Shown: positions 1 through 64,000 of the stretch, in pieces
Position numbering within the stretch: the first letter of the stretch is position 1
Layout of the letters: each line of letters begins with the position of its first letter
From: Hyaloscypha bicolor E
Taxonomy: Eukaryota; Ascomycota; Leotiomycetes; Helotiales; Hyaloscyphaceae
Direction: 5' to 3'
Assembly (NCBI RefSeq): GCF_002865645.1
Contig: NW_020194551.1
Coordinates: forward strand, 1-64,000
Length of the DNA: 64,000 bases
Position numbers and translations under genes: made by a program
The notes under the pieces: generated by a model
What the model saw: only the letters and a program-made list of their open reading frames with translations
Databases searched by the model: none
Told to the model about the DNA's origin: nothing

Positions 1-490
1 AAGGTACTAGCTTAGAATACTAGTTAAGCTTCTTACTAAATTCTTTTAGTATTAGGATCTTAATATTATTAGGCTATATAAATATATATATTTATTATTT
101 CTTAATATAATCTATATATTATATAAGGGTTACTTTATAAAATTCTATATTAAAGATAAGGCTATAAGAGCTAATATTCTTATATTTATAAAACTAGAGC
201 TTAAAAAAATATATCTTACTATAATTATTTATAATAAATATCTTAAGATTATAGGCTTAATAGATCTTAAATTAGTTTCTATAAAAAGTTATAAATTCTT
301 AATTATATTTAGCTAAGATAATAAAGCCCTGGCTTAGAGTCTAATTATTATTAAGGAAGTTATAATCTAATCTAGTATTACTAAATCTATTATATATCTT
401 TAAAATATCTATTTCTGGCTATATTAATTTTACTTAAATAGTTATATAAAATAATATATCTTTTTTATTATAGCTAAAATTATTAATATT

Positions 491-1946
491 CAAGATTTGG
501 CTTTTTCTTTTCTTTATTTCTTAGAAAAATCTTCTCTAAAGTACTTTTTTATAATAATAGTATTAATTTACTTCTATAGATATCTTAATTCTTTTATAGT
601 TTTGGCCTTATTAGAGTTTTACTAAGCCTATTTAGTATACTTAAAATATTTTATATTTTCTAAAAAGTATTCTTTTTATTTATAAGTCTAATAAACTATA
701 CCTGAAATAGAACTAGTACTTTATTAAGGCTTTAAAGAAACTAAAGTATTACCTAAGAATTTCTTATATAATTTTCGGAACTTATTCTTTTTTTTTAATA
801 GTTTTATAAATTAGAATTTACTAAGTTAGGGTCTTTAGGAATAAAGTTATTTTTACTAGACTTCTTTATTTTTATTCTTTTTAATTTAGGATAAATAATA
901 TACTCTATTTTCTAAGCTTTTTTAAGCTATTTAAAAATAAATATTATCTTATTTCCTAAGAAAATAAATATAAGTATCTAATAAGTCTTATAATTAGATA
1001 AAATAATATTAAGAGTTTAAATCCGGTCTTTCTTAGGATATAGGTTCTAATTAACTTTAAAACTAATTATTTAAATATATAATTCGGTAACTATTTTACT
1101 ATTTTTTTAATAAAGATCTCAAAATTCCTTAAAAATATTTTATTAATAGGTTTAAGATACTTAAAATATATTAGCTAAATAGGCCTTAAATTACTTCTAA
1201 TAGATCTTATATAATAGTAGGTTTTGCTTTATTATAGCCTCTCAAGTATTATAAGATTTATTCCTAAAGGTACTTATAATAAAGTTAATTCTAGAAAAAT
1301 ATTTATTATAAGTCTAAAGTTAGGTTCTAAAAACTACTTTCTAGAAAAATATAAATATTCTTTATTTTTTAAGGAACTTTCTATAATATAAGTCAAATAT
1401 TTGAATCTTAAAAAGCTTTTCTTAGTCTAAATATATCTTTAGAATATTATATAATAGCTTCTAATAAATAGTATTAAGATTATTTTTAAAGCTTATTATA
1501 TTAGGAAAAGAAATAAGTTCTAATTCTATTTTAGGAAGTTCCCTAATAGGAATTACTAAAGAAAATAAAATAGACTTATAAATAAAGTTTTTATAAAATA
1601 TAGTAAACTATAAGATATTTCTAAGAATATTCTTATATTACTCTAATTATAGGATATATTAGTTAATTATATTTACTAATTCTTGCTTTTATTAAAGTGC
1701 TTTAACTTTAGTATATAAGCCCTATTCTATAGTTTAAGTAATAGTAATTCGAGTATTAATCTCGATATCTTAATTATTACTAGAATTATTTCCGTTATTA
1801 TTACTAGCTCTTAAAGGCTCCTAAGAGGCTCTATTAAAAGTATTAGATAAGTCTTTACTATTACTCGTATTAGGATTAATCTAGTTAATTTTCTTTATAG
1901 GAATAGTTTTAATAAGGGATTATATATTTCGCAGATTTTGAAATAT
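491..1946 (-). pseudogene. Gypsy gag relic
   Basis: This is the reverse complement of a gag reading frame, placed by the same 45-base offset from the LTR as gag in the complete element (13238-14695). Many in-frame TAG and TAA codons stand where the other copy has CAG/CAA or stops. The left boundary is estimated from the length of the other copy, not from a visible stop. Confidence 0.55.
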
Positions 1947-1990
1947 AATTACTTATTAAACTACTTCTTTTAAGAATAAAGAAATTAGCT

Positions 1991-2288
1991 TATAAGATAT
2001 TTATTAGTAAATAATAAAATAATAAAATAAATTAGTATATTATAAAACTATAGTATTAAATTTAGTATAAAACTAATCTCTATCTCTCCTATAAGGTCTA
2101 GAAAAGCCCCCTCTAAATAAGAGGCCCTAATAGTATATATATAATTAGTAATTTATAAGTCTAATATATATAATATAAATAATAGTTAGTTGGAATATTA
2201 AAGAACTACTAATCTCCCTAATTAATACCCGTAATATCCGAGGTTTATTATATATCCTTAAGTTATATATAATCCTATATATATTATA
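1991..2288 (-). repeat. 5' LTR (298 bp) of minus-strand Gypsy copy
   Basis: This block is 298 bp, the same length as the four other LTRs of this family in the window (11724-12021, 12308-12605, 12896-13193, 20426-20723). Its outer ends are TATAAGRTATTTATTA-like on the left and TATTATA on the right, the RIP-altered forms of the TG...CA ends seen in the best-preserved copy at 20426-20723. Confidence 0.85.
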
Positions 2289-3060
2289 ATTTACTTAATT
2301 TCCGCGATTTCTTATTATTTATATACCTAGTAAAGGTATATTATATTAATTATTAGGTATTTCTCTTAAATAGTACCTAATTTAATAAGGTATTTATATA
2401 ATAACTTTGAATCTATATAAATAACTAATAGTAGTTCTATTTCTAGTATTTTATTAATTATAGATTTAACTAAAGCACCTATATTAAAACTATAAGCCAT
2501 ATTATAGAATTCTAAAGCTAGAATATTTCTAGTAACTTTCTTATATTTAATAGAGAACTAGTAAATAATATTAGTATATCTAGTTCTATTTACTAGAATT
2601 AGAATATATCTAATTTAGGAAAAAAGATCTTTATTATTTGCAAATAAAGTATTTATAAAAATAATTAAATATAAGAACTTCTTTACTAGCTTTATAAATC
2701 TTAGTTCTCTAGTAGTATTCTTAATTTACTATTAAATATACTTATTAAGTACTTTTATATTAGTTTCTAAGGGTTTAATAGCTTAAGTAGTAATTAATAG
2801 GTTATATAAAGCTTCTAGTTAATAGACTAATATAATATATACTTCTCTTATATATTAGGTAATATATTAGTTCTTAATAAAGAGATTTTAATAAATAGTA
2901 CCTTTATTACTTATAGTAGTAGTATTCTTTATAGAAATAGTTCAGAAGTTCTTATACTAGTATTTCTATATAAAAATAATTCTAGTAATATTTATATAGA
3001 TAATATTTTTATTAAATTTGAAATTATAATTAAAAGTAAAGAATTCACGCTCCTTAACTA
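2289..3060 (-). pseudogene. Copia reverse transcriptase tail and RNase H relic
   Basis: Reading the minus strand gives a Copia RNase H-like stretch: LALEFYNMAYSF, then VIYIDSKLLYKYLIKLGT, then a tail ending EIAEIK before the Gypsy LTR. In fungal Copia elements this is the alignment block ending near a KWI motif. TAG or TAA interrupts it at glutamine positions, such as just after LGTI. No functional product is possible. Confidence 0.7.
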
Positions 3061-6000
3061 AGAATTTAGCCTTATAAAGCTTTAGTTACTTTACTTTTGC
3101 AAAATTATTAGTTCCGACAAATAGAATATTATTAGTTTAAAGGCTAATAATTCCGAAGAATTACTTACTATAGAATAAATAAGAGTTATAAGTTAACTAT
3201 TTTATAGAGAGCTTATTAATATAATAGAAATAATAAGTCTTAAACTAGTAGTTTTATAACCTTTAGAACAGAATTATTTTTCAGATTTAGCTCTCTAGTA
3301 AGCTTATAAGATAAGTTAATATAGAAATTATAATTAAATAAGGTTATTAATTAGATATAAGCTTATAAGATATTATATAAATATAATTCCGTAATATCTA
3401 TTATTATAATAGTAATACTAAGAATAATTCTCTAGCTAATATATTAGATAATAAGTAATTATATTAATATTATATATTTCTTATTATTATTATAAGCTTA
3501 GATAACTAGTCTCGACTTTTTAAGCTCTTTCTTTATACTTTTATTCTTAATCTCATTAATAAACCGGGAATTAAAGATATATACTTTCTTTAATACCTGA
3601 AATCTAAAAGTAATCTCAAATATACTCTTTTTTAAAAGGCTAGTAACTTTAATTTAATAGGAATCCTTATATAGTTTATTATTCTATAGGAATACTATAA
3701 TATCCGGGGTTTTATAAGGGCATTTTCTATTATACTTTAGTGAAATAGTAAGAGAAATCATACTCATATTACCTTTAGCCTTACTATTAGGTTCGGGAAT
3801 AGGTTTAGGTTCGGGGCTATTAGTAATAACCTTAATATTTCCTATATAAAAGGGCTTTATAGAGGTTAAACGGAAAGTAGTATTATTATATAATAGAGCT
3901 AGTATATAGTCTTCTCTATTAATAGCTACTAGCTTATATAATTTATTCTAATTACTAGGTTAACTAATATTTCCTTTATATTAAATGAGAATATTCGAAT
4001 TTAGGAATAGTTTATAAATATTAGTAGTACTAGAACTATTTCGGGTATTTAAAATATTTATAATTTAATATCTAGCTTAAAGCTTCTGAATTTCTACTAT
4101 TAATTTCTTAAGTACTACTAATTACTATAATATAGTAGGTAATAAAATATTATATTTAGTTATTTGAGATAAAATACTATAAACTAAAAGAGTTAGAATA
4201 ATACTATTAGGTTTTATAAAGTTATTAATAGCCTTAAAAGCTATTTGAAATATAGTATTCTTATTAATTCTATTAATTTTGGCTATAATAATAAGATAAG
4301 TATATTAGATCGGGCTATAATAGTATTCTATAATTTCAATAAAATTATAAGCTTCTATAGGAATAATCTTAATCTTAGTTCCTATAGTATTTATAAGCTA
4401 AGTAAACTTCTTACTAGTAAACTACTTTCCAGTATTTACTATAATCTAATTAGGAGAGCCTAAATAGTTATTAATCTAGTATTATTTAAGTATATCCCAG
4501 ATATATATTATACTAATATTCTGGAGCTATTAGCCGGCTTAATATTAAGTGCCTTTATTAATAATATAGAATATAGGCTTACCGGAAATATAGAAAATAT
4601 TAATAATAATAAAATAATTAAAGCTAATATTATTTCTTAGGTTAAACTTGAATTATTTAGGTAATTAGCTATATTTCTAGTATTACTTATAGTATTTTAT
4701 AAGATACTTAAGGGCTTCTATATTAATATTATAGCCTGCTTATTCTAGTATATTTTAGAGCTTACTAAAAGATAAATAACCAAAATAATAATATAAATAT
4801 TATAATTTAATCTTTATAAGAAAGCAGGAATTATAAATAAAGAATTTGGAAATAAAGCCTTATAATATAATATTCTAAAGCAGGAAAGAATATCTAAAAT
4901 ATTATATTATAAGTATATATTTTCTAATAAAAGTAATAAGATAATTAGTAAAATTATTAAAATAGATCCCTAGCTTGTCTATATTAGCTAAGCTAAGCAA
5001 AAATAAAGTCTTTAAAAGTATAATATAGAATTATACTTACCTAATTAATATACTTACTATTATAGATTTAATAAAAAATATAAATCTAATACTAAACTAG
5101 ATATTAACTTAACCTTTAGTAGTTTTATTAAGTTTAATACTATTATTAGTTTACTAGAGAGCTTGGAATTAGTTAGAACTAGTAGTTAAATATCTAGAGG
5201 CTCTAGTATTAATTATAATTTTATAAAAGTAGTAAGTATTATATCTTAATATATTATTAATTATAAAAGTCTAGGCGTTTTCTATTAAGGGTTTAATAGG
5301 CTCTAAGGTATAGTTTTTGCCTATTATCTAGTATATAAGAGAAAGAGAAATAAGGTTATTTATAAGAGTATTAGCTATAGTTATTAGTAAAGCAGGAATA
5401 ATAGAAATAGCTAAAAAGCTCTTAACTAAAATAAAGTAGAAATCTGGATAATATTTCTCTTCTTTATTTATTTCTGCTAATAAAGCCTTAAAAGTATTAT
5501 TTACTAGTTTGTTCTTATTATTCTTATTATTCTTTTTATCTTTAGCTTTAGTAATATATTATATATAAGTATTACTAAAGTATTTATTAAAGTTACAAGT
5601 ATTTCGGGATCTAAACTAATAGATATTTCTATTCCTAAATCGAGCTTTCTTAGCCTCTTATTTCTCTAGTATATACTTCTATAAGTAATATTCGGGTTTC
5701 TTATATATAAAATACGATTTCGGGATATAATTATTATAATTATAGGATTTAAAGTAGTTATTACAGGTTCCGAAATTATAGCTAGATCTATATTAATAAT
5801 TTCCGGAGAAATAATAGCTTAGAGAATTCTAAGAGTAGTATTATTAATTAGTAAAGAAGGTTTCGGGATTAGCTTATTATTTACTCTTATATATAGTAAT
5901 AGATAACTAGAACTTATTAATAAGCTAGCCAAGATTTATAGGAGAGTCTGAAATTATATATTTATATATCCGGGAGCCTTAGTAAAAAATAATAATCTTA

Positions 6001-6933
6001 TTATAGAGAAATTCGGTATTTTATAAGTTAGATATAAGACTATATTATAGTTAATATAGTTTATTAATTAGTAATTAAATAATCTCAAATATTATTTTTT
6101 CCGGAAATTTAGCTATTATAGAAGCTAATATAATAGCGTTTTACTTATCTAAATTTTAATATTTGAATTCAGGGCCTTTAAAGAAGCTATAAATATTAAT
6201 ATAAGCCTCTTTATATATATATTAAGAGAGCTAGTTACTATAAAAATAATCTTGAGCTAGTTTCTTTAATATAATAGGAAAAGCTCGTATTAGTACTTCT
6301 TATAGAAGCTTTATATATTAGTAGATATTAAGGAAAATAGTAAGTTTATAATTAAAATTACTATTAGATTTATTATATTTTTGCTTTTTAGTATAGATTT
6401 TAGTAACTTTCCTAATAAGTCTTATAATTAAAGGAAATTAGGAATTATTCGAATATAGTTATAATAATAGTAGTAATAGGAGTATATTATTTATTTCTAG
6501 AGCTTCTATACTAGTATATAAATCTGGTAAAGATATAGAATATAATAGTAAAAGAAGTAGTAAAAGAGATAATAGTAATATAGGAATATTAAAAATAATA
6601 GGTTTTAGGTATTTATTTTTTATAAGAATAATAAAGCCTAATAGGATTAGTTCCTAAATAAGATCTAATCTAGCTACTAATATATCCTTATTTAATTATA
6701 TATATTATTTATTTTCCTTTATAATAATATATAGGATATTTATAATAATATTAGTATTATTATTCTATTATATAAATATACTATTATATTAAAGGATCTT
6801 ATATAGGTATAGTATTTCCGGGAGTTCGAATTTATTAAAGTTCCCTTAATAAATAAAGTTCTTAAAATTATATCTAAATAGCTTCTAAAGATTATTATTA
6901 ACTATTTTATAGAGAATATATTAAAATAGCTTA

Positions 6934-7030
6934 ATCGTGCGTCGAGACTAGTACTAAAGCCCCTGCGTCCCTGCAGGTTTAGTGCGTATTAGCGATACGG
7001 TCAAAAATCAGTAATACGGTCATTTTTTTA
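6934..7030. repeat. Left TIR of pogo-like element
   Basis: This repeat pairs with 9372-9469, with about six differences, mostly C/T or G/A transitions. It contains two copies of an ATACGGTCA motif 18 bp apart, at about 6996 and 7014. Such subterminal repeats are often transposase binding sites; that role is inferred. Confidence 0.92.
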
Positions 7031-7246
7031 GAATACCAATTTTCCTAATTTTAGTGAAAATCAGAGAAAAATATTTTACAGTTTATATGGAGTTCATACT
7101 ATATTTAATAAATCAAATTCTCTTACTTTCACATTACATATGCATATAGTAAAAAATGGTGGAAATATTATACACTTCACCTCACCGGCGACCCCCCCCA
7201 AAATACTACTAACTTAGAAATCAATTAATTACAGAACAACCACATC

Positions 7247-9334
7247 CTAAATCGTATACCCAATAATAGTCTCCTCTCCACTAGCTTCCAATCTGACTAT
7301 ATGACCAAAGCCATCATTATAAAATGAAGGGGGAGGGGGTAGTGGTCTGACAAAACCAAGCTCCCTAGCTAGCATTTCCACCCGCATATTACCAAACTCA
7401 CCAACCCATTCCTCCTGGTATCCGGGAGAAGCTAGCCTAAAATCCATCTTATTCGTATGAAAGAGCTCTATCTTGCGATCGATTTGCCTCTATTCCGCCC
7501 ATTTTGCTATTAATTTTTGGTAGTAAGCCTTTAGACCAGTTTCACCATATTCAACAAATGGTGGTTTATCCCCATAGCCAAAGGGCTCCCCTAAATCGTA
7601 CGGAGCTGTTTCCCCCCGAGTACGTCTCCTGTATAGAAGCTTACCAGTAATATGCTTTGTAATATAGGTATTAGTCTCCCTGATTCGGCGATTTAGGTAG
7701 GCATTGGTATCTATCTCTTCAGGAGTAAAGAGAGACTCTCTGCAATATACGATTTGATATATAGCCGAACCCTTGGATATAACTCCATACTTTTGCACAT
7801 ACTTCCTGCCCTCCTTATCTAGCTTATTATACTGTTCCTGGAGTACTGCCTTCTCCCTTGCAAGCTCTCTTTCCATAATTAGCCCAGCCTTAATTAGCTT
7901 AGGCTCAGTCGACTTCTGGTATACCCTCCAAGATCTCCAAAAACTTGGTATGAGAGCATATTCCTCGTCATCCTTTATAAGGATAAAATAATCGTCCAAA
8001 CATTGACATATATAGGTATTATATACCGTACGATTTGCAGAGGTAGGGGGGTTTTGGAAGGGTTTTGACGATGGAGGGGTTCGCAGGAATAGAGGCTCGA
8101 TTTGCTTGTCTACTATAAAATTAGCCTATATTACTATATAAATCACTAATTAACAAACCTTCTTTTGGTTCGAATTGAGCTAGCTTCTCGTATGCATGCC
8201 ATATCGTATTAGGTCCTAATAGGCCCGCTTTGGTAAAGGCACTAATAATAGTCCTACGCTTGAATGTCCTCCTACGAACCGTCTGGTATGCCCCTAGAAA
8301 ATCAAGCTTGGTATAAATAATATTACCATACTGAATCTTATCGTAAATACTGATTTGATGCTAGTACTTGAGAGGTTGAAAGAGGCCAATATCGAGCGGT
8401 TAAAGGAGATATATACTATGTGGTGGTAGTTAAAAGGGGACGATCTTGTGGGACTAGTAATAATATAAGAACTCGTCTGAAGTGTGGGAGCCATGCCCGT
8501 CAAAAATCAATATCCTCCATTTGCCTTACGTACGTTAATATATCTGATTATGGAAGTACTTGATATATTTCAGGCTTAGAGCATCGTTTGTATACCTAGT
8601 AGAGCTCGTGGCGAAGACTGATTCGGTATCCAGATCATTATTAAAGTATGCCTCCACCAGGATCTCCCCCTTTAAAATAAGGAATAGTGCAATTGCTTCG
8701 CCCCCAGCGGATATAGTTTCGATCGCAGTAAGTGATTCTCGATTATCGGGATCTGCCAAGTAGACAGCTTTCGTATTAAGGTATATAATAATGATCTTTC
8801 TATTCAAAACGCCAATGCGAAAGCCCGTTTCGTCCATATTCCATACGTTTTCAAAGCAGATCCCATACTTCTCCAACGCCCTATAATACTCCGTAAAATG
8901 CTCTTCCAGATCCTCCTTTCAATATACCGCCTTCCGCTCTTGTACTAGTATCTTTGCGCGAAGGGTTTTAAACCATGATTTGTTTTCCGTTTGAACCATC
9001 GTTGTGCCCAGAGGCGGTTCACTTGGTAGGTGGAAGCGCTGTCCCCAAGGATCTTATTAGCCGCCGCCCGCACTGTCTTGAGATCAGCTCTATGGCCTAA
9101 ATAGATCATAAAATCGATAAATTGCTTTAGGGCCTCCTCCTGATCAGGATTAAGGACCTTGTTGAGGCCCCCTTTGGTGTTTTGTAGTATACGGCCAGCC
9201 AAACGCGCTTTCCAGAGGCGTAATTTGACCCTGAATTGATACGCAATCGTAGATTTTTTGACGTATGGGTTCCTGGTATAGAAATCGGAGGCCTGGGCCA
9301 TCCTTTTCTCTTCTTCTGGGTCGAATTTGGCCAT
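7247..9334 (-). pseudogene. pogo/Fot1-type transposase, broken
   Basis: This is a cut-and-paste transposase relic of about 680 codons. The N-terminal part (9334-8945) is a CENP-B-like helix-turn-helix domain with the tail LWAQRWFKRK. The DDE_1 catalytic part follows, with the triad still visible: Asp in NMDETGF (8832-8834), Asp in IFDGHGSH (8499-8501) and Asp in PLDIGLFQPLK (8391-8393). An intron fits at 8113-8158 (46 bp, GT-AG, branch CTAAT) and joins EPKE to VDKQIEP in frame. The C-terminal part runs through 7490 and, in the same frame past a TAG, to 7247. Damage: a one-base deletion near 8946-8950, a TGA near 8918, two TAA near 8530, further TAG/TAA at 8350-8470, and TAG at 7490. The first ATG at 9334 has no in-frame competitor close by. 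Confidence 0.88.
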
Positions 9335-9371
9335 GGTATTGATATTTAATCAATTAAAATCGATATAATAG

Positions 9372-9469
9372 TAAAAAAAATGACCGTATCGCTGATTTTT
9401 GACCGTATCGCTAATATGCACTAAACCCGCAGGGACGCAGGGGCTTTAGTGCTAGTCTCGACGCACGAT
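9372..9469. repeat. Right TIR of pogo-like element
   Basis: This is the reverse complement of 6934-7030 and carries the same pair of inner motifs (TGACCGTAT twice). The TA target duplication follows at 9470-9471. Confidence 0.92.
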
Positions 9470-11723
9470 TAGTATTTAAGAATTTAGTTATCTTATTTAC
9501 CTTAGTAAAGTTTAGGTTAATCTTATATCTCTACTTTCTTATTAATTTCTTAAAATTATTATTATTTATAAAGTAATTAAATTAGATAAATCTAATAAAG
9601 GAATTATTTACTATAATATATTTCGCTATTATATGTTCTATAGGCTTATACCTAGTTTGAGATATAATAATTCATAAGAAAAATAAGTTTATAAGATAAG
9701 TAATTTATAATAAATATTATATTTAAAGTAAAAATTTCGTCTATAATAAGAAATTTAGGAAATGAAATTTAAGGAGTAAAATATTAAGATTTTGAGAGAA
9801 CTTAATAGTTCTAAAGCTTAAGAGCTCCAGAAGTTTAAAAGAAAGTAGTTTTTAAAAGAGTTTTATAAGAATTAAATAGAAATAAAATAGGATAATTAAA
9901 TAACTAACCGTTTTAGTACTTAGTAAGATTAAATACCCTTTCTATCTATATAACCAAATTATAAGTAATAGAACTAATAGATATTTCTTCCTTTAATATA
10001 GTATAATTAGGCCTTAGTAAGATTAAGTATTTTTCCTATTTATATAACTAAATTATAAGTAATAGGATTAATAATTATTTCCTCTTTAACTAGAATAATA
10101 GTTTTACTTCTAAATAATTAAATCTTAGGTAAGTATAGCTTAATTCTTCCTAATCTATAAGTACTAATTAATTAGTATTAGTTTACTAGAAATATATAAT
10201 ATTATTATATAGTTATAAAATACTAATTATATAAGATTAGTAAAATTATTATTTAGAAATAGGAATTATAGTATTATAATATTAATATATGATTCCTAAA
10301 TTTATTAAGCCTAAAGAAGTCTAGTTTACTAGTCAAGTTACTAATAAAATATAAGATTATATAACTATATCCCATATCTTATATCTTATTACCTATATCT
10401 TATTACTTATTACTTATATCCCATATCTCGTATCCCGTAATTATATATATAACTCTTAGAGAAATAGCTATACTAATAGTAAACTAGCTATAGGTATCTT
10501 AAATAAATAAACTCTAATTCTTATAAATTCCTAATTCCTAAAATAAGAATACTAAATACTAGCCCTATTTAGAATTTAGTAAAGAATTAGCTAATACTTT
10601 CCGGAATTTACTTATTTTTTAATAAGATATAGTTATATTATAATAATATTAGTATTAAGGATATTAAGAAAAGTAAATAAAAAACTTATAATAGCTATAT
10701 ATACTTTATAAAAGGCCCGAACTTCTAAAATTAGGTTCTAAATAGCTATAAGTATTATATTATTAGTATTTAAAATACTAGTAATAAACTATTTAGTAAT
10801 CTCGGTAATAAGCTTAGTAATAAGGTTAATACTTTAAAGATAAATATTATAGTATTTCTTTAAAGAATTAATAAATATCTAAATATATTAGAAAAAACTT
10901 ATTTTTAGGATACTAACTTAAGTAATATTATTATTTGCCTTATTAAGATAAGAAAAAGAATTCTAAAGCTTATTAGTATTTTTCTAGTTTTTAAAAACCT
11001 AATTAATAGTATTATTCTCATTAATATAATATTATTTAGAATATATTTTAAGAAATTTCTTAAAGATTATAATAGTATCTTTTTAGAACTAGTAAGCTTC
11101 TAATAAATAATAAGAAATCTGAAATTATATTAGCTTTAATAGATATTAAAGCTAAAGAATTTACTAATATATAAGACTTAGAATTCTTATTATAATAATT
11201 ATAATTCTTTTTACTAGATATTATAATATATAAAATAAAAAGATTAATAAGTAAATACTTGAAATATTTTAAGTATTTACTAGTAATAGAAAAAAAGGCT
11301 ATAAGATTACCTTTATATTTATTATTATATAAATAAATAATAAAGCTAGAAGAAGATATTATAAAATTAATTAAAAATAATTAAAGAAAACTTAGAGAAA
11401 AATAAAAAAAAAGGCTAAAAAGTAATAATAGAAAAAGTTATTATATATATAGTTATTAGAAAAAAAGAAAGTATATAGTAATATAAAGAGGTTCTTTTAT
11501 AAAAATAAAGAATTACCTGAATTAATTACTAGTTTTTATACTAGTTCTAATTAGAAACTAGTATAACTAATTAATATATATTCCCAGAAGCCCGTAAATA
11601 ATCTCTAGGACCTCAGAAATATTTATATAAGTTTCTTATATAAATATTTATTAAATTCTTTTTATATAGCTATTTAAATTATTCTAATACGAGATCTAAT
11701 AAATAGTATTAATTTTATAGAAT

Positions 11724-12021
11724 TATAAGGTATTTATTAATAAGTAATAAGATAATAGAATAAACTAGTAAGTTATAAAACTATAATATTAAATTCAGTA
11801 TAGAACTAATCTCTATTTCTCTTATAAGGTCTAGGGAAGCCCCCTCTAAATAGGAGGCCCTAATAATATATATATAATTAGTAATTTATAAGCCTAATAC
11901 TTATAATATAAATAGTAATTAATTATAAAGTTAAAGGGCCTCTAATCTCCCTAATTAATACCTATAATATTCGAGGTTTATTATATGCCTTTAAGTTATA
12001 TATAATCCTATATATATTATA
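11724..12021 (-). repeat. Solo LTR (298 bp), inverted, with AGAAT target duplication
   Basis: This single LTR in reverse orientation sits inside the Gypsy 3' fragment. The uninterrupted counterpart at about 20140-20150 shows the empty site. The pentamer AGAAT flanks it at 11719-11723 and 12022-12026. It is exactly 298 bp, so it is a clean recombination product of a full element that once inserted here. Confidence 0.9.
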
Positions 12022-12307
12022 AGAATAGTACCTTAGTACTTTGAATTAAGCTAATTAGAATATTTAAATCCTAAATAAAATCGCAATTACTAGCTAGCTC
12101 CTATATCTGAAATATAATTATTTTTCTTTCTTACTTATTTAGCCCTAATCTAATTAGATGATTTTTATATCTATTATCTAGATTATATTAGTAAAACTAC
12201 TTCCTAAGATACTAGAAGTTTACCTTAATTAAATAATTAATTAATTAAATATTTACTAGAATAAATTAATAGATCTTGGAAATAAGATCCTAGGAAAGGG
12301 ATATAAT

Positions 12308-12605
12308 TATAATATATATAGAGTTATATATAACTTAAGGGCATATAATAAACCTCGGATATTACGGGTATTAATTAGGGAGATTAGAGGTCTTCTGACT
12401 TTATAACTAACTATTATTTATATTATAAATATTAGGCTTATAAATTACTAATTATATATATATTATTGGGGCCTCCTATTTAGAAAGGGCTTCCCTGAAT
12501 CTTATAGGAGAAATAGAGATTAGTTCTATACTAAATTTAATATTATAGTTTTATAACTCACTAATTCATTCTATTATCTTATTACCTACTAATAAATACC
12601 TTATA
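12308..12605 (+). repeat. 3' LTR of the Gypsy fragment
   Basis: This is a 298-bp family LTR starting TATAATATATATAGAG and ending ACCTTATA, the RIP-altered TG...CA ends. The CACGTG box seen in other copies near the start is mutated to TATATA here. Confidence 0.85.
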
Positions 12606-12890
12606 CTTAGCTTGGAATCTAAGCTTAATATTTTCCGAGTTTAACCTTATAAACTTATATATTATAGGGCATTTCACATTTAAATAAAAATCCAAAATTT
12701 TCTAAACTAGAAGTTTTAATTTTCTAAAATATAATTTAGCCATTTTTATACCTTTTCCTATAATTATAGATTATTATAACTAATAAAGGTTATAAGCTCT
12801 TAAAGTAATAATTATAACTTCTGGGTTTTAATACCTAAAGGCGTTTTTATAAAGCCTGAAAACTCCGAAAAAAAGCCCTATATATATAGA
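12606..12890. other. AT-rich spacer between two Gypsy elements
   Basis: This is 285 bp of AT-rich DNA with no open frame or repeat match that I recognise elsewhere in the window. It is the target region of the complete Gypsy insertion, which starts after CCTAT at 12891-12895. Confidence 0.5.
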
Positions 12891-12895
12891 CCTAT

Positions 12896-13193
12896 TATAA
12901 TGTATATAGGGTCGCACGTGACTTAAAGGCATATAACGAACCTCGGATATCGCGGGTATTAATTAGGGAGTTTGGTAGCCCTTTAATATCCCAACTAACT
13001 ACTATTTATATTATATATATTAGGCTTATAAATCACTAATTATATATATGCCATTAGGGCCTCCTATTTAGAGAGGGCTTCCCTGGACCTTATAGGAGGG
13101 ACAGAGATTAGTTCTATACTAAATTTAATACTATGGTTTTATAATATACTAATTTATTCTATTATCTTATTACTTACTAATAAATACCTTATA
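12896..13193 (+). repeat. 5' LTR of complete Gypsy element
   Basis: It pairs with 20426-20723. It starts TATAATGTATATAGGG, ends ACCTTATA and keeps GTCGCACGTGAC near the start (an E-box CACGTG). It carries more TA substitutions than the 3' LTR. Confidence 0.93.
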
Positions 13194-13237
13194 AGCTAAT
13201 CTCTCTACCCTTAAAGGAGGTAATTTAATAAGTAATC

Positions 13238-14695
13238 ATGTCTCGAAATCTGCGAAATATACGATCTCTTGCCAAAGCTATTCCTATAGAGGAAGTTGAC
13301 TAGATTAACCCTAATATGGGTAATAGTAAAGGCTCGTCTAATACTTTTAATAGGGCCTCTTAGGAGCCTCCGAGAGCCAGTAATAATAACGGAAATAATC
13401 CCGGTAATAATTAAGATACCGAGATTAATGCCCGAATTACTGCCGCCCAAGCTACGGAATAGGGCTTATGTACTAAAGTCAAAGCGCTCTAACGAAAGCA
13501 AGAATTAGTAGATATAATTAACTAGTATATCCTATAGTTAGAGTAATATAAGGGTATTCTCAGGGATACCTTATGGTTTACTATATCTCGTAGAAACTTT
13601 ATTTATAAGTCTATTCCCTTTTCCTTAGTAATTCCTACTAGGGAACTTCCTGAAATGGGGTTAGAACCTATTCTCTTTCCTAATATAATAAGCTTTGAGA
13701 ATAATCTCAATACTATTTATTAGGAGCTACTATATAATGTTCTAAAGATATATTTGGACCGAGAGAAGCTTCTTAAGGTCCGGATACCTGACTTATATTA
13801 TGGAAAGTCCTTTAAGAAATAGAGAATATTTATATTTTCCTGGAAAGTAGTCTTTAGGACCTAGCCTTGAACTTATAATAGATATTCTTCTAAAATTAAC
13901 TCTATTATAAGTGCCCTTAGGGACAAACCTTATAATACTTGAGAGGCTATAATAAAGTAAAGCCTATTATTATATAAGGTCTATTAGGAGTAATTTAAGG
14001 CCTACTTGGCTAATATATTCCAAGTACCTCAAACCTATTAATAAGATACCTTTGAGGAACTCTGAGATCTTTATTAGAAGAATAGTAAAATAGTTACCGA
14101 GTTATATACTCGGATAATTAGTCTCGAAGTTAACTAGGACCTATGCCCTAAGAGGAACCGGGTCCGGATTCTTAATACTACTTTATCTGACTATAAGACT
14201 CATTAGATACTTATATCTATTTTCTTAGAAGATAAGGCGGTATCTATTTCTAAGTAGCTTGAGAAAGCTCAGAAAGTAGAATATACTACTTATCCCAAAT
14301 TAAGGAAAGTAAAGGCAGGGAAATCTAGTAAGGGTAATTCTGCCCTTAAAAACTCTGACTTAGCGAATTCTGATTCGCAAGGCTATTGAAAAAGGAAGAA
14401 TAAGTTCTGAAAATTATATAAGAAATCCTTAGGTAATACTTTGGCTCCTTTAAGGCCTTAATAAAGTACTAGTTTTACTTTAGGTATGGTTTATTAGACT
14501 TATAGATAGAAAGAATACTTTTCAGGAAATATAAAATATTCCAAGTATACTAAATAGGCTCGGTAGAACCCTAATAAGGCCAAAACTATAGAAGAGTTAA
14601 GGCGTCTATAGAAGCAGGTTAATGCTATTACTATAGAGGAGTACTTTAGAGGAGACCTTCCTAAGGAATAGGGAAAAGGAAAGGCCAAATCTTAA
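13238..14695 (+). pseudogene. Gypsy gag relic (485 codons to the TAA)
   Basis: This is a single continuous frame from ATG at 13238 (MSRNLRNIRSLAKAIPIEEV) to TAA at 14693, with dozens of internal TAG/TAA at former glutamine codons and no frameshift. Its second half has capsid-like spacing (FPNIISFENN, then FEELRDLY) and a basic, Lys-rich tail. I do not see an intact CCHC knuckle. The terminal TAA may itself be a RIP-converted CAA, because pol follows in the same frame. Confidence 0.75.
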
Positions 14696-14739
14696 ATATT
14701 AATAATTTTGGCTATAATAAAAAAGGCATATTACTTTAT

Positions 14740-17700
14740 ATAACTATTTAAGCAAGATTAATATAGCCAGAAGTAGGTGCCTTAGAAGTATATAGTAGAC
14801 TTAGTAATACCAGGTTAGATTATAACTTCCTTAATAATAATTGGGCTCAAAGCCGGGGCTTTATTGCCTTAGCTAAGTATAATTAAGAGTTTATAACCTT
14901 TTATAGGAATAGATTTAAGGTTTATTAAGCCTATAATCTTGAGGTATTTATTATAGATAATTATAGTAAGATGTATTCTTTTAAGCTCCGGTTCTATAGG
15001 TATAAGAATATTGGCTCTTATAGCCTTATCTTTAGTATAGAATTTTATAAAGTAATTCTTGCATAATATATAGACTATATTAAGAAATAATAGGCATATA
15101 TACCTATATAGCCTAATAATATTGAGATCCTAATACCGAAAGAATTCGGTAAGGAGCTTAACTAGTACCTTAAGCTAGTACCTCAAGTCTTATTCTTAAC
15201 TAAAGGCAAATATAACTGTCCTAGATAATAGGCTTTATATATTTATAATAGTTACTAGGTCTCTGCTTTATTATATAATTCTAGTAATACTAAATAGGAG
15301 TTTTTAATATAGTAAATTAATACTTTCCGGAAAGGGGCCTTAGAAATGCCTGTCTATCTCCGGGATAATAAATACAAAGACTTCTTAGAGGTTTTTAACC
15401 CTAATAAAGCTTTAGAACTTCCTAATCTTAGCGGTATTAAATACTCTATTAATATAGATAGTATGGTCTCATATAGGCCTTTATATAATCTGTCGGAAAC
15501 CTAACTAGAAGTATTATATCTATATTTATAGGATATGCTTTATAAATATTAGATAAGGCTTAGTAAAAGCCTAGTAGGAGCGCCTATTCTTTTTATTCCT
15601 AAGAAAGATAAAGAACTATACCTTTATATTAATTATTATAGACTTAACTAAGTTATAATTAAGAATCGGCATTTGCTTTCTCTTATTAATAAGACCCTTA
15701 ACTGGCTCCGAGAAGCCAAGATCTTTATAAAGCTAGATCTCAAAGATATATATTATTAGGTAAGAATTCGTAAAGAATATGAGTAGAAGACGGCTTTTAG
15801 GACCTGCTATAGCTATTTTAAATATCTTATAATATCTTTTAGGCTAGCTAATATACTAGCCACATTTCAAGTATATATTAATACTATACTTATAGGGCTC
15901 CTGGATTATTTCGTAATTATTTATTTAGATAATATCCTTATTTATTCCCGAAATAAGAATAAATATTATAATTATATTTACTAGATACTTACTAGGCTAT
16001 ATAAAAATAACCTGTTTTATAAACTTAGTAAATATAAGTTTAATATTAAGGAAGTTAAATTTTTGGGCTTCCTTATTAGAATAGAAGATATTTATATAGA
16101 TCCTAAATAGGTCTATAGTATTATTAAATAGCCAGAACCAGAATTATTTTATAATATTCAAATATTTCTTGGATTTACTAATTTCTACTATAGGTTTATT
16201 TATTATTACTTTCAGGTAACTATAAGCTTAATAAATTTTTTAAAAGAAATAGAAAAGAGTCGGAAATCCGGTTTCTTTATATAAATAGATAAAGCGGCTA
16301 AAAGCTTTAAGACTTTAAAAAAAGCTTTTATTATAATACCTATTTTAGTCTATTTTAACTTTTCTAAGAAGATTTATATTAAAACTAATATATTAAAATT
16401 CGTAATTACTAGTACTATTTTATAATAAGTTAATTCTAGTAATAGCCCAAAAAAATACTAGTATCTAGTAGTATTCTAGTCCCGGAAACTTTCCAGAGCC
16501 AAATATAACTATAGTATCTATAATAGGAAGCTACTTGCGATTATTAAAGCCTTTAAGTATTAGTACTATTACTTTAAAAAGTTCAGGTTTATAATTAAGG
16601 TTATTATAGACTATAATAACCTCTAATACTTTATGGAAATAAAGTATCTAGAGAGCTATTAAGTATATTAGGTAATATATCTTATAATATATAATTTTAA
16701 TATTATTTACTATAAAGGCGCCTTAAACCCAGTAGACGGACCTAGTAAAAGACCTAATTATAAAGAAGGTTCTATTAATATAACTTGGCTTCTAACCTTT
16801 TAGAATAAGTTAAAGAAAGCTTTTATAATTATAATTTAGAGATTCTTATAAATATCTAAAGAGTCTCCTTTTTAGAATAGGTATTATTTAATACTTGCCA
16901 TATCCGTAGTAGCTAAGGAGAAATGTTTACTATAAGACAAGCAAATAGATTATCTTATAAATCCCTTAACTATAAAATTAGTTAAAAAGCAAGGTATAGG
17001 GAAATGCCTTAAAGGCTTTACTACTATAGCTAAGATAATAAGGGTATTTATAACCATATTACTTAATAGAACTAAAGACTTCTCGGTTCCCCGAGTTTTT
17101 AAATTAGATAGTTATAAATACCTAATTCCTTATATATAGATATATATAGCTACTAAAAGAGCTATAGTACTAGCCCCTTTATCTAAATTCTTTCTAGATA
17201 TTATCCAGGTAGCTTAGAGAAATAATTCTTAATATTAGAATATTATAAAATAGAGGCTTAGTAAGAAAGATACTAAGAGAAAAGAAATCTGGAAAAATAA
17301 TTCGGGCCTACTCAGGTACTATTCAAGAATTATTATATCTAATAATCCTGCTTTATATTAAGAAGTTATAAAGCTTTATTATAATAACCTAATAACTAGA
17401 TACTATAGAGTAAAGAAGACTCTCGAGCTTCTTAGAAGGTCCTAGTATTAGGAGAATATGGAAAGAGATATTTATAATTATTATTAAGAATATAATATTT
17501 ACTAGAAAGTTAAGGCAAAGAGGTATTTACTATATAATCTGCTTAGTAGTTTACTATAGCCTGAGAGATCCTGGGGTAAGATCTCTATAGATTTTATTAT
17601 AGATCTACTACTATATAAGAATCCGGTAGGAGGTCCCGATTTTAATATAATTCTTATAGTTATTAACTAGTACTCTAAAATAGCAAGGTATATTATATAC

Positions 17701-18780
17701 TATAAGACTATTAACTTTCCGGAGCTTACTAAGATTATATGGGAATATATTTTCTTAATCTTTAGCTCCCCTAATAGAATTATTTCTGACCGAGAAACGG
17801 TATTTACTAGCTAGTTCTAGTCTGCTTTTTACTTTTACTTAATATATAAATAGTATTTAAATATAGCTTACTATCCTTAAATAAATAATTAGATAGAAAG
17901 GCAGAACCAGGCCCTAGAATACTACCTGAGATATTATTATAATACCTAAAAGAATAACTAGTTTAAGAAGTTATTTTTTACGGAATTTATATATAATAAC
18001 TCAAAATATTAGGTTTTATAGGATATATCTTTTTATATATATTACGGATACTATTCTTAACTTCTATAGAATCCTGAGGACAGGATTATGGGAGAGGTAC
18101 TAGCTATATATAGGAGGCTAGAAACCCTTAAAGCAGAATAAAGAAAGCTTAAGAATTTATAGTATTATATATAAAATAACTAGGAAACCTACTATAATAG
18201 GTACCGGTTAGCTAAATACTACTCTAAAGAAGCCTGGGTAATACTATTAATGAGAAATATTAAACTTAAGGCAGGAAAGCTTAAGCTAAAATTTATAGAT
18301 CTATTTAGGATTCTTAAATATATTAGTAATTTAGTATATAAGTTAGAACTACTAAGTATATATAATTATTTATATCTAACTTTCTATATTTTTTTCCTTA
18401 AAAAATATATAGTAAAAAAGAATTAGAAGCTATACCTATATCTCTCTAGAGAACTTCCGGAATTAGTAAATAATAATAAAGAATAAGAATAGGAAATAGA
18501 AGCTATTATTAATTACTAATAAGATAGTAGAAGTAAAAAGTAATAGTATTTAATTAAATAAAAAGCCTGGCCTAAAGATTATAATACCTGGTTATCTATT
18601 TTCCCTAACCTTAAAAATTTCAAGGAACTTCTGAAATTATATAATTAAAACTATAGCTTAGAATCCGAAACTACCTTTTAATAACTTCTTAAGGTCAAAA
18701 AGAATTCTAGACTACTAAGAAAAAGGCTACTTAAAAGAAAGAGAGAACCTAAATAGCTAAGAAAAGGCCCGGAATAATAA
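14740..18780 (+). pseudogene. Gypsy pol relic: RT, RNase H, integrase, chromodomain-like tail
   Basis: Plus-strand translation shows RT motifs from about 15590 (PILFIPKKDKELYLYINYY), FIKLDLKDIYY near 15730, and YLDNILIYS near 15930 (the YxDD box with Asp changed to Asn). RNase H-like blocks lie near 16490-16660. The integrase region near 17580-17900 has ISIDFIIDLL, IISDRETVF and ERQNQALEYYL, which give the D, D and E positions. At about 18540-18600 the pattern YLIK-KAWPKDYNTW is chromodomain-like, which would place the element among chromoviruses. Stops at glutamine and tryptophan codons occur every 10-40 residues. No product is possible. Confidence 0.85.
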
Positions 18781-20425
18781 TAGAGATATTCTTTCCCTAG
18801 GCTTTTTACCTATAAAGGTTTTCTAGGGTTTTATTAAGGCTTATAAGAATTACGTTTAAATTATTAGAAAAAGGGTTCAGGATTAAGAAAGATTTATTAT
18901 AGATAGACTAGCTATAGGTATCTCAAATAAATAAACTCTAATTTCTATAAATTCCCAATTTCTAAAGCAAGAATACTAAATACTAGCCCTATTTAGGACT
19001 TAATAAAGAATTAGCTAATACTCTCCGGAATCTGCTTATTTCTTAATAAGATATAGTTATACTATAATAATATTAGTATTAAGGATATTAAGAGAAGCAA
19101 GTAAGGAACTTATAACTGCCATATATGCCTTATAGAAGGCCCGAACTTCTGAAGTCAGGTCCCGAATAGCCATAAGTATTATATTATTAGCACTTAAAGT
19201 ACTAGTAATAGATTACTTAGTAATTTCGGTAATAAGCTCGGTAATAAAGTTAATGCCTTAAAGATAGATATTATGGTATTTCTTTAAGAAATTAGTAAGT
19301 ACCTAAATATATTAGAAAAAACTTATTTTTGGGATACTAACCTAAATAGTATTATTATCTGCCTTATTAAAACGGGAAGAAGAATTCCGAAGCTTATTAG
19401 TATCCTTCTAGTCTTCGAAAACCCAATTAATAGTATTATTCTTATTAGTATAATACTATTTAGGATATGCTTTAAGAAATTTCTTAAAAGTTATAATAGT
19501 ATTTTCCCAGAACTAGTAAGCCTCTAATAAGTAGTAAGAAATCTGAAATCGCATTAGCTTTAATAGATATTAAAGCTAAAGAACTTACTAATATATAAGA
19601 CTTAGAACCCTTATTATAACGGTTATAATTCTTCTTGCCAGGTACTATGGTATATAAGGTAAAGAGATTAATAAGCAAATACTTAAAATATTTCAAGTAT
19701 CTGCTAGTAACGGGAAAGGAGGCTATAAGGTTATCTTTGCGCTTATTATTACGGGAATGGATAATAAAGCCAGAAGAAGATATTATGGAATTAATTAAAA
19801 ATAATTAAAGAAGACTTAGAGAAGAGTAGAAGAAAAGGCTAGAAAGTAATAATAGAAAAAGTTATATATATAGTTATTAGAAAGAAAGAAAGTATATAGT
19901 AATATAAAGAGGTCCTTTTATAGAGATAGAGAACTACCTGGATTAACTACTAGTTTTCGCACTAGTCCTAATCAGAAACTAGTATAACCGATTAATATAT
20001 GCTCCCAGGAGCCCGTAAATAATCTCCAGGACCTTAGAAATATTCATATAGGTTTCTTATACGAATATTTATTAAATACTTTCTATATAGTTATTTAGAT
20101 TATTCTAATACGAGATCTAATAAGTAGTATTAATTTTATAGGATAGCGCCTTAGTACTTTAGATCGAGCTAATCAGAATACTCAGATCCCAAACGAAATC
20201 GTAATTACTAGCTAGCCCCTATACCTGGAATATAATTACCCTTCCTTCTCGCTTACTTAGCCCCGATCTAATTAGACGATTTTTATGTCTATTATCCAGA
20301 TTATATTAGCAAAACCATTTCCCAAGATACTAGAAGTTTATATTAATTAAATGAATAATCGATTAAATATTTACCAGGATAGATTAATGGATCTTGGGGA
20401 CAAGATTCTAGGAGGGGGGCATAGT
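18781..20425 (+). other. Long 3' internal block of Gypsy element, present in two copies
   Basis: About 1.6 kb lies between the end of pol and the 3' LTR, longer than a simple polypurine leader. It recurs at 10480-12307 in the same order, so it belongs to the element. The minus strand is open for 70 codons at 19484-19696 and has a longer frame with few non-RIP breaks, so an antisense accessory gene once existed or the block was captured. I cannot name a product. Confidence 0.5.
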
Positions 20426-20723
20426 TGTAATATATACAGGGTCGCACGTGACTTAAGGGCATATAATAAACCTCGGATATTGCGGGTATTAATCAGGGAG
20501 TTTGGTAGCCCTTTAATATCCCAACTAACTACTATTTATATCATATGTATTAGGCTTATAAATTACTAATTATATATATGCCATTAGGGCCTCCTATTTA
20601 GAGGGGGCTTCCCTGGACCTTATAGGAGAAATAGAGATTAGTTCTATACTGAATTTAATACTGTGGTTTCATAATACACTAATTCATTCTATTGTCTTAT
20701 TGCCTACTAACAAACACCTCACA
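20426..20723 (+). repeat. 3' LTR of complete Gypsy element (best-preserved family member)
   Basis: It starts TGTAATATATACAGGG and ends CACCTCACA, the canonical TG...CA ends. It retains several CpA sites that are TpA in the 5' LTR, such as CATATGTATT and CTAACAAACACC. It can serve as the reference for the 298-bp LTR family. Confidence 0.93.
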
Positions 20724-20728
20724 CCTAT

Positions 20729-21294
20729 AAGGCTAGGCTCGTTAGCTAAAACCTTAGTTAAAACTTTAGTTAAAACCAAGTTTATATTAATTATATAATA
20801 CTAGCTATTATAAATTATATATAAGAAATTTACGAAATTAACTCTTATATAAGCTAATATATTATATAATATATACTTATATTCTAGTTTTTCTTTTTAG
20901 CTTTAAATTATTTTTATAAGAAATCTATTATTTTATTTTTTAAGTTTAAAATATTATATTTAATAGTTTTTTTTCTAAAATTTTAAATAATATATAAGTC
21001 ATAATAAAGCCCCCGGAATATAAACTTATTTATTTAATTAGTTAGAGCCTCTCTTTATATATTAGTAAAGAGTTTATAATATATAAAGGTTATTTTAAAT
21101 TTAAAGAATTTTAAATTTTTAAATTTTTATATAAGTATTATTTGTTCTAATTTGGACTCCTTAGTAACCTTAGCGTAATTAGGTATTAATTGCCTATCGA
21201 ACGCATCTAGCGCCTTTTATATATCTTATTTATTAATTATGTTATTAAATTTTAAAGATGGCAGGGTAATTTTCGGTGAAGCATGAATTGACTA
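20729..21294. other. AT-rich spacer at the edge of the transposon block
   Basis: There is no open frame or known repeat. Degenerate TTAGTTAAAAC repeats at about 20745-20785 are reminiscent of, but not, telomere repeats. Composition changes from AT-rich to ordinary genomic DNA at about 21.2 kb, which marks the boundary of the RIP-affected compartment. Confidence 0.6.
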
Positions 21295-21570
21295 TACGAA
21301 GGCGACAGGCGAAAAAAACCGTCCAAATCCCTCAAGCGAGAATTTGCGTAATCTTAGCCTTGCGATAAAAAATTTGTCGTAATTATAACTTGAATTTAAT
21401 TCCAGCAAAATTATTATAAAAGATAGATCTGCTTCTTCTCTATTACACAAATTAAAAAGTAAAGAGTTTAGACGTTATATTGAACCTTAGTGTGATTTTC
21501 CACAGGTAGCGATTTTGGTGTTCCTCGCGATTTGGCAGGTGGCCGGTTTTTTTCGCCCGTCGCCTTCGTA
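21295..21570. repeat. MITE-like inverted-repeat element (276 bp)
   Basis: Two 27-bp arms, 21295-21321 and 21544-21570, are inverted copies with one mismatch. Each carries TACGAAGGCGAC followed by GGCGAAAAAAACCG. The interior has no open frame. Outside the arms, ATTGACTA (left) and ATTGACCTA (right) resemble each other but do not abut the arms, so a target duplication is unproven. It sits between the AT-rich block and the first gene. Confidence 0.6.
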
Positions 21571-21906
21571 GGCATATATTGACCTAGGATCTCGGTTACC
21601 CCGCCAAAATCCCTCCCGAAAGTCTTCAAGATCAAGTGGCTGCGAGATGCTGGAACAGCGGTATAGAGAGCCGCAATGAAGGAGCACATTGACACGTACT
21701 TGAAGGAGAACAGTCTAGACGCTCCCCTGGACGAATCCACACCAAACACAGATCCAAGATGCTGTATAAGCGAGGGTTGTTTTTTGCTTGAGTAATTTAA
21801 CATGTTGGAGCTACTTCTGGATATTGATGTTCTCTGCCTTGTTAACGATAAGAACTAAGAGAAGCGCATCTACGGGAGGAGAAAGGTCTTAAATTGGCCT
21901 GATTCC

Positions 21907-22170
21907 ATGCATGCGTTTCTGAACGAGGGTGTATACGTCACGATGAAGCTCCGTGTGCTCCCCGAGGGAAGCGAGGAGGATAGTGAGGGGCTGGGTCTGC
22001 CACCCACTCTGGGCGACTACATCGTGAAGGGGACGGACAATCTTCTGAGGCAGGCTGTTCGGAGAGGCCTAGAGAAGGCCGAACTAGTCCAAACACAGCC
22101 GAGTGAGGAGCCCGAACGGAACGATGTCTTGCATGATATGATCGAGGAGTGCTTCGCACCCATGATATAA
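21907..22170 (+). CDS. Small hypothetical ORF or gene fragment (87 aa)
   Basis: This is an 87-codon frame of ordinary composition, MHAFLNEGVYVTMKLRV to IEECFAPMI. It is acidic, with no domain I recognise. The same frame can be traced a little upstream (MLELLLDIDVLCLVNDKN from 21800) before a TAA, which suggests a truncated gene whose 5' part was lost. It lies convergent to the TBC gene, whose stop is 94 bp downstream. It could equally be a chance frame. Confidence 0.3.
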   Translation: MHAFLNEGVYVTMKLRVLPEGSEEDSEGLGLPPTLGDYIVKGTDNLLRQAVRRGLEKAELVQTQPSEEPERNDVLHDMIEECFAPMI

Positions 22171-22263
22171 TTCACAATTCCCTCCCAAGAACTCCAAAAC
22201 CTCTCCCGCGCTCCTCCCAACCTGATCGCTCCCACCCTCCGCAAATACTACATGTAAATAAAA

Positions 22264-25200
22264 TCAACGCTCAAATTCCACAACCTTTTGAGTATCGGTG
22301 CTCGCCTGACTGATGCTCCTTGCACGATGAGCATCGGATCCCTTGGGGCTCAATGTCCCTTGCTTGACCTCACTGACTCCGTCTAGGCTGCCTTTAATAC
22401 TCCCTGCTTCAGCATCCGCACCCTCTAGTAAGTCTCGATCTTCCGACCGTACACTCCTACGTTCTGCATCGCCGCCGTATCCGCCAGCAGCTCCCTTGCC
22501 ATCATAACCTTCGTCTTCATCTTCGTCGTCCTCTGGTCTCTGCACCGCGTTCTTCTCCAGTTCCTTCTGCGCTTCATCCATTCGTCGCCTGACCTCTGCC
22601 GCGACGCGCATCCCGTCAGTGACAATGTTGTCGAGAACACCGCGGAGGCCTTTGCCGGGAGGTACGAGACCAGCTGACCCTGTACCACCTATGCCGGCTT
22701 GCGATCCGGCAGTTGATCGTCCGAATCCGATGTTGGAGAAGGTAGTGAGACTGGATGAAGAAGATGCGGGCCCAGTTGAAGCAAGCTTCTCCGAGATTCG
22801 GAAGGATGCAGGGAAAGAAGATTCAAAAAATTGCTCCAGTAGCTCGTCTGCGAGAACAACCATACGGAATGTAGGCAAGGTGATATGGAGCGGTTTTGAG
22901 GGATCGAGAGCGGCGTTGGCACGCTCTGACATAGCTTTAGAGACGTTGCGTTGGTTTCCATTCGACTTCGGGCTGTCTGATGGAGGAGGTACTGATGACA
23001 AACCTGTGGATTTCTTTGCCCGTTTTGGGCTTGCATCAGTACCGAGATCTAGAAGGTCTTCCTCTGGTTCATCGTCACTATCTTCGCCAATACCAAATGC
23101 ATTGCTTTCAGCGTTCCCATTCGTCTTGAAGTCTTCGCTTGTTTGATTCTGGGGATGATCCGGATCTGCATATTCAAAGCACCTTCTGATGAAGGCACTC
23201 ACAGAGCTCAAGAAACGTTCTTGTGTACTCCCATGAGGGCCATCGATTACACCGCCGTTTCCGGCTTCATATTCGCTGAGTCCTGTCATCGAAGTCGAAG
23301 GGGTCAATGAACCATCCAGACCACGGCGCGAAAGGAAAAGCAGTGCCTCAGATATTCGCAAGATCCCTTCACGGTCGACCTTTCCATCCCCATCATCATC
23401 GTAGAGCTCGAAGAAATACGTGATGCTTCCCATGATATCACCTTTACCTTTAATGTGAGCTACTCCTGTAACGACGTTCTGTAATGTCAGAGCAGAGTTC
23501 ATATCCACGTCCCATCGTCTGAATAATCGTCGCATAAATTCGTGATCTGCTGGTTCGGGGTTTCCATAACCCCACGGAGACAGGGAATTTTCCCTTCGTC
23601 GAACGCTGTTGCCAAAATAAGAATGCTTTTCGCGTTCGGCAGGGTTGTCTTTCTCTGGTGGTGTTGGAAAATCCGAGATCGCCCATCTCGCCATGCCAGC
23701 CAGGAATTCCCTAAATCCATCATAATCCATGAGTGTTGGGCTAGGTCCTAAGCCTACCCGACCTTTCTCGATGCTCTGTCGCTCTGCAAGTCCCGCAACA
23801 ACCTCAGCAGCCCTAGCTCTGCTAGCCTTTGCCCGCCTTTCTGTCTCTTCTTGAATGATCTGGCTTCTCTGTTGGCGCTCGTATAATATCCCATAAAACC
23901 TATCGTACAATGCACCCAACTCATCGACGCTTAATCGCTTGCTATCCGGTCCAAGATTGCGAATTGACGTCCGCTTTGCAAAACTCTCGATGTTATTTAA
24001 AACAGCATCCTTGTGCTTGTTCCGCTGATCCGTAATACTGGCTTGGGTGATTCCAGAGAACTCCTTAAAGGCCACCACCATCAGTTCTTGAAAACGTGTC
24101 ACAGCTCGAAGCTTGGCATTTTCTGACTTGGGATGTGCAGATTCGTCAAGCTTGGAGAAATATGACTTCAGCACCGAAATAAATGCTCCGTCGTCCGTGG
24201 CGTCCAGGAGTTCCTCTCCGTTAATCCGTAAGATGGCCAGTCCAACTTGGAATAGAACCTTCGGACCTTCCAAGAAGAATACGTCCAAAACACGAAATGC
24301 AAAAACCAAAGGCATCGAGTTGATATATAGTGAAAGGAACCAGGGGAGAGATACAACTGAGAGTTGGACGTCAGATTTGACGAGGTGATCCCAGAGAATT
24401 GGCATCGTCTTCTCCACCAAGGATTCGAAGACGCGTTGGTCCAGTAATGTGCCGTACATTGTCGTTGAGTAATATCCGGGTAGAAGTCTGTCACACAATG
24501 TCGAAAGCAGGAAGAACGCTTGAGATTCCGACATGTATATGAGTAACGCCGCAACGACAATGTTCATAGCCTGGCAGTATCCGACTTCCTCATTCGTCCA
24601 ACTGTACGCCGTGAGAACTCTCCTCAGCCGCCCGATCCCTTCCTCGCTCTGGAAGCCGGGGTATTCTGGAAGACTTCGATTCAAGTCCTTTTCGATTTCG
24701 TCAATTGCAAGGGAATCTCGTCCTTCGAATTTTGCAAGAGTGTCTACGAATAGCGTGGGATTCTCCAATCGTAAGAACAAGGACCCAGAAGTCAACTCCC
24801 AAATCTCCCCGCGGAGCCGGTTGGGTAAGCCAACACGGATCAGCTTGTGAAAGGTAGGTTGTCGAATCAAAGTAACATTGCGTCCGTTTTCTCGCAGGTA
24901 TTCTCCCCAAAGCCTCATCTTGCTCCTGTCTCGTAATTTCCGCACGTCGCCAGGGTATCGAAACACCATCCCGAGTCCCGCATCGGGTGGATCTCCGAAT
25001 TTCTTCCCATCGCCTTGTAGTAGGTATTCTGAATAGCATTCTGATACCACTCTCTTCAGTTTTCCAACCTCTCCAACGCCTGACTTGAGACCCCTTTTTA
25101 GCCCATCACAGAAACTTTCACAAGCTTGGCGGCTGCCCGCCAGTTGTATCGTAATTTTCTGTTGGTAAACAGGGGTCTTGGAAGCATCGTTCGAAGCATT

Positions 25201-25732
25201 GTTGCTGATTCCGTTCCATGTCGTTATAGACAAAGCAAACTAAGTCCTAATCAGCTTTTATGTAGAAGGGCAGAACCGTAGAGCAGACCTGATAGCTTTG
25301 ACTATGCAGCCGTTCAACTCGCCGGATAGCACACAAAGGAAGCGTAAACCCATTCCCTCCAGGCCCAGCTCCGTGAGTTTGTCCTGTATATCCAGATGAT
25401 ATGCTGGTGCTTGCAGTAGGGAGGAAGCTCGTCGGTTGCGTTGAGAAGCAGAGGTAGGACTCGCTCAAATGCAGCTTCCCGGCATAGTGGTATCCCCTCT
25501 CTCGGTCCCTATCTTTCTCTCCTTGTGTTGCATTCGGAGCGTAGGTGATCGGTGGGGATATGGTAAGCTCTGCAGTGATCTCCTGGAGAGGTGTCTGGGA
25601 CTCCGGCAGTCGAAACTGATGGCGGAAGAGGAGGGATTTCGCAGGATTTCGGTCGGATGCAGATATGTTCAGCGCTTGCATAGGATCAATGAACGACTGC
25701 GCCTTTTGCACAAGGCTGGAGAGGTTGAACAT
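22264..25732 (-). CDS. GRAM-TBC-EF-hand Rab GTPase-activating protein (Gyp2/Mdr1-like), 1,139 aa
   Basis: Proteins of this type accelerate GTP hydrolysis on Rab GTPases and act in vesicle traffic. Exons: 25732-25289 and 25239-22264. The intron 25240-25288 (49 bp) has GT-AG and branch GCTGATT, and removing it joins SQSYQ to FALSITTWNG in frame. A GRAM-like region lies within residues 30-150 (YAGKLHLSESYLCFS). The TBC domain starts near residue 285 (VGLPNRLRGEIWEL), with the arginine-finger box IEKDLNR near 331 and the glutamine-finger box VGYCQAMN near 368, so both catalytic fingers are present. An EF-hand loop, DDDGDGKVDREG, is near 759. The C-terminus is low-complexity, Ser/Glu-rich. The GRAM, TBC, EF-hand order matches yeast Gyp2/Mdr1 and animal TBC1D8/9. 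It has its own promoter to the right. Confidence 0.92.
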
Positions 25733-27762
25733 GGCTCATGGTATCTGCTGCGTTGAGCAGCGTGTCGTTTGGGTGCTGAAGGGCTGAGGTTTCGATGTCA
25801 TCCCGCCGCATGCCCTCTCGCGGTACTTGGCGCCTGCTGCTTTAAGGTTACGCGATGGTTGAAACACCAATCAAGAAGTTTGCCCCTGAATAGACACAAT
25901 TCGAGGCTCTGGGCGGATTAGGTCCTCCGTTTATGATATTATCGAAATGGTGAGTTAGGAAAGAATTTCCGAAAAGGTTTCGATCATCAGGGACTCGAGT
26001 CCAGAAAGACCTTCTCCTCGTGCAGGAAACCCCCCCCCGGGCCAGAGACCAGGTCACGTGCAAAAAAGAGGGTTCCAGGTTTTGAAGAGGCTATTTTGAT
26101 GCTCATAAATTTTAAAGGGCAAAATTGGGATCCGAGCAGCATCTTGAAAACCTATCTGAGATGATAAGAGCATATAGTTCAGTGTATCATTCAAATAAAG
26201 TAAAATAGTTCTACCGTTGCCCATCTCCCGTCGCGGACGGTTTCACTCTTTCACAGCAGACAGGATACGTGGCTCGGTGTAAAAACCCAATCACTCCCTG
26301 CTAGTTTAATGACCGATGAACTGTTAGAATTGTGGGAGGGTATGTCCCATAGCTTCTTCATGTTCTCTAACTCCCCAGCCTCGCTTGTAGAATGTTTAGT
26401 TGTCTTGAGACATATCATACTGCAGCAAATTTGCACCGCTGATAAGGATTCTTGAGACAAGAACTCCCACCTTGGTCTATGAGGCATCGGAGTCTTCCCA
26501 ACCTTCTTCACTCCTCATCTCTTTCCACTCCTTCGCCGGACCAGTGTTCGTCAGCTCAGTGTTCCCTTTCAAAAGCTCCGGCTTCGACATGAAGAGCCGT
26601 GACAAAAGTAAGACGGAGTCATAGGACTTCCCGCTGGATTTGACTGCCAGCTCGTCGTTGCACGCCGCAGACTTAGATGATTTTCGCTCACATTGACCCT
26701 ACGGCACGGTCTTTATTTAGCGCCCACCTCGCCCCTGAACCACCATCAGCCCTCAATCCTCACCCTCAACAAACAACAACATGAGTACAGAACCAGTTGG
26801 ATGGCATTCATTTAGCAGACAAAGCAAAACTAGCTTGCCTGGACATGCCGCCGGAGAGGAAGAAGATCTCTTGCTCTGAGAGGAATCGGGCTTCGAACTG
26901 GAGTGTGGAAGTATGCAAATAGGCAGGAGATAGGAGATCGCGAACTTAGTACCCCCCCCCCCCCCCCTCCCCCCCCTTTTTTTTATAAAAAAAACCATGG
27001 CAAGAACAAGCGTTTTAGGAAGAGGATTACCACGCAAATGTTATGACTGAGGGATTTAGGAATAGGGATATACCAGAGGAACGCGAAGAGGCGCATTCGG
27101 TCTGACCTCGGTAGAAGGAGGGCGTGATATAAACCGAACGTATCTTCACCGTACTCTCAGTTGAAACTTGAATTCCGCAGCAAGTGGCTGTCTAAGACTA
27201 GGCTTTATACTCTGACTATGCGTAGCTGCAATGTCCATTGAGTCTTGAGGAGGAGACTAGGAAGAGAGAATGCTGTCAAATGCCAAGTTCTTTAGGGCCC
27301 CCGTCTACCACACTGGCCAGTTCTCAGTACTTGCACGTCGAGAAGAATAAGTGATTCGGAACCACTCAAAAGAGGGCTGGATGAACAACCCCGTGTCTTG
27401 TATTCGTATTCGGAACCTCCTCCGTCCCCCTTAATAATATCTATACACTCGTCACCTCCCGCATTCATCATTCATCCTATCTCATCCCATCCCTCATCCC
27501 CTCCCGTCTCCGCATAAAACACACATTATAATCAACAAAAAAAACAAGGCAAGCATCGTATACCCTTGCCAACGCTCCGCCAACGCCGGGAGATACCCAC
27601 CCTCTAAACGCCAGCTACCGAATAGCATGTGTACGTATCGTATATAACTTTTGCTGAATGAAAAGCCATCAGGGACCCATTCCCTCATCATTCCTTCTCT
27701 CCTCTCATTACAAATCTCATCCCCCATTACGATGCCTGCCGAATGGCCGACAGCTTATACTT
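25733..27762. other. Intergenic region, 2.0 kb, no supported gene
   Basis: This region holds the promoter side of the TBC gene and the downstream side of the SSK1-like gene. Open frames are short and lack codon bias or recognisable domains. The only notable structure is a homopolymer stack at 26952-26995: C16, T, C8, T8, then an A-run. Confidence 0.6.
26952..26995. repeat. Homopolymer stack C16-T-C8-T8-A
   Basis: This is a low-complexity tract in the intergenic region upstream of the TBC gene. Length may be affected by sequencing or assembly error. Confidence 0.9.
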
Positions 27763-30102
27763 TTACGCAGCAATAGCACCCCCTTCCTCCCTAATGCCCG
27801 CGACATTAGCCCTGCTACTACTCGCCGGATTCGCACTCCCCAAACTCGCGCGATTCTTCTTCTTCTTCTTTTCAAGCGCCGATTTACCCTTTCCTTCTTT
27901 CTCGGAATCATGCGCGGAGTTGGTTGTCGATTGCGAGAAGTCCTTCCATTTGCGCCAGCCGTCGAAGTCGATTAGTGCTTGCATGCAGCCCCATTCCATG
28001 ACCTTCCGTTCGAGCCAGACGAAGTTGACAGGCTGTTTGGTTGTTAGCTCTATCTTCTTTGAATTTTGACAAAGGGGGTGGGGGAAGATACGAACCTTGG
28101 TAAGGAAGTCATTACATCCCGCAGCCAACGCTTCATGTCTGTCCGATTGCAGCGACGAGGCAGTAAGAGCGACGATAATGACGGGCGATTTGAACATAGC
28201 CGTGCTGGGCAATCTATCATCGTCCTCCACTTCTCCATTGCCTTCCTCGCCAACCTCAGGCGCACTGCTACTGGCACTACTGCCAAAAATACCAATACAA
28301 TTCACTCTCTCCAGTCTCCGGATCTCCTTCGTAGCTTCCAATCCACTCATGATAGGGAGCTGGATGTCCATGAGGACTAAATGGAAACCGCCGGCTCGCC
28401 ATTTGGTTACTGCTTCCCGACCGTTCATGGCTGTTTGCCAACGCACTTTTAGACGCTTCATGAAGGCTTCGAGGAGCTTGAGGTTGATAATGTTGTCTTC
28501 AACGATGAGGACGTTGATTGGGGGGACGGCACCGTTGAGCATTCCTGCGGGCAGGGAGGGGTGCTCTGCGTTTGTTTTCTTGGCTTTCTTTGCTCGTGCT
28601 ACAGGCCTGGGAGACGAGACTCGCGGAGGAGGGGTAGCGACGCGTTGGACTTGAAGATTGTCGGAAGGTTGAGGCGCTGGTGGAGTCGGTAAGGGGGGAG
28701 CGATAGGCGGGGCGTTGGAAGTTTCTGAGGCACTCGAGTGAGTGCGTGAGCGCGGGGCTCGGAGGAAGGGTAGCGTACCATTGTTCACTATCGGGGCCTG
28801 GGCGCTGTTGCCGATTACCGTGGGGGACGAGGTGTGTGTACGGCCTATTCTGGGTCTGTCTCTGTGGTGTCTCCTATTGCTTCCAGGAGAAGGGAGAGCC
28901 GGGACGTGACCTGTTGTGAGGACTGACATTGAATGGGTGGTCAGTGAAGGGTGATGAGGGTTTGCCTGGCCATTGACTACTGGTGCGGTGTTCGAAAGTT
29001 GTGGCAATGGAGCCGTAGGAACCGGCATGGGAGGAAAGTAATCTGAGCCTCCCTCTGCAGGTCGATTTTCATCATAGTAACCCCGTTGTGGTTGGGGGGA
29101 AGGCTTCGGTGTCCTTCTCAACGGGACATCGATAATCAACGCCTCATCCACAGTCTGTCCTCCCGGATAGTATGCATCCAATGTCCTGGTCATCGGCTCC
29201 TCTGGTCCCAAAGTCCTCTCCTGTCTCTGTTCTCGAGGGGCAATCCTCAACGTGACATCCGGAGCATCAAAATTCCTGCCCAGCGAATTTGCATACTTCC
29301 GCAAAATCATATCCCGCACATCATCAACCAAATCATCCTCATGAATTTGCACCAGCGTCGCCGACTGCTGCGGCCGCTTGACCCATATCTTCCTGCTCAC
29401 CATATTGGGACTGATAGTCGAGGGCCCGTTTGCCGTAAAATAATCAAGATTTGCAGCTCTGGATTGCGGAGGCAATTCCGTCTCCAGTAACGTCTTGATC
29501 AACCTCGTCTGCTGATGCGGCAACAGGCTCTGTCTCCTCGAAAGGCCCGACGGTCTCTGCGTGCTAGAAGTATTGTCGCTGCCAGTGCCCGGGGCCGGAA
29601 AGTTTATCTCTATATTCCTCTCCTCGGCACGGCCCTCATTCTCCTCGTCCTCCTCTCGCACAGCAGGGATATCGGTATTCGGGGTCGGGAAGTCGGCGGT
29701 CGCGGACGAGGAATCGTGTTTCTGGTCGTCGAGATTGGCTTCGAGGGGGTTTGCGAAAGTTGTTGATGGAGATGCAGATTGCAGATGCAGATCGCTGCTC
29801 GTCTCAGCTAACTTGACGCTGGTGGCCTCGTCCCGCTCATCAACCTCATTCTTAGGTCCAATAGCCTCGTCTTCAATCACTCCACGCAGAGGGGATTCCT
29901 TCTCGTCGATTGTCGCGCCGTCGAATGTCGAAGCGGGTCGCTGGCTATGCCGGGAGCGTAGAGAGCGGGGGGTCTTGCGCGTGGGTGTAGGAGTTGTTGG
30001 CGTTTGTTCGCCGTCTGCTGAGGACTGAGAAAGCGACGAAGCAGTAGAATGCCTCCTACTGAACTTGGCTCGCAGTCTCGTCTTGAGCTCCCCAATTGCC
30101 AT
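27763..30102 (-). CDS. SSK1/Mcs4-like response regulator of the HOG-type stress pathway, 758 aa
   Basis: In fungi this protein receives phosphate from a histidine phosphotransfer protein and controls the MAPKKK of the osmostress (HOG/SAPK) pathway in the cytoplasm. Exons: 30102-28096 and 28032-27763. The intron 28033-28095 (63 bp, branch GAGCTAAC) is in frame with no stop. Removing it restores FLTK-PVNF, the conserved Lys-Pro switch of receiver domains. The REC domain covers about residues 525-690: acidic pocket VLIVEDN, phospho-acceptor Asp in LVLMDIQLP, Thr in VALTASS, Lys near 669, with a Gly/Ser/Glu-rich insertion of about 40 residues in the middle. The long N-terminal part is Pro/Ser-rich with a conserved-looking block KIWVKRPQQSATLVQI. 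The start is the first ATG, MAIGELKTRLRAKFSRR. Confidence 0.93.
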   Translation of the reverse strand: MAIGELKTRLRAKFSRRHSTASSLSQSSADGEQTPTTPTPTRKTPRSLRSRHSQRPASTFDGATIDEKESPLRGVIEDEAIGPKNEVDERDEATSVKLAETSSDLHLQSASPSTTFANPLEANLDDQKHDSSSATADFPTPNTDIPAVREEDEENEGRAEERNIEINFPAPGTGSDNTSSTQRPSGLSRRQSLLPHQQTRLIKTLLETELPPQSRAANLDYFTANGPSTISPNMVSRKIWVKRPQQSATLVQIHEDDLVDDVRDMILRKYANSLGRNFDAPDVTLRIAPREQRQERTLGPEEPMTRTLDAYYPGGQTVDEALIIDVPLRRTPKPSPQPQRGYYDENRPAEGGSDYFPPMPVPTAPLPQLSNTAPVVNGQANPHHPSLTTHSMSVLTTGHVPALPSPGSNRRHHRDRPRIGRTHTSSPTVIGNSAQAPIVNNGTLPFLRAPRSRTHSSASETSNAPPIAPPLPTPPAPQPSDNLQVQRVATPPPRVSSPRPVARAKKAKKTNAEHPSLPAGMLNGAVPPINVLIVEDNIINLKLLEAFMKRLKVRWQTAMNGREAVTKWRAGGFHLVLMDIQLPIMSGLEATKEIRRLERVNCIGIFGSSASSSAPEVGEEGNGEVEDDDRLPSTAMFKSPVIIVALTASSLQSDRHEALAAGCNDFLTKVRIFPHPLCQNSKKIELTTKQPVNFVWLERKVMEWGCMQALIDFDGWRKWKDFSQSTTNSAHDSEKEGKGKSALEKKKKKNRASLGSANPASSSRANVAGIREEGGAIAA

Positions 30103-31231
30103 GGAAGGCTTATCACAGGCGATGGCCTGCCCGCACTTCGGATGCGCGGTGCAAAATTTTCGAGGAAAACGTTGGGTTCCCTCTAATTTTCGGTAGGGAG
30201 ATGGAAATGCGATGCGTTGTCGTACGGGATTTGTGATTTGGCAATGCGCTTCACACCATCGAGGATAACAGAAACAAATCTGATTACGTTGAAGACGTAC
30301 CGAAGACTTCCAAAGAAGTCATTGATGGCAAGGCAAGGCGTATTTCATTATCTACTACTCAGATTTAATTCCATTCTATAAAAGACATCCTGCACTTCTA
30401 TCCGGGGCACATTTTGCCCTCAACCGCGCCTCGCTTTCATCCCATTCGCGAGTTGCCCCTGTCACCGCGTAGAACCGAGGATTGGAGGATGCAAGCTTCC
30501 TTGTCATCGAAGTCTTGAATCGCGCTGAAAATGGTAACCATTGGTGAGGCACACCTCCATGTATTCGCCACCACAATGCGGGAAAGCCCATATCGAGTGA
30601 GATATCGCCACAGAGAGGGGGTCATAGCCTGTAATGTATCCTGGGGAGGCAGTGGAGCTGTTATTTTCGGTGGCGGAAACGGCTTGGTGTAGCTCGGGGG
30701 GAAGAGACGTCGATACTTTGTTCATTTTGGAGCTCGGGAGAGATCGAGATATTGGAGGATATGCTGCTCTGGCCATGGTTGAGAGATGGGTGAAAGATGT
30801 TGTAGCTGGGAATAGGCAAAATAAAGTGGGTCACACTGATATGCCTCATGAAACAGATTCGGACCACGAGTTCTGGATTATGTATAATTTCATGCGCCCA
30901 CTATCAGCGAAAGGGGCGCCAGTAATCTCTATGCAGCAGTATGCAGATACTTCTGAGCCTATCTTCCATCTCGACTCGACGAAGTAACGCAGACCAGGAG
31001 GTGAAATGAATACCTGCTTATGCCGTGTACACAGGCCGAAGAACCTCTCAGACACCAAGATTGCCAACTTCCAACCTATTTTGCCTATCCAAAGACATGA
31101 GGAGCCTTGCCCCTGAGGCAGGCCAAGCCTCTCGCATTAACAGGTCCAATTACTCCCGCTAAGACCAGCCATGCAGAAATGCAGAAATGCAGAAATGCAG
31201 AAATACAGAAATACAGAGGGCCCAGAACCAT
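30103..31231. other. Intergenic region with a possible small unrecognised gene
   Basis: This lies between the SSK1-like start and the kinase stop. On the minus strand, 31067-30376 holds several overlapping 60-90-codon frames, for example 30776-30504 starting MARAAYPPISRSLPSSK, which splicing might join. I cannot find a consistent exon chain or a domain, so I do not call a gene. An 8-bp microsatellite (ATGCAGAA x4, then ATACAGAA x2) lies at 31171-31218. Confidence 0.4.
31171..31218. repeat. 8-bp microsatellite (ATGCAGAA)n
   Basis: Four copies of ATGCAGAA are followed by two of ATACAGAA, about 15 bp outside the stop of the kinase gene and therefore in its 3' untranslated side. Confidence 0.9.
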
Positions 31232-33439
31232 TCACATATCCGTACTGCCAGGAAGCCGAACGAGTCTATGTCCCAAGTGCATTTTCGGAGGGAGATGGTC
31301 GTGCGTAACCACTTTCCCCAATGGCTTCATAGAAGTCCGAGACTTCGATGCATCGATTGTTACGGCGGGGTCATCATACGTATCGACCTGACAACAGTCG
31401 ACGTTCTTGAACCATCTATCTTTTGCAACCTTCGCCATTGTGATCCGCTTCGACGGATCCGGGTTCAACATAGTGAGGAGCATACGCCTCAAAGCCGGAG
31501 GGTTGATATGCATATCGAAAAACGCCACGTAGGGATAGTCATTGGTGTTAATCTCTGGCGACTCTTGACCAGCGTGCTTTGCATACCACTTCGCCCACCC
31601 CTTGACAAGATCGTCGTACAAGGGCGAACTGCCAGGAGTTGCCTCCTGCCATAGATTACCATTCGCCGTCATGCAAAGCATCACAATGGCGGCTCCCCAT
31701 ACATCCAAGGGACGAGGGTCGTACTCGCCTATTTGCTACATTAGATTTTCTCAGTTGAGATTTTTCTTGAGTTGCTTACCCTTCTTCGCGATGACTTCAG
31801 GGGCCACATAAGGAGGGCTACCACACATACCAGGAGCGCAAAGTCTAACCTCGCCCATCTCCTTTCCGCACTGTCCTCCAGCTGCTCTTAATCCAGGATG
31901 AATGCCAGCAAAAACTTCAGAAACCCCAAAGTCCGTTATCTTGAGTTTGCTCTCTTTCGTGATCAACAGATTCTCCAATTTGACGTCACGATGAGCAATG
32001 CCGTTGTTGTGGAGGTAGTTGAGACCTTGGACCAACTGCTTGAACAAACATAGTCGATCATTAAGGTGGTCTTCCTTGCCAAGATATTTCAGGGTGACAA
32101 GACTGAAAAGGTCGCCCTGGTCACAGAACTCCATCACGTGGTTCCACCGTCCATTGTGCTTACATAAACGGAACGTTTCGACGATATTGGGATGGTGGAC
32201 GCTCTTCGCGATTGAGTATTCTGATTTGACTTTCTGTTCGTAATCTTCGGCCTTTTCGTTTGTTGACTTTCCACGGAACTCCTTAACCGCATAGACCTCT
32301 CCAGCGCAGCCCTTCCGGTGCATAAGTCTCACATTGGCTGTAGCACCCTTCCCGACATGCTTCCCTCGTCGACCAACTATCTTGCTCTGATCCGTATATT
32401 CAGAGTAGAGTTCGACAACGTCCACGGTGAAGTCATCAGGAAGGTTCAAGCTCATCCGTCGTGATTTCAGGCCGGTTCCAGCATCAGCTGCCATGCCCCA
32501 TATCTGCCTAGTAGGAAGTTTCACTCGCAGGTCATCGGCAGGATCAGGTATATGACTCTCAAGGTCTACGCTTGTAGCGCGATGCCGTCGCTTGTCATTC
32601 TTAGGTTCCTTGTCGGTGGGTGCAAAGGAGATCTTGGACTTTGTATTTGAAATCTTGTCCCGAAGACTGAAGCCCGTGGACGAACGGATCTTTCTCCTGT
32701 AGGCGAAGAATTCGTCGGTCGAGGGATCTCGTTGAATCGGCTTTTGTTCGCTCTCTACAGCAGGTGACCCGGGTGAAGGCGGGGTGTTCGATCGAGTGGT
32801 GTATGCAGAATTTGTGGCTGACATCCTCCTCGTTGGCCTTCTGCGCTGCCCCTTCCCGAGTACTGGATCCGATCCATGGGCTTGGGTCAGAGGTTGGATA
32901 TTGAGGTTCGCCTGTTGAGAATTTGATCTCTTGAAGAGTCCCGACAATCCTCGCTTTATGGCTCCGTCTTTTGATACGACAGTGGAAGCGGTCGGCCTTT
33001 TCTGCAGTGGGGTGATTGGAGTCTTTGGTGTCTGCTGGGGGAGAGACTTTGTGTCCTTCCCAGCTGAAGGTGGTGGTGTCGCAGGAGTATTCACAATGAG
33101 AGGAGGCCTTGGCTGGATTGGCCCGAAGGCATGGGCATTGTCCGAATTGCCCTTGCCATTCATTTGTAAGGTATGTGGATTGTGGCTGTCGGTTGGTGTG
33201 ACGGGTTCCGCAGCCTCACTGCTTGTCTCCTCTTCTTCTTCCTCCTCCTCCTCCTCCTCCTCCTCCTCTTCAGCGATAGGGTTTCTGAGGTCGACGGGTC
33301 GTAATTCGGGCGAGGAAGGGTGACTCGAGCTTGACAGTTGCGGATCGGTCTGCAGTTTGAGGTTGGCTGGGTCATGGTGCGAGACCAGCGTCGACTGAGG
33401 CGTCATTGTAGAAGTCGACATTTTGTGTGAGGAATGCAA
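31232..33439 (-). CDS. Hal/SAT4-type serine/threonine protein kinase, 718 aa
   Basis: Kinases of this fungal family (Hal4/Hal5, Npr1 group) regulate potassium transport and nutrient permeases. Exons: 33439-31780 and 31728-31232. The intron 31729-31779 (51 bp) uses the second of two close AG acceptors, giving PEVIAKKGEYDPRPLDVWG, the expected kinase subdomain VIII-IX sequence. Kinase motifs: Gly loop GKGATANV (about 365), VAIK-type YAVKEF, HRDVKLENLL (about 483), DFGVSEVF (about 503), GSPPYVAPEV (about 545). The 350-residue N-terminal extension is Ser/Pro-rich, with a run of about 15 glutamates at residues 57-71 from a GAG repeat (33226-33270). Translation may start at the first ATG or at MSTSTM, six codons on. 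Confidence 0.92.
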
Positions 33440-36400
33440 TCAATTGCTGGCAATACAAAGAGCGTATTTGTAGGGGAATTGCCCTCGAACAAACCCCTCG
33501 GAGGTCGCCGAGTCTGCTGGTGTTCTGATCACCCCTTTCCTGACTGGAGTGGTGAAGCTGGAGCTGGCCTCGATTGAGTCGGTCTCAATCCTGAGATGAT
33601 GAGAAAATCCGACAAAGGCACATATTGTTCGTCGAAACTAGTCAATAATAAGGATTGCCAAGGTCAATCTGGAGTTCGAGTAGTACCCACAAGCTCGCAC
33701 AATAGCTTGGTAAGGCTGTAGGATCTTGGCCGCGGGAAACGAGGTGGATTATGAGGGCTCGGGCGGCGGCTCTTGCTCTTGCTTTTACTAGGAGGCTGCA
33801 GCAGGTGCAGGAAGGTTACTTATTGCAGGACAGGGCTCGAAAAGTGCGCCGTAGGCCGTGCGCCGTGCCAGGGCTCAGGTCAACGTAGTGCCGGTTCGGT
33901 GTGCCGACCGGGCTCTGCGGGATGTGCTTGATTTGTTGCGAGCGGACGGAGTGCCGTGGATATTTTCGCCGAGGGGCGAGGAGCGAAGAGCGAAACAAAA
34001 GCTCGGCTGCTGAGCTGAATCCTGATGCGTGATTGCGACGCCCCGCCCACAGTACAGTATGCAGCGGTGAGTGAGTCTGTGACTCTGTGACTCTGTGGCC
34101 GAGTGCGGCGGGAATATTCAGTCGGCGGTGGAAGTCCAAGCCAGCGATCTCAATCTTGAATGAGGCGAGAAACACTGCCAAGAGGTGCATCAAGTGAGCT
34201 CGGGGGCAAGCTTCAATTAATAGCTCTCTGTCTAACTACGTCCAAGACTGAGCGGCCCAAAGCCAAGAGAACGAGGTGCAGCGCCGCAAGGAGAATGGTG
34301 TGTGGGATGCGCAGTGGGCGTGGGTTTCGTCGGGGGAATTCCTTCCCATGGACTTTGTGTCCTGCCATCGTTCAATCCAGCAATCCAGCGGCTACAAGGA
34401 TGCTTCTCGAGTGGCTCTCGTTGCCTTCTCCAGCGTACCCCGGGCACAAATGGACTTGCAGTTGCCAGGTGCCGAAGACCCTGAGCCCGTGAGTGGGTGG
34501 CGAAGAACATGCTGCTGGAGAAAGTCGACAAGATTAAATACTGGCACTTCATAGGAGGGGGTAGACGACAGGAAACCTCCAGCGGAATACTGTGCTGGTA
34601 TCGTCTGCATGGCCCAGATCTACGTAGAACACGCCAGCGGTTCCGCGAGGCGGCGACGGGTTGATTCTTGCTCTGTTGAGAAGCAGGTACTGGGCGACGC
34701 GCCGACGTCCGCTGATCTCTGCTGAGGTTGAGGCTGCCAAGGCTGCCAAGAGGAGCGTAGAACAAGCCAAGAACACAGGTGGAAGCAATGGAAGGAATAT
34801 CGGGCAAATCCTCGGAATTGCCTTGCCTGGCTTGGCTTGTGGTGCGACTCGGACGACGTTGCTGGAGACGAAGGAAGGACAGGAGATCTCGGCCATCCCC
34901 AGACCAAATGCGCCGCCGTCCAAAGGAGAAAAGGAGGGTACTCTGGATAAATTTCCTCTTTCTGTCGCGATAGCGGGGTCCCTCGATTCTCCAGACTCAC
35001 ACGGTCCATCTCAATAACACGCTTAGGAACGCCACAAGCTACTTTGCCTGCAAGAAGCACGGCTTGAGACTGCTTGAGACTGCTTGAGACTGCTTGAGGC
35101 TCCTTGAGACTGCTTGGAATGCGTGTGCGCAAGTGCAGGAAAGCCAAGAAGTCACGTCAACCATTGTTCACGTCAAGTTCCCGCTGGCTAGGGATTACCC
35201 GTCATTTGGCAGGTGTACGAAGTACGAAGTACAGTACTGGTAGCCGTCTCCCCTCGAAGATCGACCGCACTACGGCGACCCAGAACGCCTTGCCAGCCAT
35301 CCGCGCTCCATGCCGTCATTTCTGGTCAGGGGTGGCTTGCACAACAGGAAACCGATCGGATGACCCAGATCTTGGGGATGCGAATGGGAATGGGGGCGGG
35401 AATAGATAGGCGTCAGCATCACCGTCTCTGAAGTCTTGGCCCATCAGGATCAGCATCCAGGCCGCTGAGAAGGGCAATCGGCACACCGTGTCTCGCTGCC
35501 CGAGCCCGAGAGGTCGTGTCTTGACAAGTATGAAACCCAAATGATCTTCAGGTGCTGAAGGGTTCTCAAATGCATCAGGCTGGGCGAAGACTGGGAAGTT
35601 CTCGCGATTGGACCAGCTCCCAAATTAGAAATGGCAGCATCGGCAACTTGACAGGATATCCAATACCTGCCTGCCATGTGGGGTCGAGAAGCTTCGGTGT
35701 TCAAAGACAACAGAACATGTCGAAGATACTTCCAATTTCTGGCTGGAAGTACAAACCCAAAGTAGGGTGCCCAGAGACCCTGTCTCTCTTCAGCGGCCTT
35801 GGCACTCGCGACCAAAAGATCCTCACACTTTTTGCACGAACAGTGCGGGAGCTCGCCAAACCCCCATCCTTCAAAATCATCGCCTCAAGATCAAGCCTCC
35901 CTCCCACGGTTATGGCGTCTTTGACGAGCAACACGTCTCCTCAGCTTTCGCCGAAAGTTCCGCGATCCTGGTATCTCACGACGAGGCACATCAGCCTTGA
36001 AGCTGGAGGCTTCCCTCGGAATGCTCAATCAGGAATGCCGCTTGTCCATGCGGAAGTTCATAGGTATCTAACACGTTCACAGCATGTACTGTACAAGTAT
36101 CTCTTGGGAGTGGCTTGCCGAGCTTGGAGCTGCAGTTGCTGCACGATGCTGCAAATGTCCGAATGCAGGCGGATCGTACATTGTGCAGCGAGCCTATCGT
36201 CCACTGGGGAGAAACACTGCGTTTACAGCTGTCGTGGACGAAAGCCATTCTTCAACCTCCATGGCCCATGGTCGTCTACTGAAATCTTCTTCTTTCCCGG
36301 CATTACTCGAATCTCCCACCGAAATGGAAGCCGTAACTTGGACGAAGAAGGACTTCCCAGAAAATCCGTCGCACAATGAAGCCATAAGAACGGTAGCTCT

Positions 36401-39400
36401 CATTAACACTTTCGAAACATGGAGCCCCACGATGCTTGTGCCTCACCCCCACATCTTGGGGGTCACGCGCTGAGGCATTTACGCCGCGTGCAGTGCTGCA
36501 ACAATCAGCCTTGCCCGCCGTTGTCTTTCTTCCAATGAGTAGCGATTTCACGATCAAGCGGTGAGTTTCAAGCCCCAGGTTCTCCCCACTCCATCTGCTC
36601 CCCCCGCGCCTTCCATTAATTATGCTCTGATTTATGAATGGCATGCATGTGTCGTGTGCGACTTCTCCGCATTCGGAAAGTCTGCATGTTCTAGTCTAAT
36701 CGTATGTCTTCTGTTGGAAGATTGATTTTTCCCCACTGAATTTTCCTTCGATGACATTAACTATCTCGTCACACTTACTTCTCCCTGTTTGTCTGATCAG
36801 CAATTGCTTTTTCTGCGGTTCCATGCAAAGTCAATTGTCCCATCCTTATCCGCAATCAGGATTAGCCTCTACTTATTTCCAGAGGATACACAATTACGGT
36901 GCTTGAAAACCTTGTTAAGCTGAAAGTACAGCTTTGCAAGTGCCCACGTTTGGTGTTCTCCTTACTCGTCAAGGATATCTTCTTGATCCCCGACCCAGAC
37001 CAACCATGCCTGGTCCTCCAATATCTTCCTCCCTAAGCTCTTCCTAGTTGGCAAAGTGCCATTCTTACCTAAAATCCCTATATATTTCAACTAGATCGCA
37101 ATATGTTCTTCACTGCAGAGGTATCAAATAAAGAATCGAATCTTCTTTCCCTAGCTCCCAGTATAGCAAACTTACCGCAATAAGCGTTGCCACAGCTTAG
37201 ATCTTTCGCTAAGTCCACTACATCATTCATATTCGAGATGCACTTGTTAAATTTCCCCGACAGTCTTTCTTGCGGTTCAATTCTGGCTGGTTTGAAGGTT
37301 TTCCCAGCAGTTTTGGAGCTGTGACGAGCAACAAGGTTGTGCAAGCCAAGAGACAGGCGGAAGGGTAGGAGTGAAAAGGATACACAGGACGAACGACTCT
37401 GCAGTTAGAGTTGGGCTTTAGCGCCAAATCGATGAGGATCTTGGCGCCTTGGCAGCGAGCCTCCAGTTCTCCTTCCGCACGTTACACAGCCTTCTCAGCG
37501 ACCACGCGCAACTCGGAGCTCCCGCGTTCGAGGTTTTTGGGATCTGCTGCAACAGGAGAATGGTGTAAACGCGGGGCATATATTGTGATAAATACGAGTC
37601 GAGAAGCGTGAGGATATTTATGTGGAGGATGTTTTAGTTGGACATCCAAAGAAAGTGAATACAAGGTTGAAAGTTATGTTGTACATCGCTTAAATGTTGT
37701 GGATATTCTGGTACATTGAGATTTCTTAAAAGGTGAAAGTGAATGCCAGATGAATATTTCGCTGCGTATCACACTTTCCATCTGAAGATCCGGAGGACAT
37801 TGACTTTCTCATCTGATCTGTCATCTCTTTGTTGTGCCAAGGCTCGGGAGTTTGATGGACATCGAACCTTTCATCCAAGGCGTTCGAGTACTAATGAGCT
37901 TTCACCCGATGTTCTACGATGCAGTTCTTATGTAAGTTGAAGACGTTGCACATCAACATCGCACCAATGTTCCAAAAGTTCAGATACACCGGGCTTGTAT
38001 TCAAAAACGGGAGTGTATTGACATGTTACATTCTGTTGCACAACATCGAGCACGTCGACGGAACGCAATTCTCTCTATCCGCGCAAAGTTTGGGAGCAAG
38101 TGCTTATTCGTCGGACTTATGCCTCTACAAATCATGCACAGCCGCACCAGAATATTGGACAAGATCTTCATTTTGATCAAAGCTCACATTCAGTTGGAAG
38201 CGGAGTTAGAAAGATGATTTCATCATTTGAAATTCGTCTGGACGAAAAGAGATAAGAGCGGACGATATGGAGTGTCTGGTGCATCGGCTCCATTTGAAGA
38301 TGCTAGAGATCAATTTCTATCGTTGTGTGGAGAGTTGGGGAACTTGGAGAATTGAATTTTGATTTGAAGAAACAAATTAGGGACGTTCAGGAAGTTTTCC
38401 TTTGTTTATAGTTTGGTGAAGGTTCACATTTCACATCGCACATGCGAAGAAGGGTAGCCCCAACAACCAGTATCAAATTCCTGCAAATCTCGATCGTAAC
38501 ATCAACGTATGGTGGGCTATCGCAATAAATCTGTTCTCCTATATAAAAGATGCAAAGTTTCCCAATTTGTTCGGGTTGGCTGGCGTCTTTGACCAGCAAA
38601 GTAGAACGTCCAATCTCAACCTCAGATGCAACATTCAAACGGCTCGCAAATTCCCATCACCAGCCCTTCGAATTATGTTCCCATTCTGCCCACGCTGCCC
38701 ACGCTGCCCATTCGTCGTAATACTCTGTAGTGTATTCTTGTTCTCCGAACATCCATCGATCAAGGCTCGCAGGCCAAGTTTGAGGAAGGTTTCTATCGAC
38801 CCTCGGTCAGCTGGATGATGAACTCAGCAAATCGGTAGAGATACCGTAGCGGTCGTATGATAAGAGAGATTCCGACGTCGTCTAAAATATTGATGATATC
38901 CAGGTTGAGAAGAAAGAAGAAAGGTCGACATATGAGGAGGATTCCCAGGTCGTCAACGAAGTTCAGGACCTTCATACGGACAATATCGGCTTCGGTGTAC
39001 CGAGTACGAGCGGATCGACTCGATCGAATCGAACGAGGCATCGCGAGTATCGTATGCTTTGAGCATAGCGAACACCGAAGCACTCCATCCCCCCCTTTTA
39101 TTCAAAGACCTCTTTCACATGATTTTCAAACGTGTCGAAATGCTCATCAAATTCATGATTCAGACATCGTTGCAGGATCACTTGATCGTTAAATGGTACC
39201 GTACGTGTTTCTGCTCCAACGCCAGCTTTCCACTCTTTTTGACGGAACACGTCGATGCATCCCCAGCTCCCACATCGTGCAGCTCCCGACGGATTGGGCT
39301 TAACGCGGAGGGTGGATAGCGGCAGGGATTCGAACCACGTCACATTCAGGGGATGGTTCGCGCCCTGAATATCCACCGGAAAGAAAACCATTCGCCCGGG

Positions 39401-39822
39401 TTGGGCAAAAAATTGCCCCTATTTGCAGAGCGTTGCAATAGGAGGGAGACGGTGAAGCATCAGCAACACGGCTGGCCTCCCCATTGATCGGTTTTTGGGG
39501 CGGTCCGGCCCGGGCGAATCATGTATCCCTGCTCTTCTACAATCAAAGGTTAGACACATCTCCCCAGGACTCACCTCTCGTCCCCTTTGAAAGTGACAGC
39601 ACATCAAACAACAAACATGATCGTATTCTGAACCACCATCCTGCCCCACGAGTAGCACATACTCTGCGTGCGCACGTAGTTCCGTCACCGAATCGACCTC
39701 GAGAACCTCGGCAACCCTGTCGCGTGCTGTCCCGTCCCTTTCGTCATCGAAAGCCTCATTCTCCACTTGCGCCTACGAACATTAATCGAAGATCAAGCAC
39801 TCATTCCCATCGCAACTTCGAC
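33440..39822. other. Long intergenic region, 6.4 kb, no supported protein gene
   Basis: Composition is ordinary, unlike the RIP blocks. Many open frames up to 275 codons exist (35552-36379 plus, 34232-34807 minus), but none shows a domain, a credible splice chain or consistent codon use. Short tandem repeats occur: TCTGTGAC x3 at 34076-34099, CTTGAGACTG x5 at about 35062-35116, and ACGAAGT pairs at 35216-35232. Units of a diverged repeat family are at about 37678, 37945 and 38034. It contains the promoters of the kinase (right side) and of the coiled-coil gene. Confidence 0.55.
35062..35116. repeat. 10-bp minisatellite (CTTGAGACTG)n
   Basis: Five near-identical 10-bp units occur, one with a GGCTC variant, in the gene-free 33.4-39.8 kb region. 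Confidence 0.85.
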
Positions 39823-41400
39823 ATGTCGAAGCAACCATCCGACTCCTTCCTCCCATCGGGTGCTGTAGACTCTCCGCGCAAGGTACTAGGTGGTCGGGAT
39901 TCAATGGTCTCGCCTCTGAGCCAGGTTCCCCGGAGCGTCCCGGACTACCACCCTTCTCCGCACAGCGGCAACGGCTCCCCATCTCAAAACACCTTTCTAC
40001 AATCGCGGTCACCATCGCACCATCCAAACGGGCCGCCGATTTCACCTCCGAAGACGAGGAGTGCGAGTGCGGATGATAATAGTGCAGCCTTGGTCGAGGA
40101 TTGGCGGGTATATACGCAGAAACTACGGAGTCAGAGCGAAGGCGAGAGAGCACATATGATGGCGGACAGAGCTAGAGTGGAGGAGGTGATGGCAGATGAG
40201 AGAGCATTATGGGATCGAGAGCGGGACATACTCAAGGCGCGGATAGCAGAGCTTGAAGCAGAATTGGGGAAGAGGAAAGCAAGCGGTACCCCGGAAGGCA
40301 TCAGTCCACCGCGACAGCGCCCAAATCTGAGGCACGGCCCGATCACTTTTACAAGTCCAGGTTCGAATGCCGTATCTGTCACCGGTAGCTTCGACGGCTC
40401 CGGCCGTGGCATCCCGCAGGAGTCTGGGAGAAACGCGGACGGGTCCCCGTTCTACGCTCCAGCACCAAGGAACCCAAGCCGCAGCTTTAATCCCTCCGAA
40501 GTACGAGATTTCCGTGTTGATTCCATGACCGCGCCGCGAGAGAGTGCCATCAGAGTCACAAGGAAAGAACTAACTTCCTCGGACTTTGGTGTCAAGTCTC
40601 CCCCATCCGCTCACTCCCTTTCCCCAATCCCCGAGACATCGACTGAGAGCATCGACATCTCACACATCCAGCCGGAACTCGAAGGTGTAGCAATCAAAGC
40701 GACAGCCGTATCCCCTACTTTTGCTGCCAAAGTCCTTTCTCCTCAACGCTCACCACCGAAATTATCACCAGATGTCAAGCCCCCAGGTCGAGATGTTACA
40801 AACATGCAGCGAAGTGTGAGCAGCGGGAGTTCAAGAGAGGAGAAGGAGAAGAAGACGTTGGAAGTGGTTTTCCAGCCGGAGAACAGGAGATTGACCATGC
40901 ATGCTGGTCATACACCCAACCACTCGATCACCAAATTTGCATTCTTGGGCGATATGAGCGAGAGTGGAAACGCTACGCCAACGCAGGACCACCCTGGTCA
41001 GGAACAGAATCATGATCCTCAACAGCGGAGATCTTCCTTGGCGCCTGGGCACGAAAATCTCGCGCAACCTCCAAGAGAGGGCAGCCATGAGCATGGCCAG
41101 GAACATGAACACGACCACGATCAAGGTGACAGAGAACTCTCTGGTCCGTTGGGGCTCACCAACGAAGCTACAAAAGACGACGCTTTCCTCGCCCAACTCA
41201 CTGAAAAACTTGAAGAAGCACGGAAATCATCCGACCCTTCAACAAGCACCGAATCCTCTAGCAGCCAGGACAGACCTCTAAGTCCAAGGAAAAGGCTGCC
41301 AGTGGAAGAAAGCGATGGAGAAGAAGACGACAAAGATGAAGGGCCACCCCTGAGATTGAGGCCGAGCTTTAACTTTGGACGGCCGATGGGGAGCATGTGA
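39823..41400 (+). CDS. Ser/Pro-rich coiled-coil protein of unknown function, 525 aa
   Basis: I do not recognise a named family. The frame is open from 39484, but the first ATG in a good context with typical fungal N-terminal sequence is 39823 (MSKQPSDSFLPSGAVDSPRK), and upstream codons look like leader. Residues about 90-155 form a predicted coiled coil (VEDWRVYTQKLRSQSE, then AELEAELGKRK). The rest is low-complexity and Ser/Pro-rich, with a short distinctive block NRRLTMHAGHTPNHSITKF near residue 355 and a His/Glu/Asp-rich stretch near 430. The C-terminus is acidic. It is single-exon. An architecture of N-terminal coiled coil plus conserved short motif suggests a scaffold, but that is only inference. 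Confidence 0.75.
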   Translation: MSKQPSDSFLPSGAVDSPRKVLGGRDSMVSPLSQVPRSVPDYHPSPHSGNGSPSQNTFLQSRSPSHHPNGPPISPPKTRSASADDNSAALVEDWRVYTQKLRSQSEGERAHMMADRARVEEVMADERALWDRERDILKARIAELEAELGKRKASGTPEGISPPRQRPNLRHGPITFTSPGSNAVSVTGSFDGSGRGIPQESGRNADGSPFYAPAPRNPSRSFNPSEVRDFRVDSMTAPRESAIRVTRKELTSSDFGVKSPPSAHSLSPIPETSTESIDISHIQPELEGVAIKATAVSPTFAAKVLSPQRSPPKLSPDVKPPGRDVTNMQRSVSSGSSREEKEKKTLEVVFQPENRRLTMHAGHTPNHSITKFAFLGDMSESGNATPTQDHPGQEQNHDPQQRRSSLAPGHENLAQPPREGSHEHGQEHEHDHDQGDRELSGPLGLTNEATKDDAFLAQLTEKLEEARKSSDPSTSTESSSSQDRPLSPRKRLPVEESDGEEDDKDEGPPLRLRPSFNFGRPMGSM

Positions 41401-43178
41401 TTCCTTCCTGCTTCGAATGTGGATTGCGCGTCATTCGTTTCCTTTATTCATATGGAGTATCGCTAGACGGTGTGGGGTTGGGTGGGTGGCGTGGGTTATC
41501 GATACCTCTTCTCTACACTCCCCCCCTTTTTTTTTGTCGTTTGCTTTGACGGAAATCCGAAAATGGCTGTACAGCGGAAGATCTCTTTCGTTTCTCGCAT
41601 TCTCTTCACTGCCTTAGGGAAGGCTGAGCGGTTGGATCGGACTGGCTTCGGTGTTGAATTTCAAAAGTTCTGTTCTCATCTGTTCGATGAAAATCATGGG
41701 ATTGGGTGGCGGTATATCATAGGCTGTGGCTACCGGAAAATCTGACCTTGGCTTGGCTTGGCTTCATTCAAAATGGGAAAATTGGCATTAAACGGATGGA
41801 ACATGGATTGGGTGGGAGGCAAAGTGAGCATTGATTGCATGGGATTGGGTATGAATAGATTACAGGACCTCTCTCTACCTTCTAAGGAGAGGAGGGTCCG
41901 CTCCACTTATAATTATTTCTTTTGTTTGTTTTCAGCGTTGGGTGGAATGGTGTTGAACGAGCGGGTGTTAAAATGGTGTTATGAGAGATGATGATGGAGA
42001 GCGGAGTATATATTTGATAGGAGCAGAGCGAGTGAGAGCGAGATAGCGAAAGAAGGACTCTGGAGGAGTACCAATAGCGAACGAAGATGATACCCCTTTT
42101 GCTCATACTTCATTTCGTGTATTTCGAGTGACGAAGTGGAGAGTGGTTCGAAGGGAATGTTACATCTTGCTTCACCTGAGATGTTCCTGACGATTTGGTA
42201 CATTGAGATTTTGAGCCGGCGGGAGTGAATCCTGGAAACGGGGGTCATTGTTGCATTTCGCTCCATTTTCATTGTTCCAGGAGATTTTGGTACATTCAAG
42301 GTTGAGAGTGAACCGTGGAGCTCAGGTCGATGTTTTGTTGCACATTTCTTCGATCCTCCAGAAATCTCTGGTACAATGGGAGTATTGGGAGAGATAAATG
42401 GTGGTGAAGCGGGGTTTTATCGGACCGTCGGATGACAATCGCTTTCTCTATGGGATAAGAAAACTTCAGTTGCACGTCGCTTCGATGTTCCAAGAAATTT
42501 CGGGGACAGTAGGCTTTTAAAAGGGGAGGGAGTGAATTCTGTTCTCATCAAATCATAGGATGAAAACGAATTCATAAGCAATAGAAGATGACTTGTTACA
42601 CGTCGCGAAAATGTTTAACCGGACTTTCAGGTAGTGGATGCAGCGATGTAGTTACATACAAAAATATAACGTTGTGCTTCTTTATTATATTGCGAGCTCA
42701 GTTTAAGTATCCTTGTAAATAGAAGTCTGGAGCCCGAGATACTGGAAGGCTCTTCTCCTGGACTTTGTGGCATCGACCAACTTCAGATTACGCATGCAAA
42801 TAGAACTCCCCAAGATATTATTCGTACTGGATTAAACAATTAGGAGGTAATAGTTGGGTTTTAGAGCAGTTATCAATGAACAAGAATGGTTGAAGTGTAG
42901 CACGTGACCAGCGTAACTTCCGCTTCTGGTTTGCTTCGTCCGACTTCCACCTTCAGCACCACTTCCCACAAACCAGTGCATCTGCTAACAACTTCTGTGA
43001 TGTTTAAGACTTCCACACTTTCGGTATCTCTTATGTCCTGGTGCAATCGGCCCGAGATGGGCTCAGATTGACATCGCGGACGTCCTGTGAAGACGGACGA
43101 TTCTGGGGTTCCAGCAAGCTTGAAGGGACGATACATGTAAAGCCTTGGGAAAGGGACAGAGATCCTATCGACGACACG
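41401..43178. other. Intergenic region, 1.8 kb, with diverged repeat array
   Basis: This is the downstream flank of the coiled-coil gene and upstream flank of the transcription factor. No protein gene is supported. The main feature is a degenerate array at 42159-42640. Confidence 0.6.
42159..42640 (+). repeat. Degenerate tandem array of a ~90-130 bp unit
   Basis: Five units start near 42159, 42250, 42337, 42469 and 42595. The core is GTTGCAC-TCGCTTCGATGTTCC, then GAAATTT, then GGTACATTGAG, then GAGAGTGAAT. Related single units occur at 37678 and 37945 in another intergenic region. I do not recognise the family. Divergence is too high for a recent minisatellite. Confidence 0.5.
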
Positions 43179-45532
43179 ATGAACTCACGGCCAGATCATG
43201 CCATGGAACGCCGAGCTTTCCAAGTATCGTAAGCTCCACTTGCTTCACCGGTCATCTGGACGGCTTGCTGACCTAGCCCAGCTGTGAGAGATGCAGAAAA
43301 AGGAAGGTTGGTTATCACCGCTTCTGCTCTTAGATGGTTCAACATTACTAAGGACCACCCCACCCAGATCAAATGCGATCGTCTTCAGCCCTGTACCAAA
43401 TGTGAGAAAGCAGGAGTTGAATGCACCTTTATGGGCTCGGGTGAGAAGCAAAGGTACTCTCATCTGCAAATTAAGCTCTACCCTGTCAAAGAGCTCTACA
43501 GCTAATCTATCTCTAAGACCCGTCTCTCGAGGCTATGTCCAAGCTCTAGAAGGGCAAATAGCGTCACTCGAAAAGTTCATCACCAAGCTCATCGCCGTCG
43601 ATGGCCCCCAACGCGATGAAATGCTGGCCAATTTTGGCAAATCGTCTGGTCATTTCCATCCCCCGTCACAAGACTTCAACACATCCAGCACATCTCCTGG
43701 CGCTGCCTCGAAAGCGATTTCAATAAGATCAACGACGGGACATCTCAGGAGAGTGAGAGATGGCAAGGCAGCGGAATTCTATGGTCCTACCAGCTTCTTT
43801 CAGATCAGTCCCTCAGACACTCTAGATCATGCGACTTCAGCTACGGAAAACCTCTCACTCGATCCTTCTTCAAGTCTCGGAGAGCAAAAAATTGTGATTA
43901 CGAATTCTCTTGAAGAATCCAGCATCTATTCCGATTCTCAGCTAGCTTTCTCTCCACAAAGCCACATCTGCCGAACACTGATGGCATCATTCTTCAAGAA
44001 TCAATATCAGTATCATATGTGTCTATATCGAGAGTATTTTCTGAGAGACTTCAATACCGGGAAAGGGCCATATTACTCGGATCTACTCATGTACGCCATC
44101 TGCGCCATGGGAGCTCTGGCTAGCGAAGAGATTGCTCTGCGCGAGCTATCAGATGTGTTTTTCAACCGCGCTCAGCAACTGCTCTACGGATCCGCGTTAG
44201 AGTCGCCCAATCTAACGACTTTGCAAGCGCTTATTCTCTTGGGACATCGCGAGATAGGGCATGGGAAGATGTCAAAAGGGTGGCTCTTCTCTGGCATGGC
44301 GTTCAGACTTGCTCACGAGATGGGCTTACATCTTGACCCAAGTAACTGGAAAGGTTCCGACGACTCTCGTGTGGAAAGAGAGATTCTACGACGGACTTAC
44401 TGGGCGGCTTTTGTGGCCGACAAGCATTTGTCTCTGTACTTCGGACGACCACCCGCGCTGTATCCTAGGCAATCGGACGTCAACGACACAATCCGGATTC
44501 CGTATCCCCCGGAATGGGAGTCTCTTCTCAACACGTATATCATGAAAGGTACTTCCGAGACTGCTTATGAAGATGGACTGTCACTCGTTGCGTCATTTGT
44601 TCAGCAAGCTGAGTTGTGCAAGATCCTGCATCGTATGATTATTGAAGTTTTTGAGAATCGAAGCGCGAACACGGATGAGACTGTGTTGGCGACTTCGGTC
44701 AAGGATATCGATGTTGCGTTGAAGAAGTGGTCTGCGAATCTTCCGGCAAAGCTTCATTGGAATCAGTGGTGAGTAGTTTTCTGGGAATGCTTTTCTTAGA
44801 ATAATTTCAGGGCCTCATTTTTCGCAACGGAGAGTTCAGCTTCAGCTGACAGTGTCCAGGTCGGTGGGTCCGATTCCAGCCCTTGTGCTTCATTTGCAGT
44901 AAGTCTTTCCGTGCATTGAGAATTCGACTTGATGTATATCGCTGAATCTGAGCAGCATGATGTATCATACAGCATTAATCATTCTGCATCGACCTCCACG
45001 GAACCTCCTCCGCGACCCTGCTGTTGCCACCAGCGAAGATGTCAAAACGTGCTACGAATCTCAGGACGCCATCGTCAAATTAATTGGAATTTATTCCAGA
45101 CAACATCAGTATAGCCACTTACCCTTGACTTTTGTGCACATTCTTGCGTCTGCGGCGAGCATTGTGCTCATGAGACGACACATTGACGGGGCTTCATGGG
45201 CTCAGCCCGAAGTATCCAAGTCGCTCGGAGTGATCTTAGACGCTCTCGATGGTATATCTCATACTTGGCCATGTGCAAAGCAAGTTCGGGCAGTAATAAA
45301 TTCTGCAATGAAGGAGGGCACGCCAGAAGCTGGAGCTGGAGGTTTTGCTCTTAGTAAGTCTCCTGAAGGTTTCGATCTCATGACAGGCTTGGCAGGACTG
45401 CCAGAGGTCGGGAATGACGACTTCTTGAATGGAGAGTTTGGTTTCAATATGGACGATGCTGATATCGGGTTTTATCTGAATGAGGATTACTTGAATGACC
45501 CTTTTCAGGGTGAAGAATGGTCGTTCACGTGA
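43179..45532 (+). CDS. Zn(II)2Cys6 fungal transcription factor, 675 aa
   Basis: This is a nuclear DNA-binding regulator. Exons: 43179-43228, 43282-43306, 43368-43453, 43518-44768, 44860-44898 and 44956-45532; the sum is 2,028 bp and stays in frame. The zinc cluster spans exons 1-3: Cys at 18, 21, 28, 34, 37 and 44 (CX2CX6CX5CX2CX6C), with the basic run CRKRKIKCDR. Splicing also restores a linker and dimerisation helix, [19 protein letters not shown]. The fungal-specific transcription factor domain follows at about 210-480 ([39 protein letters not shown]). Exon 2 is a 25-nt microexon, and exon 5 is only 39 nt. An upstream in-frame ATG at 43041 exists; 43179 was chosen because it is followed at once by the zinc cluster. 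The MFS transporter follows on the same strand. Confidence 0.9.
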
Positions 45533-46129
45533 CGAGACAGAGAGGGCATCCGGCAGATCAGAAATTATCGCTCCATTAGCAACAAAAGATGGGGGCTTGC
45601 ACTGCCCAAAAAATTAAATGTTCTCAGCTTCGGCCATTCTCTCAGGATCTGAAGAAAGAAAACAGATATCACAAGTCGATGTGGTGGCTTGAGCCGCCAA
45701 GCCACACGAAATGATCTGCAACGGACTTCCACCTGCGTCAGATGCGCTTCCCCACTTTCAGGAGCAACCAAAACCATACGATAAAAGGCTGGCTATTAAG
45801 CCTGTTATCGTCTGAAGATCTATCCATGCCCTGTTGAACAGGGTGCGTCACTCGACCTGTCGGGGTAAATTTCGGACGATCTTCCAAAATGGCAGGTCGA
45901 GTGAAGGATTCTTGTACGACTCTTATCAACTCTCCTCAAGGCTCTACGCGGAGGAGGAAGACCGCCAATACTGTGCGCAAGGCTGCAGCAATATTCTCGG
46001 TAGACATGGCCATTAAAGGGGAGCTGGTTGCCTTCTGCTTTATTCGATAAGACAGCAATCATCCGCTCAGAAATTCGAGGTTCGTCAGGAGAATACCAAC
46101 AAGAAGTTATCGAAAACCCACAAATCGAG
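45533..46129 (+). promoter_or_regulatory. Intergenic promoter region of the MFS gene
   Basis: This is about 600 bp between two plus-strand genes, with no supported gene. It holds the transcription factor terminator side and the MFS promoter. An in-frame leader runs back to 46028, but the ATG at 46130 has the better context. Confidence 0.45.
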
Positions 46130-47978
46130 ATGGCAGCCACCAAAACCGACAGTCTTGACAATGCCGAGAAATCTACATCTGGACTTGAAAATAACTTATC
46201 AAGCGAGACAGATGAGGAGTTCTACGTCGACCCTGTCAAAGAGGTCAAGTTATTGGCGAAACTCGACCTGGCCTTCACCCCAGTTATCATGCTGGTCTAC
46301 CTCTCCTGCTTCCTCGATCGCTCTAACATCGGTTTGTGTGCTCCACCACTCCACTTAACTCCTTTTTTGACCTCAATCTAGGCAATGTGAAAGTCGCTGG
46401 TATCCTAACCGATATCCACGCAACAAACTCGCAGTTCTCGACCGCTGTATCGATCTTCTATGCCACTTACGTTGTCTTCGAATCGCCTGCAGCGATCCTA
46501 ATGAAGAAAGTCACGCCACGAGTAATTTTGACGACGCTTTGTGCTGTCTGGTCACTCACCACGATTTTCACTGGATTTATCACTAATGTCGGCGGTCTTT
46601 ACACCACCAGATTGATCCTGGGAGCTTGTGAGGCTGGATTGTTTCCGTGCTTGAATCTGTATTTGACGATGGTGTATCGCCGAGAGGAACAGGCGAAGAG
46701 AGTGGCTTATTTGTTCAGCTGTGCTGCTCTTTCAGGGGCCTTTGGTGGACTTCTGGCTTATGCTCTCCTGCAAATGGACGGTGTCTCGGGGAAGGCTGGG
46801 TGGAGGTGAGTCTTAGACCTTGTCTTTGTGTGCTTTGACTAATATGAATAGATGGGTCTACATCATTGAAGGATGCTTCAGTATCCTGGTAGCTGTAATC
46901 GTGTTTTTTGGTCTCCCAAATGACCCCACGAATGCATGGTTTCTCAACACCGAGGAACGAGAGATGATGAGGTGTCGCAATGGCCAGAGACAGAAATACC
47001 TTGGTAAACAACCCCGCTTCTGAATTTTGAAACTATGCTTACAGGTGAAATCCAGGTTCCGAGAAGTTCTCTTGGGAAGAAATAAGGATCGAGCTTCGAG
47101 ATCCAAAACTCTACCTCAGCGGCCTCATCCAGTTCATGCAAGATATCCTCCTTTACGGCTTCAGCACCTTCCTGCCTTCGATCTTGAAGGCAATGAATTA
47201 TAATACCTTGCAAAGCAACTAGTAACCAACCTATTTCTTTGCTCCATACCCTGAACTCCCTATTTTACTGGTCGGGAACATGAGACATGCTCCCGGCTCT
47301 CTCCCGGCTCTCTTCCCCCCAAAGAAACATCTTGCTAATTTTTTGAAGCCTAACAATACCCGTGTATCTCTGGGGAGCAATAATCTTCCTAATCTTAGCC
47401 TGGATCTCAGACCGATACGAGATCCGCGGACCAGTAAGTCCAACCTGCATTTTCCTCCACATCCCTATCCCAAAACTTAGGAAAATCACAGATCGTAATG
47501 TTCGCCAATATATTCGGCATAATCGGCTACGTCCTACTCCTGACCGTCAAGCAGAACGGTTCGCCCACCCCCACACTTCCTTCCCCATCTCTCTCCCTCT
47601 AATCTTCTCTCAGGAGTCAAATATTTCGCAACCTACCTTTGTGCCGTAGCCGTCTATGTTGGGCCCGGCATAAACCTCACCTGGCTCAATGTGAACGTCG
47701 CGCCGCATTACCGTCGCGCGACTGCCATCGGGCTCCAGCAGACGATGGGCAACACTGCCGGCGCTGTAGCGGGCCAGATTTATAGAGCGGCGCCGTATAA
47801 GTTGGGAAATAGCTTTAGTCTTGGGGCGCTGTGTCTGAGCCAGTGCTTGATAGTAGGCAAGATTTGGTATGTGAGGAGGGAGAATGCGGTGAAGGAGAGG
47901 ATTATGAGGGGGGAGGTGGAGGACAAGAGGAGGGTGAGGACGGGTGATGGAGAGGTGGATTTTAGATATCATATTTAA
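46130..47978 (+). CDS. DAL5-type MFS anion:cation symporter, 486 aa
   Basis: This is a plasma-membrane major facilitator of the allantoate permease (ACS) family; relatives carry allantoate, nicotinate or pantothenate (yeast Dal5, Tna1, Fen2). Exons: 46130-46331, 46382-46805, 46852-47003, 47056-47221, 47349-47433, 47492-47558 and 47614-47978; the total is 1,461 bp and stays in frame. Diagnostic motifs: CFLDRSNIGNVKVAG after TM1, TRLILGACEAGLFPCLNLYL, YRREEQAKRVAYLFS, WRWVYIIEGC, and GINLTWLNVNVAPHYRRATA near the C-terminus. Twelve hydrophobic segments fit. Introns are 46-58 bp, except intron 4 at 127 bp, which hides an apparent TAG. Intron 3 uses the second AG, restoring YLGSEKFSWEEI. The substrate cannot be read from sequence. 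Confidence 0.9.
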
Positions 47979-48688
47979 GGGGGAAGTGTTTGTTGAGTGG
48001 CAGGTAAGAAGGGATTTTTACTTGCGGGTTGTTATTTGCTTCCGTGGTGAGGTGTCTGGTAGTTCACATGGGTGAAGTGCTATATAGGATGATAGTGCAG
48101 GCGAGTTCAGGGGAAAAGAGTCAACTGCATGGGACTGAAGTATAGATATGTCTAGGTCACGAAGCCAGGAAATTATGCTCAATTGTTGGAGGCCGAAGCC
48201 CAATACGTGTATGTACTAGACCGTATTATTACAAAGCCCCTCCCTTCTAACACCATACACCTGGATCTTATATCTCACTTGCCCTAATGCCTGCCATTGC
48301 TGCTGTGAAAGTTTGAACACGAAGAGGAAATGGTTGAAGTAAGAACTGCGATGAGGATTAAAGCTATGTTTGGCGTTTTATACTTGAGAAGGTGACGTAC
48401 AACGAATATGAAGCGAAGGGCGGACGCAAATTAGTATGTGCAAGGCGGCTCAAGTTCGAAGAGAAGGATAGCCGTGGAACACGGCACGACGCCAAAATGT
48501 CATCCGGGTTCCGATTCGGGATTTGTGAAACTCTTCGTTTTTTCGCAAAGCTGACTCTCACTCTTTTCTGAACCTGCTGCAAACTTTTCGGGGACATTGC
48601 TGAATCAAGGAATAGGTAATGGCGTCTTCGAGTAGCGCCCAGACCTCAGAAAATCTCAGTATGGAGTCGGGACTAGAGGGCTGCTGGC
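47979..48688. other. Intergenic region between convergent genes
   Basis: This is about 710 bp between the MFS stop and the stop of the Gln-rich gene on the opposite strand. No gene or repeat is supported. Confidence 0.55.
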
Positions 48689-50296
48689 TCACAGGTAATC
48701 CCGCTCAAACTCAGCGTCAAGATGAACCGGCACTCTTTCCTCCTCTACATTTCGATCTCTGTCCTTGCTCTGGTTCGCAACCAGTTGTAGCAGAAGCTTG
48801 TTGTTCTGCGAAACGATCAACTCAATCTTCTCAACTTTCGTCTCTAATGTCCGTAGTCGTGCATCGTTGCCCATAATCTCACGCCAGTCTTCTTTCGTCA
48901 GTTGTCCTTCAACTACAACTCGCCTTGGAGGCTCTGGTGGGTGTTCTAGTGCGTATTGTTGTGCGGCCCATTGTTGTTGCTCAATCTGCTGTTGTAACTC
49001 CCGCGTGAGCGCTCTCTCATTATGACGTCTCCTCTTGTTTGGTCGATAACCATTCATATCCTGTTCTTCTTGGGCAACAACCATTTCGCCCCCTGGGGAT
49101 TGCTGATATGGGTGCTGCAGTTGCTGGGGTGCTGTTGGTGCCTGTCCTTGCTGAACTTCCTGCGGTGGCGGGGGTTGCGGACCAGGGTATAGTCTTTGCT
49201 GTGGAGGAGGATTTTGAGCGGCCATCTGAGTTTCTGCAGCAATTGCTTGTCTCCTAGCTTCTTTCCTAGCCTCCTCGACCTTTCTCCTGGCCTCAACTTG
49301 TCGCATCCTCTCAGCCTCTGCTTCTCCATCCTCGGTCCGCAAGAACTCGATCCATTCATCGATCCTCTCATTCAGCTCGCCACCTGGCTTTTGAGGAATG
49401 ACTCCATTCTCCCAATCTGCTATTTGTCTTCGCCTTGTCTCTACTAACCGTCCAACCGTGGCGCTCATCTGCGCTAAGATCTTGCCCGTGTCTGCCTGGA
49501 AAGCAGCATTCACGCCTGACCAGAACTGCGCTTTGGTGCCCTCTTTGAAATTGTCCCGTTGCTCGTAGCAGTGCTTGACCATGAGGATATGATCGCGTTC
49601 ATCGAGGTTCTGGCGCGGTTTGCGCGCGCTGTTGCCCGCAGACGAAAGCACTGAGCTTTCACGCATCTCGCGCGCCGGTGTCATGAGAGACCGGGGAACA
49701 GGTGGAGGATTCATACGCGCTTCGGTGGTCGGTGTGGAGTTGGCGGTATCGTGCTGTTGACTGCTTGGTGTCTGCTGAGCCAGAGTTCGTGCGCTGTTCG
49801 AGGGAGTTGAAGGGGGAAGGATGGGTGCCGGCTGTCGAGTAATCGTGGGTGCCATTGGAACCAATTTGAAGGTATGGAACGCTGATGGCATAGGTAAGAT
49901 TACATACGCGGCAGCGGCTGGAGGGAGATGTGCTTTCGAGGGAATTTTTATCCTGTAAACCTGAGTCTGACCGAATCTCGAGTCGTTAGACTTGCGGGTT
50001 TGGTAAATTGGGGAGCTAAAGCACGAGCTAGGCCAATTATGTGCGCTTGCCTGCTCGACCCTAGCCAGCAGGGCAGAGTAAGGGGCTTTTAGGGGCTCCA
50101 GCTGTAATCTGGCAATGCGACCACAGATGAAGTGCTTCCATGCAGCTTCCGCACTTGCTTTACTGTAGATTTCCGAGAAATTTATTAATACTGTACGCCC
50201 AAGTTCAGACGACGCTGATAAATATGTTCGGTATCCGTTCGATTTGGGTGTGCTTGCGTGCATGTGCTTCTTCGCTGCCGCAACCTCTGCATCCAT
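48689..50296 (-). CDS. Gln/Pro-rich coiled-coil nuclear-type protein, up to 535 aa
   Basis: I do not recognise a named family. A single open frame runs from 50296, but the likely start is the internal ATG at 49855 (MAPTITRQPAPILPPSTP, 388 aa), because the upstream part looks like leader sequence. A helical, charged block near ORF residues 230-310 (ERDHILMVKHCYEQRDNF, RLVETRRRQIADWENG) resembles the three-helix Myb/SANT-like modules of fungal DNA-binding proteins. Then come Arg/Glu-rich helices, a long Gln/Pro-rich segment, the basic patch PNKRRRHNERA, a likely nuclear signal, and a C-terminal coiled coil (LETKVEKIELIVSQNNKLL). A role as a transcription or chromatin factor is inferred. It is divergent from the D-glutamate cyclase-like gene. 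Confidence 0.75.
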   Translation of the reverse strand: MDAEVAAAKKHMHASTPKSNGYRTYLSASSELGRTVLINFSEIYSKASAEAAWKHFICGRIARLQLEPLKAPYSALLARVEQASAHNWPSSCFSSPIYQTRKSNDSRFGQTQVYRIKIPSKAHLPPAAAAYVILPMPSAFHTFKLVPMAPTITRQPAPILPPSTPSNSARTLAQQTPSSQQHDTANSTPTTEARMNPPPVPRSLMTPAREMRESSVLSSAGNSARKPRQNLDERDHILMVKHCYEQRDNFKEGTKAQFWSGVNAAFQADTGKILAQMSATVGRLVETRRRQIADWENGVIPQKPGGELNERIDEWIEFLRTEDGEAEAERMRQVEARRKVEEARKEARRQAIAAETQMAAQNPPPQQRLYPGPQPPPPQEVQQGQAPTAPQQLQHPYQQSPGGEMVVAQEEQDMNGYRPNKRRRHNERALTRELQQQIEQQQWAAQQYALEHPPEPPRRVVVEGQLTKEDWREIMGNDARLRTLETKVEKIELIVSQNNKLLLQLVANQSKDRDRNVEEERVPVHLDAEFERDYL

Positions 50297-50788
50297 GAAC
50301 CAGTGTCCTGGATGATGGGCAAATTCCGGTTTGCGTTATCCCGCAACGTTCCGCATGCCCAACCCCATCCCCTTCCCTAGGCTAAGATGTGTTGAATCCG
50401 GTTTCGTCGTGTGTGTGGTTACGTGGACACTTTGTTGGAGACGCAGGGACAGGCAGCGTGACGTTCAAACGCAAAAAGCGACATCGAGAGAAACATGTTT
50501 GTCGGCGCTTCCTTCCAAGGTGAAGATACCCGCCACTTCTATTCTTCTGGAAGGGGCAAGGGAGGAGCAGTCCCCTCCGTGCTTTAGCCAAACAAACGTC
50601 ACAGAAAGCTAAAGATCATCCCCACTGATCGGAGGTGCAAGTCCGTGTAACTAAGACTGCCCCCGAGGCTGAGTTATCAGAGTGGCTCAAGTCGAACTCT
50701 GCACGAAGTTTCTTTTACTCTCTATTTCAACCTCTTTATCTCGTTTCCCAACAAAACGAATGTTTTAGTAAACAATATAGCTGTCCAG
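50297..50788. promoter_or_regulatory. Bidirectional promoter region
   Basis: This 492-bp space separates divergent genes (Gln-rich protein to the left, D-glutamate cyclase-like to the right). If translation of the left gene starts at 49855, the shared upstream region is about 930 bp. A pyrimidine-rich stretch at 50711-50750 precedes the right gene, typical of fungal core promoters. Confidence 0.4.
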
Positions 50789-51718
50789 ATGATTTCAGAA
50801 GTCTGCACCGTTACCTCTGCCCAGGCCGAGGCATCACATCGACTTCTCAGCCTCAAGACCGGAGCCGCCGTTCGTAAGGCTGCCCGCAATGGCACCCATA
50901 CCACAACTACTTCAGGCCTCGCTCCAACCTATCTCCAAGCCAATCTCATCATCCTCCCGTCGCGCTATGCAGCCGACTTCCGTATCCTCTGCGCCCGAAA
51001 TCCAGTTCCTTGCCCTCTGATAGCAGAATCAGCAGCGGTTGGAAAGTTCGATGAAGTCAGGTCGTGGATTGATGGACTTTCAGGGGAGGGGCTTATCTCA
51101 GGGGTCGACATTCGACAAGACGCTCCAAAATACATGGTTTATAAAGACAGTAAGCTGGCAGAGTCTGAGTGTGCGGATATTGTTGCAGAGTGGACGGAAG
51201 ATCATGTTGCGTTCCTCATTGGCTGCTCATTCAGCTTCGAGTCGGCTCTTGCTAAAGCGGGGCTGGAACCACGACACTCGCGACTGGATCGGACAGTTCC
51301 AATGTACAGAACCAATATTCCTCTCTGTCCAGCAGGCGTGTTCACTTCGAGCAGTTATGTCGTTTCGATGAGACCGTATAAGAGCACCGAAATCGAAGCC
51401 GTTCGGGATATAACCAGACCATATATAGCTACCCACGGGGAGCCGATTGCTTGGGGATGGGATGCTGCAGAGAGGCTGGGGATCAAAGACATCGATATTC
51501 CAGATTGGGGCTCTCCACCTTTGACTCTGAGCGGACAGCCACTTGGCGCGCACGCAGGAAGTGATTCTGAAGTACCTGTCTTCTGGGGCTGCGGCGTAAC
51601 ACCACAGGAAGCTGTCATGAAAGCTGATTTGCAGGGCACAATCATGTCACATGCGCCGGGATATATGCTTGTCTTGGACTGCCGTGACTGGGACATTATA
51701 AAGGAGAAACGAAGATGA
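50789..51718 (+). CDS. DUF1445 / D-glutamate cyclase-like hydro-lyase, 309 aa
   Basis: Members of this family (bacterial putative hydro-lyases and mitochondrial D-glutamate cyclase DGLUCY) convert D-glutamate to 5-oxo-D-proline; fungal members are mostly uncharacterised. The whole protein is the family domain: FLIGCSFSFESAL near residue 146, then RTNIPLCPAGVF, FWGCGVTPQEAV near 264 and SHAPGYMLVLD near 287. The last two carry the conserved Cys-Gly and His-Ala-Pro-Gly signatures. It is single-exon and of normal length (bacterial members about 265 aa). The first ATG fits the domain start; no clear targeting peptide is visible. Its stop is only 51 bp from the stop of the convergent reductase gene. 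Confidence 0.88.
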   Translation: MISEVCTVTSAQAEASHRLLSLKTGAAVRKAARNGTHTTTTSGLAPTYLQANLIILPSRYAADFRILCARNPVPCPLIAESAAVGKFDEVRSWIDGLSGEGLISGVDIRQDAPKYMVYKDSKLAESECADIVAEWTEDHVAFLIGCSFSFESALAKAGLEPRHSRLDRTVPMYRTNIPLCPAGVFTSSSYVVSMRPYKSTEIEAVRDITRPYIATHGEPIAWGWDAAERLGIKDIDIPDWGSPPLTLSGQPLGAHAGSDSEVPVFWGCGVTPQEAVMKADLQGTIMSHAPGYMLVLDCRDWDIIKEKRR

Positions 51719-51769
51719 AGAGATTGTCGGTGAGCGCAGCGAGTTCTTCGTCGTCGGGTATATATCTAA

Positions 51770-52771
51770 TCAAAGATGGCTTTGGCTTTTCGCTTGGTCT
51801 CGATTCTCTTGAGCTTTCCTCAAGAGCGCATATAACGTTTGTAGCCTCGGCATTTCCAGTCCCTTTTCTCTCGCAATGCGAATTGGGTTGCCCAGTATAA
51901 CCTCAAGCTCCATCCGCTTTCCATTTTCCCAGTCAAGTAGCATACTGGGCTTACTACCACTCGTATTCTTCTGCGTGCTGGCTAGGATCGCTTCACTGGT
52001 TGCGAACTCCTTCGGCAAGGGCGTGCCCAGAACCTTTGGTGCCGTACTCAAAACTTCATCCATTACCGCCTTCAAATGTATATATAACTCCGGATCCAGA
52101 ACCATGGCATTATTTGTAGTCCCATTAGACAAGACAGCAGATGGATTCATCGAGGCGTTGATAGCAATCTTATGCCACCGCACCATCTGTAGCTTCGAAT
52201 GCGAGTACTCCTCTGCATCCTCGATCTCTCCTGCCTGTAGAAGTTGCACGAACCTCTTGTTGCTCTCAATGGCTGCCCAGCTCGTGGATCCGGGGAGGTA
52301 TGGTCCAACACTAATGCGTGTCCAACGATTGTGCTTAATAATACCAGGCTCCGTCTGCGCCGCGGAGACGATTGTGACAGCACTCAGTATTATAGCTGAG
52401 GGGAAGCGCTTCAAGTACGGCTCTTCAACACCAAGGCCATTCTGTACCAGGACGATCGAGGTCCCGTCCCCAACCAAGCCCTCCAAGATCTCCGAATCAT
52501 CACTCACATCCGGCAGCGCCTTCGTGCTCACAACAATATAGTCCCATTTTATCTTCGAGTCGATAGCTTGCCGCGGGTTTGCGAACGTATGGTGAGGTGT
52601 GAAGGTGTAGGATCCGTATTTTGGGGAGGAGATGGAGAATCCGTTTGCGTGGACGACGGTGTAGTTTGATCGGCAGATTACAGAGACTTGGGTTGAGGGG
52701 ACGAGGGCCAGGCGCGAGGCGTAGAAGGCTCCTACTGCGCCGGCGCCGACGATGAGAATTTTTATTGGCAT
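51770..52771 (-). CDS. 2-dehydropantoate (ketopantoate) 2-reductase-like enzyme, 333 aa
   Basis: This is an NADPH-dependent reductase of the ApbA/PanE family, which makes D-pantoate for vitamin B5; fungi carry several paralogues, some with other 2-keto acid substrates. The Rossmann motif ILIVGAGAVGAFYASRLA begins at residue 5. The catalytic Lys region is VRWHKIAINASMNPSAVL near 197, matching the conserved K-(L/I)-(A/V)-IN element. The C-terminal ApbA domain has SMLLDWENGKRMELEVILG and GNPIRIAREKGLEMP, with the family Glu. Length is normal and there is no intron. It is convergent with the DUF1445 gene. The true substrate is uncertain. Confidence 0.9.
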   Translation of the reverse strand: MPIKILIVGAGAVGAFYASRLALVPSTQVSVICRSNYTVVHANGFSISSPKYGSYTFTPHHTFANPRQAIDSKIKWDYIVVSTKALPDVSDDSEILEGLVGDGTSIVLVQNGLGVEEPYLKRFPSAIILSAVTIVSAAQTEPGIIKHNRWTRISVGPYLPGSTSWAAIESNKRFVQLLQAGEIEDAEEYSHSKLQMVRWHKIAINASMNPSAVLSNGTTNNAMVLDPELYIHLKAVMDEVLSTAPKVLGTPLPKEFATSEAILASTQKNTSGSKPSMLLDWENGKRMELEVILGNPIRIAREKGLEMPRLQTLYALLRKAQENRDQAKSQSHL

Positions 52772-52992
52772 GGTGAGGTCGGATGGTGTGAGGAAGGATG
52801 TTGCGAGATGTCGCGTTTTGGAGATGAGGTGAGCCGAGGTTGCTTGATGTGGGGCTTGGACATCGCCTCAACTCTTCACATCAACTCTCCTTGGAAAGAA
52901 AATTATCACAACGTATAATTGCTGTATATGTTCTATATTGCACAGAAGTGTCTGTATCTTGTTGCATAAACTCTTTTGTGTGTTCTTAGAAG

Positions 52993-53290
52993 TCACCTCG
53001 AGATCATATCTTTTCTGTCAGGTCCCGTTCCAATCCACGCAATCTTAACACCCACTGCACTTTCAAAGAATTCCACATAGTTCTTGCGCTCAAGCAGCAA
53101 TTCGTGGTAGTTATTGACTCCTTTGATTGATTTCTGCCAATCTGGCAGTGTCATGTATCTGACGGTGACTTTTGAGAGCTTCCCAGACTGGCAGGAAAAG
53201 ATTCCAGTTCACGGCCGTCTATCTCGTAGCTAGTAGCAGCTTTGATTGTTTCAAATGTGTCGAGGACATCGAGCTTGGTGAGGTGGAAGG
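52993..53290 (-). pseudogene. Adenylosuccinate synthetase C-terminal fragment
   Basis: Adenylosuccinate synthetase makes adenylosuccinate from IMP. Only about the last 95 residues are present. LTKLDVLDTFETIKAA is the conserved GTP/IMP-site block, then YEIDGRELESFPA. A one-base frameshift near 53170-53185 follows, then TLPDWQKSIKGV, KNYVEFFESAVGVKIAWIG and TGPDRKDMI, with the TGA at 52993. Sequence before LTKLDV does not match the enzyme, and the opposite strand there already reads as GARS, so the fragment is truncated at about 53290. It cannot function. Confidence 0.85.
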
Positions 53291-53999
53291 CAATGGGTTG
53301 AGCATTCTCAGTTTCAGTGATGGAGTAGCTTTCAAGTCGATGCCTCCTGCACAAGACCACAAGCGGATTTCCGATGGCGGTTTGGGACCGAATACTGGTG
53401 AGATAGGCTGCTACGCTCCGACGAAGATTGCAACTTCTGGAGTGATTCGGGAGATCGAGGAGACGATTCTCAGGCCGACCTTTGAGGGGATGCGGAAAGA
53501 AGGTGAAGCTAGCTGTGGTACTTGAACTCTTTGGTAATTGCTGAAATGTGAATAAGCATCCCGTTTGTTGGCAAGATCTTCACGGGCATCATGCTCACAG
53601 AAACTAGTTCGAAGGCGTTGGGGTATAATGCCCGTTTCGGTGATCCAGGAGCCCAAACCTTACTTCCTCTCTTGAAGAGTGATCTTGCCGAGATCGTGGT
53701 AGCTTGTGTAGAAAGGCGCCTGCACGAAACAAAAGTCGAGATGCACGACAAGTTCTTTGCTGTTGTGATTACTTCAGCATGAGGGTACCCTCGAGCTTCC
53801 CCAAAGGGCGATGTAATCGAACTAGGCTCCCCTACACCAAGTACAAGCATGCCCTCAAACTATTTATTGGCATCCATGCTTACAATCTACGCAGAAGCAC
53901 CATCTACCCCCAACTTCTTCCATGCTGGAACGGAACTGCTGCAGGACGGCTCGATCGTTACTGCTGGAGGAAGGGCGATGGCCGTCTCAGCGATGAGGC
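53262..53999 (+). pseudogene. GARS domain fragment of the purine enzyme Ade5,7, left part
   Basis: Glycinamide ribonucleotide synthetase joins phosphoribosylamine and glycine. The plus strand reads LSILSFSDGVAFKSMPPAQD, LGPNTGEIGCYAPTKIATSG and IEETILRPTFEGMRKE. After a probable intron at about 53504-53553 it continues IPFVGKIFTGIMLTE, YNARFGDPGAQTLLPLL and LAEIVVACVERRL. Damage: the splice joint leaves the frame one base short, TGA at 53780 replaces part of the SGGYP loop with a frame slip, and the metal-binding Glu of the GDPEXQ motif is Gly. The ATP-grasp start and the whole AIRS half are missing. The frame continues to about 53994 (AGTELLQDGSIVTAGGRAMA), where the large transposon interrupts it. 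Confidence 0.88.
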
Positions 54000-54072
54000 T
54001 ACTGAGGCCCACAGCTAGCTAGCGGACAAATCCGAGAAGCGAAAAGTGATTTTCTGATTTTCTGATTTTCGC
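54000..54072. repeat. Left TIR of large transposon
   Basis: This pairs with 62886-62966. The outer 10 bp are identical, then come a few mismatches, then about 50 near-identical bases. The left arm has one fewer ATTTTCTG unit than the right arm, which accounts for the 8-bp length difference. A run of 31 C (54089-54119) follows, matched by a shorter G run at 62873-62884 on the right. Confidence 0.9.
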
Positions 54073-54087
54073 ACTGGCGCCCCGCAC

Positions 54088-54122
<35 letters not shown>

Positions 54123-54592
54123 TCCCCAAGGCAGAATTCCTAATTAGGGGTATAGCACCCACACGTGACTTTCGGCTTGGATAACGCAATAATAGTAAGG
54201 CTGCTTGCTTGTCTAATTAACGAAGTAAGAGCCCATACTACCGCGTGAAATCGTGCCAAAATTAGGCCGGGTAGTATAATATAAAATTGAGTATTTATTA
54301 CAAATTACTATAGTCAGGTAACCACAGGCTATAAGCCCTTCTAGGATAACGCTATTAACAGGGTCTAATGACTTCCTTAATATTCCCGAGGTTAGAAATA
54401 AGAAAATTAAACTATTAAAATAACTGAGAAGCCGGCTAATTACTTTTTTTTGGTAATTAATTAACAAAATCACGTGGGGGTAACGTTACTCGAGTTTTTT
54501 AGCGCTCACGTTACTAGAAAGTACGTCGCGATAGTAAAGCGTGCCCTGAACTTAACCCCTATTAAAATAACTTGGTGGATTTTATTAAAATA

Positions 54593-56560
54593 ATGCCACG
54601 ACTTTTAATAAATCTATTACCATATCGCGAAGCTATTACTAAATAGGCTTATACGAATATTAATTAAGAAGAAATTGCGAATAGATTAAAAGATTTATAT
54701 GGAATCTTAGTCAATCCGCGTATGGTCCGACGGCGACTATAAGAATAGAATATCCAAACACGTACTTAAATAGTAAATACGCCTTTCCTTCGCGCGCAAA
54801 TTATAATCCTGTATTATCTGGGAAATATAGATAAGGAAATACTTGAGAATCTTGAGGATTACGGTTATATAGCTTTAATTACTAGAGTTATCCGCATACG
54901 CAAGAAGCTTGGTCTTATTTGCCATATGACTATAATAGACAGGCAAGTGGCGGACGAGTAACTATTTATAATACTATAGAGTAAGCTAAATAATAGGCGG
55001 GTTACAGGTTATGAACGGCGGCATTTGCACGCGTACTTCCGTTAATAAGGTTTACTAGTAACCCGGTTAGTCTTTCTATACTTTACTATTTTGCCCTAGC
55101 TTGGAAGGTTAGGGCCTTATTTACTAACGTATTTTATTATCTATAGGGAGAGCTTATATGTGATATTATAATTCCTAGATCCCGAGGCAATTATACTATA
55201 AATATAACGGATATAGTCCAAGAAAGGAGAATATATTATGCCTGGGCCGGACTAGATTTAGTTAATTAATAGACACGATAAGCTATTACTATTTGGGATT
55301 AAGATATACGCTTATATTAATACTTATTTACGTAATATTATCTGGGTATATATTAGAATCTCTAATTAGACTACCTATTCGGTTATATAGTAGTATCTTC
55401 AGATTTGTGCTTAAATGAGCTACTGCCCTTATTTCTTTAGGGCTAATCGAGGCTCTAAACTCCCCCTTATTACTAAAGCATACTTTGCATTCTCGCGAAT
55501 AGCTGATTTATTAATTGTGCGCGTGAAGAACTGCTTTATTTCTGGGAAAAGCACCGAGAATTAGCGGGTTAAATCCTGGTAGCAGGAGCTTTAGAAGAGC
55601 TAGCTATACTAGTAGCGCGTGAGCAATTCCGTTTCCTTATATCTGCCCCTTATTCTTTCTATTATTAGGAGGGAGTATTAGGTACTAATAATTACACCGC
55701 TTTTTATTAAGGCTATTAGGTCTAGTATTATAGTGCCGGATTATATAACTAATTCTGATTAGTATATATAGAATTACTTTTAGGAACTAGCCCATACCGA
55801 GGATTATAATTACTAATACCTATGGGACCGGATTACTTTACTAGTACTTTATATATAGCGGATCCAAAACGAGATATATAGGTTCGCGGACTTGTGAAAT
55901 ATTTATAGGATTAGAAAAGATAGATCTAGGCCTAATATGGTAGCCGGCAAGCTATTTAGACTATATACGAGGCCCCCAGGCAAGGCATAGTACTGGGATT
56001 GCCCTATAGATATAGAGCTTTATAATATAATCCTTAATAATTACTTAGTTTAGGGTAAGTAATATGACCTCGCATAGCTTTACACGGATAGTTTACTCAC
56101 ATACTAATATAGATATTAATAAGTTTCTGCCGAGAGAAATACTAGAGTAGTACTATTAGAAGCTCATGTCTTATAATATAAATATAGCTAATATTTATAT
56201 GGGAGATACTAATAGAAACGGTAACTAATTACATGTTTAAGCTTACTACTAGCTCTAATATATAGTCCGGGCACATATAGCCTTAGGGCAGCTACTAATA
56301 TTAGGAGAGTCCGAGAAGCTAACTAGTAGATATAATATCGCTATTACGCGGAATGGGATCCTCAAGCAAGTTGTCCTAATAAATACAGAGTATATAAATA
56401 ATATATAGGCCAGAAGGATACCCGTATAGTTCCTAATAGTCCAGGACTTTACCCAGAAATAGCCCTTTATTAGTAATACTCCTAATAATATGGGGTAATT
56501 AAACGAGCCGGTTATAAAGTAACTAGGTATATTAAGATAGGTATTATTTATTATTAAATA
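54593..56560 (+). pseudogene. rve-type (DDE) integrase relic of the large transposon
   Basis: The plus frame starts MPRLLINLLPYREAIT. An N-terminal part with helix-turn-helix-like blocks follows (EIANRLKDLYGI, VNPRMVRRR, IRIRKKLGLICHM). The integrase core then reads GYERRHLHAYFR, GPD, NRHDKLLLFGIKIYAYINTY, IIWVYIRISN, RANRGSKLPLI, EN-RVKSW and IRKDRSRPNMVAGK. By comparison with rve-core proteins encoded in other fungal genomes, as I recall them, the three acidic residues should sit in IDGHDK, RSDRGSE and NQRIEAWW. Here they are Asn (55268-55270), Asn (55445-55447) and Lys (55571-55573), all explained by G-to-A changes. Frameshifts and many RIP stops make it dead. The end is approximate. Confidence 0.7.
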
Positions 56561-57218
56561 TATTATTTTTGAAACCCCCTTCTTACTTTTAAGAGTAGTA
56601 TTAATAGAATTATTAAGTTTATCTATTATATGAATATTCTATATCCTTAAATTCTTATCTTTCAAAATAGCACTACTATTTCTTAAAACCTGCCCTAATA
56701 CTATATGCCCCGTAGCCGAATACTGGCATGGTAATATCTAATATTACGAGTTCTATTAATCTACTAATAATAAATATAATATAGAGGCCGCCGCTTTACT
56801 TGTCTAGAGTAATAATACTAGTAGACTTGAACCTCATGGCTCTGGAATTCCGTCCGCATCTGCCTCCCTCTTTATACCTGGAATACTTTAGATCCCTAGC
56901 TCTTCTTAGTATTCTTATCCCGTATCTTTTCTTCTAGGAATATCTATTATACTTATTTCTCTAGTTACTATTACTATATAGCTACTAGGTACTAGTTCTG
57001 CTCCATCCCAGGCTCCTCCTGCTCTAATGGCCCCATAACTACTCCCTTCCGTATTCCCTTTTACTACGAGCCATATTACTTGACCTAACTACTTTTCTAG
57101 TAATACTTATACTACTACACAAGCTTAACGGGCTATAAATACGAGAGTTACTTAGGCCACTGCCTAGGCCATAGCTTCTCATACTAGTAATAGGCTACCT
57201 GGAGCCCTTTAAGGTCTC

Positions 57219-58560
57219 ATGAATCAAAATGTGGCCGGATCTAGTCTTATGGAATTACAGACCGTGGTTTTATAGCTAGTTCTCCGTAAGTAGGCATTTA
57301 ATAATATAAAGAATTAGAGAGCTAAGTAAAGAACTATCTAATTTTCTAAAGAAGTCAGTAATAAGTTTTCTCCTATTTCTTTTACTAGATTCTCTATACG
57401 AATTCTAATAGATATTTTTTAATAGGTAGCTTTTAATTTAAAATAAATAATTAAGTCTTTTCTACTCTTTCTAATATAGTTTCTTAGTAGCTATTCCCTT
57501 ACTTCTCTCTCTATATTAGCGGACTTACCCGCTATTATTAATTTATTAATAATGCGAATAAACTAGTATTTTATACTAGTTCTAATAGTAAAAGAGCCCA
57601 GGAACTTATAATCTTGCCAGGTTCTATTTAAACTATCTTTAATCTTTCCCGCTATGGCATATATCTAGGCCCTAAGAGTATCTGGATAATTTTCCTTGTT
57701 TTATACCAGGATAAGACTCTATATAAAGATATTTGTCTTGAAATTACTTGTAAAAAGCTAGAAAATACTCAGAAGGAGACTTTATATAAAGATCTCTATC
57801 TTAAAGTTACTCGTAAAGAACTAGAAAATGCTCAGAAAGCATAGTAACTTGAGGAAATTAAATAATAGACTAAGGAGGCCCAGAGAGCCCAGGAAAGTAT
57901 TACCCGCTAGTATAGGCATGAGACTTTAAGAGTAAGGAGGGATCTAATAAACTAGTAGGCAAATAAAGGCATATATATAATCCTCTCCTTTAATTCTGGC
58001 TCTTATTCTTTATTTCTTCTATAGACCCTTTTTTATTTTTAGGTTTAATTAACTTATACGTGCCAGGATTCTTCTTTACTTACCGACCTCTGGGAGCCGC
58101 AAGATAATATAGAAAGTATTACTAAAAGTATTACCAAAGCTAATCCTAATAATAATAATAATAATAATAGTAATAGGCTATTAGATCCTCCTTTAATTTT
58201 ACTATTCTCTTTTCTAGTAAAGGAAACTATAGTTAATCTCATGAACCATATAAGTATTACTCCATAGTAATAGGCACGTTAGAGATATGAATATACTACC
58301 CCTCTTCCTTATTAGATATAGAGAATTAACGGGTATAATGTCTTTAGCTTTACGGGTAAAACCCAAGGTATCCGGGCTACTACTAGCACTTTGCCTATTA
58401 CCCCGGACAGAAGTCTAACTATTATTATTAAACTCCCTAGGCTAATTAACCTTACTTCTCCTAAGCAAACCCATTATATAAGGTCTAATAAATTACGCAT
58501 AAATATCCGCCGAGGTTAAGGTAGTTAAGAAAAAATAGGCCTAATATCTAATATGCTTTT
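57219..58560 (+). pseudogene. Second gene relic of large transposon, coiled-coil and Asn-repeat
   Basis: A frame beginning near MNQNVAGSSLMELQTVV (57219) leads to a 21-residue tandem duplication at 57715-57840 (TLYKDICLEITCKKLENTQKE, then a close copy). A coiled coil follows (LEEIK, TKEAQRAQESITR), then a probable intron near 57970-58050, an Asn run from AAT repeats (58151-58171) and a tail RINGYNVFSFTGKTQGIRA. RIP stops interrupt it. I cannot name the product; a DNA-binding or regulatory partner of the integrase is only a guess. Confidence 0.45.
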
Positions 58561-61500
58561 TCCTATATCTTATAATTAGCTTAGTACTATTTTAGGTCTT
58601 ATTTCCTTATAAATATATATATACTTGGAATTTATAATTAATACTTTAAAGTAATGCTCTTTAATTAGTTCTTATGTAATTTAAAAGTTAGGCTACTAAA
58701 TTTAATACTTTTATAATACTTAAATTCACCCAAGTTTATAAAGTCTTGTAATTATTAGGGCCTTTATAATTCTTTGCCTTTTAAGTTTAATACCTAAATA
58801 GTATTATATACTTTGTTTTTAGTATAGAGAAGGCTCCTAAAAGTCTAGGGTTATAAAGGGATTTTTATATTAAGGATATATTATATTATAATAATGAAAT
58901 TATAGGCATTTATATATAGATATATAATATATTAGACTAGCTATACTAAAAACTATACTATATCTATATATAAAGTTACTAATTACTTTATATTAATACC
59001 GGACCCGCGTGGTCACGTGACTCTATATAATTAGCTAGCTATAGAAAAGCCCTAAAGCCCGAAACTCACGAAGAGTCTTAAGGGCTTTAGGGCTTCCGGA
59101 CTATTACTAGTACCCGGCACTCTTTAGGAAAAGAGTATAATACGTTCCATAATAAGTAACCTATTATGAACTACTTAACCTTTAAATTAAGCGGGAAATC
59201 TGAGGGCCGGGCTCGTAATTCAAGTCTTATTAAGGTTATTAAAGTCTTTGCTAGCTAGTGCCATAGATTTAATAAAAATATTACGGGAATCCTATAGGTT
59301 CTATCCTAATCTATCCAGAAAACGCATATAATATGTCTCCTTATTTATTCCGACATTTATATATGATTCCTGAGAGCCGAACTATTACCTAAAGAGGAAG
59401 TGAGAAGGCTAGACTAATACCTTTAAAAACTAAGGCCTTAATAAGTCTATCTAGAAAAGCTTACTAATTCTTCTAAAAATAATCCAAGAAAAGTTTGAGT
59501 TTATTATACGTCACGACTTGTATAACCAGGGACAGGAACTACTCCGATAAGCCAGAAAGAGTTTCTTATATGGCTCACTTATATAACCAGGGATAGGGAC
59601 TTAAGTTTATTATATGGAATTACTCATATATAGAGACTCTTGCTATAAACTCCTCGTTTAGATTAATTAGTTAAACCTATTTTTAATACTAAGTCTTTAT
59701 TAAGGTAACTTCCCGCTCCCAGAGGCTTTAGATAAAGTAGCTAATAAGTTTCTTAGCTATTAGCCAAGACTTATTAGCTAGAAAATCTATAAGTAGTAGA
59801 CAAGATTATAAAGCAGAACTTCCCTAACTATAATACTAAGATATTTTACTATAGCGCAAAGTAATTAAATATAGAAGCCCTATTAAATATAATATGTCTC
59901 GAACTATAAGTTTGCGAGATAGGTATAAAAAGTCTTAGTACTTAACTAGCACTATAGTCTAGCCTAAAGGCGCCTACTATCCTTTATACCTAATTTAATA
60001 GGAATAAGGAATACCTATACTTTAACTCAAGGGATAATTAGGACTTTTATATAGACTTAGGGTAGCGGTTTACTTTATAGAGAGAGAATAAACCAGAAAT
60101 ACCCATACTATATTAATCTTTGGGAGGGGTCACGGTAAATACTATAATTCCTGAAATACTCTCGAGGAAGCTTCCCCGAACCAAAGTAGGCTAGTTTATA
60201 ATCCTAAAAGATCTATAAGAGTCTTATATGCCCGAGAGTGCAAGCGCTTAAGATAAATACTATTTGAGTCCTAACCCATAATAAAAGGAAAGTAAAACAC
60301 ATAAAATAAAATATATAAAGCAAAAGTAAAACAAAATACCCAGGTATTTAATAAATAGAAAGCCTAACTATAGGCTATAAGAACTAGTACTAACTAGGCA
60401 CATACACGGTAATATTAAAGGAGAGATAAGGTAAGGGAAACTAAAAAGTAAGTTAGTATATATTTTATAAAAGCAAACGGGAAGACATCTAAATAGCCCG
60501 AAGGCAAGAAATATATATTAAAGAAGTCGAGATCAGAGAGAGAAAGGCTATTTCCTATAAGAATAAGTTAGTATATATTTCAAGATAAAGAATAGGGGTA
60601 TTTAGTAGTGGCCCGAAGGCTTTTGTGAGTATTAAAGGAGGGGAGAAGGTATTAAAGTTCGGAGAGATCTAAATAGGAGTTAGCCTCTTTTTTGGAAGTT
60701 TAAGAGAGGGTACTCCTAAAGGGCCCAAAGGCATAAGAGGTATCGGAAAAGGGAAGAAGGAAATATTAGAGAAAGGAAAGAGGAATCTAAAATTTAGCTT
60801 TCTAAGGAGCAAGTGGGTTAAAGACTTATGGTATGGGAGTTCTGGATAAAAGTAACCCGGAAGTAGTAGTCAGGTACTAGCTTTTAGTATTATTAGTAGA
60901 AGTATTAAAGGAGGAGGGGTTCGGAGGAGGGGTTTGGAGGAGTTCGGAGGAAGAGAGAAAGGTTATAAGGTAATTAGATACTAGCTCTTGGTATTAATAA
61001 AAGAAGTATTAAAGGAGGAAGGGTTCGGAAGAGGGGTAAGAAAGAGGAGTAAGGAGAAGGAGTGAGGAGAAGTGAGAAAAAGGAGAGGAAGATTATAAGG
61101 TAGTTAGATACTAGCTCTTGGTATTAATAAAGGTATTAATAAAGGTATTAATAAAGGTATTAATAGAGAAGGTATTAGTAGAGGGCAGAAGCTCTTGGTA
61201 TTAATAGTAAAGTCGAAAAAATATGGAAGAAGGATAGAGGTTTTAGAGCAAAGATAGAATAGAGTTATAGTTTTATAGAAAATAAAGTTACTAGTACGGA
61301 ATAATTATATTATTATATAATTCCATATTTACTTTTACTATTTATTAAGGATATATATTTCTCAGGAGAAAGTATTACTTAGAATTCTTGAGCCTCTCTA
61401 ATTTAATAATTATATATTCGAAAAATAAGAAATAAATATGATTATATATGCTAGAATAAGGGGATTCTTCTTATTCAAAAATTATAATTATGGTATTACT

Positions 61501-61939
61501 AAATATAAAGATATAGAAGTTTATATAATAAGCTATATATAGAGATTTGAGGAGATTTAAATTACCTCGAATTATTTATAATTAGTAAAGTAAATTAGCT
61601 AACCATGCGAGTCGAGTATAGTTTAATTATTATTAGTATGCCTTAGCTTTTGTGAGTTAGTAAGAGAAAGAATATTTATATCTTTATCTTTATAACTATA
61701 ATACCTAAAATTATAATTTTTTTAATATTTAAATATACTTAATCTAGGGCTATTAAGTACTAATATTTCCATTTTCAGGCATTATTTATTATAAATTTAT
61801 TCGGATTTAAATAATTATATTAAATATATATCTTTATGCCCCAAAAGTAAATAATAAAGACATAGCCACGCTAGCTTTAACCTTAGCCTTAACCTTAACC
61901 TTAACCTCTTTCCGAAAATAACTTTGATTCTAATATATA
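58561..61939. other. Non-coding interior of large transposon: hairpin and purine-rich repeats
   Basis: I see no credible gene here. A 14-bp inverted repeat (AAGCCCTAAAGCCC and its complement) lies at 59047-59060 and 59082-59095 with a 21-bp loop. Two copies of a TATAACCAGGGAYAGG block lie at about 59520 and 59580. From 60470 to 61200 there is a degenerate, purine-rich array with GCCCGAAGGC recurring at about 60496, 60612 and 60723, TACTAGCTCTTGGTATTAAT at 60983 and 61110, and GGTATTAATAAA tandem copies at 61117-61165. Degenerate CCTTAA copies occur at 61880-61908. Confidence 0.5.
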
Positions 61940-62866
61940 ATGCCATTATTAAAGCTCTCCTTTATTAAAGACATATTAAATATGGCTTTAGGCAATGGCT
62001 CTAGTAAAGGCAAAAGCGGTAGAAAAGGTAATAAAGCTATAAATAAGCGAAAAGATAATATTTATGATATGCCCTCTAATAATCCAGACTTAGTTTATAA
62101 TATCCTCTCCCGTTAATATATTTAACTAATAAACCCCTTTGCTTCTCGACCTCCTCCTCGTATATGACCTCCTTTTCCTCCTCCGCAATAATACTTTAAT
62201 CTCCTTATACTACCCGATAATGCTACTAAAGTAGTAAAGCGAATTAATAATAAGGCTAAAGTTAGAGAGATAGAGCTACGCTAGGGCAGGGAGCTAAAGG
62301 AATTAGAGAAAGGCAAGGCAAATCTGGAGGCAAGCTTAGCATATACTCGCGGAACCAAATCCTCTCAAGCTTGTGCTACTTATAGTAATAAGAAAAGACT
62401 AAGGGGCCCTTTTAAACGCTATATAGTTATGGAAGGCGAATTTGATAGCGCTTATATAAATTATAGATATAATAATAATGGTAAAGTCTATACTTTCCAT
62501 TAACTTAACGCTAATCCTACCAAGTCTGGAAAGCCTCGCTTCGTATCTGCAAAACCCTTTATACCAAAGCCTCGACCGCCTATAAGATATAGAAAGCGAG
62601 CACAAAGACAGATATAAGGTCAGAAGGCAATGGGGAAGGAGGTTATAGCAGAGGAGGGTGAGGATACTAGAGGAGAAGGGGACGAAGGAGATATAGATAA
62701 TTCGAGTAATATAGGTAGTACGGAGGATACAGAGAGTGAGGGAGATGGAGATGTGCCTCGTAATCCATGGGATTTGCCTTACGGACCCTTACGGACCACG
62801 CAAGCTAAGGGGGGGTTAGGAGTAGTCGAGAATAAGGCGTGTATGCTGTACTTTTTTTTTTTAGTG
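61940..62866 (+). pseudogene. Third gene relic of large transposon, acidic C-terminus
   Basis: The plus frame starts MPLLKLSFIKDILNMALGNG, continues as a basic Lys/Arg-rich part (GKSGRKGNKAINKRKDN), then a coiled coil (RELKELEKGKANLEAS), then KSGKPRFVSAKPFIPKPRPP and an acidic Glu/Gly/Asp tail from about 62636 (EEGEDTRGEGDEGDID). Interruptions are all TAG or TAA at likely glutamine codons, so the original gene was close to one open frame. It reads out through a T9-10 run into the right TIR. No known domain; a possible accessory protein of the transposon. Confidence 0.5.
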
Positions 62867-62885
62867 AGGTGTGGGGGGGGTGGGC

Positions 62886-62966
62886 GCGAAAATCAGAAAA
62901 TCAGAAAATCAGAAAATCACTTTTCGCTTCTCGGATTTGTCCGCTAGCCCGCTAATGGCCTCAGTA
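62886..62966. repeat. Right TIR of large transposon
   Basis: This is the inverted partner of 54000-54072, ending ...GGCCTCAGTA just before the GAGGC duplication. Confidence 0.9.
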
Positions 62967-63050
62967 GAGGCAACTGTCAAATTGGTCTACACCGGAGTAC
63001 ATGTTGTCCACTTTGGCCGCATGTTTTATCAAAAAGACATCACACATCGG
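62967..63050 (+). pseudogene. GARS domain fragment, right part after the transposon
   Basis: Directly after the right end of the large element, the frame reads EATVKLVYTGVHVVHFG, then MFYQKDITHR, the block that ends the GARS domain (consensus DIAHR). It follows from the left fragment at 53994 once the transposon and one GAGGC are removed, apart from a small deletion or frame slip. A GT-AG stretch at 63049-63086 resembles an intron. I do not see AIRS sequence beyond it. Confidence 0.82.
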
Positions 63051-64000
63051 TATGTATTTCTCCCAATAAACTCGCTTAAACATACTAGCTGGAGGTGACG
63101 AAGTCTGTTGAAGTGACGTCCTAAGAGTTAGCCCGGGAAGAATTATGGTACCAAAAATAGTCAGAGAGATGTTTATGCACAGTGAGAGTCCCATATAAAG
63201 GGAAAACGAATCTTTTTTGCAACAGCTGAAGAGAAGCGGTACCTCCATCTGACAAGCTTTTTGCCGAGGACTTTCAGGTACTGCGAGAGGACCCAAATCT
63301 ATGGAACAAATGCTCCAATGTTCTGAAATCCCATTTGGAACGATTCAAATTATGCACAGTTAAATATTCTGGTGGCCTCGTTCGGTTAGTATTCCGTATA
63401 GCCTTGAGGGTATCTGGGTACATAGCAGAAGGGAAAGGCGTGCACGACTGAGATAAGCGAGATTGAGTTCAATACTTTTTTATATTGGGGATGGAATAGC
63501 CCATTGAATATGCGGCCCGTATTCTATTTATAATGTCTTTGTATGCCAAACTCAAGTAAATTCCTATGGCCAGGCCCGTGGAGCCGAGATTAGCAGCATG
63601 GATATCCAGATCTTCACTATGTCAGGACAACGGGCCATGGAGAGAAATCTACAATCCGCTCTACTCTTCCGGTCCTTCCGCAGCAGGCATCTTCTACATA
63701 ACTGCGATATGGCTTACCCATTTTCTCATACCTTCCATCTTGCATATTTTTGAAGATGATTTCTTTCGTGATGTTCTTTCGAGTTGTATTTTTTCTTGCT
63801 TGCATCTTTTCTACTTCTCATGGCGTCACGAATTGCCCCTTGGAGGGCCCAATCTTCCCAAAACCTCAGAACCTTTCCACAAGCGCAACAATAAAAGCTG
63901 CTATGAAAGATCTTACTGCTGTTTTGGTGGCAAGAGATGCGGATAACTCGACAGGCGTCTACACAAACTCGTATTCCGTTCAAGCATTTTCAACAAGTGA
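63051..64000. other. Right-end region of ordinary composition, no supported gene
   Basis: Composition returns to that of the gene island. Frames such as 63566-63946 (126 codons, Cys-rich and without a domain) are open but not convincing. No AIRS or other purine-enzyme sequence is seen after the GARS fragment. The region continues beyond the window. Confidence 0.5.

Follow-up and report, generated by a model that had tools for sequence, protein, structure and literature searches.

The window, a 64,000-nucleotide stretch of the Hyaloscypha bicolor genome, contains an 8,967-bp unit (54000-62966) with inverted ends, flanked on each side by GAGGC, as read from the sequence. The left end, TACTGAGGCC, begins at 54000, and the right end, GGCCTCAGTA, has its last base at 62966, both read directly. 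The features of the locus are as follows.

52500..53999, + strand: left part of a GARS-like host pseudogene; the GARS_C match ends at profile position 60/92, at the insertion
53995..53999, no strand: left 5-bp target-site duplication GAGGC, read directly
54000..54072, + strand: left terminal inverted repeat (TIR), which starts TACTGAGGCC and finishes in TTTTCTGA-type units; limits by eye
54575..56500, + strand: broken transposase gene, from P0001 and profile matches; outer limit 56500 estimated
56730..58560, + strand: second gene relic, for which relatives could not be recognised; its frame and limits are both tentative
59100..61300, no strand: middle region, in which no frame gives a Pfam match exceeding its cut-off
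61950..62790, + strand: DUF3716 gene relic, domain at about 62330-62500; gene limits estimated
62886..62966, - strand: right TIR; limits by eye
62967..62971, no strand: right 5-bp target-site duplication GAGGC, read directly
62972..63050, + strand: remaining GARS_C domain to the right of the element, a Pfam match obtained after joining to the left part

Direct reading confirms the TIRs of 73 and 81 bp and the exact flanking GAGGC of the original prediction; the lengths are set by eye, and the right TIR carries one extra TTTTCTGA-type unit. A C-rich tract follows the left TIR to about 54127. A repeat search of the window pairs inverted arms 53999-54098 and 62868-62967 at 83% complementarity, and finds no long direct repeat at the element ends. 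The insertion splits a GARS-like host pseudogene, and when its two parts are joined across the empty site with an X at the join, the GARS_C match covers 92/92 profile positions and its score rises from 32.0 to 44.1 bits (cut-off 34.8).

We find that the end pattern, allowing up to two mismatches, occurs 124 times in the 82-Mb genome, compared with once for a reversed control. Junctions were inspected for 31 insertions, and both ends are present in 29, picked by matching the TAC..GTA ends; in the other two, C58 has its right end 18.3 kb away from its left end, and the left end of C34 is absent from the piece fetched. The borders are identical in all 29 two-ended copies, and the 5-bp duplication is exact in 25, differs by one base in two and is swapped in two, while other duplication lengths from 2 to 12 bp are exact in only 0-2 of the 29, and a 6-bp duplication in none. 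The ends are therefore not a product of chance, given the 124 matches against one in the control and the 25 exact duplications. The original prediction was right that this is a long, multi-gene TIR transposon that has an integrase-type transposase and duplicates 5 bp of target, and the differing borders in other copies that it named as a refutation are not seen among the 29. The swapped duplications belong to the C45 copies, a pair that carries the mark of a ~53 kb inversion. Target sites in the two-ended copies show an apparent weak, symmetric GC-N5-GC preference. Among 100 of the 124 ends there are at least 40 convergent pairs, of which 32/40 span 8.5-9.4 kb and the shortest 8.6 kb, and thus the whole unit moves. 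Two inverted dimers (C18:429276-447095 and C2:752734-770887) were considered as transposition products and rejected, as they look like neighbouring or nested, rearranged insertions.

The integrase frame had been called rve-type; the frame is real, and its best Pfam match is rva_4 (PF24764) rather than rve (PF00665). The rva_4 core match of the window copy (55232-55588) scores 17.8 bits, below the cut-off of 26, and that of the C26 copy, the least mutated seen, scores 41.5 bits, above it. An uninterrupted form of the transposase is found in a metagenome protein, P0001, which aligns to 54575-56059 with 35 in-frame stops, some of them within inferred introns placed by eye near 55066-55146 and 55619-55771; a C-terminal exon at 56109-56396 matches P0006/P0049. 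P0001 is not the full transposase, because it lacks this exon and the introns are seemingly read through. Its identity with the C26 copy is 75%, and C>T/G>A changes can account for each of the 123 residue differences between the two, as well as for each of the 150 that separate it from the window copy, the 35 stops included; when P0001 is shuffled as a control, about 10-11% are reachable in this way. D232, D291 and E333 are nearly invariant among relatives; the presumed catalytic D, D and E of the window copy read N, N and K. An alignment of the copies comprises nine of the ten, L021 being excluded for a 19-base deletion.

All 57 related proteins, a set with many partial sequences, match rva_4, and 36/57 match Clr5 (E 0.05), for which P0001 itself scores 17.8 bits, below the cut-off of 22.3. 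An IS3-type HTH_21 is matched in 7/57, at best with 25.5 bits (cut-off 28.1), and Integrase_H2C2 is absent from the 13 Pfam families that these proteins match at E 0.05. A PDB sequence search with P0001 gives no match, and one with a 27-sequence profile returns six chance-level matches and no solved structure of this kind. A prokaryotic genome scan yields one weak locus (L102) among 22 candidate stretches. Relatives occur in Aspergillus, Usnea and Botrytis, and another related protein, P0004, comes from a 12.5-kb contig.

Two further gene relics had been proposed, and one of these carries DUF3716, which in the C26 copy scores 44.9 bits (cut-off 22) within a gene that is Cys-rich in that copy. 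The genome has 17 DUF3716 matches, two in the 9-kb family and one in the second family described below; since the domain also lies at other places, its role in transposition is only putative. The other relic, at about 56.7-58.6 kb, has serine/threonine-rich and coiled-coil-like stretches by eye, and a search with its frame (57626-58651, in 7 of 10 aligned copies), in which 8000 candidates were scored, gives no protein match at E 0.01. Imperfect tandem units lie at 60866-61184 in the middle region. Statistics of stop density, TGA runs and GC by codon position leave the middle genes unsettled, because RIP created stops in every frame. In six-frame Pfam scans of two copies, no domain other than rva_4 and DUF3716 exceeds its cut-off, with the reservation that a gene could be masked by RIP.

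Differences between copies are almost solely C/T and G/A changes, the pattern of RIP, and the outer 60 bp are free of them in the ten copies that were aligned for each end. Every copy examined has a broken transposase, and stops are present in all 90 transposase matches of this genome (86 of 209 candidates scored), so that activity is inferred from the insertions alone. The family consists of dozens of copies, those examined being dead, and it was probably mobile recently. The end sequences are intact in most examined copies, which could therefore in principle be moved by transposase supplied from elsewhere.

A second family in the same genome (L109:3527-9080) also carries rva_4 and DUF3716, here within 40-bp TIRs, and makes 5-bp duplications at fixed borders in 5/5 two-ended copies (10 examined). 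It shares with the 9-kb family the rva_4 transposase, the DUF3716 gene, a TAC start and the duplication length; it differs in its 5.55-kb length, shorter TIRs and right end, AGA, and in having DUF3716 on the strand opposite to the transposase. The two transposases are 31% identical, and DNA similarity is confined to short stretches. One further rva_4 place, C24:516002, has no DNA match to either family.

The unit very probably represents a single insertion of a DNA transposon family that has several genes, among them one for an rve/rva_4 integrase-type DDE transposase with a Clr5/HTH-like N-terminal DNA-binding region. Such a transposase would bind the ~75-bp TIRs, which include the TTTTCTGA units, bring both element ends together and join the 3' ends to the target at positions 5 bp apart on its two strands, with the weak, symmetric GC-N5-GC preference; gap repair would then duplicate these 5 bp. 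Accessory roles are most likely for the product of the second gene and for the DUF3716 protein.

Judged by published descriptions, the nearest named group is IS3EU, of which Styx is an example. IS3EU elements are described with TA..TA (TAY..RTA) termini, usually 6-bp duplications and no H2C2 zinc domain (PMC10045372), and fungal multi-gene members are reported from Pucciniales (rust fungi) and Tuber (PMC12730594). The 9-kb family shares with them, as far as these descriptions go, the integrase-type DDE transposase, the TIRs, the missing zinc domain and, as in the fungal members, extra genes beside the transposase (PMC12730594); the TAC..GTA ends of the 29 two-ended copies conform to the termini rule. 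Styx of Zymoseptoria, 7.9 kb with four ORFs and called IS3EU by its authors (PMC10853768), is likewise about 8-9 kb with TIRs and several ORFs including an integrase, and has RIP-like mutations and element-linked chromosomal rearrangements. The same study also reports that degenerate Styx copies are mobilised and that no Styx-like elements were found outside Zymoseptoria. In view of these ends, the absence of H2C2, the extra genes and the length, the initial verdict of "not assignable" was too strong, as was "little described", since Styx and the IS3EU elements with several genes in rust fungi are alike in these respects (PMC10853768, PMC12730594, PMC10045372).

We give even chances to the 9-kb element being simply a new family of the Repbase superfamily IS3EU, one whose duplications are 5 bp long where 6 bp is usual. 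The TAC..GTA ends, the absence of Integrase_H2C2 among the Pfam matches of the 57 relatives and the length and layout of Styx (PMC10853768) speak for this, and the sub-threshold HTH_21 matches are suggestive only. Against it, 6-bp duplications are exact in 0/29 copies, and the duplications of the second family, too, are 5 bp long, its right end being AGA, not GTA. The Pucciniales elements of the TET+ group end TAYGG..CCRTA and carry alpha-kinase and TET/JBP genes (PMC12730594), whereas the 9-kb family ends TACTG..CAGTA and the extra gene recognised in it is one with DUF3716; six-frame scans of two copies give no alpha-kinase match in Pfam, although RIP could hide such a gene. Styx, too, is unlike the 9-kb family in its 36-bp TIR, 6-bp duplications and GATA/CCHC/DUF3577 genes (PMC10853768).

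It is possible, if on balance unlikely, that the element represents a lineage of its own, undescribed and of superfamily rank, among the integrase-type transposons of eukaryotes; rva_4 with a Clr5-like HTH, 5-bp duplications and a DUF3716 gene would define it. Two families with only 31% transposase identity share the core, the gene and the duplication length, the relatives match rva_4 throughout and Clr5 in 36/57, and the sole prokaryotic locus is weak; however, the TA..TA ends and missing zinc domain are exactly as in IS3EU, both families come from one genome, and the HTH_21 matches hint at IS3 kinship. That such a lineage extends across filamentous ascomycetes, pairing an rva_4/Clr5 transposase with a DUF3716 accessory gene and inserting at GC-N5-GC targets with a stagger of 5 bp, is a still more tentative proposal; if true, fungal Clr5 and DUF3716 domains would be partly transposon parts.

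A Ginger2/TDD-type transposon is very improbable: these too are integrase-type DNA transposons with 4-5-bp duplications, 5 bp in TDD-4 and TDD-5, but they have TGTNR ends, an H2C2 zinc finger and an AT-rich target (PMC2836005), whereas the 9-kb element ends TACTG, H2C2 is not found among the 57 relatives, many partial, and the apparent target preference is GC-N5-GC instead of RTATAY. Even less credible is that the unit is what remains of an LTR retroelement, a Polinton, a Starship or a DNA virus, which the integrase-type core, 9-kb length and several genes might suggest; the original prediction had set aside the first three, and the uniform unit with exact 5-bp duplications, TAC..GTA ends and no long direct terminal repeat agrees, as do the Pfam scans within the limit that RIP could hide a gene. 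LTR retrotransposons have direct LTRs and reverse transcriptase, and Polinton/Maverick elements a DNA polymerase B gene and a 6-bp duplication; here the terminal repeats are inverted, neither reverse transcriptase nor DNA polymerase B has a Pfam match in two RIP-damaged copies, and no 6-bp duplication is exact in the 29 two-ended copies.

We conclude that the element is a real DNA transposon, now inactivated by RIP, and that its lineage is IS3EU-like but unusual in gene set and in the length of the duplication. It seems to belong to a group of fungal transposons, so far little described, whose insertion duplicates exactly five bases. A fungal transposon family now has exact borders and is tied to an uninterrupted, if not full-length, transposase frame from metagenome data, and a sister family with the same rva_4 and DUF3716 gene pair is added; a poorly known IS3EU-like group thereby gains a testable variant of different duplication length. 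With genes destroyed by RIP-type changes and the outermost 60 bp unchanged in the aligned copies, what the genome holds is a graveyard of copies, most of them still potential substrates.

Direct reading of the element at 54000-62966 again shows the inverted ends and flanking GAGGC of the original prediction: it starts with TACTGAGGCC and finishes with GGCCTCAGTA, GAGGC lies immediately outside both ends, and the inverted arms extend over about 100 nt with 83% complementarity, the right arm corresponding to the left arm plus one TTTTCTGA-type unit. We find that the insertion interrupts a host pseudogene:

52500-53999 and 62972-63050: GARS-like degenerate pseudogene (GARS_A, GARS_C matches), split by the window element

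The left flank carries GARS_A matches followed by a GARS_C match that stops at the junction, reaching profile position 60 of 92 on this flank only (32.0 bits, cut-off 34.8); joining the right flank via X extends the match to 92 of 92 positions and 44.1 bits. The reading frame differs between the two halves, and stops and frame changes occur in the left one, so that this locus would be either a pseudogene or a gene with introns. Positions 53100-53999 have no further DNA match in the genome. Farther to the left, positions 1-21000 are mostly very AT-rich (18-32% GC, but 39-40% at 7-9 kb), as RIP may have left them, and stand beside a block of 44-57% GC at 22-54 kb.

The window element is a member of a repeat family in this genome of 82 Mb and 76 contigs. 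Of 198 candidates for the left end, the best 40 were scored; for the 5' third the best 40 out of 118 were scored, and for the 3' part the best 38 out of 263. The resulting counts are therefore lower bounds, and most of the long matches have 80-92% identity. The end pattern occurs 124 times with up to two mismatches vs once for a reversed control. Pairing neighbours among the 100 of these ends that were listed gives 40 convergent pairs. Of these, 32 consist of a left and a right end and measure 8.5-9.4 kb (median 8,947); the shortest pair is 8,629 bp, and no short two-ended derivatives are found among these 100 ends. On six contigs (C2, C15, C20, C24, C36, C47) a contig end cuts an element 60-94 bp inside it, and the C- or G-rich tract that borders the TIRs on their inner side is therefore a probable site of assembly breaks. 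Head-to-head copy pairs are present at C18:429276-447208, where one left tip is detached from its element and inverted, and at C2:752734-770887, with about 355 bp between the copies.

Common ends and 5-bp duplications, as called on the window element, recur in further insertions. Junctions were fetched for 30 of these, 31 with the window's own, chosen via end or long matches, and both ends are present in 29 of the 31 fetched pieces; the piece from C58 is without a right end, one being listed at a distance of 18.3 kb from the left end, and that from C34 is without a left end. An exact 5-bp duplication flanks 25 of the 29 two-ended copies, with 25 different sequences, and two more (C26, C21b) have one mismatch; at any other length between 2 and 12 bp, zero to two of the 29 match exactly. 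Two copies in opposite orientation on one contig (C45:294457-303299 and C45:356692-372539) have swapped duplications (ctcag, tgttg), and the 5' flank of each matches the 3' flank of the other; this exchange fits an inversion of about 53 kb between them. The 25 exact sites have G second before the duplication in 15, C directly before it in 13 and G directly after it in 14, weakly suggestive of a symmetric GC-N5-GC target preference.

Divergence among the copies is almost entirely of RIP type. Gap-free two-state columns in ten aligned copies comprise 644 A/G and 607 C/T in the 5' half, with one multi-state column, and 817 A/G and 627 C/T in the 3' half, window copy included, with eight other two-state and seven multi-state columns; gapped columns, 70 in the first alignment and 180 in the second, were excluded. 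Transition columns are absent from the outer 60 bp at either end of these alignments and make up a fraction of 0.24-0.31 beyond 500 bp; the aligned copies had been selected for similar interiors, and every one of them had exact tips. Over 28 bp, among the 31 insertions picked via end or long matches, 30 left tips have no mismatch, as do 26 right tips, with four more having one; exceptions come from the C18 and C2 clusters, where left tips carry changes. Stops are found in each of 90 protein-level transposase matches in the genome (86 of 209 candidates scored).

The original prediction placed an rve-type integrase frame inside the element; an integrase-type frame is indeed present, and its Pfam match is to rva_4, at 41.5 bits in the C26 copy and 17.8 bits in the window copy (cut-off 26). 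Searching with a profile built from nine X-masked copies finds three proteins among 8000 candidates scored, the best of which, P0001, is an uninterrupted frame of 495 residues of metagenomic origin (JGI; longest contig 3,455 bp). The window copy differs from P0001 at 150 of 494 residues, 35 of them stops, and all 150 differences are reachable from P0001 codons via C>T or G>A, as are 123 of 123 in the C26 copy, vs about 10-11% for shuffled P0001. Since such changes could account for every difference from P0001, we infer that an uninterrupted form of the transposase exists elsewhere, in this species or one very closely related to it. P0001 seems to read through two introns, judging from stretches absent in its relatives, and stops short of the C-terminal exon, whose window copy matches the related proteins P0006 and P0049.

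A search with P0001 yields 57 proteins including itself (best 8000 candidates scored), with named sources including Aspergillus, Usnea, Letrouitia, Fusarium, Ilyonectria, Thelonectria and Botrytis. At E 0.05 these match rva_4 (57), rve (49), Clr5 (36) and HTH_21 (7), several below Pfam cut-offs (Clr5 in P0001, 17.8 bits vs 22.3; best HTH_21, 25.5 vs 28.1), and none of the families they match is Integrase_H2C2. Four residues of P0001, D232, D249, D291 and E333, vary hardly at all among its relatives, and we take D232, D291 and E333 to be catalytic from the rve pattern; in the nine copies the first two of these putative catalytic positions are N in 9/9 and the last is K in 8/9 and E in 1/9. The window copy groups with C26, P0001 and P0004 in a tree (support 100/99) in which the program flagged two RIP-changed rows for unusual letter make-up.

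Near the right end lies a DUF3716 gene, at 44.9 bits in the C26 copy (cut-off 22); the genome has 17 DUF3716 matches, two of them in the window family (C26, C61), and no mention of DUF3716 was found in the literature searched. A protein search finds no relative of the second gene relic, the middle region has no Pfam match above cut-off, and further genes could be hidden by RIP.

An rva_4 match at C33:2568676-2569866, 3.3 kb from a DUF3716 match, belongs to a second, divergent family:

C33:2568526-2574079 (locus L109:3527-9080) and further places: second-family unit, 5.55 kb, 40-bp TIRs, 5-bp duplications

The unit starts with TAC and ends with AGA; its 40-bp inverted repeats (90% identical, E 2.5e-8) enclose rva_4 and, on the opposite strand to the transposase, DUF3716 (24.7 bits, cut-off 22). 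Its first 301 bases have 18 matches, 13 starting at the first base. Of the best ten, examined for right ends and duplications, five have a right end at the expected distance and five have none within the stretch fetched; with the borders kept constant, each of the five two-ended copies shows a duplication of 5 bp (CTGAA, CACAG, ACTAC, TGGAG, ACAAT), and 6 bp with the border shifted by one is possible in two (C33, C45) and not in the other three. The transposase is identical to P0001 at 150 of 488 columns (31%). At the DNA level, one stretch of 68 bp is common to the window copy and the C33 copy, and the C45 copy shows two short ones. The flanks near C49:306613 show a second-family copy nested in the left TIR of a window-family copy, and a further rva_4 place, C24:516002-516541, lies in DNA unlike both families and adjoins a fragment of the window family.

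Among named groups, published descriptions give IS3EU as having TA..TA ends, lacking the HHCC motif and making duplications that are usually 6 bp long, rust IS3EU with TET/JBP as having TAYGG..CCRTA ends and an alpha-kinase gene, Styx as an element of 7,927 bp that has four ORFs and makes 6-bp duplications, and Ginger as having TGTNR ends and an H2C2 finger (PMC10045372, PMC12730594, PMC10853768, PMC2836005). Measured against these descriptions, the window element has the ends of IS3EU and lacks a zinc domain, whereas its 5-bp duplication departs from the usual 6 bp; on these grounds we call it IS3EU-like rather than IS3EU. No published element of this description was found in literature outside Repbase and most subscription journals, including passages of PMC9970103, PMC11645255, PMC12810828 and PMC5014426.

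The element has precise ends and a 5-bp duplication, has moved as a whole unit and carries an integrase-type transposase gene. Transposition would bring the transposase-bound ends together in a paired-end complex, followed by 3' strand transfer with a 5-bp stagger and gap repair, in which the DUF3716 protein and the second gene product may have accessory roles. Since changes other than RIP-type are nearly absent, the window family appears to have been mobile recently.
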